From Limosilactobacillus coleohominis 101-4-CHN (GTDB lineage: Bacteria > Bacillota > Bacilli > Lactobacillales > Lactobacillaceae): a DNA stretch of 64,000 bases. A program made the position numbers and the translations under genes. The stretch spans positions 180,879 to 244,878 of the forward strand of contig NZ_GG698804.1 of assembly GCF_000161935.1 (NCBI RefSeq). The letters are read 5' to 3'. Below are positions 1 to 64,000 of the stretch, one piece after another; position 1 is the first letter of the stretch, and every line of letters begins with the position of its first letter. The notes under the pieces are model-generated. The model made no database searches and was not told where the DNA came from. It saw nothing but the letters and a program-made list of their open reading frames with translations.

Positions 1-27
1 TTCACCAAATTTCAAATCTTTTGCCAT
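1..27 (-). CDS. groL: Chaperonin GroEL, N-terminal nine codons only
   Basis: The complement of the first 27 bases reads MAKDLKFGE, the usual GroEL start, and runs off the window edge. It lies 42 bases downstream of groES, with an SD-like AGGTG before the ATG. The pair forms the groESL heat-shock operon controlled by the CIRCE operators further upstream. Only the very start can be seen, so the call rests on this peptide and on synteny. Confidence 0.9.
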
Positions 28-69
28 AAATTTTCACCTCATTATAAGAAAAGCTAATTTGCTAATGAA

Positions 70-354
70 TTAATCAACAACCGCAACTAAGTCCTTATCA
101 TGAACAACTAAGTACTTATCGCCCTGGTATTCAACTTCATTGCCAGCGTACTTATCAAAGAGGACCGTTTCGCCAACCTTAACACTAACTGGCACCTTTG
201 TCCCATTATCAAGAACTCGACCATCACCAACAGCGATGACTTCACCAGTAGTTGGCTTATCCTTAGCGTTAGAAGCTAAAACAATGCCCCCAACAGTTTC
301 TTCTTTTTCCTCTGCGGCCTTCAGAACCACGCGATCTCCTAATGGCTTTAACAC
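70..354 (-). CDS. groES: Co-chaperonin GroES
   Basis: This 94-residue protein is the seven-fold lid of the GroEL folding chamber in the cytosol. Visible hallmarks are LKPLGDRVV at the N-terminus, the mobile loop around GGIVLAS (about residues 22-28) and [14 protein letters not shown] start it at the GTG at 354 because GGAGGG lies 6 bases upstream and the family starts at this point. An in-frame ATG at 375 lies upstream of that SD and would add seven residues that do not belong to the family. It is the first gene of groESL and is preceded by a promoter and two CIRCE sites. Confidence 0.97.
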
Positions 355-391
355 GTTAATCCCTCCAAATATCATTAATTTCTGTAATCAT

Positions 392-418
392 TTAGCACTA
401 TTTAGTAGTGAGTGTTAG
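392..418 (-). promoter_or_regulatory. CIRCE operator 1 (HrcA site), imperfect
   Basis: The arms TTAGCACTA and GAGTGTTAG flank 9 bases, matching the CIRCE consensus TTAGCACTC-N9-GAGTGCTAA with three deviations (one in the left arm, two in the right). It lies in the groES 5' untranslated region, where HrcA represses the operon in the absence of heat stress. Its right arm shares four bases with the left arm of the next CIRCE. Confidence 0.85.
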
Positions 419-441
419 CACTTAAACGTCCTAAGTGCTAA
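415..441 (-). promoter_or_regulatory. CIRCE operator 2 (HrcA site), perfectly symmetric
   Basis: TTAGCACTT-N9-AAGTGCTAA is a perfect 9+9 inverted repeat with the canonical 9-base spacer. It lies between the -10 box and operator 1, overlapping the likely transcription start. Two overlapping CIRCE elements are unusual, and one HrcA dimer bound here should exclude another on the neighbouring site. Confidence 0.9.
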
Positions 442-452
442 CTACATTTATT

Positions 453-480
453 AGTATAACATCATCTTGCCTAATTACAA
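453..480 (-). promoter_or_regulatory. groESL promoter (sigma-A type)
   Basis: On the minus strand TTGTAA (480-475) and TATACT (458-453) are separated by 16 bases. They lie just upstream of the CIRCE operators, as expected for an HrcA-repressed promoter. Confidence 0.7.
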
Positions 481-522
481 CTAAAAAGTTTGACCTTTTT
501 TGACTAATCCAACTTATGGTTG

Positions 523-546
523 CAAAAAAGCCGGGCAAAACCCGGC
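523..546 (-). terminator. rex terminator
   Basis: Downstream of the rex stop, GCCGGG-N5-CCCGGC is followed by a run of T on the minus strand. This is a compact intrinsic terminator that separates rex from groESL. Confidence 0.9.
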
Positions 547-556
547 AATTCTTGTT

Positions 557-1204
557 TTATTCGTCTTGTCCATTAAGATGATTACTTTCAATAAAGTAAA
601 TTAATGTTTGGAGTTCGTTCGTAAAGTCAATATTTTGGACTTGCACATTATCCGGCACTGACAAACGAACTGGCGAGAAGTTTAAAATTCCGTGAACACC
701 TACCTCAACTAAATCGTCCGTGACTGATTGCGCTTGGGAGGCAGGAACCGTCAAAATTACCACATCAATTTGTTGTTCCTTAATCTGTTTTTTCAGCTCG
801 TTAGCTGGGTAGACCGGAATACCACTCTTAATGGTGTTGGCTAAGGCTGGTTTAGGGTCAAAAGCAGCACTTATCCGCAGATTAGTACTTTGGTGGAAGT
901 TGTAGTTCATTAAAGCACTCCCCAAACTACCGACCCCAACTAGCGCTACACTGGTGAGCTTGTCCTGGTTCAAAATTCCCTTAAAAAACTTAATAAGACT
1001 CTCAACATCATACCCATATCCACGTTTCCCCAACTCGCCAAAGTATGAAAAATCACGTCGAATGGTTGCCGAGTCAACTTGAACCGCCTCTGAAAGCTCC
1101 GTCGATGATACGCGACGTTTATTAGCATTTAGCAAAGCATTTAGATACCGACAGTATACTGGTAAACGCTTGGCTGTTGCCCGCGGGATTTTACGCGTTG
1201 GCAT
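557..1204 (-). CDS. rex: Redox-sensing transcriptional repressor Rex
   Basis: This 215-residue homodimeric repressor senses the NADH/NAD+ ratio and controls fermentation genes. The N-terminal winged helix (about residues 1-75) has the recognition segment [21 protein letters not shown] Rossmann fold begins with GVGSLGSA at residues 90-97, and a C-terminal helix is typical of domain swapping. I choose the ATG at 1204, nine bases after GGAGG. A TTG at 1210 would sit only three bases from that SD. It is divergent from ydiF and near groESL, the Bacillus gene order. A Rex-like box lies in its upstream region, and good Rex boxes precede adhE in this window. Confidence 0.96.
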
Positions 1205-1277
1205 AACCAAATTCCTCCATTCAATTTATAACGTTTGTGAATTAACCTACTTGATATTCTAGCAACTTATTCTAACT

Positions 1278-1295
1278 TTGTGAACCTTTTTGCAA
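1278..1295 (-). promoter_or_regulatory. Possible Rex operator upstream of rex
   Basis: The 18-mer TTGTGAACCTTTTTGCAA matches the symmetric Rex consensus TTGTGAA-N4-TTCACAA except at two positions of the right arm. It lies in the rex-ydiF divergent intergenic region, which would allow autoregulation. I could not define the rex promoter itself with confidence. Confidence 0.45.
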
Positions 1296-1381
1296 GAAAA
1301 GATCCATTTAGTAGTTACTGCTTTTTTATGCTAAAATCGTTTTAGAATACTATTAATACTGAAATTAAACGAGGTTACGGA

Positions 1382-3319
1382 ATGATATTACTCCAAGCAA
1401 ACCATGTCGAACGTCGCTTCGGTGCTGACGTTTTATTTCACAATGTGAATATGCAAATTAACGAGCATAGCCGAACTGCCCTTGTGGGTAGAAACGGCGC
1501 CGGTAAAACGACCCTGCTGAAAATGATTGCCGGCATTACGGAGCCAGATGAAGGAACAATTTCAAAAGCTCATCACCTTACCATTGGGTACTTAGCTCAA
1601 GACCAGGGATTAGATTCACAAAACACAATCTGGGATGAATTGGATTCGGTATTCACACCATTACATAAAATGGAAGCTGAAATTCACCAACTAGAGGAAC
1701 AATTAGCGACATTGGATAGTACTACTGATCAATACCAGCATGTTATCCAACAATATGACGACCTCCAAACCACCTTTAAGGAGCGCGGTGGCTTTGAATA
1801 TGCATCTAAAATGCGGGGTGTGCTAACTGGGTTTGGGTTTGATTCCTCAATGTATGAGTTACCCATCAACTCACTCTCCGGAGGGCAAAAAACTAAGCTG
1901 GCCCTTGCCAAAATTCTTTTACAAGCACCTGACCTATTAATCCTAGATGAACCAACGAATCATTTAGACATGAATGTTTTGAGCTGGTTAGAAGACTACC
2001 TCCATGGTTATGCCGGTTCCGTGCTGGTAGTTTCGCATGACCGTTACTTTCTCGATCGCGTGGTTAACCAAGTCTACGATTTAGAAAATCAAACTCTAAC
2101 TCGTTATTCTGGTAACTATTCACAATTTACTAAAGAAAAGACGGCCCGTGTCCAAGCTGAACAAAAACACTACGATCAGCAACAAAAAGAGATCGCGAAA
2201 CTGGAAGACTTTGTTAATAAAAATCTTGTCCGTGCTTCCACCACTAAACGTGCCCAAGCACGCCAAAAACAGCTAGACAAAATGGAACGACTAGACCGAC
2301 CAACAGTTGATGACCGTTCAATCCATTTTGCGTTTCACTCCGCTAAGGACAGTGGGAACGAAGTCTTGGACGTTCAAGAACTCAAGGTTGGCTATCAAGA
2401 GCATGTTCTCGCTGGGCCATTAAGTTTTCAAGAACGACGGAAACAGCGGATTGGCATTATTGGACCAAACGGAATTGGTAAATCCACCCTTCTCAAAACT
2501 ATTTTGCACAAACTGCCCGCAATTAGCGGTACGATTAAATTAGGCGCTAACCTTGATATTGGTTACTACGACCAGGAGCAGCAACAACTGCATCCTAATA
2601 AAACAGTATTAGATGAAGTCTGGGATGATCACCCGGAAGTTCCCGAAACGGAAATCCGTTCCTTGTTAGGCAGCTTCTTGTTTGTTGGAGATGACGTTTT
2701 TAAAACCGTTCATGAGTTAAGTGGTGGGCAAAAGGCCCGGTTAGAGTTAACCAAGCTCTCATTTCAACCAATTAACTTCTTAATTCTAGATGAACCAACC
2801 AACCACTTAGATATCGATAGCCGGGAAGTTCTTGAAACCGCCATTAACGAATTTTCGGGAACCGTTCTCTTTGTATCTCATGATCGTTACTTTTTGAACC
2901 AAGTGGCAACTGACATTTTGGATATGTCCGCAACGGGGATTCAACATTACTCAGGAAATTACGATAGTTTTCTTGAACAAACAGCAAAACCAGTAGAATC
3001 AGTAACCATCTCAAAAAAAGCTGCAACTAAAAAGCATTCCTCAAAATCTACGGGTCAGCAAAACTATCAAGCTAGTAAGCAAGAACAACGTGCCCGCCGT
3101 AAATTGGAACGAGAGGTTTCCAAATGGGAAACTACGTTGGATCAACTGCAAGCGCAGCACGATCAAATCGAGCAACAAATGAGTGATCCCGAAATTGCCA
3201 CCGACATTGCAAAGCTAAGTGATTTGCAAAAAGAACTTGAACAATGCCAGACTGAAATGGATCAAGCTGAGGAAAATTGGACAAGTGCAGCTGAACAACT
3301 CGAAGAATTTAATCAATAA
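1382..3319 (+). CDS. ydiF: ABC-F family ATPase, YdiF type
   Basis: This soluble 645-residue protein has two ABC ATPase domains and no membrane segments, the ABC-F pattern of ribosome-associated translation factors. The first Walker A is GRNGAGKT (residues 36-43) and the second is GPNGIGKST (about 361-369). Both signature motifs read LSGGQK (about 164 and 445), and both Walker B motifs are followed by DEPTNHLD. A charged, probably coiled-coil tail runs from about residue 560. The N-terminal sequence is closest in my memory to Bacillus YdiF, which also neighbours rex. An antibiotic-resistance role is not suggested. Start at ATG after GAGG. Confidence 0.9.
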   Translation: MILLQANHVERRFGADVLFHNVNMQINEHSRTALVGRNGAGKTTLLKMIAGITEPDEGTISKAHHLTIGYLAQDQGLDSQNTIWDELDSVFTPLHKMEAEIHQLEEQLATLDSTTDQYQHVIQQYDDLQTTFKERGGFEYASKMRGVLTGFGFDSSMYELPINSLSGGQKTKLALAKILLQAPDLLILDEPTNHLDMNVLSWLEDYLHGYAGSVLVVSHDRYFLDRVVNQVYDLENQTLTRYSGNYSQFTKEKTARVQAEQKHYDQQQKEIAKLEDFVNKNLVRASTTKRAQARQKQLDKMERLDRPTVDDRSIHFAFHSAKDSGNEVLDVQELKVGYQEHVLAGPLSFQERRKQRIGIIGPNGIGKSTLLKTILHKLPAISGTIKLGANLDIGYYDQEQQQLHPNKTVLDEVWDDHPEVPETEIRSLLGSFLFVGDDVFKTVHELSGGQKARLELTKLSFQPINFLILDEPTNHLDIDSREVLETAINEFSGTVLFVSHDRYFLNQVATDILDMSATGIQHYSGNYDSFLEQTAKPVESVTISKKAATKKHSSKSTGQQNYQASKQEQRARRKLEREVSKWETTLDQLQAQHDQIEQQMSDPEIATDIAKLSDLQKELEQCQTEMDQAEENWTSAAEQLEEFNQ

Positions 3320-3330
3320 TTATCCACCTA

Positions 3331-3373
3331 AAGAAACGGCCCAGAGTGCCAAAAGCACTCTGAGCCGTTTCTT
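3331..3373. terminator. Bidirectional terminator between ydiF and birA
   Basis: A long near-perfect stem (AAGAAACGGC...AGAGTGC / GCACTCT...GCCGTTTCTT) lies between two convergent genes. It has A-rich and T-rich flanks and should stop transcription from both sides. Confidence 0.85.
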
Positions 3374-3388
3374 GCATACATCATTAAA

Positions 3389-4147
3389 TTAATAATTAAC
3401 CTTCACTACTTCACCCGCACTAATAACTTTCATTCCAGATGGTTGTTGAACAATCAATTCGCCATCTTTAGCAATTCCCTTAACAACTCCTGTAACTGTA
3501 CCGTCCGCTAATTGTAAGGTAACCTCTTGGTTCATTAAAATCAAACGTTGCTGATACTCATTAATAAATTGTTTGGTTTGGTAGGTCAACTTAGTTTTCC
3601 AAACTGCCTTGATTATGTCAGCCGCTAATCTGTTTCGATCTACTTCCTGCTGAGCAATACTGCCGGCCTTTGCTTGAAGCTGTGCTGGAAAATTAGCCGT
3701 CGTTAAGTTAATTCCTAAACCAACAATCCATTTGGCTGACTGACCTTCCAGAATTGATTCCACCAAGATTCCTGCCACTTTTTTCTTATTCAGCAAAATA
3801 TCATTAACCCATTTCACCATAAACCTTTTTGTCGGATAAAATTTCTCCAATACCTGAGTAATCGCTACCGCTAACCCGGTTGTAAATAGGCCAGCATGTG
3901 GTAATTCATCAGTGATAATTTGTGGTAATAAAACACTTAAATATAATCCAGAGTTTTGTGGCGAATAAAATGACCGCTTTTCTTTCCCATAACCGGTCGT
4001 TTGCATTTCTGCAAGGACTGCTGTTGGACGCTGGTCATCAAGACGTTTGGCAACATTTTGCGTCGAGTCAACCTGTTCTTGGACGTAAACATTTCCCGGG
4101 AAATCATCTCCCAAAAATTGCTTAATTACTTCTTCTTCGAGTTTCAT
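3389..4147 (-). CDS. birA: Biotin--[acetyl-CoA/pyruvate carboxylase] protein ligase, without DNA-binding domain
   Basis: This enzyme activates biotin with ATP and attaches it to a lysine of carboxylases. The clear motifs are DSTQNVA (27-33), KWVNDI (112-117), KVAGILVE (123-130) and GLGINL (143-148). The start at 4147 follows AAGGAG by six bases and gives 252 residues, about the size of a stand-alone ligase, so the regulatory helix-turn-helix of bifunctional BirA is absent. The biotinyl-AMP loop, usually GRGR-x-x-R, reads GYGKEKR (52-58). The obvious substrate is the pyruvate carboxylase encoded next to it. A terminator separates the two, leaving little room for a private promoter. Confidence 0.9.
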   Translation of the reverse strand: MKLEEEVIKQFLGDDFPGNVYVQEQVDSTQNVAKRLDDQRPTAVLAEMQTTGYGKEKRSFYSPQNSGLYLSVLLPQIITDELPHAGLFTTGLAVAITQVLEKFYPTKRFMVKWVNDILLNKKKVAGILVESILEGQSAKWIVGLGINLTTANFPAQLQAKAGSIAQQEVDRNRLAADIIKAVWKTKLTYQTKQFINEYQQRLILMNQEVTLQLADGTVTGVVKGIAKDGELIVQQPSGMKVISAGEVVKVNY

Positions 4148-4171
4148 TTCCCGCTCCTTATTGTTATGAAA

Positions 4172-4220
4172 TATAAAATAAAACTCCATGCCCCTTCGAC
4201 AAAGAGCAATGGAGTTTTGT
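4172..4220 (-). terminator. Terminator between pyc and birA
   Basis: On the minus strand AAACTCCAT and ATGGAGTTT pair across a loop and are followed by TTATTTTAT. The hairpin lies about 25 bases before the birA start codon, so it could act as a partial terminator that sets the birA level. Confidence 0.8.
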
Positions 4221-4227
4221 TAAAAAA

Positions 4228-7200
4228 CTATTTTTCGTCTGGGGTAAGTTGAATTAGCAAGTCTTGACTATCCATGACCGCCCCTTCACTAGCATAAATT
4301 TTGGCCACTTGACCACTAAACGATGCCTTAATCGTGGTTTCCATCTTCATGGCCTCCGTCACAATCAATGAATCACCTTTTTGAACATGATCGCCTTCCT
4401 TAACGAGGATTTCGACCACAGTTCCGTTCAATGGCATTCCAATTTGTCCTGGATCACTTGGATCTGCCTTTGGAACCTTAACTTTGGCATCCGCATGTGT
4501 TTGATCCTCAACTGGTAATTCAACCTGTTCACCATCAACTGCAAAGAAGAGGTGCCGGTTACCATCAACATCGACATCTGAAATGGAGTCTAAGCGAAGA
4601 ATTTCGGTCTTCCCAGGTGCTAAGTGCACGTGAACCGTTTCGCCCGGCCGCATCCCTTGATAGAACGTATTCGTATCTAATACGCTGATCTTTCCATACT
4701 GTTGATGGCGTTTGAAGTAATCCATAAAGACATCTGGATAAAGAACGTAGGATAATACCTCTTCTTCACTCGGCTGCCGACCAATCTTCTGGGCTAAATC
4801 AGCAGATTCCTTAGTAAAGTCAACTGGCTTTGCTAAACTCCCTGGACGCACCGTAATTGCTGGCTGACCCTTTAAGACAACCTTTTGTAATTCCTTTGGG
4901 AAGCCCCCATAAGGTTGACCTAGATCACCAGCAAAGAAGTTAACAACTGACTCAGGGAAATCTAGCGTCGCGCCCCGTTCCAGAATATTGTCGGCCGTTA
5001 AATTATTTTGAATCATGAAAATAGCAAGATCACCAACCACCTTGGAACTTGGGGTAACTTTAACGATATCCCCGAGGAGCTGGTTGACTACCCGGTACAT
5101 TCGCTTAACCTGTTCAAAGTCGTCAATTCCGAGTGATTTTGCTTGTTGCTGCAGGTTGGAATATTGTCCACCTGGCATTTCAGTTTCATAAATATCTGGT
5201 AGCGGCGCATCAATTCCATTGGCAAAGTCCTTATACAGTGGTCGGATACCAGCCCAATATTGGTTAATCTTCTCAACATGATCAATATTCAATTCGGGTT
5301 GCCGATCATTTCCTTCCAAGCTGTAGTAAAAGCTACTCATGCTTGGCTGGCTCGTAGTACTTGACAGGGCACTCATTGCAACATCAACCACATCAACGCC
5401 TGCTCGGGTTGCTTGATCATAAGTGGCAACTCCATTCCCAGTTGTATCGTGCGTGTGCAAATGAACTGGCACATCAAACTTAGCCTTTAGTTCCCCAACT
5501 AATTCGTAAGCTGCATATGGCTTGAGCAAGCCTGCCATATCTTTGATTCCCAAGATTTGAGCACCCGCATCAACCAACTGACCCGCTAATTGCTTGTAGT
5601 AATCTAGCGTATACTTCGTTTCATGGGGGCTCAATAAATCACCCGTGTAACACATGGTACCTTCAGCAATCTTCCCAGTCTGACGAACATAGTCAATGCT
5701 TTTTTGCATTTGTTCAGCCCAGTTCAAACTATCAAAGATTCTAAAGACATCGACGCCATCTTCCGCGCTGCGATCAATGAATTTCTTTAAAACATTGTCC
5801 GGGTAATTCTTATATCCAACTGCATTCGACCCCCGTAAAAGCATTTGCAACATTGTATGTGGCATTCGTTGACGGAGCATCTTTAGCCGTTTCCAAGGAT
5901 CTTCCCCAAGGAACCGGTAGGCAACATCAAAAGTTGCACCACCCCAAGTTTCTGCAGAAAAGACATTTGGCAATGCCCGGTCGTACACGTCCGCTACCGG
6001 CAACATATCATGGGTCCGCATTCGGGTAGCAAAGAGGCTTTGATGAGCATCCCGCATTGAGGTATCAGTTAACAATACCAACTTTTGGTTTTTAACCCAT
6101 TCCATGGCAGCAGCTGCCCCATCACGATCAAGAATCGTTTTGGCATTCACGATTGGTAATAAACTATCAGCATTAAGGTCATGGCCATGTAACTTAACGT
6201 TCGCCGCATGGACCTGCTTTTGCCGTTGGACACAATTAAATCCATTGACCGTTACATCACCAACATAATTAAGTAATTGCTGTTGGGTATCTGGCTGATG
6301 ATCGAATTTAAATAACGATGGTGTTTGATCAATAAACGCCGTGTGAGCTTCTCCCTTTTGGAAGACCGGGTTCTTCAAAACATTCAACATAAATGGAATG
6401 TTCGTCTTAACCCCACGAATCTGAAATTCATTCAGAACCCGGATCATCTTTTCCACAGTGTTATGGAAAGTCCGAGCATGAACACATGCTTTAACCAACA
6501 GTGAGTCAAAATATGGCGTCACAACAGCACCAGCATAGGTGTTTCCACCATCGAGCCGCACTCCATTACCACCTGGAGAACGGTAAGTTAAGATCCGTCC
6601 TGTATCTGGCATGAAATTATTTTCTGGATCTTCAGTAGTCACCCGACATTGGATCGCATAGCCGTTCATCGTTAACTCATCTTGTGCTGGTAAATGCAGG
6701 TCTTGATGGAGATCCGCACCAGCCGCAATGCGAATTTGGGAACGAACAATATCAACCCCCGTGATTAATTCAGTGACGGTGTGTTCAACCTGAATTCGTG
6801 GGTTAACTTCAATGAAGTAAAAGTTATCCTTAGTAACTAGGAATTCTACGGTCCCGGCATTTTGATAGTGAACACCCTTCATTAAACGAACCGCAGCATC
6901 GCAAATTTCTTTTCGCCGCTGGCTATCCAACGCCAAACTAGGCGCAAATTCAATTACCTTTTGGTTCCGCCGCTGAACTGAACAATCCCGTTCAAAGAGG
7001 TGCATCACATGACCATGTTCATCGGCCAAAATTTGTACTTCAATGTGCTTAGGGTTTTCCAAGTATTTTTCAACATAAAGTTCATCATCACCAAATGACG
7101 CCTTGGCTTCACTGCGTGCCCGATTGTAAGCCGTCTTTAGGTCTTCATCATCCTTAACAATTCGCATACCACGGCCGCCGCCACCCATCGCTGCTTTGAT

Positions 7201-7677
7201 CATGATTGGGTAACCATGGGTATGCGCAAAATCAGCCATCTCCTGCATTGACTTCACTGGCTCATTAATTCCTGGAATAGTTTGCAAGCCATTCTTTTCG
7301 GCCACTTCCTTCGCCGTGATCTTATCACCAAAGATCTTCAACTGCTCAACCGTTGGGCCAATAAAGGTAATGCCATTTTGCGCACACTTTTCCGCAAATT
7401 CTTCATTTTCGGCTAAAAAACCATATCCTGGGTGAATGGCATCCGCACCCGTTTGCTTAGCAACCCGAATAATATCATCCATATCCAGGTACGCATCAAT
7501 TGGCTTCTTGCCCGCGCCAATTTGATAAGCTTCATCGGCCCGAAAACGGTGTACACCGTACTCATCTTCCTTCGCGTAGACCGCTACGGTTTGCAAACCA
7601 AGTTCGTGACACGCACGAATGATGCGGATCGCAATTTCACCACGATTGGCAATTAATACCTTCTTCAAATTTTCCAC
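4228..7677 (-). CDS. pyc: Pyruvate carboxylase
   Basis: Pyruvate carboxylase makes oxaloacetate from pyruvate, bicarbonate and ATP, feeding aspartate (and hence the threonine pathway encoded at 38-41.7 kb). The 1149 residues match the full single-chain enzyme. They comprise a biotin carboxylase domain (VLIANRGEIAIRI at the start, glycine-rich MGGGGRGM loop), a carboxyltransferase domain beginning near residue 538 with DTSMRDAHQS, and a biotinyl domain ending with AMKM, whose Lys1111 should carry biotin. The start is uncertain: the GTG at 7677 has a poor SD, and a TTG three codons later would give the common MKKVLIANRG start with GGTGGA before it. Confidence 0.98.
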   Translation of the reverse strand: MENLKKVLIANRGEIAIRIIRACHELGLQTVAVYAKEDEYGVHRFRADEAYQIGAGKKPIDAYLDMDDIIRVAKQTGADAIHPGYGFLAENEEFAEKCAQNGITFIGPTVEQLKIFGDKITAKEVAEKNGLQTIPGINEPVKSMQEMADFAHTHGYPIMIKAAMGGGGRGMRIVKDDEDLKTAYNRARSEAKASFGDDELYVEKYLENPKHIEVQILADEHGHVMHLFERDCSVQRRNQKVIEFAPSLALDSQRRKEICDAAVRLMKGVHYQNAGTVEFLVTKDNFYFIEVNPRIQVEHTVTELITGVDIVRSQIRIAAGADLHQDLHLPAQDELTMNGYAIQCRVTTEDPENNFMPDTGRILTYRSPGGNGVRLDGGNTYAGAVVTPYFDSLLVKACVHARTFHNTVEKMIRVLNEFQIRGVKTNIPFMLNVLKNPVFQKGEAHTAFIDQTPSLFKFDHQPDTQQQLLNYVGDVTVNGFNCVQRQKQVHAANVKLHGHDLNADSLLPIVNAKTILDRDGAAAAMEWVKNQKLVLLTDTSMRDAHQSLFATRMRTHDMLPVADVYDRALPNVFSAETWGGATFDVAYRFLGEDPWKRLKMLRQRMPHTMLQMLLRGSNAVGYKNYPDNVLKKFIDRSAEDGVDVFRIFDSLNWAEQMQKSIDYVRQTGKIAEGTMCYTGDLLSPHETKYTLDYYKQLAGQLVDAGAQILGIKDMAGLLKPYAAYELVGELKAKFDVPVHLHTHDTTGNGVATYDQATRAGVDVVDVAMSALSSTTSQPSMSSFYYSLEGNDRQPELNIDHVEKINQYWAGIRPLYKDFANGIDAPLPDIYETEMPGGQYSNLQQQAKSLGIDDFEQVKRMYRVVNQLLGDIVKVTPSSKVVGDLAIFMIQNNLTADNILERGATLDFPESVVNFFAGDLGQPYGGFPKELQKVVLKGQPAITVRPGSLAKPVDFTKESADLAQKIGRQPSEEEVLSYVLYPDVFMDYFKRHQQYGKISVLDTNTFYQGMRPGETVHVHLAPGKTEILRLDSISDVDVDGNRHLFFAVDGEQVELPVEDQTHADAKVKVPKADPSDPGQIGMPLNGTVVEILVKEGDHVQKGDSLIVTEAMKMETTIKASFSGQVAKIYASEGAVMDSQDLLIQLTPDEK

Positions 7678-7765
7678 CGCCTTAAATAACGAACATCTTT
7701 CCTACTTCACTGCTTAATCATACCATAATCTGCGTTTAACAGGACTGAAAAATGAGAAATTGATT

Positions 7766-7799
7766 AAAAAGGGCAGGGCGAATTATCTTCACCCTGCTC
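7766..7799 (-). terminator. tsaD operon terminator
   Basis: GCAGGG and CCCTGC pair on the minus strand across an AT-rich loop and are followed by TTTTTAAT, just after the tsaD stop. Confidence 0.85.
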
Positions 7800-7811
7800 A
7801 TCAATCGCTAA

Positions 7812-8843
7812 TTATTCTTTTTTATTAACTGGAAATGATAATCCCGGTACCGCATTTAAATCATTACCTGCACGATCGCCATGGCGATAAGCAACTTCGG
7901 CCGCCGCACCAATCATTGCCGCATTATCACCACAATATTTCAACGGTGCTTGCAGCATTGTTACATCTGGGAAATTCTTATGCATCTCATTCTTTAATCG
8001 TTCACGTAATCCTTGGTTAGCCGCAACCCCACCAGCTAAAATTAATTGTTTAACTGGATATTCACCTAATGCCCGTAGCGTTTTTTCTGTCAGTACGTCA
8101 ACCACACTCTGTTGAAAACTGGCAGCTAAATCATACTTATTTAACTGTTCACCACGTTGATCAGCATTATGACATGTATTGATGAACGCACTCTTTAATC
8201 CAGAAAAACTAAAGTCTAGATTAGCTTCCTTTTCCATGGCTCGTGGGAAATGGAAAGTATCTTGTCCCTGATGTGCCCATTCGTCGATGGTCTTTCCTGC
8301 TGGATAGTTAACTCCCAACACCCGACCAATTTTATCATAAGCTTCACCAGCAGCATCATCTCTAGTTTCACCAATAATCTCGTATTCATGTTCACTAGGC
8401 ATATAAACTAATTCTGTATGGCCACCAGAAACTAATAACGCCATTTGAGGAAACTGAAATTCACCCACAAACCGTGCCGCATAAATGTGCCCCTCCATAT
8501 GATTAATTGGCACAAGTGGTAAGTGATGAGCCCACGCCACCGTTTTAGCTGCCGTAACCCCAATTAATAGGGAACCCACTAATCCGGGACCGTATGTGAC
8601 CGCAACCGCATCTAAATCTTGATAATCCACTTGAGCCGTTTCTAAAGCCTGGTGAATGCATCGGGTAATCCACTCAATGTGATGGCGACTAGCCACTTCT
8701 GGGACGACCCCACCGAAACGTTGATGGCTTTGGATTTGTGTGGCGACAATGTTAGATAATATTTCAACCCCATTTTTAACAACTGCAACACTAGTTTCGT
8801 CACAACTCGACTCAAAGGCTAAAATAAGCGTATCTTTTGCCAT
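7812..8843 (-). CDS. tsaD: tRNA N6-threonylcarbamoyladenosine transferase TsaD
   Basis: TsaD transfers threonylcarbamoyl from its adenylate to A37 of ANN-decoding tRNAs, working with TsaB and TsaE. The 343 residues carry the metal-binding His115 and His119 in NHMEGH, the SGGHTEL loop and the C-terminal [10 protein letters not shown] with the third metal ligand. It is the last gene of a tsaB-rimI-tsaD operon and starts four bases after rimI ends, so translation is probably coupled. Confidence 0.98.
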
Positions 8844-8846
8844 TGG

Positions 8847-9425
8847 TTACTTTCCTTCTCTTTCTAATTTCTTTAACATATCAAATGCATCTTCACCATT
8901 ATCTCGATAGTAGCGTGCGCGAGTCTGGGTTTGGTGAAAGCCAATCTCCCGATACAAGCGTTGGGCCTGCCGATTGGATCGTCGCACTTCCAAGCTCATA
9001 CTTACAAAGTGATCTGCTTGTGCCTTTCTTTCAATTTCACTCAATAAAAAAGTTCCCAGCCCTTGATGTTGCCAAGCAGGTAATACACCAAAATTTGTGA
9101 TATGAACATCCTGTGTATAGGCATTAAAGGCAGCACCGATAAATCCCACCAATTGTTTAGAATCACCGTCAATTAACAATAAATAAAGAGTATTGGGTCG
9201 ACTCAAATCAATTTTAAAGGCCATTTTATTCCATGGCGTTCGTCCATAAATCTCCTTTTCGACCTCTAAAAGTTGTGGAATATCAAGCAACTGCCCCCTG
9301 ACAAGTCGATACCGTTGCCGATTAATAACGACATTATGATCTTGATAATGGACCGGTTTGCCATTCACATCATCGAGAAAACCTGCAAACCAGCGACTAA
9401 ACTTCTTGAACATAGTTAGCGTCAC
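8847..9425 (-). CDS. rimI: Ribosomal-protein S18-alanine N-acetyltransferase (RimI-like GNAT)
   Basis: This is a GNAT-fold acetyltransferase whose acetyl-CoA loop reads WQHQGLGTFLL. Location between tsaB and tsaD is the standard place for RimI, which acetylates the S18 N-terminus. The family assignment is from the fold, and the substrate is inferred from synteny. It overlaps tsaB by 29 bases. The GTG at 9425 has a weak purine-rich SD, and the ATG at 9413 has none, so the start is uncertain. The roughly 50-residue N-terminal segment before the GNAT core is longer than in E. coli RimI. Confidence 0.85.
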   Translation of the reverse strand: MTLTMFKKFSRWFAGFLDDVNGKPVHYQDHNVVINRQRYRLVRGQLLDIPQLLEVEKEIYGRTPWNKMAFKIDLSRPNTLYLLLIDGDSKQLVGFIGAAFNAYTQDVHITNFGVLPAWQHQGLGTFLLSEIERKAQADHFVSMSLEVRRSNRQAQRLYREIGFHQTQTRARYYRDNGEDAFDMLKKLEREGK

Positions 9426-10125
9426 TATGCTTTCCCGGATGTTGCTTTAACCAGTTTACTTCTGCTTCGGTTATCCGTAAGTAATTTGGCACAAAATCAT
9501 CAATATTATCAACTACTGCCGCTTGTTCACCGAGACGGGCTAATTGCTGCGTGGATGGCATCGCATACGTTTGCGGCAATAACTGGATGTTAGCTGGTAG
9601 TTCGACCTCTTCTGCACTGATTTTTTTTGTCAGTTCGCCAACTAAGTAGCCACTCTGACCACGTTCAATTACCGCCTCGATCAATTGGCGATAGCCAATA
9701 TGTTGTTCAGGGATGACATTGGTTAACTGGCCATTCTGATATTGGTAACCACCAGCAAACACATTTCCCCGCCGCGCATCCATAAATGGAATAATCAGTT
9801 GGTTAGTAATGGGAGGAACATTCGCAGCGATGACCTTCAAACTCGAAACCCCAACCAGATCTTTGCCTAAGGTCATTGCTAACGTTTTGGCAGTCGTTAC
9901 CGCGATTCGCACCCCAGTATACGAACCGGGCCCCTTAGCAACAACAATTCGATCAATATCACTCGGTTGCCAACCGACTTTGGTAAAAAGATCATTGATT
10001 GCGGGCAAAACATAAACGCTATGGTTGCGCACCATATTCAATGTAATTGTAGCCTTTAATTGGTCATCCTCAACAAGTGCAACACTCATGGGATGATTAG
10101 AAGTGTCAAGAGCGAGTATTTTCAT
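9397..10125 (-). CDS. tsaB: tRNA threonylcarbamoyladenosine biosynthesis protein TsaB
   Basis: TsaB is the non-catalytic ASKHA-fold partner that dimerises with TsaD. Typical features are MKILALDTSNHPMSVAL at the start and GPGSYTGVRIAV near residue 70. The ATG at 10125 follows GGACGGAGAAAG and gives 242 residues. An upstream in-frame ATG at 10143 lies before the SD and is rejected. It is first in the operon. A possible promoter (TTGACG with a weak TACTGT) lies between it and the galE terminator. Confidence 0.95.
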   Translation of the reverse strand: MKILALDTSNHPMSVALVEDDQLKATITLNMVRNHSVYVLPAINDLFTKVGWQPSDIDRIVVAKGPGSYTGVRIAVTTAKTLAMTLGKDLVGVSSLKVIAANVPPITNQLIIPFMDARRGNVFAGGYQYQNGQLTNVIPEQHIGYRQLIEAVIERGQSGYLVGELTKKISAEEVELPANIQLLPQTYAMPSTQQLARLGEQAAVVDNIDDFVPNYLRITEAEVNWLKQHPGKHSDANYVQEV

Positions 10126-10192
10126 CTTTCTCCGTCCTTTCATACAGTAAGTATCTTACCATATTCGTCAAGTCAGCTCAGTTAGTTTCAAT

Positions 10193-10227
10193 ATAAAAGC
10201 GGTGACTGGTTTATTCCCAGTCACCGC
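10193..10227 (-). terminator. galE terminator
   Basis: GCGGTGACTGG and CCAGTCACCGC form a perfect 11-bp stem with a 7-base loop, followed by TTTTAT on the minus strand. Confidence 0.93.
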
Positions 10228-10235
10228 TGATTTAT

Positions 10236-11231
10236 TTAATTCCGGTCATCGTAACCCTTTGGATGGGTTGAATGCCACTTCCAAGCCGTGGCAATAATAT
10301 CATGAACATCATCATATTGTGGTTTCCAGCCCAGTACACTGCGGGCCTTATCACTAGCTGCAATTAATGAGTCTGGATCCCCTGGCCGTCGGGCTGCAAT
10401 CTTGGCTGGAATTTCTTTGCCAGTTACTTCCCGAGCTGCTTCTAGCATTTGCTTGTTCGAGAACCCAGTTGAAGAACCAAGGTTAAATGCATTAGATTGA
10501 TTATTATCTTCCAAATACTTCAGTGCCAAAATGTGCGCATCCGCCAAATCCATTACGTGGACGTAATCACGAACGTTAGTCCCATCAGGAGTATTATAAT
10601 CATCACCAAAAATACTTAATTCTGGCCGCTTTCCTTGGGCAACTTGCATAATGATTGGAACCAAGTGGGTTTCTGGCCCGTGGTCTTCACCAATCGTGCC
10701 ATCCGGAGCAGCCCCCGCGACGTTGAAGTAACGCAGCGCCACAAACTTAATGCCATAAGCTTTATCTGCCCAGGCCATCATATGTTCCATCATGAGCTTA
10801 GACAAACCATATGGATTAATTGGCTTTTGCGAATCCGTTTCTTTAATCGGCATATGCTCTGGAATACCATAAGTAGCGGCCGTCGAACTAAAGACGATGT
10901 ACTTAATCCCAAAGTCGCGCATCGCTTCCAATAAAGTAATCATTCCACCGGTATTATTGTCAAAATACTTCAGTGGTTCACTCATGGATTCAGGAACAAT
11001 TGAGAATGCCGCAAAATGGACAACTGCCTTAATATCCTCGTTTAAAAAGATGCGATCCAGAAAAGCCCGGTCACGGATGTCACCTTGATAAAACTTAGCT
11101 TGAGGATCAATTGCTTTCTTATGGCCAGTCGACAGATTATCTGCCACGACCACGTCTTCGCCATTTTCAACTAACCGTTTGACCATGTGTGAACCGATAT
11201 AGCCGGCTCCACCACAAACCAAAATTGCCAT
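10236..11231 (-). CDS. galE: UDP-glucose 4-epimerase
   Basis: GalE interconverts UDP-galactose and UDP-glucose in the Leloir pathway and supplies UDP-galactose for cell-surface polymers. The 331 residues show the NAD-binding GGAGYIGSH (7-15), the catalytic Ser in SSTAATYG (115-122) and Tyr141-x3-Lys145. It stands alone with its own promoter and terminator. Direct repeats carrying the GTTTACTA half-site of the alpha-galactosidase operators lie at its transcription start. Released galactose from that system would pass through this enzyme. Confidence 0.97.
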
Positions 11232-11258
11232 CTTTGTTTGCCTCCATTTTTAATAAAA

Positions 11259-11278
11259 GTTTACTAAAACTTTACTAG
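11259..11278 (-). promoter_or_regulatory. Direct repeat at galE start, LacI-family half-sites
   Basis: On the plus strand GTTTACTA is followed after four bases by TTTACTAG, just downstream of the galE -10 box. GTTTACTA is identical to the half-site of the inverted repeat at 34123-34144 beside the LacI-type gene. It is a plausible but unproved operator. Confidence 0.4.
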
Positions 11279-11279
11279 C

Positions 11280-11288
11280 ATTATACCA
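11280..11288 (-). promoter_or_regulatory. galE extended -10 promoter
   Basis: TGGTATAAT on the minus strand is a perfect extended -10 element. No good -35 box is visible, as is common for this class. Confidence 0.6.
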
Positions 11289-11315
11289 CGTTTTCATTTT
11301 AACAGAGATTTGATT

Positions 11316-12272
11316 TTAAATCTCTTGTAATTGGCTTCGTTCAATTTCGTGATCTAGGTATTCAAATAATAAGCCTTCACGGAGACCATTATTACTGAAA
11401 CGAACTTCACGTAAATTAAGTTGTCTTAGTAACGCCATTAATGGTAAGAGCCCCCCTACGATCACATCCGCGCGGGAACTATTGATACCACGAATTGCAG
11501 CCCGTCCATTGCGGTCAGTTGCCAACAACTCATGCATCATTTGGTTTGCCTCACTGGTCTGCATCGTCAGCCCATGAACTGGCTGTACCGTTGCCGGATT
11601 CTCCGCCAATTTCCACCGGTACATTTTGGCTAATGCACGATTACTGCCGCCAAGCGCCACAACTTGCGTATGACGTGCCCGATTTAACCACCGCTGGGTC
11701 GACAGCATTTCATCAACCTTAATTGTTGCGTCATAAAGATCAGCTGCCTGAACCTGGTCATTTAACTGGTACTTTTGAGAAAGTGTCACTGAACCAATTG
11801 GTAAACTTACTAATTCTTCAGCCTGCCCTTGATCAACTAAGATCATTTCCATACTGGCACCACCCGTATCAAGGATTAGGCCATTATCGATGGGTAAAGT
11901 ACGGGAAACTCCTACATAATCTAAGTAGGCTTCTCGTTCCCCCGAAAGAATTGTAAAACGGATGTCGAGCTCATTTTCGACCCGGTGTAAGAATTCTGCC
12001 TGATTAACCGCCTGCCGCACGGCAGCAGTAGCAACCGCAATTAACCGCACATTCTTCAGTTCTGCACAAATATTTTTAAACCGGGTTAACGTTGCAATGG
12101 TTCGCTCCATTGGCTCCGGTTTGAGAACCTTTTCTGGTCCCATATTTTCTGATAAACGAACGTACTCTTTTTCATAACGGACTAATTCTGTCCGCTGATT
12201 TTCAAAAATACGGGTAATTCGTAAACGACAAGAATTTGATCCCAGATCAATAATTGCTAAGTTAATACTCAT
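11316..12272 (-). CDS. ppx: Exopolyphosphatase, Ppx/GppA family (intact motifs)
   Basis: Ppx/GppA enzymes release terminal phosphate from polyphosphate or hydrolyse pppGpp. This 318-residue copy keeps the first phosphate-binding loop DLGSNSCRL (9-17) and the second LDTGGASMEM (about 138), so it is probably active. It lacks the C-terminal HD-like region of long Ppx proteins. It is the last of three same-strand genes: the degenerate homologue at 14526, ppk and this gene. The start lies 3 bases after the ppk stop. Polyphosphate rather than pppGpp is inferred as substrate from the link to ppk. Confidence 0.9.
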   Translation of the reverse strand: MSINLAIIDLGSNSCRLRITRIFENQRTELVRYEKEYVRLSENMGPEKVLKPEPMERTIATLTRFKNICAELKNVRLIAVATAAVRQAVNQAEFLHRVENELDIRFTILSGEREAYLDYVGVSRTLPIDNGLILDTGGASMEMILVDQGQAEELVSLPIGSVTLSQKYQLNDQVQAADLYDATIKVDEMLSTQRWLNRARHTQVVALGGSNRALAKMYRWKLAENPATVQPVHGLTMQTSEANQMMHELLATDRNGRAAIRGINSSRADVIVGGLLPLMALLRQLNLREVRFSNNGLREGLLFEYLDHEIERSQLQEI

Positions 12273-12275
12273 CGG

Positions 12276-14522
12276 CTACTCCTTTTCATTGGTCGCAGGC
12301 TTGTTTAACCGCAGACCAGAAACGTGCTTAGTTAAAGTTTCAAAAACGTTACTAAAATGCTTTTTGTTTTTGCGTTCATGCTTTTCTTCTTTACGTAGTG
12401 CTGTGGCCTCATCCATAAAGAATTGTTGCGAGTTTACTGGTTTTTGACCATCTGGATGCATTTTGACATAGTGATTGCCCACTAATCGCCAAGCTTTAGT
12501 ATTATCATGCCACATTTCGTGAAAAATACTAATTGCCCGGGCTTTCGTATCATCCTCCGTTACCGGGAATAATTCTTCTACCCGTCGATTTAGATTTCTC
12601 GTCATCATATCAGCACTCGCCAAATATATTTCCTCATGGTCGTTTCCGCTAAAGTAATAAATTCGGGAGTGTTCCAGGAACCGCCCCACAATTGAATGAA
12701 CTTGAATGTTACCATGCAATTCTGGTAAATCATTTCGTAAACAGGTAATCCCACGAACAATTAACCGAATCTGCACTCCCGCAGCCGCCGCTTCATATAG
12801 GTGAGCAATAATCTGCTTATCGGACAGGGAATTCATTTTCATCCCAATCAATGCAGGGTTACCACTTTGCGCAATTTTTATTTGCTGATCAATTTTCTCG
12901 TTAATAAAGTCCCGAATTCCGTTTGGTGACACATGCAATTTATGGAAATACTTTGGTCGTGCAAAGCCAGAAAGCATATTAAAGAGGTTCGTCATATCAC
13001 TACCTAATTCATAGTCACAGGTAAGTACCCCCATATCAGTATAGAAATGGGCAGTAACATCATTATAATTTCCCGTTCCTAAATGCATGTAGCGTCGTAA
13101 ACCATCTTCATCCCGGCGAATAACTAACGCTAATTTACAGTGCGTCTTTAACCCCGCCAGTCCATAGATAACGTGGCACCCCATTTGCTCCAGTCGGCGT
13201 GCCCAGCGGACATTATTCTTTTCGTCAAACCGCGCCTTAACTTCGACCAAAACAGTTACTTGTTTTCCACGTTGGGCTGCCATACCAAGATACTTGATAA
13301 TCGGCGAATTTCCTGATACCCGATAAAGAGTCATTTTAATCGCTAAGGTTGCATCATCCAACGCCGCTTGATGGATAAAGTTGACCACCGCTTGAAAATC
13401 GTCATATGGATGCTGCATTAAATAGTCTTTCTGCCGAATCGCATCGAAAATATTATGATCCATGTCCAAAATTGGGTTCAAATATGGTTTAAATGGCGAA
13501 TAACGTAAATCATCATGGCCATCGACCATCCCAGATAATTTTTTCAGAAAACTTAAATCAACCGGACCATCCACCCGGTAAATGGCATTCTCAGCCACGT
13601 GTAAATTTTCGCATAAGCGCTCTTCTAACCAATGGTCAAAGTGATTGCCAATTTCGAGTCGCATTACTTGACCATGTTCACGGGCACGTAACTGGTGTTG
13701 AACAGACCGCAACAAATCAGACGTATCCTCTTCGGCTACATCTAAATCCATGTCCCGCATTACGCGATACGTGCCACTGGCATCAATTTTGTATCCGGGA
13801 AACAATACTGCCATAAATTCCTGAATCAGATCATCGATTAATACAAAATGATTCTTTTCCGGTAATTTTACTAACCGCTTATAGATACTTGGTACCCGGA
13901 TTGTTGCAAACTTATTGCCATGGTGCTGGCGGTCTTCATGCGGTTCGGGAGTTTGCCCTGCCACTTCTTGGTCACCCTCCAAAACCGGATCGTTTGCCGG
14001 TTTTCCATGCTTTTTTCGGTGAAGTTTTACCGCAATATTTAATGACCCATTATTAATAAATGGGAAGGGGCGGGAAGCATCATCCGCCATAGGTGTCAAC
14101 ACCGGCAATAATTCATCATTAAAATACCGGCGGGTGAATTCATAATCCCGCTCTGGTAAGTCTCGCTCACGGAGAATTTGAATATCATGGCGAGCTAGTT
14201 CAGTCAACACATGCTCGTTATATACCCGGTAGCGACGTTCAACCATCTGGTGTTCCTTGTCATTAACAGCTTCCAGCTGCTCTTCTGGCGTCATTCCAGA
14301 AGCGTCAGTTGTCGTAACTTTGGCTGCAGATAACTTATGCAAAGAAGCAACCCGAACCATGAAGAACTCATCCACATTACTTTGGGTAATTCCAACAAAG
14401 TTCGCTTGTTCCAACAATGGATTATGTGGGTCTAATGCTTCATCAAGCACGCGACCGTTAAAATCAATCCACGATAGTTCACGGTTAACGTAGTTCGTTG
14501 GTTTATAGAAGTCTTTATACAT
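12276..14522 (-). CDS. ppk: Polyphosphate kinase 1
   Basis: PPK1 reversibly polymerises the gamma-phosphate of ATP into polyphosphate at the membrane face. The 748 residues include RELSWIDFNGRVLDEA at the start, the phospho-histidine segment HLGTGNYND (about 477) and the C-terminal phospholipase D-like motif with ASADMMTRNLNRRVEE. A charged insert near residues 175-200 (EGDQEVAGQTPEPHED) interrupts the N-terminal region and looks lineage-specific. The ATG follows GGGAGGG. It lies between two Ppx-family genes with almost no gaps, so production and breakdown of polyphosphate are co-transcribed. Confidence 0.97.
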   Translation of the reverse strand: MYKDFYKPTNYVNRELSWIDFNGRVLDEALDPHNPLLEQANFVGITQSNVDEFFMVRVASLHKLSAAKVTTTDASGMTPEEQLEAVNDKEHQMVERRYRVYNEHVLTELARHDIQILRERDLPERDYEFTRRYFNDELLPVLTPMADDASRPFPFINNGSLNIAVKLHRKKHGKPANDPVLEGDQEVAGQTPEPHEDRQHHGNKFATIRVPSIYKRLVKLPEKNHFVLIDDLIQEFMAVLFPGYKIDASGTYRVMRDMDLDVAEEDTSDLLRSVQHQLRAREHGQVMRLEIGNHFDHWLEERLCENLHVAENAIYRVDGPVDLSFLKKLSGMVDGHDDLRYSPFKPYLNPILDMDHNIFDAIRQKDYLMQHPYDDFQAVVNFIHQAALDDATLAIKMTLYRVSGNSPIIKYLGMAAQRGKQVTVLVEVKARFDEKNNVRWARRLEQMGCHVIYGLAGLKTHCKLALVIRRDEDGLRRYMHLGTGNYNDVTAHFYTDMGVLTCDYELGSDMTNLFNMLSGFARPKYFHKLHVSPNGIRDFINEKIDQQIKIAQSGNPALIGMKMNSLSDKQIIAHLYEAAAAGVQIRLIVRGITCLRNDLPELHGNIQVHSIVGRFLEHSRIYYFSGNDHEEIYLASADMMTRNLNRRVEELFPVTEDDTKARAISIFHEMWHDNTKAWRLVGNHYVKMHPDGQKPVNSQQFFMDEATALRKEEKHERKNKKHFSNVFETLTKHVSGLRLNKPATNEKE

Positions 14523-14525
14523 CGC

Positions 14526-16025
14526 TTAATCCCTCCCCACAATTATTAATTTAGGATGCAGTCCATATACTTCAGCGAATAACTGATTTTTTCGCTCAAA
14601 CGCCCACTGCTCCAAGACTAAATCATCAGTAGTTTTAACTTTAATCTGCAAATCATCCCCAACTAGTGCTAAATGAACTTGGAGAATCTTTTGCAATCGT
14701 GAATCGTCTAAAGAATCCGCTACCCGTAAAATCGCTGCTAATTGGGCAACCGGTAATTGAATTTCACTATCCAAGTGCATATAGTGCGGCTGACTAACTT
14801 CTGGCGTTTCAGAACTGTGGTACCGTGAAACTTCAGCAATCACTTCATTGTCTTGACTCGATAAACCAATTAACGGGTTGGCTTCTAGAATATACGCTGA
14901 ATGGCGATAGTGACCTTGCGGGTTAATAAAGTTACCAATATCATCAACCTTACATGCCACCTCCAGTAACAAACGATAATGGTCATCTAAGCGGTGAATT
15001 GGCTTTAGTGCATCATACAACTGCATTGCAACTGCGGTCACAAACCGTTTATGGCTGGAATCAGCACCATAGCGAATTGCGAGATTATCGGCAGCCGTTT
15101 TAACCATTTTAATAACTACTTCGGGATGTGCACGGGTAACCTCTAATCCATCAAGCACTGAAACGTCCGTCACATAAACTTTCTTGACATTCAATAACCG
15201 CATCATTTGACGAACAATCAAATAGGTTGGTAAGACCCAGTTAACACTCTGTTCATCAACATCATAGTGATGAATAATGTATTGATCCGAAGCGTTCAGT
15301 AAATGTTGATACCGTTTATGAAATTCCTTGTGAGGAACCTTCTCAACATGCTTTTCAGCTGGTAAGTACCGTTCTGCTAACGTTTCGGCACCTTGAATTA
15401 ACATTGTCGACTCTTCATTATTTTTCAGTTCTGGTACTAAGTACTCTAGCTTTGAACTAATGTAATCTAAAATAATGTCACTAGGTGTGGCAGCAGTTTG
15501 CCGTAAATTATTAACCAATTGACTAAGGCGCGCTTTCCCCAAATCGATTTCCCAAGAACGAGTATACTTGCCTTTTTTGTAATAAGCTAAATTACTAGTG
15601 TTAAGGCCAATATTTAAGACGTACCCCGTTAACTGTTTCTTCTCAATCTCTTCGTGTTCGACAACTTGATCAACCGCTGCTAGAACATTAGCTAGTGTTT
15701 GATCCTTGTTTAACCACTTAATTTTTAATCCAGTACGCACATAAATTTGATTTGCAACATACTTTCCCGTAACTAGATCAATATCCGTCAATGCCCCGTA
15801 TAGATAATAATTAGTTACTTGGTAGTCCGCCAGTAACCGTTTAAAGCCCAGTAGATTATTCGCAATGGCAGAAATATTTTCCGCATAATTCGCAATTGCT
15901 TGCTGTCCGACGTGTAAAGATCCAGACCGGGCTTCATTGACAACTTGATGCTTATCTAGATCAATGATTCTTAAGGTTAACCGATCGGGTTTTAAGAAGA
16001 TTAGTCCCAATAATCCTTTTTCCAC
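14526..16025 (-). CDS. Ppx/GppA-like protein with HD-type C-terminus, active-site motifs degenerate
   Basis: The 499-residue length, position before ppk and overall pattern fit a two-part Ppx/GppA plus HD protein. The signature residues are eroded. Where active Ppx has DLGSNS-x-R this has IFLKPDRLTLRI (9-20). The second phosphate loop GGxS reads LNIGLNTSNLAY. The HD doublet that should read HDIG is DDIG (about 360-363). It may be a regulatory pseudoenzyme rather than a phosphatase. I start it at the GTG at 16025, eight bases after AAAGGGG. The longer open frame upstream runs into a terminator hairpin and is rejected. Confidence 0.8.
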   Translation of the reverse strand: MEKGLLGLIFLKPDRLTLRIIDLDKHQVVNEARSGSLHVGQQAIANYAENISAIANNLLGFKRLLADYQVTNYYLYGALTDIDLVTGKYVANQIYVRTGLKIKWLNKDQTLANVLAAVDQVVEHEEIEKKQLTGYVLNIGLNTSNLAYYKKGKYTRSWEIDLGKARLSQLVNNLRQTAATPSDIILDYISSKLEYLVPELKNNEESTMLIQGAETLAERYLPAEKHVEKVPHKEFHKRYQHLLNASDQYIIHHYDVDEQSVNWVLPTYLIVRQMMRLLNVKKVYVTDVSVLDGLEVTRAHPEVVIKMVKTAADNLAIRYGADSSHKRFVTAVAMQLYDALKPIHRLDDHYRLLLEVACKVDDIGNFINPQGHYRHSAYILEANPLIGLSSQDNEVIAEVSRYHSSETPEVSQPHYMHLDSEIQLPVAQLAAILRVADSLDDSRLQKILQVHLALVGDDLQIKVKTTDDLVLEQWAFERKNQLFAEVYGLHPKLIIVGRD

Positions 16026-16080
16026 AGCAAACGCCCCTTTACTTCTCCTTATTACTATTTCAGAATACCACGGACCATAC

Positions 16081-16131
16081 AAAAAAGGGAGTGGGACAGA
16101 ACTAGCTTGTCTAGTTCGTCTTCCCACCCCC
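16081..16131 (-). terminator. Terminator downstream of the acyl-ACP thioesterase gene
   Basis: On the minus strand an outer stem (GGGGGTGGGA with TCCCACTCCC) and an inner stem (GAACTAG with CTAGTTC) stack and are followed by TTTTTT. This ends transcripts coming from the dnaX-to-thioesterase operon before the polyphosphate operon. Confidence 0.9.
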
Positions 16132-16139
16132 GCAAGGAT

Positions 16140-16186
16140 GGCTAGGTGGTTCAAATACTGATTTATCAGTGTTTGAACTACCAGCC
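16140..16186. repeat. Long imperfect inverted repeat (stem-loop) in the intergenic element
   Basis: GGCTA-GGT-GTTCAAA-ACTGAT pairs with ATCAGT-TTTGAAC-ACC-AGCC with only a few mismatches. Together with the terminator next to it and the pyrimidine-rich CTCATTCCAACCCCC at 16238-16252, it forms a compact 180-base structured spacer. It resembles the dispersed intergenic repeats of lactobacilli, but one window cannot show copy number. Confidence 0.6.
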
Positions 16187-16263
16187 AGCTACTGCGCTAT
16201 GGCATTTTCAACTTTAAAATAGAGAAAAGAGGTTAATCTCATTCCAACCCCCTTTTAAATTCT

Positions 16264-17013
16264 TTACCGCCATTTAATCGTTGCCGTAGCACACTTTTGA
16301 GTCCCCACCCAAATCTGATGCTGGGTCGTCCATTCATGTGCATTATTTTCTATGGTAATGGCCATACTGTTGACCTCTGTCTGCGGACGAACTTCATGCT
16401 CATAATTCATCCGAATCTCCATAATTTGGTGTTTCAGCAAGAAATCATGATCCAATGTATCAAGCATCCAATCAAAATACCGGGCATTATTCACATGACC
16501 ATTATAATCAATATCAAAATAACGAACCTGATAGTGATTTTCTCGCCATTCATCGGTTGCCTCTACTTTATCTGGGCGGGCCACCTTTGGCAAGCGCAGG
16601 GTGCTGGCCGCTTCATATGGAGTCATAATTGCTTCTGGAATTTTAGCCATTCGCCGTTTGCTTAAATCCATATAAACAAAGAGGCCGTTCACCGTCCCAA
16701 TAATTTGCTCATGATAATCTCTGATCACAAATTGGCGAACCACAAAGTATTTATTATAAGCAACAATTGCAGTTTCAAATTTGATCTGTTCATTTTCTTT
16801 CGGCCATTCTCGTTGAAAATGTCCTTCATAATCAATGATCACCCAGCCGCCGCCAAGCTCTTTGGTGACGTGTTCATCCACCCCTAACTGAGCATTCTGC
16901 TTTTCAGAGGCTAAGATCATCAATGCCACTAGCATACTCAAGCTAAGATGACCACTGGGATCACATTCATAGTAATTAACTTGATGCTCAAGGATAAATT
17001 TTTGTCCTGCCAT
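16264..17013 (-). CDS. Acyl-ACP thioesterase (FatA/FatB-like, double hotdog)
   Basis: This 249-residue protein has the plant-like acyl-ACP thioesterase pattern: an N-terminal hotdog (YYECDPSGHLSLSMLV) and a second hotdog with the active-site segment RYFDIDYNGHVNNARYFDWM near residue 165, where Asn and His are conserved. It should release free fatty acids from acyl carrier protein in the cytosol. The ATG follows AGGAG. It starts 8 bases after rsmI and is the last gene of the dnaX operon. The chain-length preference cannot be read from the sequence. Confidence 0.9.
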   Translation of the reverse strand: MAGQKFILEHQVNYYECDPSGHLSLSMLVALMILASEKQNAQLGVDEHVTKELGGGWVIIDYEGHFQREWPKENEQIKFETAIVAYNKYFVVRQFVIRDYHEQIIGTVNGLFVYMDLSKRRMAKIPEAIMTPYEAASTLRLPKVARPDKVEATDEWRENHYQVRYFDIDYNGHVNNARYFDWMLDTLDHDFLLKHQIMEIRMNYEHEVRPQTEVNSMAITIENNAHEWTTQHQIWVGTQKCATATIKWR

Positions 17014-17021
17014 AATAACTC

Positions 17022-17885
17022 CTAAAACTGGTGATACTGTTTATATAACACTTGTCGTTTAATTCCTAACCGTTTTGCTACCAATTTAATGGCAGCATTC
17101 GTACTAAGTCCATTAGCTACTTCTTGGTCAACCTGTTCAGTTGGCGTCCCCTGCGGTTGTTCCTGAGACTGTTCAATTGGTTGATCATTACCGGCCACTA
17201 GAATTACGAATTCACCCCGAACCTGATTAGTGTCAGTCCACTCGATAGCTTCAGCAAGAGAACCGCGAATAAACTCTTCATAACGCTTGGTTAACTCCCG
17301 TGCTAAAACCACCTGCCGTTCCATTCCCAAAACTTCTGCCATGGTTTTCAAAGTTTTTTTCAGTCGGTGGGGTGCTTCGTAAAAAATCATTGTTTCACGA
17401 TGCATTTGCAGTTGTTTTAACTGGCGGATTTGTTGCTGGTGTTTGCGCTCTAAAAAACCATAAAAAGTAAATGGCTGCGGACTCAGACCTGATGCAATTA
17501 ATGCCGTTATCCCAGCATTAGCCCCCGGAAGTGGTACAACAGGGATATCTGCGTGCACACAGGCAGCCACTAATTCCTTTCCCGGATCAGAAATAGACGG
17601 CATTCCAGCATCACTACACTGGGCAATTACCTGCCCCGCCTTTAATTTTTCAATTAACTGAGGAATTCGTTCTGCCGTATTATGTTCATGAAACGAAATC
17701 GTAGGGGTGTGAATATCAAAATGATTGAGTAAGATTTGCGTATGCCGAGTATCTTCGGCAGCAATTAGGTCGACTGCCGTCAAAGTCTTAATTGCTCGCA
17801 TGGTCATATCGTCTAAATTACCAATTGGCGTTGGTACCAAATACAGTTTTCCAGCGTTTTCGCGAAAACTCGACATTGTTTGCAT
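17022..17885 (-). CDS. rsmI: 16S rRNA (cytidine1402-2'-O)-methyltransferase RsmI
   Basis: RsmI methylates C1402 in the ribosomal P site using SAM. Family features are LYLVPTPIGNLDDMTMRA, AAEDTRHT, SDAGMPSISDPG and LPGANAGITAL, where many homologues have PGPSA. I use the ATG at 17885, nine bases after AAGGAG. The GTG at 17891 is too close to that SD. It follows yabA by 13 bases, the same order as in Bacillus. Confidence 0.96.
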   Translation of the reverse strand: MQTMSSFRENAGKLYLVPTPIGNLDDMTMRAIKTLTAVDLIAAEDTRHTQILLNHFDIHTPTISFHEHNTAERIPQLIEKLKAGQVIAQCSDAGMPSISDPGKELVAACVHADIPVVPLPGANAGITALIASGLSPQPFTFYGFLERKHQQQIRQLKQLQMHRETMIFYEAPHRLKKTLKTMAEVLGMERQVVLARELTKRYEEFIRGSLAEAIEWTDTNQVRGEFVILVAGNDQPIEQSQEQPQGTPTEQVDQEVANGLSTNAAIKLVAKRLGIKRQVLYKQYHQF

Positions 17886-17898
17886 TATCACTTACTCC

Positions 17899-18240
17899 TT
17901 AATTATGCCGCCCATAAATAGCATCTAAACAAAACGTACAAGATTCATTTGGCTCCAAGCGTTTCCCATACATGTCATTACAAACATGAAAGCCTTCCTG
18001 ATAGAGCTTTTGCAACATTTTTCGTGACTCAGAAAGACCTTCTTCTTGTTTTTGAACATGTTTATCCGCAATCACTTCGTGTAAATGTTCATTTTCAATC
18101 GTTAGCCGCGCATTTTCTGCTAAGACCTTAGTCATTCGGTCAGAAAGAATTTCAATGCTTTCCATCAAATCCTTAGTTTGTTGACTTAACCGGGCAAATT
18201 GCTCGTATATTTCGCTCTTATCAACTGGTTGTTTTTCCAT
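17899..18240 (-). CDS. yabA: Replication initiation control protein YabA
   Basis: YabA binds DnaA and DnaN and restrains over-initiation. The 113 residues have an N-terminal leucine-rich coiled coil (about 1-70) and a C-terminal zinc-binding domain seen as HVC (85-87) and CTFC (101-104). Context between holB and rsmI is the classical one. Confidence 0.94.
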   Translation of the reverse strand: MEKQPVDKSEIYEQFARLSQQTKDLMESIEILSDRMTKVLAENARLTIENEHLHEVIADKHVQKQEEGLSESRKMLQKLYQEGFHVCNDMYGKRLEPNESCTFCLDAIYGRHN

Positions 18241-18250
18241 GACAATTCAC

Positions 18251-19258
18251 CTACCCATGTAACAACTTTAAGATCCGTAACGTTTGTTGTTCGGCCACGT
18301 TTTGAAAACTAATATTTTGTCCCAACATCTGATGAGCTTCAAGGGTCACTTGACTAGCCTGAATTAACTGATGCATCGAATACCGCTGGACACCATTAAC
18401 AATGATTTGCTGCCATTGCTGAAAATACAATTGACCACTTTCTGCTGCCATTAATTTAGCAACTAGCCCATCGCGCCAGATTAACGCCATTAAATCCAGC
18501 ATCAGTAATTGCTTTTCTCGTTCACTAGCAAGCCCCTTCATGACTGTTTGAATATCCACGAAAGCCACGGGATCTCCTTGAACTAATTCCTTAAACCATT
18601 GCACAACTGCGTCAATTGCTTTTGCCAACCAATCATCAGCTACCCATTGAGCTGCCTGTTCTGCTGAGTCTGTTAAACCTAAAATAATTGACCGTAAGTA
18701 TTCCGGAATTTTTTGGTCATCCAGTAACTCCTGAGTAATTGCCTTAGCAAGCGGTTGTAATTCAATAATTTGGGTTCGGGATTGAATCGTGGGTAACACT
18801 GCATTTTTATTATTCGTTAATAAAAAGATGTAAGTGCCCGCACCAGGTTCCTCAATAAATTTAAGGAGACTATTCGCAGCACTAACGGTCATTTTATCGG
18901 CATCCTCAATAATGAAGACCTTTTTCTGGCCTTCCATCCCGGATTTGGTAAACTCCGCCTTTAAATGACGAATTTGATCAACTTTAATTTGCCGTCCTTC
19001 TGCAGTTGCGCGAACCACATCAGGGTGGTTTCCTGATAAAATCCGTTGACATTCATCACACGTAAAATCCGGCTGACCTGCTTGACGATGGGAACAAAAG
19101 ATACTCAGTGTAAGCCACTGAGCTAATTCCTGCTTTCCAGAACCATTGGGGCCCACGAATAGATAAGCATGTGCTAATTCTCCATTACTAATAATGTGTT
19201 GAAACCGTTCAACAATCGCTGGCTGCAAATCCTGGGCTGTTAATGCTTGCATTCCCAC
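18251..19258 (-). CDS. holB: DNA polymerase III subunit delta'
   Basis: Delta' is the stator of the clamp loader. The protein has a P-loop-like GPNGSGKQELA, a zinc-knuckle region with CSHRQ and CDEC, and the AAA+ sensor segment ending TNNKNAVLPTIQSRTQ, in which the SRC/SRT finger is visible. The GTG at 19258 lies six bases from GAGGAG and is preferred over the ATG two codons on. It is part of the dnaX operon, so two clamp-loader subunits are co-transcribed. Confidence 0.95.
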   Translation of the reverse strand: MGMQALTAQDLQPAIVERFQHIISNGELAHAYLFVGPNGSGKQELAQWLTLSIFCSHRQAGQPDFTCDECQRILSGNHPDVVRATAEGRQIKVDQIRHLKAEFTKSGMEGQKKVFIIEDADKMTVSAANSLLKFIEEPGAGTYIFLLTNNKNAVLPTIQSRTQIIELQPLAKAITQELLDDQKIPEYLRSIILGLTDSAEQAAQWVADDWLAKAIDAVVQWFKELVQGDPVAFVDIQTVMKGLASEREKQLLMLDLMALIWRDGLVAKLMAAESGQLYFQQWQQIIVNGVQRYSMHQLIQASQVTLEAHQMLGQNISFQNVAEQQTLRILKLLHG

Positions 19259-19282
19259 GTTGTGCTCCTCTCACGGTTGCGA

Positions 19283-19603
19283 TTAAAAGTGCAACATTTT
19301 ATCGACTGGTAAAATAAAGACCGTTGCACCGCCAACTTGAACATTGACCGGTACAGAATTAGCAGCATTGTCAATATAGGCCGTTGGCGTCATATATTCC
19401 TGGCGGGTCTTCGCATTTGTTTTAATAATCTCTAATGCTTCATCCACCCGCTCATCATCGACCACAATCATAAACGTGGTGTTTCCTTCATGAAGGAAGC
19501 CACCAGAAGTGGCCAACTTAGTGACCCCAATTTTATTTTTTGCTAGTGCATCCCGAACTCGGTTACTGTCCTTCGGTTGCACAATCGCCATAATCATTTT
19601 CAT
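19283..19603 (-). CDS. darA: Cyclic-di-AMP receptor, PII-like (DarA/PstA)
   Basis: The 106 residues match the PII-like c-di-AMP binding protein between tmk and holB in Firmicutes. Seen are MIMAIVQPKDSNRV, the T-loop region KLATSGGFLHEGNTTFMIVV and the C-terminal VNVQVGGATVFILPV. Its partner process is not known from the sequence. The ATG follows AAAGGAGG. Confidence 0.93.
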   Translation of the reverse strand: MKMIMAIVQPKDSNRVRDALAKNKIGVTKLATSGGFLHEGNTTFMIVVDDERVDEALEIIKTNAKTRQEYMTPTAYIDNAANSVPVNVQVGGATVFILPVDKMLHF

Positions 19604-19626
19604 AAGTTCTTCCTCCTTTACGATCC

Positions 19627-20265
19627 TTATTCAAGGTTGAAACGATTTTGAATCATTTCCTGCACCATATTAATAACCGTTGGCAGCGGCTGACTCGCGT
19701 CTATTAGTTGAATTCGCTTTTGGTGACGTTGAGCTAAAGTCAGGTAAGCATTCCGCACATCCTGGTGAAATCGTAGTTTTTCCCGATCTAATCGGTTCAC
19801 CTGATTTTGCCGATGTTTACTAATCCGTTCGAGTCCTAATTCTGATGGAATATCTAAATAAATGGTTAAATCAGGGAGCAGTCCGTGAATGGCAAACTGG
19901 TTTAATTCCCAAATATCATCAGCACCAAGGTGACGTCCGCCACCCTGGTAAGCGACCGAACTATCAACATACCGATCACTCAAAACAAACTTTCCCGCCT
20001 GTAATGCAGGCTCGATATCCTCAACAATGTGTTGACGACGGGCCGCAGCAAATAACAGTGCTTCTGTCCGTGCATCCATATTCGTATTGTGATCGTCAAA
20101 AAGGATCTGCCGAATTTGTTCTGAAATTCGGTTACCACCCGGCTCGCGCGTTAATAAGACGGCTTGCTTCCCATACTTTTGCGTCAGCCATTCTTGAATC
20201 GCGCTGATAACACTTGTTTTTCCCGCACCATCGGGCCCCTCAAATGAAATAAACCTTCCTTGCAT
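19627..20265 (-). CDS. tmk: Thymidylate kinase
   Basis: Tmk phosphorylates dTMP to dTDP. The 212 residues show the P-loop FEGPDGAGKTS, the TREPGG dTMP-binding motif, DRYVDSSVAYQG and a lid region with basic residues. It lies 11 bases after yaaL, a spacing that fits one operon. Confidence 0.97.
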   Translation of the reverse strand: MQGRFISFEGPDGAGKTSVISAIQEWLTQKYGKQAVLLTREPGGNRISEQIRQILFDDHNTNMDARTEALLFAAARRQHIVEDIEPALQAGKFVLSDRYVDSSVAYQGGGRHLGADDIWELNQFAIHGLLPDLTIYLDIPSELGLERISKHRQNQVNRLDREKLRFHQDVRNAYLTLAQRHQKRIQLIDASQPLPTVINMVQEMIQNRFNLE

Positions 20266-20276
20266 ATCTACTTCTC

Positions 20277-20525
20277 CTAATGTTGGATGACCCCATCATT
20301 AAGGTGCCCATGTGCTTTTCTTTTCCGGGCCCACTGATAAAGGTACATGTACTTGCATTCCTGCAGTTTAGTCCGATCAGTTAATTCGCTATCGACGTGA
20401 CCTTCATACACAGCCTGCTCCGTTTCGCGTGCCTGATTCCAACTATCTTTGGTTACATAAATTAATTGCATAAGTTGACGATTACCGATTTTTCGCATCC
20501 GTTGCGGATCATTTTTAAAGAGCAT
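20277..20525 (-). CDS. yaaL: YaaL family protein (DUF2508)
   Basis: A small, charged 82-residue cytosolic protein found after recR in Firmicutes. It is predicted to be mainly helical, with no known motif. The function is unknown. The start lies 2 bases after the recR stop, so translation is probably coupled. Confidence 0.88.
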   Translation of the reverse strand: MLFKNDPQRMRKIGNRQLMQLIYVTKDSWNQARETEQAVYEGHVDSELTDRTKLQECKYMYLYQWARKRKAHGHLNDGVIQH

Positions 20526-20527
20526 GT

Positions 20528-21127
20528 CTACATCTCCGTTCTTCCTTGAACCGCCTTGAATAAAGTGACTTCATCAGTGTAGTCAATATCCGCACCTGCA
20601 GACAAACCATGAGCAAGTCGAGTGACCTTAATTCCCGCAGGCTTCAACAACTTAGCCAAATACTGAGCAGTTGTTTCCCCATCCATTGAAGCATTGGTAG
20701 CAATAATTACTTCCTGAACTTCTGAATGCTTTTTCAAACGCTCAATTAATGATGGAATGTTTATATCCATCGGACCAGTTCCTTCACTCGGGGAAATAGT
20801 CCCATGTAATACGTGATATAAGCCATGATACTCATTCATCCGCTCCATGGCCATTACATCACGCGAGTTTTCTACCACTACAATGGTCGTTTGATCACGC
20901 CCTTGATCCTTACAAATTGGGCATGGATCGTCTTCGGTAATGTTTCCACAAATCGAACAATAGTGTAGATCCTCCTTAACTGCGACCAAAGCCTTAGAAA
21001 AATCTTTGACATCGTCTTCATCCATGCCGATGGTATAAAAAGCTAGGCGGGTTGCGGTTTTCTCCCCAATTCCTGGCAATTTCATGTAACTCGCAATCAA
21101 TTTAGCAATTGGTTCTGGATACTGCAT
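20528..21127 (-). CDS. recR: Recombination protein RecR
   Basis: RecR acts with RecF and RecO to load RecA on gaps. The 199 residues include the helix-hairpin-helix [15 protein letters not shown], the four-cysteine zinc site CSIC...CPIC and the Toprim core [13 protein letters not shown]. It starts one base after the ybaB stop. Confidence 0.98.
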
Positions 21128-21128
21128 A

Positions 21129-21443
21129 CTACATCCCTAGTCCCTTAGTGTACTTACCAAGCTTTTGCTGCGTTGCAGCATCCACTTTTTGGAGGCCGTC
21201 ATTGACCGCGGCCACAACTAAGTCCGTTAACATTTCAACATCGTCAGGATCAACCGCTTCCGGCTTAATTTGCAGGTCAACTAACTTTTTATCACCGGTA
21301 AACTTCGCACTCACCATGTCGTCTGGTGCAGTTCCAACAAATTCTTGTGATGCTAAGTCCTTTTGCTCTGCCATCATCTGCTTTTGCATTTTTTGAGCTT
21401 GCTTCATCATTTGTTGCATATTCATTCCGTTCATTCCGCGCAT
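21129..21443 (-). CDS. ybaB: Nucleoid-associated protein YbaB/EbfC
   Basis: This dimeric DNA-binding protein almost always lies between dnaX and recR. The 104 residues start with a methionine- and glutamine-rich helix ([17 protein letters not shown]) and contain the [21 protein letters not shown] core. The ATG lies ten bases after AAAGGAG. Confidence 0.95.
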
Positions 21444-21470
21444 TGTTTTATTTCTCCTTTATTAATACCA

Positions 21471-23183
21471 TTAATCATTCTTAATTTCGACATCACCAGT
21501 GCCAAAAAATTTTTCCGCTTGGCTGGTGATTTGATCATGTTGCTTTTGCTGACTCGTCTTTACTGGATCTTTTACTTGAGTGGTCGACTGCTTTTTAAAA
21601 TAACCACGATCGGCCAGAAAATCATGCCGAATTTGTGGCCATTTTCCACTTGGGACAAACGCTACATGCCGTTCACTACCAGTAATCTTTTCCAGTCCTT
21701 GATTGACATCATCAGCTAAATTACCTACGGAAGCTTTTTGTAGTAGAAAACCATTATCAAATGCTACCACAACCCCATCTGGACTAGCCGCCACCGGCTT
21801 GGAGAGTTCAATCAGTGACCGATAAGCTGGATTCAGCAGATTTAAAATGTCCGGCCACATGTTTTGCAAATCAACTAAATCTTGCTTGGTAGCATGATCT
21901 AAAATTTGGTAAACCTGTTCCAGATTAATCCGCACTGGTTGACCAGTTGGCGCCGTCTTTTTAGGTTGCACCCGGGACTGATTGACCGGTGGGGCTTGCT
22001 TTGATAACTTTTGCACCATCTGTTGCAAAGATTGAACCTGTTGCTTCAACTGATCAATTTCTTGTTGATCGGCAGTCCCAGTTATCGATGGTTGCTCACT
22101 GCTAATTTGACTCAATCGAATCGTTAATACTTCCAAATAGACATCTGGATGGGTAGTAAAACGCATTTCATCTTGAACTTGATTTAAGACATCAATCATC
22201 TGGTAGAGTTGTTGAGCATTAGCTAACTGGCTAAGTTCTTGAAAGTCCGCTTCTTTTAACCCTGTTGCTGCTATTTCAATGAGCTCCGGTGACTCTTGGT
22301 ACAACAACAAATCACGAATAAAGGAAATTAAGTCCTCAATAAAGCGTTGCCCATCTTTTCCTTGACCCAAAATCTGGTCCATCGTCTTCAAAGCAGCAGG
22401 GCCTTCATGGGTAGCAACCTGTTGAAAATACGTTTGCAACAACTTTTTAGTAACACTTCCTGTTACTAGCAAAGCATCATCTAATGTTACATCATCATCG
22501 CCAAACGATAATGCCTGATCAAGAATACTAAGTGCATCCCGCATTCCACCTTCAGCTGCATTCGCAATCACCCATAGGGCCTTTTCTTCATACTTAAATT
22601 TCTTTTGATCCAAAATGTACTTCATTCGGTCAAAAGTATCCTGCGGTGAAATCCGATGAAAGTCAAACCGTTGCACCCGGCTTAAAATTGTTAACGGAAT
22701 TTTATGTGGTTCAGTGGTCGCCAAAATAAAAATAACGTTAGCTGGTGGTTCTTCTAAAGTTTTAAGTAGCGCATTAAACGCTCCCGTCGATAACATGTGG
22801 ACTTCATCAATTATATAAACCTTATAATCTGCTTGAGTGGGCGCATATTTAGCCTTATCACGAATATCACGGATCTCTTCCACACCATTATTAGAAGCGG
22901 CATCAATTTCAATGACATCGTTTAACGTTCCAGCAGTAATTGATTGACAAATCTCACATTCGTTACAAGGTTCCCCGTCTTTTTGATGGTGACAGTTAAT
23001 CGCTTTGGCGAAAATTTTGGCTGCCGAAGTTTTACCAGTCCCCCGGGGTCCAGCAAAGAGGTAAGCATGACTAATCTGATTTGTAATAATCGCATTTTTT
23101 AACGTCTGGGTAATGACTTGCTGACCAACAACATCAGCAAACCGCTGTGGTCGCCAAACTCGATACAATGCTTGATAGCTCAT
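21471..23183 (-). CDS. dnaX: DNA polymerase III subunits gamma/tau
   Basis: DnaX is the motor and organiser of the clamp loader. The 570 residues show the P-loop GPRGTGKTSAAK, the zinc site CNECEIC, Walker B IIDEVHML and the arginine finger in LSRVQRFDFH. A Gln/Lys-rich linker at about 375-415 leads to the tau C-terminus that contacts polymerase. I saw no obvious slippery A-run for a programmed frameshift. It heads the operon and has a promoter at 23219-23247. Confidence 0.97.
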   Translation of the reverse strand: MSYQALYRVWRPQRFADVVGQQVITQTLKNAIITNQISHAYLFAGPRGTGKTSAAKIFAKAINCHHQKDGEPCNECEICQSITAGTLNDVIEIDAASNNGVEEIRDIRDKAKYAPTQADYKVYIIDEVHMLSTGAFNALLKTLEEPPANVIFILATTEPHKIPLTILSRVQRFDFHRISPQDTFDRMKYILDQKKFKYEEKALWVIANAAEGGMRDALSILDQALSFGDDDVTLDDALLVTGSVTKKLLQTYFQQVATHEGPAALKTMDQILGQGKDGQRFIEDLISFIRDLLLYQESPELIEIAATGLKEADFQELSQLANAQQLYQMIDVLNQVQDEMRFTTHPDVYLEVLTIRLSQISSEQPSITGTADQQEIDQLKQQVQSLQQMVQKLSKQAPPVNQSRVQPKKTAPTGQPVRINLEQVYQILDHATKQDLVDLQNMWPDILNLLNPAYRSLIELSKPVAASPDGVVVAFDNGFLLQKASVGNLADDVNQGLEKITGSERHVAFVPSGKWPQIRHDFLADRGYFKKQSTTQVKDPVKTSQQKQHDQITSQAEKFFGTGDVEIKND

Positions 23184-23218
23184 AAATTTCCTCCTTGACG
23201 AACAAACTTCTGCTAAAC

Positions 23219-23247
23219 ATTATACTAGGTTTTACTCACGGGATAAA
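23219..23247 (-). promoter_or_regulatory. dnaX operon promoter
   Basis: On the minus strand a perfect TATAAT (23224-23219) has TTTATC 17 bases upstream as a weak -35. It lies 36 bases before the dnaX ATG. Confidence 0.6.
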
Positions 23248-23270
23248 AGCGAAATCTTGACTTCATACAA

Positions 23271-23307
23271 CAAAAATAAACGGGAGGGGTCAATGGTCCC
23301 CTCCCGT
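23271..23307 (-). terminator. Second terminator after the SRP RNA gene
   Basis: ACGGGAGGG and CCCTCCCGT pair on the minus strand and are followed by TTATTTTTG. It lies 37 bases beyond a first terminator, so the pair blocks strong SRP RNA transcription from entering dnaX. Confidence 0.88.
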
Positions 23308-23331
23308 ACAGCTACTATGTAGTGATATTTT

Positions 23332-23370
23332 AAATCTAAAAAGAAAGGGACTGACAATTGCCAGTCCCTT
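23332..23370 (-). terminator. First terminator of the SRP RNA gene
   Basis: AAGGGACTG and CAGTCCCTT pair across a short loop and are followed by TCTTTTT on the minus strand, directly after the SRP RNA. Confidence 0.9.
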
Positions 23371-23383
23371 GAGTTAATTTCAT

Positions 23384-23478
23384 ATCAACTTAGAGCACAA
23401 AACACATCAAACTTAGTGCTGCTTCCTTCCGGATCTGACACGGTTCGTAAGCGCGTTCTTGCTCTAAGGCCTTACGGC
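23384..23478 (-). ncRNA. ffs: Signal recognition particle RNA, small bacterial type
   Basis: The minus strand contains the hallmark domain IV core GTCAGATCCGGAAGGAAGCAG with the GGAA tetraloop and the asymmetric loop bound by Ffh. It is closed by complementary ends CTTAGAGC and GCTCTAAG. A TATAAT at 23491-23486 sets the start near 23478. The location between tadA and dnaX is the usual one. Ends are estimates from pairing. The roughly 95-base size is the short form without an Alu domain. Confidence 0.95.
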
Positions 23479-23511
23479 AATAAATATTATACACTATTTT
23501 TTAGGTAAAAA

Positions 23512-24021
23512 CTAGTCTTGTCCACGGTTTCTTTTTCGTTTTGCTAATTTTTTTCTTTGGCGAATTTCACGAAAAAAGTGTTTTAACATCTGACTACACT
23601 CATCCTGTAACAACCCTTGATGAACCGTCACTTGATGATTTAGTCGGGAATCATTCAGTAGCGTATATAAACTATTGACCGCTCCAGCCTTCGGATCCGG
23701 TGCAGCATAATATACTTGGCGCAGGCGTGAATGAATAATTGCACCACTACACATAATACACGGCTCCAAAGTAACGTAAAGATCGCAGTCTTCTAATCGC
23801 CAACTATGGAGAGCATCACATGCTTCCATAATTGCTAAAATTTCAGCATGATAAATACTCTGCTGATATTTCTCACGCATATTATGTCCCGCTCCAATAA
23901 TTTGTCCATCTTTAACAATGACCGCCCCAATTGGGACCTCACCTAATAACTCTGCCTGATGGGCTTCATTAATGGCTGCTCGCATAAAGTCCGCTGGTTC
24001 CGTATAATTAGGCATCCCCAT
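23512..24021 (-). CDS. tadA: tRNA-specific adenosine deaminase TadA
   Basis: TadA converts A34 of tRNA-Arg(ACG) to inosine. The zinc deaminase motif is HAEILA with the catalytic glutamate, then PCIMCSGA. The 169 residues are of normal length, with a basic tail (KKLAKRKRNRG). The ATG at 24021 follows GGAGGTGA by a few bases. Confidence 0.95.
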   Translation of the reverse strand: MGMPNYTEPADFMRAAINEAHQAELLGEVPIGAVIVKDGQIIGAGHNMREKYQQSIYHAEILAIMEACDALHSWRLEDCDLYVTLEPCIMCSGAIIHSRLRQVYYAAPDPKAGAVNSLYTLLNDSRLNHQVTVHQGLLQDECSQMLKHFFREIRQRKKLAKRKRNRGQD

Positions 24022-24154
24022 GTGTCACCTCCAAACAACAATTCGTGGTCTGTTTTCTTTCTATCATACCTAATTTCAAAATAAAATCGACCGCTAATTC
24101 GATCATTTCTCTAAAATTGATTTAAAAAAGTTGAAAAACTAAAACGCTTTGCCA

Positions 24155-24170
24155 CCACCATATATGGTGG
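24155..24170. promoter_or_regulatory. NrdR box 1 (perfect 16-bp palindrome)
   Basis: CCACCATATATGGTGG is a perfect palindrome and agrees with the NrdR consensus ACAC-A/T-ATATAT-A/T-GTGT at the core and most arm positions. Its centre is 32 bp from that of box 2, three helical turns, as is typical for tandem NrdR sites. Confidence 0.75.
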
Positions 24171-24186
24171 ATTATAAAAACCAATA

Positions 24187-24202
24187 ACACAATATCTGCT
24201 GT
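24187..24202. promoter_or_regulatory. NrdR box 2
   Basis: ACACAATATCTGCTGT matches the left half of the NrdR consensus exactly and keeps the TGT end. It is separated by 16 bases from box 1 and ends 7 bases before the -35 of the nrd promoter. Confidence 0.7.
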
Positions 24203-24209
24203 TTACACG

Positions 24210-24237
24210 TTGATTTTTTACCGAAAAAAGCTATACT
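24210..24237 (+). promoter_or_regulatory. nrdHEF promoter
   Basis: TTGATT (24210-24215) and TATACT (24232-24237) are separated by 16 bases, upstream of nrdH and immediately downstream of the NrdR boxes. Confidence 0.75.
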
Positions 24238-24287
24238 AAGAAACATCAATTACAAGATTTAGATTAATCTTCGGGAGGATGAGAGTG

Positions 24288-24509
24288 ATGGTAACTGTCT
24301 TTTCAAAAAATAATTGTGTCCAATGTAAAATGACCAAAATGTTTCTCAAACAACATAATGTTAGTTTTGTAGAACACAATATTGATGAACAACCAGAATT
24401 TATTGAACGGCTTAAAGCTGATGGCTTTCGTGCCACCCCTGTGGTTAAGCTTCCTAACGGCGATGCCTTTTCTGGATTTCGTCCTGACATGCTGAAACAA
24501 CTTGCCTAA
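24288..24509 (+). CDS. nrdH: Glutaredoxin-like protein NrdH
   Basis: NrdH reduces the class Ib ribonucleotide reductase after each turnover. The 73 residues keep the redox site CVQC and the C-terminal FSGFRPDMLKQL typical of NrdH. I use the ATG at 24288, nine bases after GGGAGG. The ATG at 24279 touches that SD and cannot use it. An intrinsic terminator follows before nrdE. Confidence 0.95.
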   Translation: MVTVFSKNNCVQCKMTKMFLKQHNVSFVEHNIDEQPEFIERLKADGFRATPVVKLPNGDAFSGFRPDMLKQLA

Positions 24510-24522
24510 GGGTTTCAAGCTG

Positions 24523-24560
24523 AACAGGCACCGGTAAATATACAGTGCCTGTTTTATTTT
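24523..24560 (+). terminator. Terminator/attenuator between nrdH and nrdE
   Basis: AACAGGCAC and GTGCCTGTT pair across a 13-base loop and are followed by TTATTTTT. I see no clear second promoter before nrdE, so it may reduce rather than abolish read-through. Confidence 0.85.
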
Positions 24561-24602
24561 TGCTATTTTTAATCAACCTAAAAGATAAGAGAGTGTGAAT
24601 TT

Positions 24603-26774
24603 ATGGCTTTATCAGACATCGACCTAACCAAGGTTAAGTACTTTGATTACAACAACGAAATCAACATTCCTAAGAATGGTCAGATCCAATTAGACAAAGA
24701 CAAGTTAGCATTAGACGATTTTATTAAAAACAACGTTGAACCAAATACCAAGCACTTTGCTTCTGTTCAAGAACGACTAACGTGGCTAATCGACCATGAC
24801 TATCTGGAAGAAGGGTTCATCCGTCAGTATCGTAACGAATTCATTGACAAATTATATGATTACTTAAAATCTAAACACTTCCATTTCCATTCATTCATGG
24901 CAGCATACAAATTCTATGCTCAGTATGCTTTGCGGACGAACGATAAGGAATATTACTTAGAAAATTATATCGACCGAGTAGCAATGAATGCACTCTACCT
25001 CGCTAATGGAAATGAAGACTTAGCAATGGACTTAGCGCATGAATTAATTAATCAACGTTATCAACCAGCTACCCCCACCTTTCTTAATACGGGACGTAAA
25101 CGTCGGGGTGAATTCGTTTCTTGTTTTGAAATTCAAACCACGGATAACATGAATACCATTGGTCGGACCATTAACTCCGCTCTCCAACTATCCAAGATTG
25201 GTGGTGGTGTTGGTATCAACTTGACCAACTTGCGGGAAGCCGGGGCCCCAATTAAAAAGATTAAAGGTGCCGCCAGTGGCGTGGTTCCAGTTATGAAACT
25301 TTTGGAAGATGCATTCTCATATTCTAACCAACTGGGGCAACGGCAAGGCGCCGGGGTTGTGTACCTCAGTGTCTTCCATCCAGATATCGTCGAGTTTCTT
25401 GGTGCCAAAAAGGAAAATGCCGATGAAAAAATTCGAATTAAGACTCTTTCACTAGGGGTTACCGTTCCTGATAAGTTCTATGAACTCGTTGAAAACGATG
25501 AGGATATGTACTTGTTCAGCCCTTATGATGTGGAACGGGTCTATGGTGAACCATTTGCCTACGTTGATATTACCAAAGAGTACGATAACCTAGTTGCTAA
25601 CGATGAAATAACCAAAAAGAAGATTAACGCCCGCGACCTTGAAGATGAAATCTCTAAACTACAACAAGAGTCTGGTTACCCATACATCGTTAATATTGAT
25701 ACCGAAAATCGTGCCAATCCGATTGACGGTAAAATCATTATGAGCAACCTTTGTTCAGAAATTGCCCAAGTGCAAAAGCCTTCCGTCGTGAATGATGATC
25801 AAACCTACCAAGAATTAGGGACGGATGTTTCGTGCAACCTAGGTTCCACTAATATTGCAAATATGATGGAAACTCCCGACTTTGGTAAGTCAATTCGTGC
25901 TATTACCCGTGGTTTAACCCATATTTCTGATATTGAAAACCTGGACATTGTTCCATCAATCAAACGCGGAAATGCTCGTTCGCATGCAATTGGACTTGGT
26001 GCGATGGGCCTGCATGGTTATCTCGCAAAACACCACATTCAATATGGTTCTCCGGTGGCTCTGGAATTTACCAGTGTCTACTTCATGTTATTAAACTACT
26101 GGACGTTGGTTGCTTCGCACGAAATTGCCGTTGAACGACAAGAAACGTTTGCTGATTTCGCCAAAAGTGCCTATGCGGACGGTTCCTACTTTGATAAATA
26201 CATTACGAAAGATTGGGGTCCGCAATCAGAAGCTGTTCAAGAACTTTTTGCAGGAATCTTTATTCCGTCTATTGACGATTGGAAACAATTGAAAGCTGCA
26301 ATTATGAAGGACGGTATTTATAATGCTTACCGGCTTGCGGTAGCACCTAACGGCTCCACTTCTTACATTGGCGATTCAACTTCCAGTCTTCAGCCGATTA
26401 TCAACAAAATTGAAGAACGGCAAGAAAAGATGATTGGTAAAATCTATTATCCAGCTCCGTACCTGAGCAACGACACAATGCCTTATTATAAATCTGCTTA
26501 TGATACTGACATGCGTTCAGTGATTGATACCTATGCAGCTGCACAGCAACACGTTGACCAATCGCTTTCCATGACACTTTTCATGCGTTCCACCATCCCT
26601 GAAGGAATGTATGAATGGAAAGACGGCCGCACAGATAAGATGACCACTCGGGATTTAAACATCCTCCGTCACTATGCTTATCAAAAGGGCATCAAATCAA
26701 TCTACTACATTCGGACATTTACTGACGATCAAGACGAAATTGGCGCTAATCAATGTGAGAGTTGCGTAATTTAG
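24603..26774 (+). CDS. nrdE: Class Ib ribonucleoside-diphosphate reductase alpha subunit
   Basis: NrdE reduces ribonucleoside diphosphates aerobically. The 723 residues show the first active-site Cys in EFVSCFEIQ, the thiyl Cys in SNLCSEI (about 384), the disulfide partner in SCNLGSTN (about 410) and the redox-tail CESCVI. The N-terminus lacks the ATP-cone, as expected for class Ib. The SD (AAGAGAG) is weak. It lies between nrdH and nrdF. The flavodoxin gene nrdI is not in this cluster. Confidence 0.97.
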   Translation: MALSDIDLTKVKYFDYNNEINIPKNGQIQLDKDKLALDDFIKNNVEPNTKHFASVQERLTWLIDHDYLEEGFIRQYRNEFIDKLYDYLKSKHFHFHSFMAAYKFYAQYALRTNDKEYYLENYIDRVAMNALYLANGNEDLAMDLAHELINQRYQPATPTFLNTGRKRRGEFVSCFEIQTTDNMNTIGRTINSALQLSKIGGGVGINLTNLREAGAPIKKIKGAASGVVPVMKLLEDAFSYSNQLGQRQGAGVVYLSVFHPDIVEFLGAKKENADEKIRIKTLSLGVTVPDKFYELVENDEDMYLFSPYDVERVYGEPFAYVDITKEYDNLVANDEITKKKINARDLEDEISKLQQESGYPYIVNIDTENRANPIDGKIIMSNLCSEIAQVQKPSVVNDDQTYQELGTDVSCNLGSTNIANMMETPDFGKSIRAITRGLTHISDIENLDIVPSIKRGNARSHAIGLGAMGLHGYLAKHHIQYGSPVALEFTSVYFMLLNYWTLVASHEIAVERQETFADFAKSAYADGSYFDKYITKDWGPQSEAVQELFAGIFIPSIDDWKQLKAAIMKDGIYNAYRLAVAPNGSTSYIGDSTSSLQPIINKIEERQEKMIGKIYYPAPYLSNDTMPYYKSAYDTDMRSVIDTYAAAQQHVDQSLSMTLFMRSTIPEGMYEWKDGRTDKMTTRDLNILRHYAYQKGIKSIYYIRTFTDDQDEIGANQCESCVI

Positions 26775-26829
26775 TCAACACGATATAATTACTAAGGATT
26801 TAATCGTTTTATTAATAAGGAGATAACGA

Positions 26830-27831
26830 ATGAAAATTAAAAACTATCAGGCCATCAATTGGAATGAAGTTTCCGATATGATTGACAAAGCCACCTGGGA
26901 AAAGTTAACCGAGCAATTCTGGTTAGATACCCGAATTCCTGTTTCAAATGATTTGGATGATTGGCGTGAATTAGACACTGATCACCAATGGACTGTTGGC
27001 CACGTTTTCGGTGGTTTAACCCTTCTAGATACCCTTCAATCTCAAGCAGGATTAACTGCTTTAAAAGAGGATGTTAAGACGCAGCACGAAACGGCAGTTT
27101 TAAATAACATCCAATTTATGGAATCCGTTCACGCCAAGTCATACTCCACCATCTTCTCCACCTTAAATACTCCAGATGAAATTCGTGAAATTTTTGACTG
27201 GTCAGATAGTGAAGAATATTTACAAAATAAGGCTGTTAAAATTGGTAACATCTACTTAGACGAAAGTGTTGACCCTCTGAAGAAAAAGGTTGCAAATGTC
27301 TTCTTAGAGACGTTCTTGTTCTACTCTGGTTTCTACACTCCACTCTACTATCTTGGTCATAATAAGTTGAATAACGTTGCTGAAATCATCAAATTGATTT
27401 TACGGGATGAATCAGTTCACGGAACTTACATTGGCTACAAGTTCCAAGTTGGTATGCGTCAACTAACCGAAAAGCAACAACAAGATATGAAAGATTGGAT
27501 GTATAACTTCCTTTACGAACTATACGACAATGAAGGAAATTACACCCACCTGCTTTATGACCAAATCGGTTGGACTGACGATGTCTTAACCTTTATTCGT
27601 TACAACGCCAACAAGGCCTTAATGAACCTTGGTCAAGACCCACTGTTCCCAGATACTGCTTCTGATGTTAACCCAGTTGTTATGAACGGAATTTCTACAA
27701 CCACTTCTAACCATGACTTCTTTAGTCAAGTTGGTAATGGATACCGACTCGGTGCAGTTGAAGCAATGAACGATAGCGACTACCACGTTAAAGATCCTAA
27801 TGCTGGTAAAGACCGCAATTCTCGTAATTAA
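26830..27831 (+). CDS. nrdF: Class Ib ribonucleoside-diphosphate reductase beta subunit
   Basis: NrdF holds the metal centre (manganese or iron) and the tyrosyl radical. The ligand motifs FGGLTLLDT, MESVHAKSYS (with the radical Tyr) and RDESVHGTYIG are present in 333 residues. The ATG follows AAGGAGATAACGA. It is the last gene of the operon and is followed by a strong terminator. A manganese transporter (mntH) is encoded elsewhere in the window, consistent with Mn use, though that is inference. Confidence 0.97.
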   Translation: MKIKNYQAINWNEVSDMIDKATWEKLTEQFWLDTRIPVSNDLDDWRELDTDHQWTVGHVFGGLTLLDTLQSQAGLTALKEDVKTQHETAVLNNIQFMESVHAKSYSTIFSTLNTPDEIREIFDWSDSEEYLQNKAVKIGNIYLDESVDPLKKKVANVFLETFLFYSGFYTPLYYLGHNKLNNVAEIIKLILRDESVHGTYIGYKFQVGMRQLTEKQQQDMKDWMYNFLYELYDNEGNYTHLLYDQIGWTDDVLTFIRYNANKALMNLGQDPLFPDTASDVNPVVMNGISTTTSNHDFFSQVGNGYRLGAVEAMNDSDYHVKDPNAGKDRNSRN

Positions 27832-27842
27832 TTATGGTTTCT

Positions 27843-27872
27843 AACCGCGACATTAATTGTCGCGGTTTTTTT
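27843..27872 (+). terminator. nrd operon terminator
   Basis: AACCGCGAC and GTCGCGGTT form a perfect stem with a 7-base loop and are followed by TTTTT. Confidence 0.93.
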
Positions 27873-27912
27873 ATACCTACTCATGGCTGCAGCAAGATTT
27901 ATTTTTTAATTT

Positions 27913-27930
27913 TTGTTAGTCATTTCACAA
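27913..27930 (+). promoter_or_regulatory. Rex box far upstream of adhE
   Basis: The 18-mer TTGTTAGTCATTTCACAA has the two Rex half-sites TTGT and ACAA in correct spacing, with nearly complete arms. It lies about 150 bases before the adhE -35 box, suggesting looping or an additional control element. Confidence 0.6.
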
Positions 27931-27947
27931 TCTATACCAGATTTATG

Positions 27948-27961
27948 TGTAAACGCTATCA
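27948..27961 (+). promoter_or_regulatory. cre site (CcpA) upstream of adhE
   Basis: TGTAAACGCTATCA fits the catabolite-response consensus TGWAARCGYTWNCW at every position. It lies about 100 bases upstream of the adhE -35, a location more often seen in CcpA activation than repression. The direction of control is inference. Confidence 0.6.
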
Positions 27962-28063
27962 TTAGCATCGGTATAGCCTTTATATTTCTGACTCTTTCGT
28001 TCACTGCGAAACCTTGTGAGAAAGTTGTTTTACCAGTCTTGTGTTTTTTCTTCACAATTACTA

Positions 28064-28091
28064 TTTACATTTCAAAAATATTTTGTATACT
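28064..28091 (+). promoter_or_regulatory. adhE promoter
   Basis: TTTACA (28064-28069) and TATACT (28086-28091) are separated by 16 bases. The predicted start falls inside the downstream Rex box. Confidence 0.75.
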
Positions 28092-28095
28092 GTAA

Positions 28096-28113
28096 TTGTT
28101 CAGTTATTAACAA
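28096..28113 (+). promoter_or_regulatory. Rex box at the adhE transcription start
   Basis: TTGTTCAGTTATTAACAA matches TTGTTAA-N4-TTAACAA with one mismatch. It begins four bases after the -10, so bound Rex would block initiation when NADH is low. Confidence 0.8.
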
Positions 28114-28144
28114 ACTTTTTCAATAACAAGGGAGAATTATTATT

Positions 28145-30781
28145 ATGGCTGATTCAAAAAAGAAAGTTACCGAAGCAACCGCGACTGATCAAGCTGCGGA
28201 AGCTAAAAAACAAATTGATGATTTAATGGATAAGAGTGAAGTTGCTTTTAACGAACTGCGTAACTTCACCCAAGAACAAGTTGACCATATCTGTCAAGCC
28301 ATGGCCCTCGCTGCTGAAGAGCACCACATGGAACTGGCAATGGAAGCTGCCGAAGAAACTGGCCGTGGAGTTGCTGAAGATAAGGCCATTAAAAATATCT
28401 ACGCTAGTGAATACATTTGGAATAACATCCGTCACGATAAGACCGTTGGTATTATCAAAGATGATGATGAAAACCAAACTATTACCATCGCTGACCCACT
28501 AGGGATTATTGCTGGGGTGGTTCCAGTTACTAACCCCACTTCAACGGTTATTTTCAAGTCAATCATTTCTTTGAAGACGCGGAACACGATTGTCTTTTCA
28601 ATGCACCCACAAGCATTAAAAGCCTCTATCCACACCGCCCAGATTCTTGAAAAGGCAGCTGAAGAATCCGGTGCCCCAAAGAATGTCATTCAATGGATTA
28701 CTAAACCATCACGTTACGCAACTGTCGACCTTCTCCAACATGAAAAGACAGCAACCATCTTAGCTACTGGTGGTCCTGGCCTGGTTAAAGCTGCTTATAG
28801 CTCTGGTAACCCAGCATTGGGGGTTGGCCCTGGTAATGGTCCAGCATATATCGAACGGACAGCTAACATTCCACGGTCTATTTACGACATTGTTCTTTCA
28901 AAGACCTTTGATAATGGGATGATTTGTGCTTCAGAAAACTCCATCGTGGTTGACGATGAAATCTACGATCAAGTCAAAGCTGAACTGAAGAAGTGGAATT
29001 GTTACTTCATTAAGCCAGACGAAATCGATACCTTCACCAAGGGCTTCATTGATCCTAAGCGCCATCAAGTTGCCGGACCAATCGCCGGTCGTTCCGCAAA
29101 CGACATTGCCGAAATGTGTGGTTTGAAGAACGTTCCTGCTAATACCAAGGTATTGATTACTGAATATGAAGGAGTTGGTGACGACTACCCACTTTCAGCA
29201 GAAAAATTATCCCCAGTCTTAACCATGTACCGAGTTCACTCCCACAAAGAAGCCTTCGACAAGTGTAAGGAACTTCTGCATTATGGTGGTGAAGGTCACA
29301 CGGCCGCTATTCACACAACAGATGACAGTTTAGCAACTCAATACGGGTTGGAAATGCGGGCTTCCCGGATTATCGTAAATTCACCTTCTGCCCTCGGTGG
29401 AATTGGTAATATCTATAACAACATGACCCCATCATTAACCCTGGGTACTGGTTCATATGGTAAGAATTCCGTTTCTCACAACGTTTCTGACTATGACCTC
29501 TTAAACTACAAGGTAATTGCAAAACGGCGTGAAAACCGGCAATGGGTTAAGATTCCCCCAAAAGTTTACTTTCAACGGAACTCATTAAAGGAATTGCAAG
29601 ACATTCCAAACATTAATCGGGCCTTTATCGTTACCGGTCCCGGAACTGTCAAGCGTGGTTATGCGCAACGAGTAATTGACCAACTTCGTCAACGTCCGCT
29701 GGAAGCACACTTCCAAGTATTTGACGAAGTTGAAGAGGATCCATCAACGGATACTGTTAACAAAGGGGTTGCCTTAATGCGTGACTTCAAGCCGGACACA
29801 ATTATTGCCCTTGGTGGTGGTTCACCAATGGATGCCGCCAAGGCAATGTGGATGTTCTATGAACACCCAGAAACCAGCTGGAATGGGGTTAAGCAGAAGT
29901 ACCTTGATATTCGGAAGCGGGCTTACCAAATTGGTAAACCACACAAGGCTCAATTCATTGGGATTCCAACCACTTCTGGGACTGGTTCTGAAATCACTTG
30001 TTTCTCCGTTATCACGGATTCCAAGACCCATGTTAAGTACCCATTAGCTGATTACGCCTTAACTCCTGACATTGCGATTGTTGATTCACAATTCGTTGAA
30101 ACTGTGCCACCAAAGACCACTGCTTACACTGGACTAGATGTCCTTTGTCACGCTACTGAATCATACGTTTCAGTAATGTCCACTGATTACACTCGTGGTT
30201 GGTCACTGCAAGCTATCAAAGGGGTTATGGAAACCTTGGCAGCTTCTGTGAAGGGTGATCAAGATGCACGGCGGAGGATGCACAACTACTCAACGATTGC
30301 CGGAATGGCCTTTGGTCAAGCCTTCCTTGGTATCAATCACTCTCTTGCCCACAAGATGGGTGGTGCCTTTGATCTTCCTCACGGTCTCTGTATTGCAATT
30401 GCCCTTCCTCAAGTAATTCGCTTCAATGCTAAGCGTCCACAAAAGCTGACAATGTGGCCACACTACGCTACTTACCATGCTACAAAGGATTATGCAGACA
30501 TTGCACGGTTCTTAGGGTTAAAGGGTGACACTGATGAAGAATTAATGGAAGCCTACGTTCAAAAGATTATTGAATTAGCTCATGAATGTGGTGTAACGTT
30601 GAGCCTTAAGGCCAACGGTGTTAGTCGCAAAGACTTTGACAAAGCCGTTGATAAGTTGGCTGTGTTGGCTTACGAAGATCAATGTACTACTACCAACCCA
30701 GTTGAACCATTAGTAAGTCAACTGAAGGAACTCTTAGAACGTTGCTATGATGGTACTGGTGTTGAACCACAAGACAAATAG
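28145..30781 (+). CDS. adhE: Bifunctional acetaldehyde-CoA/alcohol dehydrogenase
   Basis: AdhE reduces acetyl-CoA to ethanol in two NADH-dependent steps and regenerates NAD+, central in heterofermentation. The 878 residues contain an N-terminal aldehyde dehydrogenase with the catalytic Cys in NGMICASEN (about 261) and a C-terminal iron alcohol dehydrogenase with LGGGSPMDAAKAMW and the metal-binding HSLAHKMGGAFDLPHG. AdhE proteins assemble into spirosomes. The first 20 residues (Lys/Ala/Thr-rich) extend beyond the usual start. The ATG follows AAGGGAG. Upstream lie two Rex boxes, a cre and a promoter, linking it to rex at 0.6-1.2 kb. Confidence 0.98.
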   Translation: MADSKKKVTEATATDQAAEAKKQIDDLMDKSEVAFNELRNFTQEQVDHICQAMALAAEEHHMELAMEAAEETGRGVAEDKAIKNIYASEYIWNNIRHDKTVGIIKDDDENQTITIADPLGIIAGVVPVTNPTSTVIFKSIISLKTRNTIVFSMHPQALKASIHTAQILEKAAEESGAPKNVIQWITKPSRYATVDLLQHEKTATILATGGPGLVKAAYSSGNPALGVGPGNGPAYIERTANIPRSIYDIVLSKTFDNGMICASENSIVVDDEIYDQVKAELKKWNCYFIKPDEIDTFTKGFIDPKRHQVAGPIAGRSANDIAEMCGLKNVPANTKVLITEYEGVGDDYPLSAEKLSPVLTMYRVHSHKEAFDKCKELLHYGGEGHTAAIHTTDDSLATQYGLEMRASRIIVNSPSALGGIGNIYNNMTPSLTLGTGSYGKNSVSHNVSDYDLLNYKVIAKRRENRQWVKIPPKVYFQRNSLKELQDIPNINRAFIVTGPGTVKRGYAQRVIDQLRQRPLEAHFQVFDEVEEDPSTDTVNKGVALMRDFKPDTIIALGGGSPMDAAKAMWMFYEHPETSWNGVKQKYLDIRKRAYQIGKPHKAQFIGIPTTSGTGSEITCFSVITDSKTHVKYPLADYALTPDIAIVDSQFVETVPPKTTAYTGLDVLCHATESYVSVMSTDYTRGWSLQAIKGVMETLAASVKGDQDARRRMHNYSTIAGMAFGQAFLGINHSLAHKMGGAFDLPHGLCIAIALPQVIRFNAKRPQKLTMWPHYATYHATKDYADIARFLGLKGDTDEELMEAYVQKIIELAHECGVTLSLKANGVSRKDFDKAVDKLAVLAYEDQCTTTNPVEPLVSQLKELLERCYDGTGVEPQDK

Positions 30782-30798
30782 TATAAATTAACTATTTA

Positions 30799-30832
30799 AT
30801 CCGGAATGTCGCTTGGCATTCCGGATTTTTAT
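30799..30832 (+). terminator. adhE terminator
   Basis: AATCCGGAATG and CATTCCGGATT form a perfect 11-bp stem followed by TTTT. Confidence 0.94.
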
Positions 30833-30840
30833 GTTATGAT
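30813..30840 (+). promoter_or_regulatory. Possible promoter of the PdxK/ThiD gene, overlapping the adhE terminator
   Basis: TTGGCA (30813-30818) in the right part of the terminator hairpin and TATGAT (30835-30840) are 16 bases apart, 31 bases before the next ATG. Confidence 0.5.
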
Positions 30841-30871
30841 AATGGTGGAATTTTAAGAACGGAGGAAGCTC

Positions 30872-31693
30872 ATGAAACAAGCATTAACAATCGCCGGTTT
30901 CGATTCAAATGGAAGTGCCGGATTAGCTGCAGATCTACACTCATTTTATGCGGCGGGAATCTATGGTCACGGTGTTTTAACTGGTGTCGTGGCGGAAAAT
31001 GCAACAACAATTACTGCATCCACCACTATGTCGCCCAGTTTTATCAAAGAAGAATTTGATGACCTGGCTGAATTTCACATTACAGCTGCTAAAACTGGAA
31101 TGCTGGCCAATTCAGATATCATCAAAACTGTTGCAGATTGCTATTCTAAGGCTACCTTTGGACCCTTAGTGGTTGATCCGGTCATTATCACTAAACGTCA
31201 CAATCGACTCCTCAGTAATGACGCCTTTGCGAATTTTTGTCACCAATTAATCCCTTTAGCAACAGTATTAACGCCTAACTTTACCGAAGCTGAAGAGCTT
31301 CTCAACCACGACTTTAATAATCAGGATGACATCATTACCGGGGCCCACCAACTGCAAGCAATGGGCGCTCAAAACGTGGTAATTAAAGGCTCCCATGATC
31401 ACAACCAGCCACTTATTCATAACTACGTTCTCTTAGCCGATGGCACTGATTTTTGGATGGATAATCGGTTCGTTAAAACTAATAAAGTAAATGGAGCTGG
31501 CGATTCTTTCTCGGCCATCATTACTGCTGAACTAGCAAAGGGCCAACCCGTTGCTAAAGCGATTAAACGCGCTAACCAGTTCGTTGACGTCGCTATTCAC
31601 CATCCGCTAGCGGTTGGTCAAAACTTTGGGCCTATTAATCACTGGGCAGGAGAAAAATCGTTCACCAATGACAGCGATTCCATAGATGGATAA
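30872..31693 (+). CDS. Pyridoxal/hydroxymethylpyrimidine kinase (PdxK/ThiD family)
   Basis: This ribokinase-fold enzyme phosphorylates pyridoxal/pyridoxine or hydroxymethylpyrimidine. Visible are the N-terminal TIAGFDSNGSAGLAADLHSF, the central DPVIITKRHNRLL and the catalytic GAGDSFSA near the C-terminus. The 273 residues are normal for the family. No other thiamine gene is nearby, and the next gene encodes a PNPOx-fold protein, so a vitamin B6 salvage role is more likely, but sequence alone does not decide. The ATG follows CGGAGG. Confidence 0.8.
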   Translation: MKQALTIAGFDSNGSAGLAADLHSFYAAGIYGHGVLTGVVAENATTITASTTMSPSFIKEEFDDLAEFHITAAKTGMLANSDIIKTVADCYSKATFGPLVVDPVIITKRHNRLLSNDAFANFCHQLIPLATVLTPNFTEAEELLNHDFNNQDDIITGAHQLQAMGAQNVVIKGSHDHNQPLIHNYVLLADGTDFWMDNRFVKTNKVNGAGDSFSAIITAELAKGQPVAKAIKRANQFVDVAIHHPLAVGQNFGPINHWAGEKSFTNDSDSIDG

Positions 31694-31745
31694 AGCAAAA
31701 TTTGTTACACTTAAATCAACTAATCACTTTTCTTGGAGGTTCATT

Positions 31746-32375
31746 ATGAAAGCCGATACCTATTTTGATCATGAACATATTAATCAAGTCTTGGATGAAA
31801 TGGAAGTTTTAGTGATTGGAATGCATGATGGCGAAAGCATTTATCAAACCCCCGTTCACTTTGGCTATGAAGAAATTGATGGTCAATATACCCTTTGGTT
31901 CCATGGTGACGATGCCCACACTACTGGTCGATTACTCGCTGCTAATCCCCACGTTGGCTTTGAACTGGACGGTGGACAAAAGTTTCGCCTTGTACCCAAA
32001 CCATTCCATTACAGTGCTGAGTTTAAAAGTGTCATTGGCCAGGGAATTGTGACGAAAGTTACTGACCATCAAGAAATGCTGCATGGTCTCAACGTTATGA
32101 CCGATCATTATATCAAAGAACATCCTGAATTTACGGAACGGATGTTAGGTCAAGTAACCGTTTGGCGACTTGATGCTAATAAAATTTCTGCGCGAATCCA
32201 CATTCCTGCGGGGCTTAAAGACATGCAACCAGGAGAAAAATTATCTGGTCCAGAAACCGTTTATGGTGATCCCAACACGACAGTGGACCTGGATGCACTT
32301 GCGAGTGCTTCGCAAAATGCCGATTATTCAGATGTCTATACTGACGACCATTCAAACGATGATCCATCTAAATAA
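31746..32375 (+). CDS. PNPOx-fold flavin-binding protein (NimA/COG3467-like)
   Basis: The 209-residue protein has the split beta-barrel fold of pyridoxamine 5'-phosphate oxidase-like proteins: LVIGMHDGESIYQTPVHFGYE, the WFHGDDAHTTGRLLAANPHVGFEL strand-helix and a C-terminal TVWRLDANKISARI. True PdxH length and substrate motifs are absent, so a flavin- or haem-binding reductase of the NimA type is more likely than pyridoxine oxidase. I use the ATG at 31746, which follows GGAGG by six bases. An upstream in-frame ATG at 31686 lacks an SD and overlaps the previous gene. A long acidic tail ends the protein. Confidence 0.75.
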   Translation: MKADTYFDHEHINQVLDEMEVLVIGMHDGESIYQTPVHFGYEEIDGQYTLWFHGDDAHTTGRLLAANPHVGFELDGGQKFRLVPKPFHYSAEFKSVIGQGIVTKVTDHQEMLHGLNVMTDHYIKEHPEFTERMLGQVTVWRLDANKISARIHIPAGLKDMQPGEKLSGPETVYGDPNTTVDLDALASASQNADYSDVYTDDHSNDDPSK

Positions 32376-32382
32376 CCATGTA

Positions 32383-32428
32383 AAAAGAGCGAAGGTGCTG
32401 ACAAAATCAGCTCCTTCGCCTTTTCTTT
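32383..32428. terminator. Bidirectional terminator between convergent genes
   Basis: GCGAAGG-x-GCTGA and TCAGC-x-CCTTCGC pair. The flanks are CTTTTCTTT on the plus strand and CTCTTTTTAC on the minus strand. Confidence 0.88.
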
Positions 32429-32430
32429 AC

Positions 32431-32994
32431 TTAGTTAAAGGGATCCCACGTGTACTTTACACGTTGACCACCAACCAGTTTGGGTCGTGAACGCAAGTAA
32501 CGAGTATGGGCTTGACCAACAGTATCAATCGTTGTTCGAACTGGAATTTGAACTGCCTGGACGTGCATGCCAATATCGCAATCCCCAATGTCCATCCCAG
32601 CTTGGGCAGTAATGTGTTCAACTTCCACTGGATCATCAAACCGTTCAAACGCAGCAATTTGGGCCGCTCCACTGGCGTTAACTGATGGATAGACCGTTAC
32701 AATTTCCCAACCGTGTTGTTTAGCTACTCGTCGTTCCACCGTTAGGGCCCGATTAATTTCCGCGCAGCCCTCAACCGCCAAATGAATGCCCTGGGGTACC
32801 AAGATATCCACTAAAGTATTAACAATGGTTCGTCCAACATCTACTGACGGTGCTCCGCTTAGTTTTACTCCTGCCACTTCACTCGTCGAAATGCCTAATA
32901 CAAAAGTATCCCCTGCGTGTAGATTAGCCACCTTCAGTAACTCTTGCACTCCTTGGGTCACTTGTTGCCTAACTTTAGCTAAATCAACTGTCAT
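32431..32994 (-). CDS. UPF0340 family protein (YwlG-like)
   Basis: The 187 residues match the conserved YwlG/TIGR01440 family of unknown function: LGISTSEVAGVKLSG, VDILVPQGIHLAVEGCAEINRAL and DIGDCDIGMHVQAVQIPVR are its signature stretches. The ATG at 32994 lies eight bases after GAGG. Two earlier in-frame starts overlap that SD. It is monocistronic here. No function is offered. Confidence 0.85.
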   Translation of the reverse strand: MTVDLAKVRQQVTQGVQELLKVANLHAGDTFVLGISTSEVAGVKLSGAPSVDVGRTIVNTLVDILVPQGIHLAVEGCAEINRALTVERRVAKQHGWEIVTVYPSVNASGAAQIAAFERFDDPVEVEHITAQAGMDIGDCDIGMHVQAVQIPVRTTIDTVGQAHTRYLRSRPKLVGGQRVKYTWDPFN

Positions 32995-33048
32995 GATCAT
33001 CACCTCACGAATATTTTACCGGATTTGAAACCGCTCTCGCAACCACCA

Positions 33049-34077
33049 TTAATTATTTGCAACTGTGCTTTCTCTGGCCACCAATTTTGATGGTAGGACC
33101 ACTTGCCACGGCACCGTCCGCCGGTTCCGCCACCGATCAAGTAGCAATCTAACTGCTGCCCGCCCCATTTCATTACTTGGTGCGTGAACTGAAGATAATG
33201 AAGGTACTAGGTAAGACGCTACTTGTGAATCGTTAAAGCTGACTACCTCGATATCTTCAGGAATTACCAAGTGATGCAATTGAATGGAACGATATGCACC
33301 GATTGCTAACTGGTCACTAGCAACTACTACCGCGGTAGGAATCGTATTACTATCCAATATTTCTTCCATTGCCTGGTATCCCTCATGAGTACTCCAGTCG
33401 GTCGTTAAATTTTTGGAACGAAGGCGATGAATCTGCATCCAATTAAGGTAGGCCGTGGTGCGGATATCAGTAATCTGCTCACCAGTGATTCCCGCCTTCT
33501 CCATTCGATTAATTGCACCGCCAATGAACGCGATTTGGCGATGTCCCTGTGGGTAAAGCATGTTCAGCGCTCGTTCGGTTTCGGCATGGTAATTATTACG
33601 AACTAAGTCAAATTGATCAAAATAACGGTACTCATCCACAACTACCAAATTACGATTGCAACGGTAAACACTATTCAAAAAGCGCTCGCTAAACGTTCCA
33701 ATGATAATTACTCCGTCAAACTTGCTCACTATTTGATAATCAAAATTAGGATTTGGAAAACGCACAAAGGCCCCAATCTTGATTGCCAGTGTAGCAGCTT
33801 CATCATGAATTCCCTCATCAATCGTCGCAAAATACAGGTCACGGGTCTCTTGACTACTGGTTAATGAACACAACACAATTATTTCCCGATCTCGATGGGG
33901 CAGTGACTGTACCATTTCATGATGTTCGCGCGGATCGTAATGGAGCTTTCTGACCACCTCCATTACCCGCTGTCTCGTGGTTGACCGAACCGAAAATTTT
34001 TTGTCCTGGTTTAATACCCGGGAAACTGTTGCCGGAGAAACCCCCGCTTCTTTTGCAATATCACGAATACTTGCCAT
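33049..34077 (-). CDS. LacI/GalR-family transcriptional regulator of the alpha-galactoside locus
   Basis: The 342 residues have an N-terminal helix-turn-helix (IRDIAKEAGVSPATVSRVLN, 4-23) and a periplasmic-binding-protein-like sensor domain with VVVASDQLAIGAYRSIQ and VSFNDSQVASYLVPSLSSVH. It is divergent from an alpha-galactosidase gene and a symmetric operator sits between them, so it should control both in response to an alpha-galactoside or a product. The specific inducer cannot be read. The sequence after the DNA-binding domain (REHHEMVQSLPHRDREIIVL) resembles MsmR/GalR-type proteins of lactobacilli. The ATG follows GGAGAAGACAA. Confidence 0.88.
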   Translation of the reverse strand: MASIRDIAKEAGVSPATVSRVLNQDKKFSVRSTTRQRVMEVVRKLHYDPREHHEMVQSLPHRDREIIVLCSLTSSQETRDLYFATIDEGIHDEAATLAIKIGAFVRFPNPNFDYQIVSKFDGVIIIGTFSERFLNSVYRCNRNLVVVDEYRYFDQFDLVRNNYHAETERALNMLYPQGHRQIAFIGGAINRMEKAGITGEQITDIRTTAYLNWMQIHRLRSKNLTTDWSTHEGYQAMEEILDSNTIPTAVVVASDQLAIGAYRSIQLHHLVIPEDIEVVSFNDSQVASYLVPSLSSVHAPSNEMGRAAVRLLLDRWRNRRTVPWQVVLPSKLVARESTVANN

Positions 34078-34118
34078 TTGTCTTCTCCTTAGCTCCTTTT
34101 GTTTATTAGGATAGCACT

Positions 34119-34148
34119 AAATGTTTACTAATAAAATAGTAAACGTTT
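34119..34148. promoter_or_regulatory. LacI-family operator 1 (inverted repeat)
   Basis: GTTTACTA-N6-TAGTAAAC is a perfect 8+8 inverted repeat. Symmetry continues for a further three bases on each side after one mismatch. It lies 45 bases upstream of the regulator start codon and most likely mediates autoregulation. Confidence 0.75.
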
Positions 34149-34199
34149 CATTTGCCGTCATCACACCGTTATTGCCCTTTTGTTTCATTTCACAAGTTA

Positions 34200-34223
34200 A
34201 AGAAAGCGTTTACTGTAAGCGCT
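34200..34223. promoter_or_regulatory. Operator 2 with overlapping cre-like sequence
   Basis: AGCGTTTACTGTAAGCGCT (34205-34223) is a 9+1+9 inverted repeat with one mismatch, 44 bases before the alpha-galactosidase start codon. The overlapping AAGAAAGCGTTTACT (34200-34214) fits the cre consensus WTGNAANCGNWNNCW except at one base. Specific repressor and CcpA may therefore compete or cooperate. Confidence 0.65.
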
Positions 34224-34266
34224 TTTTATTTTACCCTTGAACCATCAAATGAAAGGGAGTTAGCTT

Positions 34267-36450
34267 ATGATTACTTTTGACGAAAAGCAACGGGTCTTTA
34301 ACCTGAGTAACTCTTCAATTTCTTACCTTTTTTCAATTGAAGAGGGCGGCCTATTAAGCCACTTGTACTATGGGCCAAAGATCCGCCATTACCATGGCGA
34401 ACGCCGCTATCCACGGGTTGATCGAGGGTTCTCCGGTAACCTGCCACAATCAATGGATCGGACCTATTCTAAAGATGATCTACTTCAAGAATATTCCGGC
34501 AATAATACCGGGGACTACCGGCTGCCAGCAATTACCATCAAAGGAGCTGATGGCGCCCGTTTAACTGATTTCCGCTATGATTCCTACCGGATCCTTTCTG
34601 GTAAGCCCGCCCTCCAAGGCTTGCCTTCCTCATACGTTAATGACGACGACGAGGCGCAAACTTTGGAAGTGACGCTAAAGGATGCCACACTCGATGTAGA
34701 ACTAATACTGGTTTACACCATCTATCAAGATCGACCGGTAATTACCCGGAACGCTCGTCTGAAAAACACTAGTAATCAAGCAATTGAAATTGATAAGATT
34801 GCTTCGCTTCAACTCGACTTACCAAAGCATGATTACGACCTTGTTTACTTACCTGGCCAATACGCGTTAGAACGACAAACCCGGCGGATTAATCTGCATC
34901 AAGGAATTTTTGAAATTTCTAGTCGACGGGATTCTAGCTCTCACCATATGAATCCATTTGCGGCTTTAGTTGACCCTAACACGGATGAATTTAATGGTAA
35001 TGCCCTAGGAGTACTGCTGGTGTACTCTGGTAATCACCAAATCTCGATTGAACGGGATCAAATTGATCAAACCCGTTTAATTGCCGGAATTAACGATTTT
35101 AACTTTGCTTGGCATCTTGAGCCGGGAGAAGAATTCCAAACTCCCGAAGCCATTACCGTCTTTAGTACGAAAGGCCTTAATGGCATGTCGCAAGCATTCC
35201 ATCACTTACTGCGTGAACGGGTCGCTCGCGGTAAATTTAAGTACGCTGACCGCCCAATCGTTATTAATAACTGGGAAGCCACTTTCTTTGACTTTGACGA
35301 TCAAAAGCTTGATGAAGTCGTTAAAGAAGCGCAGCCACTAGGCATTGAAATGTTCGTTCTTGATGATGGCTGGTTTGGCCACCGGAATGATGATAATTCC
35401 TCACTCGGTGATTGGTTTGTCAACCACGATAAGGTTAATCTTCAACGGGTCGCTAAACAAACGCATGATGCCGGAATGAAATTTGGCCTTTGGTTTGAAC
35501 CAGAAATGATTTCGGTCGATTCTAAACTTTACCGTAAGCATCCAGATTGGGCTTTAGCGGAACCAGGACGGGGTTCGACCCTCTCACGAAACCAATTAGT
35601 GCTCGACTTTAGTCGTCCGGAAGTTGTCGACAACATCTTTGATCAAATGTGTCAAATTTTAGACAACGTGCCCATTGACTACATTAAATGGGATTGCAAC
35701 CGGAACTTAACGGAAGTCTTTTCCCAAGCAGCAACTGCTGACCATCAAGGGGAAATCGCTCACCGCGTGATCTTAGGAGTTTACGATCTGATGGATCGCT
35801 TAACGAAACGTTACCCAGACATCCTCTTCGAAGGTTGTTCTGGTGGTGGTGGTCGCTTTGACGCCGGGATTCTTTACTACATGCCACAAAGTTGGCCATC
35901 TGACGATACTGACGCTGGTGAGCGGCTCAAAATTCAAGACGGGACGTCACTAGTCTATCCAATTTCTTCCATGAGTGCCCACGTCTCAGTGTCACCAAAC
36001 CAACAAACTGGTCGTGACATTAGTTTCAAGACCCGTGGTGATGTCGCAATGGCAGGCGTGTTCGGATATGAACTCGACCTGGCGGATTTAACTAACGATG
36101 AAAAAGAATTAGTTAAAAAGCAAATTGCTTTCTATAAAAAGCACCGGCACCTGATCCAATATGGAGATTTCTACCGCCTAGAAAGTCCATTTAAGGGTAA
36201 CACCGTGGCTTGGGAATTTGTCAGTCCTGACAAATCAGAAGCGTTACTGTTCATGTTTAGAAAGCAGCATACCAACCGGATGGAAATTGTTAACACGAAA
36301 TTAACTGCATTGGATCCCCACCGTGATTACCGCGATGAAGATAGTCAAACCGTTTACGGCGGTGATGAACTCATGAATGTAGGACTCTTCCGTGACCCAA
36401 CCCACGTTGGTGATTATTTATCAGAAGTCCATTACTTCAAAGAAATCTAG
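34267..36450 (+). CDS. Alpha-galactosidase, GH36
   Basis: This cytosolic enzyme removes alpha-1,6-galactose from melibiose, raffinose and stachyose. The 727 residues have the GH36 layout: N-terminal beta-sandwich, (beta/alpha)8 barrel with FVLDDGWFGHRNDD, the nucleophile Asp476 in DYIKWDCNRN and the acid/base Asp546 in WPSDDTDA, and a small C-terminal domain. Catalytic roles are by family analogy. No signal peptide is seen, so the substrate must be imported, probably by the permease encoded 12 bases downstream. The ATG follows AAAGGGAG. Confidence 0.96.
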   Translation: MITFDEKQRVFNLSNSSISYLFSIEEGGLLSHLYYGPKIRHYHGERRYPRVDRGFSGNLPQSMDRTYSKDDLLQEYSGNNTGDYRLPAITIKGADGARLTDFRYDSYRILSGKPALQGLPSSYVNDDDEAQTLEVTLKDATLDVELILVYTIYQDRPVITRNARLKNTSNQAIEIDKIASLQLDLPKHDYDLVYLPGQYALERQTRRINLHQGIFEISSRRDSSSHHMNPFAALVDPNTDEFNGNALGVLLVYSGNHQISIERDQIDQTRLIAGINDFNFAWHLEPGEEFQTPEAITVFSTKGLNGMSQAFHHLLRERVARGKFKYADRPIVINNWEATFFDFDDQKLDEVVKEAQPLGIEMFVLDDGWFGHRNDDNSSLGDWFVNHDKVNLQRVAKQTHDAGMKFGLWFEPEMISVDSKLYRKHPDWALAEPGRGSTLSRNQLVLDFSRPEVVDNIFDQMCQILDNVPIDYIKWDCNRNLTEVFSQAATADHQGEIAHRVILGVYDLMDRLTKRYPDILFEGCSGGGGRFDAGILYYMPQSWPSDDTDAGERLKIQDGTSLVYPISSMSAHVSVSPNQQTGRDISFKTRGDVAMAGVFGYELDLADLTNDEKELVKKQIAFYKKHRHLIQYGDFYRLESPFKGNTVAWEFVSPDKSEALLFMFRKQHTNRMEIVNTKLTALDPHRDYRDEDSQTVYGGDELMNVGLFRDPTHVGDYLSEVHYFKEI

Positions 36451-36462
36451 AGGTGACTAATT

Positions 36463-37875
36463 ATGAGTAAGTGGAAAAATATAATTTGTTATGGTTTAGG
36501 GGCGTTTGGTCATGATTCCTTCTACGGAATCCTTAACACCTACATGCTAATGTTTATTACGAGTCTGATGTTCTCCAACGGCAGTAAGAGCTACACCACC
36601 AAAATGGTTGCCATCGTCACAATGATTTTAATGGTCATTCGGATCATTGAATTAATCCTCGACCCCTTCATCGGCTCCATGATTGATAAGACTGATTCTA
36701 AGTGGGGTAAATATCGCCCATGGATCTTTGGTACTGGGTTAATTTTGGGGATCGGTAGCCCATTCCTCTTTACTACAATGGGCGGCATGTCAACCAGCAA
36801 CGGTGGTCTCTTCCTGGTGCTGTTTACCATTTTATTCTTGGCTTTGTACTTAGTTTATGCCTTCAAGGACGTCTCCTTCTGGGGATTACTTCCTGCAATG
36901 TCCCTCAGCTCTGATGACCGTGGTTTCACCGCTACTGGTGCCCGGATTGGTTCCACGCTTGGTGGAAATATCATTACCGTTGTTTACGCTTCACTTTTGA
37001 CCTTCTTCTCTGATTCTAAGAACTTTACCGTTCATGGTTGGTTCATGTTTGCCCTTACCATTGGGATCGTTGAACTGATTGGTTCTTGTTTTGCAGCTTT
37101 TGGAACCAAGGAAAAAGACTCCGTTGTTACCGAACAAAATGCGGAAAAGATTACCCTGAAACAAGTTTTCCATACCCTGTTTCATAATGATCAATTATTA
37201 TGGATGTCCCTTTCCTACATCATCTACTGTTTAGGTACTTCTACTACGAACAACTTCTTACTTTACTACTTCCGTTACGTTTTGAATGCTCAATCAAGCT
37301 GGGCTTTGGTTGGCTGGGTCGGCATGGTAACCGGATTTATCTCCATTATCTCTTACCCAACCCTTGCTAAATACTTTGGTCGGCGCAAGATCATGGTTGG
37401 TGCACTTTGTGTTGAACTCATTGCCTTTGTTATCTTCTCATTCACCCAAACCGTTACCATGACCTTAGTTGCCCAGGTTCTTTACACCCTTGCTAACCCA
37501 CTGGTCTTCATGGTGCTCTTATTAACCATTGCTGACTGTGTTGAATATGGACAATGGAAGACTGGTCACCGGTCAGAAGCTGCTACTTCCGCCGTCCGGC
37601 CAATGCTTGATAAGTTCTGTGGGGCAGTTACGACTGGACTAACTGGAATCATTGCTGGTTTAGCCGGGATGACTGGTAATGCCACTGCCACTGCCGCTTC
37701 CATCTCTACTCATGATATCTTGATTTTCAAATCCTTCTGCTTTTACATCCCATTCTTCTGCATCTTAATTGGCATGATCATCTTCATCGCCAAGGTTCAG
37801 TTGGATGAAAAGATGCACAAGGACATCGTTGATAAGATTGCACAAAACATCAAGGCCGAAGATAGCAACAATTAA
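36463..37875 (+). CDS. GPH-family sugar:cation symporter, probable alpha-galactoside permease
   Basis: The 470 residues have about twelve hydrophobic segments and GPH features: GLGAFGHDSFYGILNTYML at the start, the loop DKTDSKWGKYRPW and VEYGQWKTGHRSEAA. Unlike LacS it lacks a C-terminal EIIA domain, so it is not regulated through HPr phosphorylation of such a domain. The coupled location with the GH36 gene suggests raffinose or melibiose uptake. The ATG follows GAGGTGA, and a strong terminator ends the operon. Confidence 0.9.
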   Translation: MSKWKNIICYGLGAFGHDSFYGILNTYMLMFITSLMFSNGSKSYTTKMVAIVTMILMVIRIIELILDPFIGSMIDKTDSKWGKYRPWIFGTGLILGIGSPFLFTTMGGMSTSNGGLFLVLFTILFLALYLVYAFKDVSFWGLLPAMSLSSDDRGFTATGARIGSTLGGNIITVVYASLLTFFSDSKNFTVHGWFMFALTIGIVELIGSCFAAFGTKEKDSVVTEQNAEKITLKQVFHTLFHNDQLLWMSLSYIIYCLGTSTTNNFLLYYFRYVLNAQSSWALVGWVGMVTGFISIISYPTLAKYFGRRKIMVGALCVELIAFVIFSFTQTVTMTLVAQVLYTLANPLVFMVLLLTIADCVEYGQWKTGHRSEAATSAVRPMLDKFCGAVTTGLTGIIAGLAGMTGNATATAASISTHDILIFKSFCFYIPFFCILIGMIIFIAKVQLDEKMHKDIVDKIAQNIKAEDSNN

Positions 37876-37925
37876 ATTTCATAACTCCCTATCTAACTCA
37901 TTAATTTAATTTGATGCTTCGGCCT

Positions 37926-37968
37926 GAAAAAGGCGTCAGGGTTCACTTCAGAACTCTGACGCCTTTTT
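37926..37968. terminator. Bidirectional terminator between the permease gene and thrB
   Basis: AAAAAGGCGTCAG-x-GTT and GAAC-x-CTGACGCCTTTTT pair between two convergent genes. Confidence 0.92.
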
Positions 37969-37984
37969 ATATTCTAATCTTTAG

Positions 37985-38848
37985 CTATTTATCAACCGTT
38001 ACTCCTGCTTGATCAGGATGTAAAACTTCAATTCGGTCGTTCAGATGGTCGTTACGGAGCGCCGCAATCAAGCCAGCAGCCTTGTCATGTGCGATCAATG
38101 TCATAATCGTCGGACCGGCCCCGCTTAAATAAGTCGCTACTGCACCATGATCATGGGCAATTTCCCGAACCTTTGCTAGTTCCGGTACTAGAGCAGCCCG
38201 GTACCCCTCATGGAACTCATCCGCCTCCATTAATTCTCCGGCTACAGCATAATCTGGTTTGAATAGCGCCGCCACCAAAGTATTGGCCACTGCACTAGCA
38301 TGGGTAGCCTGATGATAAGCCAGTTCATTCGGTAATGCTGCCCGGGCTTTCTTCGTTGCTAAATTATAAGCTGGAATATAAGCAACTAAATCAAATGGCG
38401 GGAGCGGAGCTTTCACCGCTGTAAAATGATCATTCACCTCAGTACCGACTACCAAACCACCCAAAATTGCTGGGGCCACGTTATCGGGATGCCCTTCAAT
38501 TTGACTAGCAATTTCAACCTTTGTTTCATCACTAAGGTTTAGCTTTGCTAATTGGTTGGCCAGTTCAATGCCCGCTACAATCGCACTCGAACTGCTTCCC
38601 AAACCGTGAGTAACTGGAATTGCACTTTCGACTTTGAGATGGTGTGGGATTAAGTCAGGAGCCACTTTAAGTGCCGTTTTGACAATCATGTTTTGGCGAT
38701 CATGCGGTAAATTCCCTAGTTGATGATCGACCCGCCATTCATTACTCGGTCCAACAACGATTAAATGCAGATACATCGAAACCGCAATGCCAATGGAATC
38801 AAATCCCGGGCCTAAATTAGCACTCGAGGCTGGTACTTGAATTTTCAT
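37985..38848 (-). CDS. thrB: Homoserine kinase
   Basis: ThrB phosphorylates homoserine for threonine synthesis. The 287 residues show the GHMP kinase features VPASSANLGPGFDSIGIA, the ATP loop THGLGSSSSAIVAG and the C-terminal YLSGAGPTIMTL. I use the ATG at 38848, which has GGTGGTGA upstream; GTG codons at 38860 and 38857 are alternatives overlapping that SD. It starts 13 bases after hom and is co-transcribed with it. Confidence 0.95.
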   Translation of the reverse strand: MKIQVPASSANLGPGFDSIGIAVSMYLHLIVVGPSNEWRVDHQLGNLPHDRQNMIVKTALKVAPDLIPHHLKVESAIPVTHGLGSSSSAIVAGIELANQLAKLNLSDETKVEIASQIEGHPDNVAPAILGGLVVGTEVNDHFTAVKAPLPPFDLVAYIPAYNLATKKARAALPNELAYHQATHASAVANTLVAALFKPDYAVAGELMEADEFHEGYRAALVPELAKVREIAHDHGAVATYLSGAGPTIMTLIAHDKAAGLIAALRNDHLNDRIEVLHPDQAGVTVDK

Positions 38849-38861
38849 TCTGGTCACCACC

Positions 38862-40136
38862 CTACTTTAATACCTTATATGCAGCGCCTAAATTAATACT
38901 CGAATCTTTAGCAACCCGTGCTTTAAAATCGGCTAATTGTTGAGCGGTCATTTCGTGAGTAATAATCACCACATGGGCTAAGCCATCCGCTTCGGTCTGC
39001 GTAATTTGACTAAAACTGGCGTCAATTTCCGTCATAATTTGCGTTAACTTCAACATTTGTCCCGGTACATCCGGCATCATGATGGAAAGGAAATATGGGT
39101 AAACGACGTCACGTGGTGCTGCAGGAATATACTGCCGTTGATAATTATTAAAGAAATTCCCATTTGTTTTCAAAACCAGATTTTTCGTGACCGAAATAAT
39201 ATCACTCAAAACACTATTGGCAGTTGGCAGGCCACCAGCTCCGGGACCATAGAAAAGAGTATCGCCCACAGCTTCCCCGGTTACCATGACCGCGTTATAT
39301 TCATTATTAATTGTTGCTAACGGGTGGTCTGCAGGTACTAGGGTAGGGGCAACTTCAACAAAGACCCCATCATCAATCACCTGCGCGATCCCCACCAGTT
39401 TAATAACGTAACCAAATTTACCGGCTTGCTGAACATCAAAACCGTTTAAATGATCGATCCCCGTTACTGCAAAATCATCAACTGCTAATTGAGTTCCAAA
39501 GGCGAACTGGCTCAAAATGACCATTTTATAAGCCGCATCCTTACCAGTAACATCATTAGTAGGATCCGCTTCAGCAAATCCTAACTGCTGGGCCGCTTTG
39601 AGTGCTTGGTCATACGACCAGCCCTGCTGACTCATTTGCGTCAAAATGTAATTCGTGGTTCCATTCACAATCCCCTTAACTTCGGTAATTTTATCCGCCG
39701 CAAAACTATTAGTAATTGTCCGCAGAATTGGAATCCCACCAGCAACACTTGCCTCATACATCAGATCGCAATGATGATCATGAGCAAGCTTAACCAGTTC
39801 CGGACCATATGTTGCCAAAAGGTCTTTATTTGCAGTAACCACATTTTTATGGTTACGCAGTGCCGCCTCGATGTATTCTTTAGCGGGATGAATTCCACCA
39901 ATCAGTTCCAACACAATTTGAATTTCATCATCATTAATGACGTCTTCCACTGACGTCGTTAATTCAATGTTCTCAGCAACATCTTGGTGTCGCTCTGGAT
40001 GATTCACGAGCACCCGCTTAACATTTAGCTGCCGTCCGGTGACATTCACCACCTTATCTTCATTATGCTGGATCATCTGTAACACACCAGAGCCGACCGT
40101 TCCTAGGCCAAGCATCCCGATTTGAATGGTTTCCAT
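38862..40136 (-). CDS. hom: Homoserine dehydrogenase
   Basis: Hom reduces aspartate semialdehyde to homoserine. The 424 residues show GLGTVGSGVL for NAD(P) binding, the catalytic region KGIVNGTTNYILTQM and GFAEADPTNDVTGKDAAYK, and a C-terminal ACT domain (about 345-424) that suggests feedback control by threonine. The ATG follows GAGGTGG. It is divergent from thrC and shares an unusual symmetric promoter region with it. Confidence 0.97.
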   Translation of the reverse strand: METIQIGMLGLGTVGSGVLQMIQHNEDKVVNVTGRQLNVKRVLVNHPERHQDVAENIELTTSVEDVINDDEIQIVLELIGGIHPAKEYIEAALRNHKNVVTANKDLLATYGPELVKLAHDHHCDLMYEASVAGGIPILRTITNSFAADKITEVKGIVNGTTNYILTQMSQQGWSYDQALKAAQQLGFAEADPTNDVTGKDAAYKMVILSQFAFGTQLAVDDFAVTGIDHLNGFDVQQAGKFGYVIKLVGIAQVIDDGVFVEVAPTLVPADHPLATINNEYNAVMVTGEAVGDTLFYGPGAGGLPTANSVLSDIISVTKNLVLKTNGNFFNNYQRQYIPAAPRDVVYPYFLSIMMPDVPGQMLKLTQIMTEIDASFSQITQTEADGLAHVVIITHEMTAQQLADFKARVAKDSSINLGAAYKVLK

Positions 40137-40175
40137 CTTGCCACCTCATTTTCTCATTATTTTTTCATTTTTAGC

Positions 40176-40206
40176 ATTGTAACATACGTCCCTTCCAGGT
40201 TACAAT
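40176..40206. promoter_or_regulatory. Self-symmetric divergent promoter of hom-thrB and thrC
   Basis: ATTGTAAC-N15-GTTACAAT is a perfect inverted repeat. Read on either strand it supplies TTGTAA as -35 and TACAAT as -10 with an 18-base spacer. Predicted starts lie about 33 and 36 bases before the hom and thrC start codons, so the geometry is nearly mirror-symmetric. It could also be a regulator site, and both may be true. Confidence 0.6.
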
Positions 40207-40248
40207 AACCAATAATCAATCACTAAATCTAGAAATGGAGGCTTTTTC

Positions 40249-41739
40249 ATGCAATACCGTAGTACCCGTGGTCAAATTACAGAAACATTAAATTCGCCCC
40301 AAGCAGTCATCCAGGGGCTTGCTCCTGATGGTGGTCTTTTCGTCCCCGTCAATTTTCCTCAAGTTGACTTACCACTGCCGAATTTGGCAACAATGTCCTA
40401 CCAAGCAATTGCGGAATTAGTATTAGGCTGGTTCTTTGATGACCTTAGTAAAGATCAGCTTCACCAAATTGTTCAAGGAGCCTATGGTTCCCAATGGGAT
40501 GATGCAACTATCGCACCACTTTCAAAAGAGCACGCCGGTAACTACTATCTTGAATTATTTCATGGGCCTACTCTGGCTTTTAAGGACATTGCGTTGCAAG
40601 TTCTACCACGGCTAATGCAAAAAGCTTTAACCATTGAAAAAAACAGTAATGAAATTATCATCCTCACAGCGACCTCCGGTGATACCGGAACTGCTTCAAT
40701 GCGTGGTTTTAGTGATCAAGATGGTACACGGGTGATTGTTTTCTACCCTCACGGTGGTGTAAGTCCTGTTCAGTTAAGACAAATGTTGGGTCAGCGGGGA
40801 GATAACCTGACCGCAATCGCCATTGAGGGTAATTTTGATGATGCCCAAACTGCCGTCAAAACCATTTTTAATGATCAAAGCTTTAATGACCAATTACTGG
40901 CCAATGGTTTTCAATTCTCATCTGCTAACTCGATGAACATTGGTCGACTGATCCCCCAAATTGTTTATTACCTAAGCGCATATGGACAACTTGTGCGACG
41001 TGGGGACATTAAATTAGGTAACGAAGTTAACTTTACGGTGCCAACAGGAAACTTTGGTGATATCCTCGCTGGCTATTACGCTAAAAAGTTGGGCTTACCA
41101 ATTAATCGCCTCATTTGTGCATCCGACGAAAACAACGTCTTAACGGATTTCTTTAATACTGGTCATTATGATCGGCAACGACCTTTCTTCTTGACCAATT
41201 CACCGGCCATGGATATTTTGGTCTCCAGTAACCTGGAACGGCTGCTGTTTGATATTTACGATGAGAGTGCTCCTAGTATCAATCAGTTAATGGAGCAGTT
41301 AAAAAATGATGGCAAATACTCCATTAATGCTGGCGCCCGTGCTAAACTTCATACTCACTTTAATGCTGGTTTTGCCACTCAACAAGAAGTTCAGCGGGAA
41401 ATTAAGCGTATTTATCAACAGGATGGCTACGTGATTGATCCTCATACCGCCGTGGCCTCTTTCGGTGCTAACGAATACTATTCTGCCAATAACGATCCAA
41501 CTCCAAATGTCATTATTTCCACCGCTAGTCCCTACAAATTTCCTGAAACAGTTTACCAAGCAATTACCGATAAGCAGAGTCCAGTTACTGGGTTATATGC
41601 AATTACCGAATTGTGCCAGCTTCTCAAACAACCGTTAAGTCCGAACGTTCAACAACTGTTTGAACAAAGTCAGAAGAACGAACAAGTTATTCAGCCGGAC
41701 CAAATGAAACCAACTATCCGGCAAATTCTGCAACTATAA
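40249..41739 (+). CDS. thrC: Threonine synthase
   Basis: ThrC converts phosphohomoserine to threonine with pyridoxal phosphate. The 496 residues match the long (fungal/E. coli-like) ThrC form: YRSTRGQITETLNSPQAV, PLP-lysine 112 in GPTLAFKDIALQVL, TATSGDTGTASMRGF and VPTGNFGDILAGYYAK. The ATG follows TGGAGG. With hom and thrB it completes the pathway from aspartate semialdehyde to threonine; the aspartokinase gene is not in the window. Confidence 0.96.
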   Translation: MQYRSTRGQITETLNSPQAVIQGLAPDGGLFVPVNFPQVDLPLPNLATMSYQAIAELVLGWFFDDLSKDQLHQIVQGAYGSQWDDATIAPLSKEHAGNYYLELFHGPTLAFKDIALQVLPRLMQKALTIEKNSNEIIILTATSGDTGTASMRGFSDQDGTRVIVFYPHGGVSPVQLRQMLGQRGDNLTAIAIEGNFDDAQTAVKTIFNDQSFNDQLLANGFQFSSANSMNIGRLIPQIVYYLSAYGQLVRRGDIKLGNEVNFTVPTGNFGDILAGYYAKKLGLPINRLICASDENNVLTDFFNTGHYDRQRPFFLTNSPAMDILVSSNLERLLFDIYDESAPSINQLMEQLKNDGKYSINAGARAKLHTHFNAGFATQQEVQREIKRIYQQDGYVIDPHTAVASFGANEYYSANNDPTPNVIISTASPYKFPETVYQAITDKQSPVTGLYAITELCQLLKQPLSPNVQQLFEQSQKNEQVIQPDQMKPTIRQILQL

Positions 41740-41757
41740 TAATTGAAGATTAATGCC

Positions 41758-41800
41758 AAAAGAGGAGCATAGAGATCCATGGTCACTATGCTCCTCTTTT
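41758..41800 (+). terminator. thrC terminator
   Basis: A perfect AAAAGAGGAGCATAG / CTATGCTCCTCTTTT stem encloses a loop with an internal small palindrome. Confidence 0.92.
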
Positions 41801-41807
41801 AGGGAAC

Positions 41808-41835
41808 AAAAAAAGCCGCCAAAACGGCGGCTTTT
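41808..41835 (-). terminator. rplL terminator
   Basis: GCCGCC and GGCGGC pair on the minus strand across a GTTTT-type loop and are followed by TTTTTTTG. Confidence 0.93.
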
Positions 41836-41848
41836 AATTTGGATAAAA

Positions 41849-42214
41849 CTACTTAAGGGTAACAGTAGCACCAGCGTCTTCAAGCTTAGCCTTGATGTCG
41901 TTGGCTTCGTCTTCCTTAGCGTCTTCCTTGATAACAGATGGTGCGTTATCAACAAGGTCCTTAGCATCCTTAAGGCCGGAACCAGTGATGTCCTTAACAG
42001 CCTTAATAACCTTAACCTTAGCAGTACCTGGTTCAGTTAATTCAACAGTGAAGCTGTCCTTAGCAGCACCGTCGCCACCAGCAGCACCTGCAACTGCAAC
42101 TGGAGCAGCAGCTGAAACGTCAAATTCGTCTTCGATTGCCTTAACAAGGTCGTTAAGGTCAGAGATTGATGCTTCCTTTAATGAAGCAATAATAGCATCC
42201 TTATCAAAAGCCAT
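41849..42214 (-). CDS. rplL: 50S ribosomal protein L7/L12
   Basis: The 121 residues show an N-terminal dimerisation helix, the Ala/Gly-rich hinge ([17 protein letters not shown]) and the conserved C-terminal factor-binding domain ([23 protein letters not shown]). Multiple dimers attach to L10 as the ribosomal stalk. The ATG follows GGAGG. It is second in the rplJ-rplL operon. Confidence 0.98.
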
Positions 42215-42280
42215 TTTTAAATTCCTCCAATGATTAAATCTTGTTTAATTGATAGTCTAAATGTAACTGTAAGCACACAA

Positions 42281-42781
42281 TTATGCGGCTTCGTCGGCCT
42301 TGTCGGCAACGGCCTTGACGGCCCGTGCGATCTTCCGCATTGGGTCTTGCAATGCAGATGCAAGCATCGAAAGAAGATCGTCCCGACTTGGCAATTCAGC
42401 GAATTCATTGATTTCATCAAGCGTCTTGATGTCTTTTTCAATGAAACCACCCTTAATTTCAAGAGCATCGTGGTCTTCTGCAAACTTCTTCATAATCTTT
42501 GCAGGAGCAATTGGATCTTCATTTGAGAAGGCAACTGCAGTTGGGCCAACAAACACGCTCTTTAAGTCTTCGTAATCAGTACCGTCAACGGCCCGTTCCA
42601 AGATCTTGTTCTTGATAACAACCATCTTGACACCAGCATCACGAAGTTGCTTACGCAAATCAGTGACTTCATCAACCGTCAAACCACGGTAGTCAACAAC
42701 GATAGCTGATTCAGCATCAGTTAACAAACCATTGGCAACTTTAACGGCTTCAGCCTTTTTAGCAATAGCTGCTTCACTCAT
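42281..42781 (-). CDS. rplJ: 50S ribosomal protein L10
   Basis: L10 anchors L7/L12 dimers to 23S rRNA. The 166 residues show [25 protein letters not shown] near the start and a C-terminal helix for L12 binding. The ATG follows GGAGG. A promoter and an L10-type leader with an attenuator precede it. Unlike the usual order, rplJL is separated from rplKA by steT, hemH and mntH. Confidence 0.98.
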
Positions 42782-42932
42782 GAAATTACACCTCCTATAT
42801 TAAATTTGGTACGGATTTAAAAAAATCCCTATGACCGGCAGACATAGAGAAGGAACATTTCATTTCTTCCTCGGCAGGTATGATTGAGGCTTGCGCCACC
42901 TGAGTCTTAGGCAGAGTCATATTTATAACCAC
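42782..42932 (-). promoter_or_regulatory. Ribosomal protein L10 leader with attenuator
   Basis: The roughly 150-base untranslated leader is where L10(L12) binds to control its own operon. On the minus strand the distal hairpin TCTCTATG / CATAGGGA (42850-42826) is followed by TTTTTTT, forming a transcription attenuator. The L10-binding region with GACTCTGCCTAAGACTCAGG lies upstream. Assignment is by position and features, not by model search. Confidence 0.75.
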
Positions 42933-42938
42933 TCAAAT

Positions 42939-42967
42939 AGTATACATAACTCCCGTTCATTTTGCAA
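42939..42967 (-). promoter_or_regulatory. rplJL promoter
   Basis: TTGCAA (42967-42962) and TATACT (42944-42939) on the minus strand with a 17-base spacer. It is divergent from the steT promoter. Confidence 0.8.
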
Positions 42968-42992
42968 GGCATCAGTAAAAATAAAAAAATGC

Positions 42993-43021
42993 TTGCGTTA
43001 GATTTTTTCTAATGGTATTCT
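42993..43021 (+). promoter_or_regulatory. steT leader promoter
   Basis: TTGCGT (42993-42998) and TATTCT (43016-43021) with exactly 17 bases between. The transcript should begin near 43028, about 25 bases before the leader peptide ATG. Confidence 0.7.
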
Positions 43022-43052
43022 AATGTCAATCAAAATTTTGGAGGGGACGCAA

Positions 43053-43127
43053 ATGTTACAACTGAATTTAACTCATTTTAATTTATCCTCTTCCTCAACC
43101 TCATCATCTCTGATTGTGGTTGGGTAA
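43053..43127 (+). CDS. Serine/threonine-rich leader peptide (24 aa) of the steT attenuator
   Basis: This short ORF has a very strong SD (GGAGGGG) seven bases before its ATG. Codons 12-19 (43086-43109) read Ser-Ser-Ser-Ser-Thr-Ser-Ser-Ser, all serines using TCN codons. The peptide begins MLQLNLTHFN and ends LIVVG. Its mRNA can form a pause hairpin or leave an antiterminator partner free, depending on ribosome position, and a terminator follows before steT. It is too small to be a stable enzyme and is best explained as a control peptide that measures charged tRNA-Ser (and perhaps tRNA-Thr). Confidence 0.85.
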   Translation: MLQLNLTHFNLSSSSTSSSLIVVG

Positions 43128-43214
43128 TTTTGGTGTTCATTATTTTTAATAACAATTAATGGGCCGTCTCAATCACTTGCAGTTTTGCGAATGGTGCTTG
43201 AGACGGCTTTTATT
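43094..43214 (+). promoter_or_regulatory. Three-state attenuator RNA of steT
   Basis: Region 1 CTCAACC (43094-43100, inside the Ser/Thr codons) can pair with region 2 GGTTGGG (43118-43124). Region 2 extended, GTGGTTGGG (43116-43124), can instead pair nine bases with region 3 CTCAATCAC (43168-43176), with two G-U pairs. Region 3 is also part of the left arm of the terminator. A ribosome stalled in the serine run would mask region 1 and favour 2:3, giving read-through. Confidence 0.75.
43163..43214 (+). terminator. Attenuator terminator before steT
   Basis: GCCGTCTCAA and TTGAGACGGC form a perfect 10-bp stem with a 25-base top, followed by TTTTATT. It lies between the leader peptide and the steT RBS, so steT can only be expressed by read-through. 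Confidence 0.92.
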
Positions 43215-43240
43215 GTGTCATAGAAATGGAGGAATTAGTT

Positions 43241-44572
43241 ATGCAGGACAAACAACCAACTGAAGACTTGAAACGGTCGCTCGGCTTTGGCTCGGCAATT
43301 TCAATCGTGATTGGAACTATCATTGGATCAGGAATCTTCTTTAAACAGGGCTCGGTATTAGATAGTGCTGGTAGTTCCACAATGGCCATCCTGGCTTGGG
43401 TCTTTGGTGGGGTTATTACCCTGACCGGTGGTCTTACTGTCGCTGAAATTGGTGCTCAGATGCCATATACTGGTGGTCTTTACGTTTATATTGAAAATAT
43501 TTATGGTCGAATCCTTGGCTTTTTGGCCGGGTGGATGCAAATTATTGTCTACGGTCCAGCGATCATTGCCTCGGTAGCAGGTTTTATGAGCATTCTGATG
43601 GCTAATTTCTTTGGGTTAGGTAATGAATGGCGAATTCCATTAGCAATTATCACCGTTGGCCTCATCGGACTAATGAACCTTTTAGAAAATAAGGTCGGTG
43701 CCCTTTTCTCTGTCATCACCACTTTAGGAAAATTGATTCCGATTGCCGCAATTATCATTTTTGGTCTCTTCTGGGGGCACCAAGATGCTTTTGGACAAAC
43801 TGTTCGTGAAATTCATCAAAGTTCCGGTGGTTTTGGGGTTGCTGTGCTCGCCACCCTCTTCGGGTACGACGGCTGGATTCTGATTGCCAACCTTGGTGGC
43901 GAAATGAAGAATCCACAAAAATTACTCCCGAAAGCAATCATTTTCGGAATCACTGCTGTTTTGATTATCTACACCTTAATTACCGTAGGAATTCTCCGTT
44001 TTCTTCCCGTTGCGACAATTCATCGCCTTGGTGAAAACACTACTGCCTATCTAGCAACCAAGGCCTTTGGACAAATTGGTGGTAAACTGCTGTCAGCTGG
44101 AATTATCATTTCGATGATGGGAACGTTAAACGGTAAAATGTTAACTTTCCCCCGCATTGTATATGCCATGGCTAAACGACAAGATATCCCATTCTCGAAA
44201 TTCTTAGCCTACCTTAGTCCGAAGGGTAAATCGCCAGTTACGGCCACCATTTTTATCGTCGTCCTGGCCTTCATTATGATGCTCTTCTTTGATCCAGATC
44301 ACTTATCAGATCTCTGTGTATTTACAGTATACTGTTTCTACATGTTGGCTTTCTTTGGCGTCTTTATTCTACGGAAACGTAATAAGTTTGCTAAGCGGCC
44401 TTTTTCGACTCCGTTCTATCCAATTGTCCCGATCATTGCGATTGCTGGTGGAATTTTTGTCCTCGTCAGTGAAATTTTTAACGACCCCGCGGGAGTTATT
44501 CTCTTTATCGGAATCGTTATCGTCGGTCTGCCAATTCTTTATTTTGTTAAAAAGTACTACCAAAAAGGGTGA
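43241..44572 (+). CDS. steT: APC-family serine/threonine exchange transporter, SteT-like
   Basis: The 443 residues have about twelve transmembrane segments and the APC/LAT features IVIGTIIGSGIFF (helix 1) and GGLTVAEIGAQMPYTGG. The overall sequence resembles the Bacillus SteT serine/threonine exchanger; substrate is therefore by homology and is supported by the Ser/Thr-rich leader peptide. I use the ATG at 43241, eight bases after GGAGG. The in-frame ATG at 43226 precedes that SD. A strong terminator follows. Its location between rplJL and rplKA is unusual. Confidence 0.88.
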   Translation: MQDKQPTEDLKRSLGFGSAISIVIGTIIGSGIFFKQGSVLDSAGSSTMAILAWVFGGVITLTGGLTVAEIGAQMPYTGGLYVYIENIYGRILGFLAGWMQIIVYGPAIIASVAGFMSILMANFFGLGNEWRIPLAIITVGLIGLMNLLENKVGALFSVITTLGKLIPIAAIIIFGLFWGHQDAFGQTVREIHQSSGGFGVAVLATLFGYDGWILIANLGGEMKNPQKLLPKAIIFGITAVLIIYTLITVGILRFLPVATIHRLGENTTAYLATKAFGQIGGKLLSAGIIISMMGTLNGKMLTFPRIVYAMAKRQDIPFSKFLAYLSPKGKSPVTATIFIVVLAFIMMLFFDPDHLSDLCVFTVYCFYMLAFFGVFILRKRNKFAKRPFSTPFYPIVPIIAIAGGIFVLVSEIFNDPAGVILFIGIVIVGLPILYFVKKYYQKG

Positions 44573-44597
44573 ATTTCCCTCCTGACAAATTTAAATC

Positions 44598-44652
44598 AAA
44601 CGGGTGCGTAACCACGAAGTCATAAATGTCTTCTGTCACGCACCCGTTTTTA
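44598..44652 (+). terminator. steT terminator
   Basis: AAACGGGTGCGT and ACGCACCCGTTT form a perfect 12-bp stem, followed by TT and A. Confidence 0.92.
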
Positions 44653-44708
44653 CTGATCAAGTTGTTGTACAATAAAATTATCTAAGTTTGAGTGAGGTTA
44701 AAGTACCG

Positions 44709-45659
44709 ATGAAGAAAAATGGACTACTATTAGTAAATCTAGGTTCCCCAGATGAACCGACAACTCCTGCAGTTAAGCAATACTTAACCGAATTTTTAGG
44801 TGATCAAAACGTCGTTACCCTCCCCCGGTGGTTTTGGCGACCATTACTAAAGGGAATTATCCTACCGACCCGTGCTTGGCGCTCAGCCACATTTTATCGT
44901 GATATTTGGGAACGGGATGGTTCACCTCTAATTGCTAATACAGCACGATTAACCAAACGGGTGCAGGATGCTCTACCCAATTGGCGGGTCGCCATGGCAA
45001 TGACATACCGCAAGCCGGCAATTTCAACGTCCTTACACCAGCTTCAACAGACCTGTGATCAAGTTTATGTACTATCACTGTTTCCACATTTCACCCAAAG
45101 CACTACACAATCCATCATTGACCAAGTCCACGCCGTTGATCCGACGGTTCCAATCATTGACCGTTTTGCTGATCAACCTGCTTTTTTGAATCTTTTAGCG
45201 CAGCATATTCAGGCTTTTTGGGATGATGGTAACTTCGATCAATTAATGATTTCCTATCACGGGATTCCAGTATCAATGGTTAAAGCTGGCGACCCTTATC
45301 AATCCGAAACCGAACGGACAACCGTTGAATTAAAAAAGCGACTCACCATTCCCAACCATCAAATCAAAATGGTTTACCAATCAAAGTTCGGTCCCATGCC
45401 ATGGTTAAAACCGTACCTTAAAAATGAATTACTTCGCCAAGCTCAACTGGGTAACCGACGTATCATGATCGTTTCACCCTCATTTGTTACAGATTGTCTT
45501 GAAACATTAGAAGAAAATGGCGTTCAAAATTACCAGGCCTTTCGAGCCAGTGGTGGTCAAGAACTCACCATGATGCCAGCACTGAATGATGATCCAGAGT
45601 TTGCTACTTTGATCGCCAATCTGGCCAAGGAGGCCGCTAATGAACAAGAAAAGTCTTGA
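44709..45659 (+). CDS. hemH: Ferrochelatase (coproporphyrin III type, orphan)
   Basis: HemH inserts iron into a porphyrin. The 316 residues show NLGSPDEP at the start, the metal-site His184 in SYHGIP and Glu265 in TDCLETLEE, numbers that fall next to H183/E264 of Bacillus HemH. No other haem gene is in the window and lactobacilli generally lack the pathway, so it may use porphyrin taken from outside. The ATG at 44709 has a distant GAGG; a TTG at 44688 is less likely. The end overlaps mntH by 20 bases, which suggests metal-linked co-regulation. Confidence 0.93.
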   Translation: MKKNGLLLVNLGSPDEPTTPAVKQYLTEFLGDQNVVTLPRWFWRPLLKGIILPTRAWRSATFYRDIWERDGSPLIANTARLTKRVQDALPNWRVAMAMTYRKPAISTSLHQLQQTCDQVYVLSLFPHFTQSTTQSIIDQVHAVDPTVPIIDRFADQPAFLNLLAQHIQAFWDDGNFDQLMISYHGIPVSMVKAGDPYQSETERTTVELKKRLTIPNHQIKMVYQSKFGPMPWLKPYLKNELLRQAQLGNRRIMIVSPSFVTDCLETLEENGVQNYQAFRASGGQELTMMPALNDDPEFATLIANLAKEAANEQEKS

Positions 45660-46944
45660 TGAAATAAATGGGAGCGTTAAAGTACCGACGGTTTATGAAT
45701 CTGCCTTCTGGCAAAAATTTCTCGCTTACTGTGGCCCCGGTGCTCTAGTAGCAGTTGGTTATATGGATCCCGGAAATTGGCTAACTTCTTTAACGGGTGG
45801 TGCTCAATATCGTTACTCACTATTAAGTGTTCTAATTCTCTCCATCTTGATCGCGATGATAATGCAATCCCTATCCATTAAGTTGGGAGTGGTTACTCGG
45901 ACAGATCTTGCGCAAGCCATTGCTGCTCGAGTTTCCAAACCCGTTCGCATTATTTTATGGATCTTAAACGAACTGGCCATGATGGCCACCGATCTAACCG
46001 GGGTCATCGGTACTTCCGTAGCTCTTTATTTATTATTTCATCTTCCCCTCATTGTTGGTGTATTACTAACGGTCGCGGACGTCATCGTCGTTTTACTCTT
46101 CTTGCAATTTGGTATTCGCAGAATTGAATTCATTGTGTTAGCAACAATCTTAATTGTTGCGGGAATCTTTACTATTGAAGTTGTTCGTGCCCATCCAGAA
46201 TGGTCGCCGATTTTAAATGGTTGTATTCCGTCCGCTAATATTATCAATAATCACGCTCAGTTATTACTAAGTCTGGGAATCATTGGTGCCACGATCATGC
46301 CACATAATATCTATCTTCACTCCGCGCTTGCCCAAAGCCGCCGTTATGATGAACATGACCCCCGTCAAGTTCACGAAACATTGCAATTTGCTAATTGGGA
46401 CTCCATTATTCACCTAGTAGCCGCCCTCCTTGTCAATGCCCTTCTCATGATTATGGGGGGAACCTTATTTTTCCATCATGGAAATCTCAATAGTTTAGCA
46501 GATGTCTTTGACGGCTTAAATAATTCTAAGATTGTTGGCTCGTTAGCTAGTCCCGTCATGAGTGGTCTTTTTGGTTTTGCCCTCTTAATTACTGGATTGA
46601 TTTCTTCAATTACTAGTACCCTTGCAGGTCAAATCGTCATGGAGGGGTATATTAACCTACGTTTACCCCTTTGGAAACGACGTCTGCTCACCCGTTTGGT
46701 TACTCTAATCCCTGTGATCATCATTGGCTGTTGCATTCACTTTAATGAACAGGAATTTGAACAGTTAATAATTATCGCCCAAATCATCTTAAGTGTTGCA
46801 CTACCTTTTACCCTTTTTCCTCTCATTATCATTACAAGTAACCACCAGATAATGGGACAATATGCCAATCGCCATTGGCAAATGATTAGTTATTTAATTA
46901 TTGTCCTGGCATTGACTTTTCTTAATTTTGCCGCATTATTCTAG
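45640..46944 (+). CDS. mntH: Nramp-type manganese transporter MntH
   Basis: MntH is a proton-coupled importer of Mn2+ (and Fe2+), important for manganese-rich lactobacilli. The 434 residues have about eleven membrane segments with the metal-binding DPGNW in helix 1 and MPHNIYLHS in helix 6. Its start lies inside hemH (SD AAGGAGG), so the two are translationally coupled. The downstream hairpin is shared with the converging rplA. Confidence 0.95.
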   Translation: MNKKSLDEINGSVKVPTVYESAFWQKFLAYCGPGALVAVGYMDPGNWLTSLTGGAQYRYSLLSVLILSILIAMIMQSLSIKLGVVTRTDLAQAIAARVSKPVRIILWILNELAMMATDLTGVIGTSVALYLLFHLPLIVGVLLTVADVIVVLLFLQFGIRRIEFIVLATILIVAGIFTIEVVRAHPEWSPILNGCIPSANIINNHAQLLLSLGIIGATIMPHNIYLHSALAQSRRYDEHDPRQVHETLQFANWDSIIHLVAALLVNALLMIMGGTLFFHHGNLNSLADVFDGLNNSKIVGSLASPVMSGLFGFALLITGLISSITSTLAGQIVMEGYINLRLPLWKRRLLTRLVTLIPVIIIGCCIHFNEQEFEQLIIIAQIILSVALPFTLFPLIIITSNHQIMGQYANRHWQMISYLIIVLALTFLNFAALF

Positions 46945-46951
46945 AGAATAC

Positions 46952-46997
46952 AAAAAAGGCATCAGAATTGTTAATCAACAATTCTAATGCCTTTTTT
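46952..46997. terminator. Bidirectional terminator between mntH and rplA
   Basis: AAAAAAGGCAT-x-AGAATTGTT pairs with AACAATTCT-x-ATGCCTTTTTT between convergent genes. Confidence 0.93.
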
Positions 46998-47012
46998 ATT
47001 TATTCCACTGAA

Positions 47013-47705
47013 CTAGAAAGTGGTCAAATCAAGCGTAACACTTGGTCCGAAAGTTGAAGCAATGGAAACGTGTTGAACATAAGTCCCACGAACAGAAGCT
47101 GGACGTGCCTTCACAACAACATCTTCAATCGTCTTCAAGTTTTCTACTAACTTGTCAGTATCAAATGAAGCCTTACCAAATGGTACAGCAACGTTACCGT
47201 CACGGTCGGTCCGGTAAGTAACCTTACCAGCCTTTGATTCTTCAACGGCCTTTGCAACATCCATCGTTACAGTCCCAGTCTTTGGGTTTGGCATTAAGCC
47301 CTTTGGCCCTAAGACCCGACCTAAACGACCAACTTGTGGCATCATGTCTGGGGTTGCAATTGCAACGTCAAAGTCTAACCAACCGTCTTGAATCTTTTCA
47401 ACTAAGTCTTGGTCACCAACAAAGTCAGCACCAGCATCCTTAGCAGCTTGAGCGTTGTCACCCTTAGCAAAAACAATTACAGTTTGGTCTTTACCAGTAC
47501 CGTTTGGTAAAACAACGGCACCACGTAATTGTTGGTCTGCTTGCTTAGTGTCAACGTTTAACTTAAATGCAACTTCAACAGTTGAATCAAAGTTTGCAAA
47601 ATCAATATCTTTTACTAATTGAACCGCGTCGTTAACAGCGTATTCTTTCTTGCTGTCAACCTTCTTCAGCGCTTCAAGGTATTTCTTACCATGTTTTTTA
47701 GCCAT
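47013..47705 (-). CDS. rplA: 50S ribosomal protein L1
   Basis: L1 forms the mobile stalk near the E site and often represses its own operon. The 230 residues include [15 protein letters not shown] at the start, [24 protein letters not shown] and the C-terminal [20 protein letters not shown] use the ATG at 47705, which follows AAGGAGG. The longer frame to 47753 crosses the SD and an intercistronic hairpin. Confidence 0.98.
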
Positions 47706-47755
47706 CTTGTGTTTTCCTCCTTGCAAATGTGGTCTAACGGGTTGACCTCCCACGT

Positions 47756-47782
47756 GGGAACTTTTATTTTGATAAAAGTCCC
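47756..47782 (-). promoter_or_regulatory. Stem-loop between rplK and rplA
   Basis: GGGACTTTTAT and ATAAAAGTTCCC pair with one bulged base around CAAA. It has no T-run, so it is not a terminator. It may stabilise the mRNA or take part in control by L1. Confidence 0.55.
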
Positions 47783-47797
47783 GGCGCTGTGCGTCGC

Positions 47798-48223
47798 TTA
47801 GTCTTCAACAGTGAAGCCCATGCTCCGTGCAGTACCTTCGATCATGCGCATAGCTGCTTCAACGTCAGCAGCGTTTAGATCTTGCATCTTAGTTTCGGCA
47901 ATTTCCTTAACTTGATCCTTGGTTACCTTAGCAACCTTATTCGTGTTAGGTTCACCGGAACCATGTTCAACACCAGCGGCTTTCTTAAGTAATACGGCAG
48001 CAGGTGGGGTCTTAGTAATGAAGTCGAATGAACGATCTTCGTAAACGGTAATTACAACTGGGATCAGCATACCCTTTTGGTCTGCAGTCCGTGCGTTGAA
48101 TTCCTTAGTGAATCCCATAATGTTGATACCTGCTTGTCCAAGTGCAGGACCTACTGGTGGAGCTGGTGTTGCTGCACCGGCAGGAATTTGCAACTTAACA
48201 ATGTTAGCTACTTTTTTTGCCAC
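47798..48223 (-). CDS. rplK: 50S ribosomal protein L11
   Basis: L11 lies at the factor-binding site and is needed for RelA activation. The 141 residues begin [35 protein letters not shown] and have the RNA-binding C-terminal domain ending [14 protein letters not shown]. The start is a GTG nine bases after AAGGAGG. It is upstream of rplA and downstream of nusG. Confidence 0.98.
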
Positions 48224-48288
48224 GAGACAAAACCTCCTTAGTCCGTGTTGTGGTAATGATGAGGCAGCAAGTTTTTACCTCTCCCACA

Positions 48289-48305
48289 GTATGCATATTG
48301 CATAC
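48289..48305. repeat. Perfect inverted repeat in the rplK leader region
   Basis: GTATGCA-TAT-TGCATAC is a perfect 7+3+7 palindrome, 66 bases upstream of the rplK GTG. It may be part of the promoter/leader, but no clear -35/-10 pair could be assigned. Confidence 0.5.
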
Positions 48306-48349
48306 CAAAATAAGTTACCACAAAATTACGTAAAATTCAAGTTATAGAA

Positions 48350-48898
48350 TTAATTATCCATTGTATCGATTTGGTCAAAACCAACTTCGGCACTAGTTTG
48401 CCGACCAAACATTTCAATATCCACGTTGACCTTCATCTTGTCATGGTCAACCGCCGTTACTTTTCCAGTCAAATCAGCAAATGGTCCAGCAATAATCTTA
48501 ATGCTGTCACCAACATTAACATCAATGTCCGTTCGTGCGACATCCGCTCCCATCCGCTTCATGATCCGGTCCACTTCTTCTGGAAGCAATGGGGTTGGCT
48601 TTGAACCACCACCATGGGAACCTAAGAATCCAGTAACGCCAGGTGTATTCCGTGCAATGTACCAAGCTTGGTCAGTCATCACCATTTCAACTAAAACGTA
48701 GCCAGGGAACGTCTTTTCTTCTGTTTCCTTGGCTTGACCATCTTTAACTGTCCGCACCGTTTCTTCAGGAACCACTACTCGGAAAATGTAGTCTTCCATG
48801 CCCATTGATTGAGCCCGAGATTCCAGGTTGCTCTTAACCCGATTTTCGTATCCAGAATAGGTGTGCAGTACATACCAGCGTTTTTCATGTGATTCCAT
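48350..48898 (-). CDS. nusG: Transcription termination/antitermination protein NusG
   Basis: NusG binds RNA polymerase and affects pausing and coupling. The 182 residues have the NGN domain (KRWYVLHTYSGYENRVKSNLE, then FPGYVLVEM and NTPGVTGFLG) and a KOW domain (VGDSIKIIAGPFADLTGKVTAVD). The ATG follows AAAGGAG. It lies between secE and rplK, the usual order. Confidence 0.98.
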   Translation of the reverse strand: MESHEKRWYVLHTYSGYENRVKSNLESRAQSMGMEDYIFRVVVPEETVRTVKDGQAKETEEKTFPGYVLVEMVMTDQAWYIARNTPGVTGFLGSHGGGSKPTPLLPEEVDRIMKRMGADVARTDIDVNVGDSIKIIAGPFADLTGKVTAVDHDKMKVNVDIEMFGRQTSAEVGFDQIDTMDN

Positions 48899-49004
48899 GA
48901 TGATTCTCCTTTAATAATTTTGTCAAAATAAAAAAACCTCGCTCCTCACGAAGTTTTGCTTCTTTTGAATTATAGCAAAAAATACTCACTTTGACTAGCC
49001 ATCA

Positions 49005-49184
49005 CTATTTGACAAAGGCAAGCATTCCCGCTTGGATGATCCAGTCTGCTAACGCAAAGAAGATCACAAAGAAAATCGTTAGCGAAATTACCACTCCTGT
49101 GTCGCGCCGATTTTCCTTCCAAGTGGGCCAAACCACCTTATGCATTTCTTGAACAACACTCTTTAAAAATCTAAATAAATGCAT
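49005..49184 (-). CDS. secE: Preprotein translocase subunit SecE
   Basis: A 59-residue ORF reads MHLFRFLKSVVQEMHKVVWP then TWKENRRDTG and one hydrophobic segment (VVISLTIFFVIFFALADWII), the single-helix SecE of Gram-positive bacteria. It stabilises SecY in the membrane. The ATG follows GGAGGG. It sits between rpmG and nusG, as in related genomes. Confidence 0.96.
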   Translation of the reverse strand: MHLFRFLKSVVQEMHKVVWPTWKENRRDTGVVISLTIFFVIFFALADWIIQAGMLAFVK

Positions 49185-49196
49185 TGTTTCCCTCCA

Positions 49197-49346
49197 CTAC
49201 CTAGTTTCACGATGAACGGTATATTCACCACAATGTTTACAAAACTTTTTTAACTCTAGCCGTTGTTCACGGGTTGGTTTAACCGTAACGGTGTAGTTGC
49301 GAGCTCCGCATTTCGTGCACTCCAAGCCAACTTTTCTTTGCGCCAT
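49197..49346 (-). CDS. rpmG: 50S ribosomal protein L33 (zinc-ribbon type)
   Basis: The 49 residues read [20 protein letters not shown] at the start and have four cysteines (CTKC and CKHC) of the zinc-containing L33 form. The ATG follows GGAGGTGACTG. Position before secE is standard in Firmicutes. Lactobacilli often carry several L33 genes, so this may be one paralogue. Confidence 0.95.
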
Positions 49347-49385
49347 CACAGTCACCTCCATCTATCTAAGGCTATCATTTTCCGA

Positions 49386-49425
49386 AAATAAAAACAACTC
49401 CTATCTAGTTCTTAGACAGGAGTTG
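49386..49425 (-). terminator. sigH terminator
   Basis: CAACTCCT-x-TCT and AGA-x-AGGAGTTG pair and are followed by TTTTTATT on the minus strand. Confidence 0.9.
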
Positions 49426-49445
49426 CTCCAAACAAGCGTTGTGAA

Positions 49446-50018
49446 CTAATTAAGGATTCGCTGCTTAAACTTCTTCCGTGCCCGTTCAAAGGCACTACGA
49501 ATTGTTAATGGCGAACAACACAATTGACGAGCCAGATTTTCTAAACGTTCACCAGAATTAATCCCCAAAAAGGCATCCTTTTCTAAATGGGAACACTCTT
49601 GTAAAAACTGCTGGTACAGCAGCCGAAAATGGCTAACCTCATCCGGTTGAAAATCGATGTCCACCAAGCGCTGGTCAATCTGAACTTCTGTAATCATTTC
49701 AACCTGATTCGTCGGGATTCGCTTTTGTGCAGCTTGCTGCCGATAAAGATCCCGAATCTTGTTCATCAGTGCCTGACGCAGGTACCAGCAAAACCGAGAC
49801 TCGTGACAAGAATAGGAACAAGCCGTTCGATATAGTACAACCGCTGCCTCTTGTTTCCAATCATCCAATGGCACTTCATCCAAATGAAACTGATACCATA
49901 ATTTACAAATTAATGGTAAGTATTGCCGATACAAGATCACAAAACTCGCCGAATCTTTTCCCGCAACCTGCTTAATTAGTTCACTCTCTGGGGTTGTTTG
50001 AATCAATCTTGGACTCAT
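49446..50018 (-). CDS. sigH: Sigma-H/ComX-like RNA polymerase sigma factor
   Basis: The 190-residue sigma-70 family protein has a region 2 (SFVILYRQYLPLICKLWYQF, then WKQEAAVVLYRTA) and region 4 (LENLARQLCCSPLTIRSAFERARKKFKQ). Its place between rlmB and rpmG is that of sigH in Bacillus, which in lactobacilli acts as a competence sigma factor; that role is inference. I use the ATG at 50018, nine bases after GAGG. An ATG at 50033 is possible. A long structured leader and an inverted repeat at the promoter indicate tight control. Confidence 0.85.
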   Translation of the reverse strand: MSPRLIQTTPESELIKQVAGKDSASFVILYRQYLPLICKLWYQFHLDEVPLDDWKQEAAVVLYRTACSYSCHESRFCWYLRQALMNKIRDLYRQQAAQKRIPTNQVEMITEVQIDQRLVDIDFQPDEVSHFRLLYQQFLQECSHLEKDAFLGINSGERLENLARQLCCSPLTIRSAFERARKKFKQRILN

Positions 50019-50203
50019 TAGACGCAACCTCATTTTCCACTAACCCCTAACGGACCCACTTGAAAATTAGCTAGCTAATCATCTCACCGTCACAGCGTCT
50101 TGACCGGGGGTATAGAACCAGCTCTCACCTTAGTTCCACGACGGCTTTTCTCCTGCGCTTAGTACCGCTGTCGCAAAATTTGACCGTCACTCGTTAGTTG
50201 TCT
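50019..50203 (-). promoter_or_regulatory. Long structured 5' leader of sigH
   Basis: About 185 untranslated bases lie between the predicted start and the sigH ATG. They are GC-richer than the surrounding spacers. Complementary segments include ACAGCG (50156-50151 region) with CGCTGT, CCGTC with GACGG, and GAAC with GTTC. The octamer GTGACGGT occurs twice. There is no terminator, and I recognise no known riboswitch or T-box motif. Confidence 0.5.
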
Positions 50204-50208
50204 CAAAT

Positions 50209-50237
50209 AATTTACCAAACTTCTTTAAAAGAGACAA
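50209..50237 (-). promoter_or_regulatory. sigH promoter
   Basis: On the minus strand TTGTCT (50237-50232) and TAAATT (50214-50209) are 17 bases apart. Confidence 0.6.
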
Positions 50238-50255
50238 TACGTAAAATTTGTCTCT
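50230..50255. promoter_or_regulatory. Operator-like inverted repeat over the sigH -35
   Basis: AGAGACAA-N10-TTGTCTCT is a perfect 8+8 inverted repeat whose proximal arm contains the -35 hexamer. A third copy of the half-site (GAGACAA on the minus strand, 50204-50198) lies at the predicted transcription start. Confidence 0.65.
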
Positions 50256-50269
50256 GATCTTTGGATAAG

Positions 50270-50313
50270 AAAAAACAATCCTTAGAACTAGTCATTCCTT
50301 GGATTGTTTTTTT
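50270..50313 (-). terminator. rlmB terminator
   Basis: AACAATCC and GGATTGTT pair around a long loop and are followed by TTTT on the minus strand. This ends the cysS-mrnC-rlmB operon. Confidence 0.85.
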
Positions 50314-50317
50314 CAAA

Positions 50318-51067
50318 TTATTTTAATGGATGGCGAGAACTGAACCCTTGATAAATTAATAAGCTGGCCGCCACACTAGCGTTCAAGCTTTGTACTTGGC
50401 CAACCATGGGAATCGTCAACATTTCATCACAAGTCTTCTTTAATAATGGAGAAATTCCCTTTCCTTCATTACCAATCACGACTGCGACTGCTCCTTGAGC
50501 ATCCCAACGGCGATAGTCAGTTCCTTGCATGTCTGTACCAAACAACCAAACGCCCCGCGCTTTAAGTTCCTTCGCGGTTTGTACAAGATTTGTAACCCGC
50601 GCTACTGGAACCCGTTCAATAGCACCAGCAGAAGTCTTCGCCACTACGGAAGTTAAACCGACAGCTCGACGCTTCGGGATGATAATACCATGCACTCCAG
50701 CTGCATCCGCAGTCCGCATAATTGATCCTAGATTATGTGGATCCGCTAACTCGTCCAAAATCAATAGGAACGGTTCTTCGTCATGTGCCTGCGCATTAGC
50801 AAATAAATCATCAATCGTTGCGTAATGATAAGCTGCCACCGCTAAAGCCACCCCTTGGTGGTTTTGATGATCAACCATTTGGTCGAGCTTAGTTTTGGGA
50901 ACGTTTGAAATAACGAGGTGCCGCTCTTTGGCGAGTTTGATAATTTGGGCAATTGCGTCAGTGCGTAATCCCTTTTGAATAAAGACTTTATTGATCTCCT
51001 GATCCGACTTTAATGCTGCAACGGCCGGGTGACGACCAATCACAAACTCTGGTGTCTCATTGTTCAT
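50318..51067 (-). CDS. rlmB: 23S rRNA (guanosine-2'-O)-methyltransferase RlmB
   Basis: This SPOUT (TrmH-type) methyltransferase has an N-terminal L30e-like substrate-binding domain and the C-terminal motifs [30 protein letters not shown] and [19 protein letters not shown]. The 249 residues fit the family. It overlaps the end of mrnC by 11 bases, and the ATG follows GGGAGGG. Confidence 0.95.
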
Positions 51068-51470
51068 ATTGCACCCTCCCTAAATCAACCTGTTTGATAC
51101 ACCATCGACATAGTTCTGCAAGGCGTTCTGTTTGACCAGATAATTGCAAGTAGCCCATTAGTGCTTCAAATCCCGTTGAAATCCGGTATGTCAGCACAGA
51201 CGTGTGCTTGGCATGCGTATAACTATTTGCATTCCGACCGCGTTTAAAAAATTCCCACTCTTCATCAGTTAACAGAGATTGTTCTTCCATTAACTTAATC
51301 AAGCCGGCTTGGGCTTTGGCAGAAACGTATGCGGTGGCTTTCCTTTGCAGACGATTTGGTTTAGTCATTCCAAGATTTAAAAGGTGCTCACGTACTGTGA
51401 CTTCGTATACGGCATCGCCAAGATAGGCTAAGGCAATCCCATTCAATTGTCGATAATCAGCTTTTGCCAT
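51057..51470 (-). CDS. mrnC: Mini-ribonuclease 3
   Basis: Mini-III matures 23S rRNA ends. The 137 residues have the RNase III catalytic region [18 protein letters not shown] near the start and no double-stranded RNA-binding domain. Its ATG lies 1 base after the cysS stop, in the order cysS-mrnC-rlmB conserved in Firmicutes. Confidence 0.95.
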
Positions 51471-51471
51471 G

Positions 51472-52881
51472 CTATTCCTTTCTATACCGCGTTCCTTGCG
51501 GCGTGTCTTCGATAATAATTCCTTGGGCCTTTAAATCATCACGAATTTGATCACTTAAAGCAAAATTCTTTTGCCGCCGCGCTTCATCCCGCTTGGCAAT
51601 GAGTTGCTTAATCGTTTCATCATCGATCTGACCAGTGGCCGTTAGCTTAACCCCAAAAATCAGTAACAGTTCCTTCAATAACTTTTGAATGTTCCCAATC
51701 GCATCCTTAGCAACCGTCTCTTTTTCAGTGTAGCGATTAGCAAACTTAACTAGTTCATAAACCACGGCGATCCCATTTTGGACGTTAATATCATCATCCA
51801 TGGCTTCAATAAATGATGACCGGAAAGTAGCCAATTGATTAGCAACCGTAGTGTCGTCACCATCAGTTGCATCATTTTTTCGGTATTCTAAATTATTAAA
51901 TGCCGTTTGGATGTGGGCTAAATTATTTTGAGCGTCCACTAAATTATCCTCGCTGTACTGAATTGGCCGCCGATACTGGGTCGTTGCCATAAAGAAGCGC
52001 AACACTTGTGGATCAACATGCTTAATAATGTCGTGAACAGTAACGAAGTTATGCAGGGACTTACTCATCTTTTCATTGTCCTTACCAATCGTTACAAATC
52101 CATTATGCATCCAGTAGTTCACAAATTTTTTGCCCGTCGCCGCTTCTGATTGAGCAATTTCATTTTCATGGTGAGGAAATTCTAGATCCTGACCACCAGC
52201 ATGAATATCAATTGTGTCGGCCAAATACTTCGTGGACATCACTGAACATTCAATATGCCAACCTGGCCGACCAGCGCCCCATGGTGAATCCCAACTAATT
52301 TCGCCTGGCTTAGCTGCCTTCCACAAAGCAAAGTCCATTGGGTCAGCCTTTTTATTCACTTCATCAGCACTAACGTGTTCACTGGCCCCAACTTCCAAAT
52401 CATCAATTGATTGACCAGACAATTGACCATAATGTTTGAATTTACGGGCCCGATAATAAACGTCCCCATCAACAGCGTAGGCATAGCCACGCTGGATCAA
52501 ACGTTGAATAAATTTAATAATTTCTGGAATGTTATCCGTTGCGCGTGGGTGCATCGTGGCGGGTTCGATATTGACCGCCGTCGTGTCCTCCAAAAATGCT
52601 CGAATATACTTATCAGCTAATTCTGGGACAGTAATTTCCTGCTCACGAGCCGCCTTAATCATCTTATCATCAACATCAGTAAAATTAGAGACGTAGTTAA
52701 CGTGATAGCCAATGAATTCTAGGTACCGACGCACCGTATCAAAAGCGATCGCACTCCGCGCATTACCAATGTGAATGTAGTTGTATACCGTTGGCCCACA
52801 GACATACATATTAACCACACCGGGATGAACTGGATGAAATTCTTCTTTTGTTCTGGTTAAAGTATTATATATTTTTAGCAT
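51472..52881 (-). CDS. cysS: Cysteinyl-tRNA synthetase
   Basis: CysRS attaches cysteine to tRNA-Cys. The 469 residues show the HIGH-like HIGNARSAI, zinc-binding CGPTVYNY and WHIECSVMS with HHENE, and [13 protein letters not shown] use the ATG at 52881, eight bases after AAAGGAG. The longer frame to 52947 has no SD. No T-box leader is visible upstream. In many Firmicutes gltX precedes it; here the preceding gene is yacL. Confidence 0.98.
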
Positions 52882-53021
52882 CTGTAAAACTCCTTTGTGG
52901 GCCGATTTTGATAGTTTAATAGTACCACACTCACCACTAGACCACACTTTTCTCCGCTAATTTTTTGAAAGCAAAGAATTATTTACCTTTTGGTCACACT
53001 TTCTTCACAATCTATTGCTAG

Positions 53022-53182
53022 TATATAAACCGTAGTAGAAAACAACTACTACAAATTAACCGAAACCGATTATTTTTCAATTACTCCTCCCAATAGTAAC
53101 CGAAAAATACTCCTTTACGAAATCTTCCCCAAAGATATTCGTAAACCTAGCCGTGGTTCTCCCAAGCCACGGCTTTTCTTTT
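53022..53182 (+). ncRNA. Candidate small regulatory RNA with C-rich loops
   Basis: The plus strand between cysS and yacL (both minus) carries a transcription unit without an ORF. It has a possible -10 (TATATA, 53022-53027) and a stem GTAGTAG/CTACTAC (53032-53052). An unpaired CTCCTCCC follows at 53084-53091. A strong stem TTTACGAA-ATCTT / AAGAT-TTCGTAAA (53114-53145) has a CCCCA loop, and the unit ends in a terminator with a TCTCCCAA loop. C-rich loops that can pair with Shine-Dalgarno sequences are typical of Gram-positive small RNAs. The -35 is weak, and the 5' end is an estimate near 53032. Confidence 0.55.
53149..53181 (+). terminator. Terminator of the candidate small RNA
   Basis: AGCCGTGG and CCACGGCT form a perfect stem, followed by TTTCTTTTT on the plus strand. 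No plus-strand gene precedes it for 7 kb or more, which is the main support for an RNA gene here. Confidence 0.9.
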
Positions 53183-53186
53183 TGCT

Positions 53187-53244
53187 AACCAAAAATAAAA
53201 TCGAGCAGATCAGTATTTGCACGCCATACCTGATCTGCTTGATT
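53187..53244. terminator. yacL terminator, symmetric
   Basis: AATAAAATC-x-AGCAGATCAG pairs with CTGATCTGCT-x-GATTTTATT. T-rich flanks on both sides suggest bidirectional function. Confidence 0.85.
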
Positions 53245-54375
53245 TTATTTATCATCATGTGAATCTTCTTGATCGTTACTAATCCCTTTGGCCGAATGCA
53301 ATGGTCGGGCAAAAATCATCCGCCCAGCATCCGTCTGAAGCGCACTAGTAACCTCAACTTCAACATTCTCATTCATGTAATAACGACCGTCTTCAACCAC
53401 GACCATCGTTCCATCATCAAGATAGGCTACCCCTTGCTGGCGCTCCGTTCCTTTTTTAACAACGGTTACGTGTAGGTGTTCCCCTGGAATTACACGTGGT
53501 CGCAAGGACTTCGCAAGGTTATTAATGTTTAAAACCTGGACATTTTGGAACTGAATGACCTTATTTAAGTTCCAGTCATTAGTTACGATCACCCCATCGA
53601 CTTTTTTAGCAAGGGCGATTAATTTACTATCAACCTCTGGAATATCCTCAAAATCACCATCATACATTTCGATGGGCACAATTTTTTCCTGACGGAGTTT
53701 ATTTAAAATATCCAAGCCGCGTCGGCCGCGAACCCGCTTAATACTTTCGCCAGAATCAGCAATGTATTGCAGTTCATACAACACAAAGTTCGGTACCAAC
53801 AAGGTTCCTTCCAAAAAGCCCGTCTTCACCAAGTCATAAATCCGCCCATCAATTAAGATGTTCGTATCTAAAATTTTGTAGTGGTGATAATTAGCATCTT
53901 GTTGTTTGATGACCTCGCCACTTTGACTAGTGTCCTTGGCGCCGCGCTTAATCGTCAGGAAAGTCCGCCAGTCATCCAACCGGGTCGTCCCCATCCGGAA
54001 ACCAAAATAACTAAATATCAGCATCAATAAGATTGGCACAATGTTGTTAACAACCGGAATATGTGTCCGCCATAGTGGAATTGAAATTAAAATTGCTAAA
54101 ATCAGGCCAATAATAGTTAATAATGCCCCAAAAAATAAGTATAACGGACTCTTTTGCGTTAAGTAGTCTTCCGTTTGCTGAACCAACTTTAAAATCCAAC
54201 CAATCGAAATTAATGAAATTAACCAGAAAATCACCCCACCAATAAAGAGGTCAGCAATAACCATTAATACCGAGTTGTACTGAACACCAATTGCTGGCCA
54301 TAAAGGTGGTAAATAGTAGTAACCAATTGCGGCTCCTAAAATCGTGAAAACTAATCTAACAATTCCCTTTCTCAT
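53245..54375 (-). CDS. yacL: PIN/TRAM-domain membrane protein YacL
   Basis: The 376 residues have four N-terminal membrane segments (about 1-125), a PIN nuclease domain (KILDTNILIDGRIYDLV, then DVDSK-type acid residues and VIVTNDWNLNKV) and a C-terminal TRAM domain. It is likely a membrane-bound RNase or toxin-like nuclease; the target is unknown. I use the ATG at 54375 after AAAGGAGG. It follows radA, as in Bacillus. Confidence 0.9.
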   Translation of the reverse strand: MRKGIVRLVFTILGAAIGYYYLPPLWPAIGVQYNSVLMVIADLFIGGVIFWLISLISIGWILKLVQQTEDYLTQKSPLYLFFGALLTIIGLILAILISIPLWRTHIPVVNNIVPILLMLIFSYFGFRMGTTRLDDWRTFLTIKRGAKDTSQSGEVIKQQDANYHHYKILDTNILIDGRIYDLVKTGFLEGTLLVPNFVLYELQYIADSGESIKRVRGRRGLDILNKLRQEKIVPIEMYDGDFEDIPEVDSKLIALAKKVDGVIVTNDWNLNKVIQFQNVQVLNINNLAKSLRPRVIPGEHLHVTVVKKGTERQQGVAYLDDGTMVVVEDGRYYMNENVEVEVTSALQTDAGRMIFARPLHSAKGISNDQEDSHDDK

Positions 54376-54393
54376 TACGCGTCCTCCTTTCAA

Positions 54394-55767
54394 TTATGCT
54401 AATGCCAATTGCAGCGTCTGACTAATGGTCGTTACCCCAACCACTTCAATGTTCTGCGGTGGCGTCCAGTTTTGCAAGTTGTTTTTCGGGATAAAGATCC
54501 GCTTGAAACCTAACTTAGCTGCTTCAGCCACCCGTTGCTCGATCCGATTGACCCGCCGAATTTCACCCGTTAGTCCAACTTCACCCACGAACGCATCCGT
54601 AGGCTTCGTACCTTTATCACGGTACGAAGAGGCAATGGCCACCGCAATGGCTAAATCAATTGCGGGTTCGTCCAATTTGACACCACCTGCTGCTTTGAGA
54701 TAGGCATCCTGATTTTGTAATAGCAAATTAGCTCGCTTTTCTAACACAGCCATAATTAATGATACCCGATTACGACTCAAGCCAGTTGCGGTCCGCTGCG
54801 CATTGCCAAATACAGACGGGGTAATTAAAGCTTGAATTTCAACTAAAATCGGTCGAGTTCCTTCCAGTGAAACCACTACTGCAGAACCCGTAGCATCTTT
54901 GAGCCGTTCTTCCAAAAAGATTTCGGAAGGGTTTGCGACTTCTTTCAACCCCGTCCCGTTCATTTCAAAAATTCCTAACTCATTGGTTGAACCAAACCGG
55001 TTTTTGACTGACCGTAGAATCCGGTAGGTGTGGTGAAGGTCCCCTTCAAAGTAGAGAACCGTATCCACCATGTGCTCCAAAATCTTGGGGCCGGCTAACA
55101 CTCCACCCTTAGTAACATGGCCCACCACAAACACGGTAATATTCTTGCCCTTGGCAATTTGCATTAGTTGGGCCGTCACTGCCCGAATTTGTGCAACACT
55201 CCCGATTGCTGATGTGACATCGGTCGCTTGCATCGTCTGTACGGAGTCGATGACTACGTATTCCGGATTCATCTCATCAATGGTGGCCCGAATGCTATCC
55301 ATGTTCGTTTCTGGATAGATATAAAAATCATCGCCAGAAACGTCTAAGCGTTGCGCCCGAATCTTGATTTGGTTAGCACTCTCTTCACCAGAAACATACA
55401 GAACCGAGTGGCCTTCTTGGCTTAATTGTCCGGATACTTGTAATAATAGGGTCGATTTCCCGATGCCCGGATCACCACCAATTAGTACCAACGATCCCGG
55501 AACAATTCCACCGCCAAGCACCCGGTTCAACTCATTGAGCTGTGTTTTGACACGTGGTGTTTTTTGGGTATCAATTTCATTAATCCGTTGGGGCTTGGCA
55601 ACAATCCCCGTTAGTGTCGTAGTTGTGGTTTTCGGTTGCTTAATTGTCGACTGATCCACTTCTTCAACTAGCGTATTCCATTGACCACAGTTCGGGCACC
55701 GGCCTAAGAACCGTGGTGAAATGTAGCCACAATTTTGGCAAACAAAGTGTGTCTTGGCTTTTGCCAT
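54394..55767 (-). CDS. radA: DNA repair protein RadA
   Basis: RadA is a DnaB-like/RecA-like helicase that promotes branch migration. The 457 residues show the zinc finger CQNC...CPNC at the start, Walker [15 protein letters not shown], the KNRFG motif and a C-terminal Lon-protease-like domain with [21 protein letters not shown]. The gene lies between dut and yacL. No disA gene follows, unlike in Bacillus. Confidence 0.97.
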
Positions 55768-55781
55768 AATTTCAATCCCTC

Positions 55782-56318
55782 TTATTCTTTGGTTGAACCG
55801 AAGCCACCTTCCCGAACCGCTTGTGGTTGCTCTTCTTCATCCGCCGTTAAATATGGAACAAAGATTCCCTGCGCGATTCGTTCACCCTTTTTGATGTGAT
55901 AATCGGTCAACCCATAATTAATTAATTGAACAAAGATTTCCCCTTCATTCGCCGGATTATCATAGTAGTCCGCATCAATAATGCCAACGCCATTTGGTAA
56001 AATCAGGCGCCGCTTCAGGGGTCCGCTTGAACGGTTAAAAAGCATTAGTACCTCGTTCGGTTGCATATATGCTTTGATGCCGGTTGGCACCAAATAAGGT
56101 TTTAAACTCTGATCACCAGCAGTAATATCATCCGCCGTTAATTGGTCCTGGTGATGAAGTTTCCATAAAGTTTTAATAAAGTTTCCCTTCCAAATGGACG
56201 GTAGCACAAAATCTTCCGCAGCTTCGAAATCATAGCCAGCAGCTTGTTTAGTTTGCCGCTGTGGAAGATGCAATCCCGCCTTCGCTTTGTGCGAAACAAT
56301 TTTAAATCCGCGTTGCAT
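55782..56318 (-). CDS. dut: dUTP diphosphatase
   Basis: Dut hydrolyses dUTP to dUMP and keeps uracil out of DNA. All five motifs are seen: [42 protein letters not shown] and [10 protein letters not shown]. Its 178 residues are longer than trimeric dUTPases of about 145-150 because of an insert between motifs I and II (around 40-80), a form seen in lactobacilli. The ATG follows GGGGTGA. Confidence 0.95.
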
Positions 56319-56439
56319 AATTTCACCCCGTTTATCTGATTACTTATTAATTGTAACATGAACTTTGCTTGACTTTTATTATTAAAACAGTGACAATTTA
56401 GTGTGCAAAAAGAGATCGTTAGAAAGGAGTGCGTTTCGC

Positions 56440-56733
56440 ATGCACTTGGTCGTTGCCGAGAGCAAGATTAGCGCCTTGACGGATGATCAGCAGTGGGCCG
56501 GCGAAGTTAGTTTTTCACCGGTGACCCCTGACAGTAATCATGTCGTCGTTGAACGAGTTTTTGTGGTTCCAGAATTTCGCCATCGAGGACTCGCCAGCCA
56601 GTTAATGGCGCGCTTTGTTCAGCTTGCCATAGCAAAGCAGTGGATTATTAAAATCATGTGTCCCTACGCTAAGCAATATTTCAAGTTGCATCCGGAAGCA
56701 CAATCCGTCCTGTTGCCACAAGATCGATTTTAA
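56440..56733 (+). CDS. Small GNAT-family N-acetyltransferase (YjdJ-like)
   Basis: The 97 residues contain the compact GNAT core VERVFVVPEFRHRGLASQLMARFV with the acetyl-CoA loop RHRGLA, then CPYAKQYFKLHPE, as in the COG2388 group. The substrate is unknown. The ATG at 56440 lies ten bases after AAAGGAG. Earlier in-frame ATG or TTG codons precede that SD. It starts a plus-strand group with rpiA, 15 bases away. Confidence 0.85.
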   Translation: MHLVVAESKISALTDDQQWAGEVSFSPVTPDSNHVVVERVFVVPEFRHRGLASQLMARFVQLAIAKQWIIKIMCPYAKQYFKLHPEAQSVLLPQDRF

Positions 56734-56748
56734 AAGGAGATTATGATT

Positions 56749-57432
56749 ATGGATCAAAATGAATTAAAAGCCCAAGTGAGTAAGGAAGCCGTTAAGTACA
56801 TTCAAGACGGCATGATCGTTGGACTAGGAACCGGTTCAACCGTGCGTTATATGGTCGACGCCCTTGGTGAACGGGTTAAAAATGAAGGCCTCAAGATTAT
56901 CGGGGTAACTACCTCTAACCGCACCACTAAGCAAGCCGAATCACTTGGTATTACTATCAAGGACATTGATGATGTTGATCACATTGACCTTTGTATCGAT
57001 GGGGCTGACGAAGTCGATGATGACTTTAATGGGATCAAAGGGGGCGGTGGCGCCCTGCTTTGGGAAAAGATCGTTAATAACGCCTCAACTAAAAAGATCT
57101 GGATTGTTGATCAATCCAAGTTAGTTCCCCGGATTGGGGACTTTGGGGTTCCAGTGGAAGTCATCCCGTTTGGATCTCAACACGTTTTTAACACCTTCGA
57201 AAAGAAGGGTTACAAGCCTGTTTGGCGAATGGATGGCGACCATAAGTACCGTACTGACGAAAATAACTTCATCATTGATATCCACCTTGGTCAAATCGAT
57301 GATCCTCATGCTCTTGCGGAAGATCTCATTCACACCGTTGGGGTGGTTGAACATGGTTTGTTCCTGAACCGGGTTGATGATGTGATTGTTGGTCGTGACA
57401 ACGGCCCCGAAGTTCTACACGCAACGAAATAG
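56749..57432 (+). CDS. rpiA: Ribose-5-phosphate isomerase A
   Basis: RpiA interconverts ribose-5-phosphate and ribulose-5-phosphate in the pentose phosphate route used by heterofermenters. The 227 residues show [37 protein letters not shown] with catalytic residues, and [14 protein letters not shown]. The ATG at 56749 lies nine bases after AAAGGAG. An ATG two codons earlier is too close. Confidence 0.97.
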
Positions 57433-57443
57433 TTATTAATTCC

Positions 57444-57478
57444 AAACGCTCATCAGTTTATTCTGATGGGCGTTTTCT
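57444..57478 (+). terminator. rpiA terminator
   Basis: AAACGC-x-CATCAG and CTGATG-x-GCGTTT pair and are followed by T and CT. The T-run is short. Confidence 0.75.
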
Positions 57479-57495
57479 AAAAAAGGAGTTTGTTC

Positions 57496-58113
57496 ATGAT
57501 GGAAGAAAATACACGCAGAATGCTCAATGGTCAGCCTTACCGACCAGATTCTCCCGAATTAAATACTTTCCACGAAGTCGCTCACCGGCTTTGTCAAGAT
57601 TACAATCAGTTACGGGACACAGACACGACGCACCGCAATCAAATCATCGACCAACTGATGCCCAACCATGGCAAGCAACCATACCTGCAGGGACCAATTC
57701 AATTTGATTACGGTCGTTTTACCACTGTGGGCGACCATTTTTATGCTAATTTTAATCTGACCGTCCTGGATACCTGCCCAATTACCATCGGTGATAACGT
57801 GATGCTCGGACCTAACGTCAGTCTAATCACAGCAACTCATCCGCTCCGCTGGCAACAACGCAATCCACGCCAGCAAAGCGATGGTACATTTACTGATCTG
57901 GAACTGGGGAAACCAATTAATATCGGTAATAACTGTTGGTTTGGCAGCAACGTGACCATTTGCCCTGGCGTCACCATCGGCGATGGCTGTGTGATCGGCG
58001 CCGGTGCAGTGGTGACCCATGATATGCCGGCAAATTCATTAGTCGTGGGGGTTCCAGCTCGAGCAGTTCGCCAGATCACTGAAAATGACCACCTAGATTC
58101 CTACCCCTATTAA
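57496..58113 (+). CDS. Maltose/galactoside O-acetyltransferase family protein
   Basis: The 205 residues show the Maa/LacA arrangement: MLNGQPYRPDSPEL at the start, then left-handed beta-helix hexapeptide repeats (ITIGDNVMLGPNVSLIT, INIGNNCWFGSNVTICPGVTIGDGCVIGAGAVV) with catalytic His in TATHPL. It should acetylate a sugar from acetyl-CoA; the substrate is not known. The ATG at 57496 lies seven bases after AAAGGAG. Confidence 0.92.
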   Translation: MMEENTRRMLNGQPYRPDSPELNTFHEVAHRLCQDYNQLRDTDTTHRNQIIDQLMPNHGKQPYLQGPIQFDYGRFTTVGDHFYANFNLTVLDTCPITIGDNVMLGPNVSLITATHPLRWQQRNPRQQSDGTFTDLELGKPINIGNNCWFGSNVTICPGVTIGDGCVIGAGAVVTHDMPANSLVVGVPARAVRQITENDHLDSYPY

Positions 58114-58160
58114 GTAAATACGGTATAATGATCTTTAATATCTTTAAAGGAGTGATTTTT

Positions 58161-59498
58161 ATGAGTTTTAAAATTACCAATGATGATCTTCGCGACTTTG
58201 CCCAAGATTATCAAAACCGACCTGCTGCAAAGGTCTTAGAAAATGCAGTCACCACGAATGGGGTCCGTGCTGCCAGTTTTAATTGGCACTCCATTGCTGA
58301 TGATGCCCCAGTTTTTTCAATTGACCTCGCCACTGGTGACGTTGCTGATCAAAAGCAATCTGGTCGTTGCTGGATGTTTGCAGCTTTAAATACGATGCGT
58401 CATGAAATGCAGCAAAAGTTTAACTTGCCAGATAACTTTGAACTATCCCAATCCTATGCCTTTTTCTGGGACAAATTTGAAAAAGCCAACTGGTTTTACG
58501 AAAACATTATTAACACCGCTCAGTTGCCGCTTGGTGACCGTAAAGTAGCGTGGCTATTAGAAACCCCGCAACAAGATGGTGGTCAGTGGGATATGCTATG
58601 CGCCCTCATCGAAAAGTACGGTGTCGTGCCAAAGACAGCAATGCCTGAATCATATAATTCTAGCCGGTCCAATGAAATTAACGCGGTTCTAAATAACCAA
58701 CTCCGGCATGATGCAGTCATTTTACGTAAGCTAGTCAATGATCAGGCATCGGATGATGAAATCAACTCCATTCGTAAACAAATGCTCAATAATGTTTACC
58801 GGATGCTTGCCTACGCATTTGGTGAACCAGTAACTAAGTTTGACTTTGAATATCGGACAAAGAAGGATAAAGAATACCATCGCGATGCAGATCTAACTCC
58901 TCAAGAATTCTTTAAGAAGTACGTTGGCTGGAACCTGGATGATTATATTTCAATCATTCAAGCCCCAACGGCGGATAAGGAATATGGCAAGACCTACACA
59001 ATCGAAATGTTAGGAAATGTTGTTGGTGGTCGCCAAGTTAAGCACCTTAACTTATCAATGGCCGATTTTAAGCAGTTAGCAATCGACCAGTTAAAGGGTG
59101 GCGAAAGTGTTTGGTTTGGATCAGACGTCATTAAGTACTCCAACACCAAGCATGGCCTGATGGCTTTGAATACTTATGATTATGAAAAACTCTTTGATAC
59201 CGAATTAACCATGACGAAAGCGGAAGCCCTTGATTATGGTGAAAGTATGATGGATCACGCCATGGTTCTAACGGGAGTTGACCTAGTAAATGAGCGCCCA
59301 ACCAAGTGGAAGGTCGAAAACTCTTGGGGACCAAAGGTTGGTACCAAGGGTTACTTCGTCATGAGTGACGCCTGGATGGACCAGTACTGTTACCAAATCG
59401 TGATCAACAAGAAATACCTTAGCGATCAATTAAAGCAGGCGGCAGCACAAGAACCAATCGTGCTGAAGCCATGGGACCCAATGGGAACTTTAGCTTAA
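58161..59498 (+). CDS. pepC: Aminopeptidase C (bleomycin hydrolase family C1B)
   Basis: PepC is a hexameric cysteine aminopeptidase for casein-type peptides in the cytosol. The 445 residues show Cys70 in QSGRCWMFAALN, His366 in DHAMVLTGV and Asn387 in VENSWG, the three catalytic residues by family analogy. The ATG at 58161 follows AAAGGAG. A TATAAT at 58124-58129 may be its -10. A symmetrical terminator separates it from convergent pepN. Confidence 0.97.
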   Translation: MSFKITNDDLRDFAQDYQNRPAAKVLENAVTTNGVRAASFNWHSIADDAPVFSIDLATGDVADQKQSGRCWMFAALNTMRHEMQQKFNLPDNFELSQSYAFFWDKFEKANWFYENIINTAQLPLGDRKVAWLLETPQQDGGQWDMLCALIEKYGVVPKTAMPESYNSSRSNEINAVLNNQLRHDAVILRKLVNDQASDDEINSIRKQMLNNVYRMLAYAFGEPVTKFDFEYRTKKDKEYHRDADLTPQEFFKKYVGWNLDDYISIIQAPTADKEYGKTYTIEMLGNVVGGRQVKHLNLSMADFKQLAIDQLKGGESVWFGSDVIKYSNTKHGLMALNTYDYEKLFDTELTMTKAEALDYGESMMDHAMVLTGVDLVNERPTKWKVENSWGPKVGTKGYFVMSDAWMDQYCYQIVINKKYLSDQLKQAAAQEPIVLKPWDPMGTLA

Positions 59499-59510
59499 AT
59501 AATTTGACTG

Positions 59511-59546
59511 AAAAAGGCGATCAGCAAAAATGCTGATCGCCTTTTT
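59511..59546. terminator. Bidirectional terminator between pepC and pepN
   Basis: AAAAAGGCGATCAGC and GCTGATCGCCTTTTT form a perfect stem with a 6-base loop. Confidence 0.95.
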
Positions 59547-59558
59547 GTATGCAATTAA

Positions 59559-62084
59559 CTAATGAACCGCCTTTTCAATTGCGGCATTAACCCCATTCTT
59601 TTCGCTTTCCACAAGGTTAACGCGGCTCCGGATGACGCTCGTATCCATTTGGATTTCGCGGGTTAATCCGGGAGTATCGAGTTTAGGATTAAAGAACTCT
59701 TCAAACTCTGCCAGCCGATCAGGCGTATGGAACACACCAGCCGTAACGGTAATGAAAGTGGCAAATTCCATGTCACCACCCACCGTGGCTTCGAGCCAGC
59801 TCCATTCGTTTCGTAGCCAATCCCAGGCCAACTGCTGACCAGCATTATTTGCTAATACCCCTCGGTACCACGCACGCAAGTCTTGCGGCTTGATCAAACT
59901 TGCATCTTCAAATTGGTTAACCAAGCGGGTTAATAATTCTGGATCCGTGACCTTAGTGGTTGCCAAGCATAAGTCTTGTTTTAAACCGGGATCGGTGGCC
60001 GTTTGGTACTCATGAATCAATTGGTCAAACAACTCGGTGGTACCGAAGTTCTCAGCCTCATTTTGCAAAATTGCTGGCCGCACCGCCGCTGGTAACTCTG
60101 CCAAAGAAGCTGCTTGCTCAAAGAGGTCATGAGCGTTTTGCATGGCACCTTGATTCTTGGCGTACAAGGCAGCCATTAGTACCAGTGGCCGAGTTAATTG
60201 ATCATCATTGCTTTCACCAGCAACCGGCTGCCAACCTAACCGTTCAACCTGTTGGTGACTGAGCTGATCAAACAATTGACGTAAATTGTCTTCCTGCATC
60301 GTTCCCGGTTCCACAAACTTCTTCAAGGCATTCGCAATCTGGTACAGGACCGTATTGACAATGGCTGAATGACTATCCTTAAACCGGGCTAGTAATGGAA
60401 CAATTGACGCATAGGTAACTTGATTTCCTTCCGCCAGCAAACGTAAGTCCTGTAATAATTGCAGCTGAGTAATGTGATAGAGCTCATCTACGTGATCTAA
60501 AAGATCGTTGAGCAACGTCTCACCATACTTCACGATAAAGTGTGAATTATTACCGACATTCAAACGGAATGGTTGCCCATTCGCCTGCCGCAATTTTTGG
60601 TAATCACCTAAGTCGATATCAGCATCATCCATAATCTCTGGTGCAGCTTCATAGTTAGCATTCAACGGAATCTTCCATAAACGACCTTGGTCCTTCCCTG
60701 CGCCAATAAAGAATTGTTGCTGATGAAGTTTCAAATGACCATCAACCACTGACGCGCTTACCACTGGATACCCCGGTTGGTTCAACCATGAATGCATAAT
60801 GTCACCAATCTGCATTCCTGAAGCCTTGCCAAGGGCATCCCAGAGGTCATCGCCTTGCGCATTGCCATATTGGTGATCTTGGAAGTACTGCTTTAATCCC
60901 TTTCGTAACGCGTCATCACCCAACAATGATCGGACCATGACCAACATCCGTGAACCCTTAGCATAAACAATGGCACCATCAAAAATGGAGTCAATTTCCG
61001 CTGGACTATCGACATCCACGTGGACAGATTGAACTCCATCCGTCGCGTCCCGTTGCAAGGCCATTGGCACCTCACTGGTTTGGAACATTTCCCAAATCTT
61101 CCACTCAGGGTGAATTGCGTCCACGGATAAGTACTCCATCATGTTGGCAAAGCTTTCGTTTAACCAGAGATCATCCCACCAGTTCATCGTGACTAGATCA
61201 CCAAACCACTGGTGTGCTAATTCATGGGTAATTACAGTGGCCACTAATTGCTTGTTATCAAGGGTCGTATTGTCAGGATCTAGCAATAAATATGCTTCCC
61301 GATACGTTACCAATCCCCAGTTTTCCATTGCCCCCGCTGAGAAGTCAGGTAAGGCCAGTTGCCAAGAATGTTCTAGTGGATATGGCGTCTGGTAGAAGTC
61401 TTCGTAGAATTCAATGGCCCGTTTTGCAATGTCCAAAGCAAAGTCTAATTCCTTCGGTTGGTGTGCTTTAGTCGCAAACACGCCGACTTGGACCCCACTC
61501 TTCGTGGTGGTGAGTTTCTTTTGCATCTCGCCAAACGCAAAGGCAACCAGATACGTAGACATCTTAACCGTCCGCTTAAAGTAGTGCACCCCGTCTACGA
61601 CCTTTTCTTCGGGCATGTTTGCAATAATCGTTTCATTCGGTTGTTCATCATACTTAATTGCTAAATCAAAGGTTGCTTTCGCGGCTGGTTCATCGACACA
61701 CGGAAAGGCTTGCCGAGCGGCCGTCGTTTCAAATTGGGTACCAATTAACTCTTTTTGTTGACCATTGACCTGGTAATACGATGGATAAATCCCCATCATC
61801 GTGTCAGTCAAATCCGTGTGGTACGTAATCCGGACCGTAACTGCTCCCGGTTGCCCAACCGCTAAACTGATGGTTTCTGCCTGATCATCAACCTGAAAGG
61901 AAACTGCCTTGTCATTTACGGTTACTTCATCAACCTTCAAAAACTTTTGGTTCACCGCAATTTGTTTTTGGCGGGCATCACCAGTAATTGTCGTAATTCC
62001 TTTAATCGTCTTCGCTTGACGGTCGATGTCCAGGTATACTTGATAGTTGCTTGGTACAAAATCCGTTAATAATCGTTTACTCAT
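59559..62084 (-). CDS. pepN: Aminopeptidase N (lysyl aminopeptidase, M1)
   Basis: PepN is the main general zinc aminopeptidase of lactobacilli. The 841 residues show the exopeptidase motif GAMENWG and the zinc site HELAHQWFGDLVT (about 289-293) with a third ligand Glu in LNESFANMMEY. The cytosolic location is inferred from the lack of a signal peptide. The ATG follows AGGAGG. It precedes an esterase gene on the same strand (esterase, then pepN). Confidence 0.98.
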   Translation of the reverse strand: MSKRLLTDFVPSNYQVYLDIDRQAKTIKGITTITGDARQKQIAVNQKFLKVDEVTVNDKAVSFQVDDQAETISLAVGQPGAVTVRITYHTDLTDTMMGIYPSYYQVNGQQKELIGTQFETTAARQAFPCVDEPAAKATFDLAIKYDEQPNETIIANMPEEKVVDGVHYFKRTVKMSTYLVAFAFGEMQKKLTTTKSGVQVGVFATKAHQPKELDFALDIAKRAIEFYEDFYQTPYPLEHSWQLALPDFSAGAMENWGLVTYREAYLLLDPDNTTLDNKQLVATVITHELAHQWFGDLVTMNWWDDLWLNESFANMMEYLSVDAIHPEWKIWEMFQTSEVPMALQRDATDGVQSVHVDVDSPAEIDSIFDGAIVYAKGSRMLVMVRSLLGDDALRKGLKQYFQDHQYGNAQGDDLWDALGKASGMQIGDIMHSWLNQPGYPVVSASVVDGHLKLHQQQFFIGAGKDQGRLWKIPLNANYEAAPEIMDDADIDLGDYQKLRQANGQPFRLNVGNNSHFIVKYGETLLNDLLDHVDELYHITQLQLLQDLRLLAEGNQVTYASIVPLLARFKDSHSAIVNTVLYQIANALKKFVEPGTMQEDNLRQLFDQLSHQQVERLGWQPVAGESNDDQLTRPLVLMAALYAKNQGAMQNAHDLFEQAASLAELPAAVRPAILQNEAENFGTTELFDQLIHEYQTATDPGLKQDLCLATTKVTDPELLTRLVNQFEDASLIKPQDLRAWYRGVLANNAGQQLAWDWLRNEWSWLEATVGGDMEFATFITVTAGVFHTPDRLAEFEEFFNPKLDTPGLTREIQMDTSVIRSRVNLVESEKNGVNAAIEKAVH

Positions 62085-62095
62085 CTAAAAGCCTC

Positions 62096-62974
62096 CTATT
62101 CTTCCTGCTCTGGATGCTCCACTGGGGCTAAAAATTCTTTGACAAGGTCATAAATCCGTTGACTCCAGAAGTCACGTTCATGATTGGCCCCTTTAACCCG
62201 GTACGCTTCGACTGTCACATCATGTTGTTGCAGTACATCGTACATTTCTTCCATCTGGTGGTACGGGACCACTTGGTCAGCATCACCATGCATCAAAAGA
62301 AATGGCGGGTATTGCTGTCCAGCTTTAACCTGATACAACGGACTCATTTGACGTTTGATTTGGTCCCACTTACTCTTGTCACGACCGAATAATGAATATT
62401 GCAAAATATCTGATCCCGGAACCCGGTCAGCATTCTTGAATGTATCGACAACATCCGTTGGCGCAAAGCAACTTACCACCGTATTAACGGCATCCGATTG
62501 GTCTGCGTATTGATCCGTTTTGTAACGGGGATCATCACCCGTTAAACCAACTAGCAAAGCAGCATTCGCACCAGACGAAGTTCCCCAAATAGCGACCCGC
62601 TTTGGGTCAATGGAATATTGAGCCGCATTCGTCCGCAAGTAACGAATCGCCGTCTTCACATCTTCTAAAAAGGCTGGGAAAGCGTGACCATCCAGTGAGT
62701 TCCGGTGCTGCACCGTTGCAACGATGTAACCAGCTTTTACAAACTGGACTAATTGCGGAATCTCTTCCCCCATTGTTGGTAAGCGCCAGGAACTTCCCTG
62801 CACAAAGACGATTAGTGGCCGGGATTCACTGGTTAGATAATCATAACGTTGTGACCAGGGTGCCAAAATATCCATTTTCACGGCTTCGCCATCAACCGCT
62901 GAGTAAACAACGTTTTCAATCAGCCGCACCTGGCCCTTCATCGTGGGGTTATTTTTAAGCTCATGAATTGGCAT
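62096..62974 (-). CDS. Alpha/beta-hydrolase, carboxylesterase (HSL/BD-FAE type)
   Basis: The 292 residues have the nucleophile elbow GTSSGANAAL, an acid in HGDADQVVP and a late His in GANHERDF, the usual order of the triad. Before the elbow is VQGSSWRLPTMGEE, in place of the HGGG-type oxyanion hole. No signal peptide is seen. Substrate cannot be told; short acyl or feruloyl esters are possible. It starts just after gpmA and ends 11 bases before pepN. Confidence 0.85.
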   Translation of the reverse strand: MPIHELKNNPTMKGQVRLIENVVYSAVDGEAVKMDILAPWSQRYDYLTSESRPLIVFVQGSSWRLPTMGEEIPQLVQFVKAGYIVATVQHRNSLDGHAFPAFLEDVKTAIRYLRTNAAQYSIDPKRVAIWGTSSGANAALLVGLTGDDPRYKTDQYADQSDAVNTVVSCFAPTDVVDTFKNADRVPGSDILQYSLFGRDKSKWDQIKRQMSPLYQVKAGQQYPPFLLMHGDADQVVPYHQMEEMYDVLQQHDVTVEAYRVKGANHERDFWSQRIYDLVKEFLAPVEHPEQEE

Positions 62975-62975
62975 C

Positions 62976-63653
62976 TTAATTCTCCTTCAAAATTTCTTTG
63001 TTCAGCAATTGCAGCCGTTCATTAAATTGATAAACAATTGGCTGACCATTTGGTACTTCCACTTGATCAATTTGATCATCAGGGATCTGCTCAATATATT
63101 TAACTAACGCCCGAAGCGAGCTCCCGTGAGCGACAATTAACTGATTCTTGTTATCTAAGAGGCGGGGAGCAATCTGGTCCTGCCAGTACGGTAAAATTCG
63201 CTGTAACGTCATCTGCAGACTTTCGCTTAATGGCTCTTGAACGCCGAGACGATCATAGCGCCGTTCGTGCTGGCGGTGGGCTAGCCGTGGTGGAACTTCA
63301 GTATACCCACGGCGCCAGCGATGAAGTTGCTCTGCCCCAACGCGTTGCTTCACGGCCGCCTTATTTTGTCCACTCAAGGCACCATAATGACGCTCATTTA
63401 GCCGCCACGTTTTGTGGATTGGCAAGTATAGCTGATCAATTTCATCCAAAACAATGTTGGCCGTCATGATCGAACGGCGCATGTATGAGGTATAAACGTC
63501 GTCAAACAAGTATCCACGTTGACGTAATTCTTGACCGACTTGGTGACCTTGGGCAATCCCCTTAGCCGTCAAAGGTGAATCACTCCACCCCGTAAAAACA
63601 TTATCCAAGTTGGCTTGGCTTTGCCCATGTCGCACCATCACTAACGTTGCCAT
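62976..63653 (-). CDS. gpmA: 2,3-bisphosphoglycerate-dependent phosphoglycerate mutase
   Basis: GpmA interconverts 3- and 2-phosphoglycerate. The 225 residues show the phospho-histidine motif VRHGQSQANLDNVFTGWSD (His9), ERHYGALSGQNKA and the second His in VAHGSSLRALVKYI. The region that usually reads RRSYDVPPP is RRGYTEVPP here. The genome may hold another mutase, so this could be a paralogue. The ATG at 63653 follows AAGGGGAGAAAGCA. The esterase gene begins one base after its stop. Confidence 0.9.
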   Translation of the reverse strand: MATLVMVRHGQSQANLDNVFTGWSDSPLTAKGIAQGHQVGQELRQRGYLFDDVYTSYMRRSIMTANIVLDEIDQLYLPIHKTWRLNERHYGALSGQNKAAVKQRVGAEQLHRWRRGYTEVPPRLAHRQHERRYDRLGVQEPLSESLQMTLQRILPYWQDQIAPRLLDNKNQLIVAHGSSLRALVKYIEQIPDDQIDQVEVPNGQPIVYQFNERLQLLNKEILKEN

Positions 63654-63712
63654 TGCTTTCTCCCCTTTCGTCATGGTCTTATTTTACCACCATCATTGAG
63701 ATTGAAAAGTAA

Positions 63713-63751
63713 CTAAAAAACGTCCGCCATCTTCAATCGACAGCGTACGTT
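63713..63751 (-). terminator. Terminator of the gene at the right edge
   Basis: AACGTACGC and GCG-x-ACGTT pair on the minus strand and are followed by TTTTTTAG. Confidence 0.8.
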
Positions 63752-63765
63752 CCTGATTATCCTTA

Positions 63766-64000
63766 TCATATATTCGCTAATTCAATAAATTTCTGAACCA
63801 CTTGTGGATCAATGTCTGCCATCACTAATGAACGTAGAGGAATGTTCTCAAAAATTTGCGCACTATCTGATTGGAGAATAGCCGTTAATTGACGACCTAA
63901 TCCTGTTTGCTCTAAGGCAGATTTAATTTTTGGCGATTGATGGTTAACTATGTCTACCACATACGTTTCTGCCGTTACCTTTTGAAGGGGATCCTGTCCA
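63766..64000 (-). CDS. Unrecognised protein, C-terminal part, runs off the window
   Basis: The frame is open from the window edge (QDPLQKVTAETYVVDIVNHQ is read before the first listed start) to a stop at 63766. Seen are about 78 residues with no signature I recognise: SALEQTGLGRQLTAILQSDS and a C-terminal DPQVVQKFIELANI, probably helical. The lack of a stop upstream and the terminator after it support a real gene. No function is offered. Confidence 0.6.
   Translation of the reverse strand, partial: GQDPLQKVTAETYVVDIVNHQSPKIKSALEQTGLGRQLTAILQSDSAQIFENIPLRSLVMADIDPQVVQKFIELANI

Follow-up and report, generated by a model that had tools for sequence, protein, structure and literature searches.

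The leader-peptide attenuators of the enterobacterial trp, his, thr, leu and ilv operons are the textbook model for ribosome-mediated control of transcription termination. A short leader contains a run of codons for one amino acid, alternative pairings (1:2, 2:3 and 3:4) compete within the leader RNA ahead of an intrinsic terminator, and a ribosome terminating at the leader stop codon covers region 2. The putative switch described here has all of these features, but it would be serine-specific, lies before a transporter gene and occurs in Lactobacillaceae; the comparison is with the textbook models rather than with their sequences. Among Rfam attenuators, the passages of one paper used here name the His, Leu, Thr and Trp types only, with Ile/Val and Phe described elsewhere and serine not among them (PMC3766115).

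Attenuation of this kind has also been proposed within the Firmicutes. His leader peptides were predicted in bacilli before hisS*/hisZ, and the relevant passages present regular leader peptides in Firmicutes as a noticeable finding (PMC2965389); that case is likewise predicted Firmicutes attenuation, but with His codons and before tRNA-synthetase paralogues. The ilv-leu operon of S. aureus has a Leu-rich attenuator peptide with genetic support, and the excerpted text also mentions leader-peptide predictions in Lactococcus and Streptococcus (PMC5794164). The S. aureus system is again leader-peptide attenuation in a member of the Firmicutes, but it uses Leu/Ile codons and controls a biosynthetic operon. 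Serine shortage is read as slow decoding of UCN codons in the case of SinR in B. subtilis, where ribosome density during serine starvation rises at UCN but not at AGC/AGU, according to the sections consulted (PMC3862929); unlike the switch proposed here, this effect acts within a coding gene and involves no attenuator.

A gene of the orthologous kind, steT/ykbA, is described as having a Thr T-box before it in the B. cereus group alone (PMC2494555). Amino-acid supply is sensed and transcription is antiterminated in that system too, but the tRNA binds the RNA directly and no ORF is involved. At E <= 0.001, T-box matches number 24 in the genome studied here, seven of them above the cut-off. A T-box was nonetheless rejected for the present locus: RF00230 had no match at 42993-43240 at the gathering threshold, nor in ten related loci, and the genome-wide search at E <= 0.001 gave no match there. 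At gathering scores no Rfam family matched at the leader, either in this locus or in the ten related ones. Our search of the open-access literature, in the portions retrieved, found no serine leader-peptide attenuator, and no leader-peptide attenuator in lactobacilli; subscription papers were mostly outside its scope, so this absence is weak evidence. The kind of attenuator is known; its serine specificity, its lineage and the exchange of Ser for Thr codons on one scaffold appear to be new.

The window is a stretch of 64,000 nucleotides from Limosilactobacillus coleohominis 101-4-CHN, and all parts of the switch lie on its plus strand. A 24-codon ORF at 43053-43127, translated as MLQLNLTHFNLSSSSTSSSLIVVG and homologous to ORFs in relatives, lies 5' of the transporter gene and is preceded by a Shine-Dalgarno sequence, GGAGGGG, at 43040-43046. 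Its codons 12-19 (43086-43109), the proposed sensing codons, read SSSSTSSS; among the 57 ORFs of 12-40 codons with a strong Shine-Dalgarno sequence in the window, no other has at least six Ser/Thr in any eight residues. Region 1 (CTCAACC, 43094-43100) lies within the Ser codons and pairs with GGTTGGG at 43118-43124, giving 7 bp with one G-U. Region 2 (GTGGTTGGG, 43116-43124) abuts the leader stop codon on its 5' side, and all nine of its bases pair with region 3 (CTCAATCAC, 43168-43176), giving 9 bp with two G-U. Region 3 overlaps the 5' arm of an intrinsic terminator at 43163-43214 (arms 43163-43172 and 43198-43207, a perfect 10-bp helix; U tract 43208-43214, TTTTATT), and the antiterminator 2:3 and the terminator 3:4 are mutually exclusive because they share these bases. 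The Shine-Dalgarno sequence of the transporter gene, GGAGGA, follows at 43228-43233; the listed ORF start at 43226 is unlikely because it overlaps this sequence, and 43241 was taken as the start.

A first-pass annotation of this DNA had claimed the ORF with its strong Shine-Dalgarno sequence and Ser-rich run, the two leader pairings, the 10-bp terminator and the transporter ribosome-binding site, and reading and translating the sequence found each of them as described. Its promoter fared less evenly. The candidate at 42993-43021 consists of TTGCGT (42993-42998, three of six consensus positions), a 17-nt spacer and an extended -10, TGG-TATTCT (43016-43021), in which TATTCT has four of six consensus positions and the extended -10 TG is present. 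A consensus scan of the window for promoters and terminators picked up neither the promoter nor the terminator of the switch. The weak boxes are nevertheless readable, TATTCTAAT-like -10 text recurs 5' of the leader in many relatives, and the stretch is probably the promoter of the leader. Judged from the window alone, pairing 1:2 does not stand out, since 22 of 100 shuffles were equally strong (4 of 100 for 2:3); the strength of the case comes from comparison with relatives.

Taken with the folding model, the comparison of leaders makes it highly probable that a serine-specific, ribosome-mediated leader-peptide transcription attenuator controls the SteT-like transporter. With ample Ser-tRNA, a ribosome translating the leader would reach its stop codon and cover region 2, leaving region 3 free to form the terminator (OFF). 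With no ribosome on the leader, 1:2 would form and the terminator with it, again OFF. When Ser-tRNA is scarce, the ribosome would stall on uncharged tRNA-Ser within the Ser run and mask region 1, so that region 2 could pair with region 3 before the 3' arm of the terminator is made, allowing readthrough into the transporter gene (ON).

Folding was modelled on the assumptions that a ribosome covers -15 to +12 relative to the A-site codon and that the transcript starts at 43027. Pairing 1:2 had P=0.91-0.93 with no ribosome, and 2:3 had P=0.91-0.97 when the A-site codon was any of Ser 12-15 or Ser 17 and RNA polymerase stood at 43186. With the A site on the stop codon, 3:4 formed and 1:2 and 2:3 were both absent. 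The first-pass annotation had the stalled ribosome mask region 1 and so free region 2. In the model this stands for Ser 12-15 and 17, but a ribosome stalled at Ser 18 or 19 itself covers region 2 and 2:3 drops to zero. Once the transcript reaches 43215, equilibrium favours the terminator whatever the modelled state (P=0.89), and if the model holds the ON state can arise only kinetically. Kinetic antitermination is also a feature of known attenuators.

The first-pass annotation had proposed aligning the leader across related lactobacilli, and this comparison found the Ser run and the pairings conserved. Close orthologues of the transporter (at least 73% identity) are present in 48 of the 50 Limosilactobacillus genomes searched, two being truncated at a contig end, and the remaining two genomes have only relatives of 38-39% identity. 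A Ser-run leader ORF with a Shine-Dalgarno sequence precedes the gene in 35 of the 47 readable upstream regions, the 48th orthologue (G014), which begins inside its contig, falling outside the 47. No intact Ser leader was found in the other 12 of the 47 (L013, L014, L033, L036-L043 and L047), and the leader therefore seems dispensable in some lineages. In a sample of the family, such a leader precedes all nine Lactobacillus orthologues. No leader was found in the other 78 of 87 upstream regions by a Ser/Thr-run filter, which would miss leaders with fewer such codons; these regions belong almost entirely to other genera, one being an additional copy from a Lactobacillus genome. The leader stands in 39 of the 78 upstream regions of a named set (L189, with too little upstream DNA, is excluded); among those of its Lactobacillus-titled records that reach 73% identity and are absent from the genus sample the count is 10 of 12, L166 and L168 being without it, although L168 has a weak Ser/Thr-containing ORF.

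Over all sets there are 52 distinct Ser-run leaders, and a hairpin and T run precede the gene in every one (the hairpin called for L058 overran, and L058 is omitted from the reference list). An SD-like motif precedes the leader ORF of every relative counted, as the filter demands. The peptide outside the run drifts and varies from 17 to 27 residues in length, whereas the run is kept, with nine Ser in L048 and four in L190.

Several individual genomes show other states of the locus. L014 (genome G036, near 1300) is a decayed Ser leader with a one-base frameshift and an altered promoter region, its RNA elements retained. In genome G034 the stop codon of the preceding gene is fused to the ATG at both the steT-like (L013) and the thrP-like (L285) locus; since both intergenic stretches are absent, we suspect an assembly lacking them. 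L039, L041-L043 and L047, one of them from L. pontis, have no steT-like Ser leader, and the same five genomes keep a Thr leader before thrP (L291, L293, L301, L303 and L296). L162 comes from a Bacteroides-titled MAG record with a Lactobacillus-type transporter (78%) and a Ser leader, and its contig is probably mis-binned.

The pairings had been expected to co-vary, and 1:2 proved to carry compensatory changes while 2:3 is re-formed in divergent leaders. Pairing 1:2 is found in the 44 of 52 leaders that have a common anchor (CTCAxxx in region 1, yyyyGRG in region 2), with seven standard pairs in 40 and one mismatch in four; the eight leaders without the anchor are absent from the pair table. 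Its three variable positions alternate A-U/G-C/U-A, C-G/U-A/G-C and C-G/U-A. Covariation was counted in alignment A2, which holds 37 of the 52 Ser leaders, chosen by hand for diversity. There 99.2% of the 1:2 cells are paired, against 28-42% after sliding by one to three columns. Changes on both sides occur in 28 cells; the shuffled mean is 7.4, and none of 500 shuffles reached 28. Counting instead the pairs that changed on both sides is not decisive (3 against 2.3 shuffled, 226 of 500 reaching 3). RNAalifold, given no structure, recovered the 1:2 helix unaided. Alignment A3, in which 15 Ser leaders stand with 15 of the Thr leaders described below, again hand-chosen for diversity, has 24 cells of 1:2 changed on both sides against 6.6 shuffled (0 of 500 as high); the count of pairs changed on both sides, 5 against 3.1 (24 of 500), is here too not decisive.

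The register of 2:3 depends on the clade: most Limosilactobacillus leaders in A2 pair GCUGAGUGAUU with AAUCAUUUGGC, and the clade of the window pairs GUGGUUGRG with a CUCAAYCAC-like partner. This pairing was therefore tested by exchanging partners among 29 representatives. Own partners gave -20.4 kcal/mol and swapped partners -16.0 for 2:3, and the corresponding values for 1:2 were -15.2 and -10.8; in neither case was any of 10,000 permutations as strong. Against dinucleotide shuffles the mean z was -2.0 for 1:2 and -2.8 for 2:3, and the leaders equalled by no more than 5 of 100 shuffles numbered 29 of 52 for 1:2 and 46 of 52 for 2:3; many single 1:2 pairings, the window's included, are unremarkable by this measure.

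What does the run itself conserve? In 44 leader ORFs, a tally that includes near-identical leaders, the Ser codons are TCC 98, TCT 90, TCA 66, AGT 19 and AGC 14. The mixture of TCN and AGY (254 + 33) indicates that serine, and not one DNA word, is conserved. The TCN share is 254 of 287 in the leaders, compared with 533 of 855 in window ORFs of at least 200 codons, a mechanical set in which overlapping ORFs were kept. The run may contain an odd residue, which is Thr, Ala, Val or Ile, or may contain none. Its codon (ACC/ACT, GCC, GTC or ATC, or AGY/TCT where it is Ser) is the site at which region 1 covaries with region 2, and codon 16 of the window (ACC) supplies these covarying bases. Since the odd codon sits at the covarying site, the residue would serve the RNA, and Thr 16 is probably the pairing codon of region 1 rather than a sensing codon. 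This refines the first-pass annotation, which placed region 1 within the Ser/Thr codons.

The switch is not confined to SteT-like genes: judging from the sequences, a Thr-coded version stands before a ThrP-like permease. A covariance model built from Ser leaders only (R1) matched second loci in many Limosilactobacillus genomes. All 24 of those read have a Ser/Thr-rich leader ORF on the shared scaffold, for example MQIYNKSIIHYLTSTSTTTTITVVE; 22 stand before a different, ThrP-like permease and two (L272 and L273) before a SteT-like transporter. The permease, scanned in one member of the genus, has NCBIfam ThrP as its best match (558 bits, below the cut-off of 850) and is 23% identical to the window's transporter. 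A Ser/Thr-rich leader precedes 39 of the 42 ThrP-like orthologues in Limosilactobacillus; the three others are L285 (in the suspect G034), L312 (decayed) and L316 (none). L312, in genome G006, is a Thr leader remnant with region 1, region 2 and terminator-like text and no ATG. The ThrP-like leaders of the genus are L252-L269, L274, L275, L276, L281-L284, L286-L311 and L313-L315. That of the present genome (L276, MLYSNVNQSTATSTNQLI, G000:C12) has equal numbers of Ser and Thr and an E value of 9.3e-6 with the combined model, R2.

In 396 genomes of the family, R2 matched 48 genomes of seven genera at E <= 0.001. The 25 matches listed outside Limosilactobacillus and Lactobacillus all carry such leaders; of 19 among these, 16 precede ThrP-like permeases (L375 assigned through its near-identity to L374) and three precede SteT-like transporters with mixed codons. 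The Thr form thereby extends to five more genera (Pediococcus, or g5, Ligilactobacillus, or g22, and g8, g13 and g18), where the leaders are L270, L271, L326-L328, L357, L359-L364, L366, L367 and L369-L375. The SteT-like transporters of genus g18 have mixed Ser/Thr leaders (L272, L273, L358, L365 and L368), such as MTNLKNMQINNSTSSDSTVLPSS, which are possible intermediates between the Thr and Ser forms. A hairpin before a T run is present in the Thr leaders, less cleanly delimited than in the Ser leaders; the automatic 2:3 windows are loose there, with several printed pairings lying off the stretch, and are given no significance. An order-wide search with R2 returned 19 matches, among them two false positives: L329, which is T-box-like and stands before a trpE-like gene, and L330, in which no leader is seen.

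The codon content of the leader tracks the gene that follows. With a filter symmetric for the two amino acids, applied to 217 SteT-like upstream regions (in overlapping sets) and 63 ThrP-like regions, Ser outnumbers Thr in 53 of 57 distinct SteT-like leaders and Thr outnumbers Ser in 56 of 58 distinct ThrP-like leaders. The SteT-like exceptions are L044 and L045, with more Thr, and two ties, L272 and L047, of which the L047 match is a long ORF and probably due to chance; the ThrP-like ties come from this genome and the one closest to it. Another filter, which requires three Ser in a row and so leans towards its own result (Ser over Thr in 50 of 52 SteT-like leaders), is superseded by the symmetric one.

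Considering that SteT exchanges serine and threonine, the leader might sense both amino acids jointly, with the Thr codons as co-sensors. The window's run does have one Thr, the L044 and L045 leaders of the genus are richer in it (TSSSTTTTS and TSSSTTTS), and the five SteT-like leaders of g18 mix the two residues. In most SteT-like leaders, however, the single non-Ser codon follows its region 2 partner, which accounts equally for Thr, Ala, Val and Ile, and the predominance of Ser in 53 of 57 such leaders also speaks against joint sensing; we consider it unlikely, though worth keeping in mind. A further possibility is that the element works as RNA only, with translation playing no part and the Ser run simply reflecting the pyrimidine richness of region 1. 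The core of region 1, TCCTCA, is indeed nearly invariant, and a good part of the Ser codons sits in the paired stretch. It is difficult to reconcile this idea with a run that exceeds region 1 on both sides and mixes TCN with AGY, or with a shared scaffold that has ACN codons before another gene. It also follows from the folding model that the switch needs a ribosome, since without one 1:2 forms and the terminator wins. We reject the RNA-only account as extremely improbable.

The remaining two alternatives take the ORF to be translated and look to its product. If it encoded an arrest peptide after the manner of ermC or TnaC, a drug or metabolite would cause the nascent Ser-rich chain to stall its ribosome, and a short ORF with a strong Shine-Dalgarno sequence and a conserved peptide motif would fit that expectation. 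The residues flanking the run are poorly conserved across clades, however, and codon identity is the conserved feature, with Thr taking the place of Ser before the other gene, so that this proposal too is rejected as very improbable, if by a hair less so than the RNA-only account. Conservation of the ORF and its Shine-Dalgarno sequence could also mean that the ORF, co-transcribed with the transporter gene, encodes a small protein with a function of its own. But it is mainly the run that is conserved, in peptides whose length varies over the range given above, and a terminator hairpin lies between the two ORFs in 52 of 52 cases; a small protein is dismissed as firmly as the RNA-only element.

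The serine attenuator remains the preferred reading, and we lean, with less assurance than for the locus itself, towards a broader one. The leaders may belong to a reprogrammable attenuator family of Lactobacillaceae, built on a scaffold CCTCAxx...yyTGAG...terminator and switched by codon replacement between Thr (before ThrP-like genes, the wider form) and Ser (before SteT-like genes). A residue within the run would keep the RNA pairing, the family would replace T-boxes in a T-box-rich organism, and its Ser form would be the first serine-specific leader-peptide attenuator. Serine would then be added to the repertoire of leader peptides, and classical attenuators would coexist with numerous T-boxes in one genome. 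A scaffold that occurs naturally in both a Ser and a Thr version would offer a ready test of how attenuator specificity changes. The same reading predicts when gut lactobacilli, probably unable to make serine, turn on serine and threonine uptake, and the leaders could act as natural reporters for starvation of either amino acid.

The proposed target is an APC-family amino-acid transporter of 443 aa (43241-44572; PF13520, E 1.7e-57). Its best solved sequences are 9h76 (E 2.4e-90) and 6f2g (E 2.5e-90), both annotated as putative amino acid/polyamine transport protein; we take 6f2g to be BasC, an Ala-Ser-Cys exchanger. An NCBIfam scan of the transporter reached no cut-off. It is 44% identical to a Peribacillus homologue, for which we know of no characterisation, and 99% and 93% identical to records of Candidatus L. 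excrementigallinarum and L. coleohominis. On similarity we call it SteT-like, and serine would be its imported substrate. A search for serC gave no match in this genome and was positive in 11 of 14 control genomes; for serA nothing exceeded the curated cut-off, the best of six weaker matches reaching 208 of 454 bits. With no match to serC and none to serA over the cut-off, the organism probably needs to import serine.

On its minus strand the window also has a ribosomal protein L10 leader (RF00557, 66.5 bits) at 42811-42929, immediately divergent from the switch, and a small bacterial SRP RNA (RF00169) at 23384-23470.
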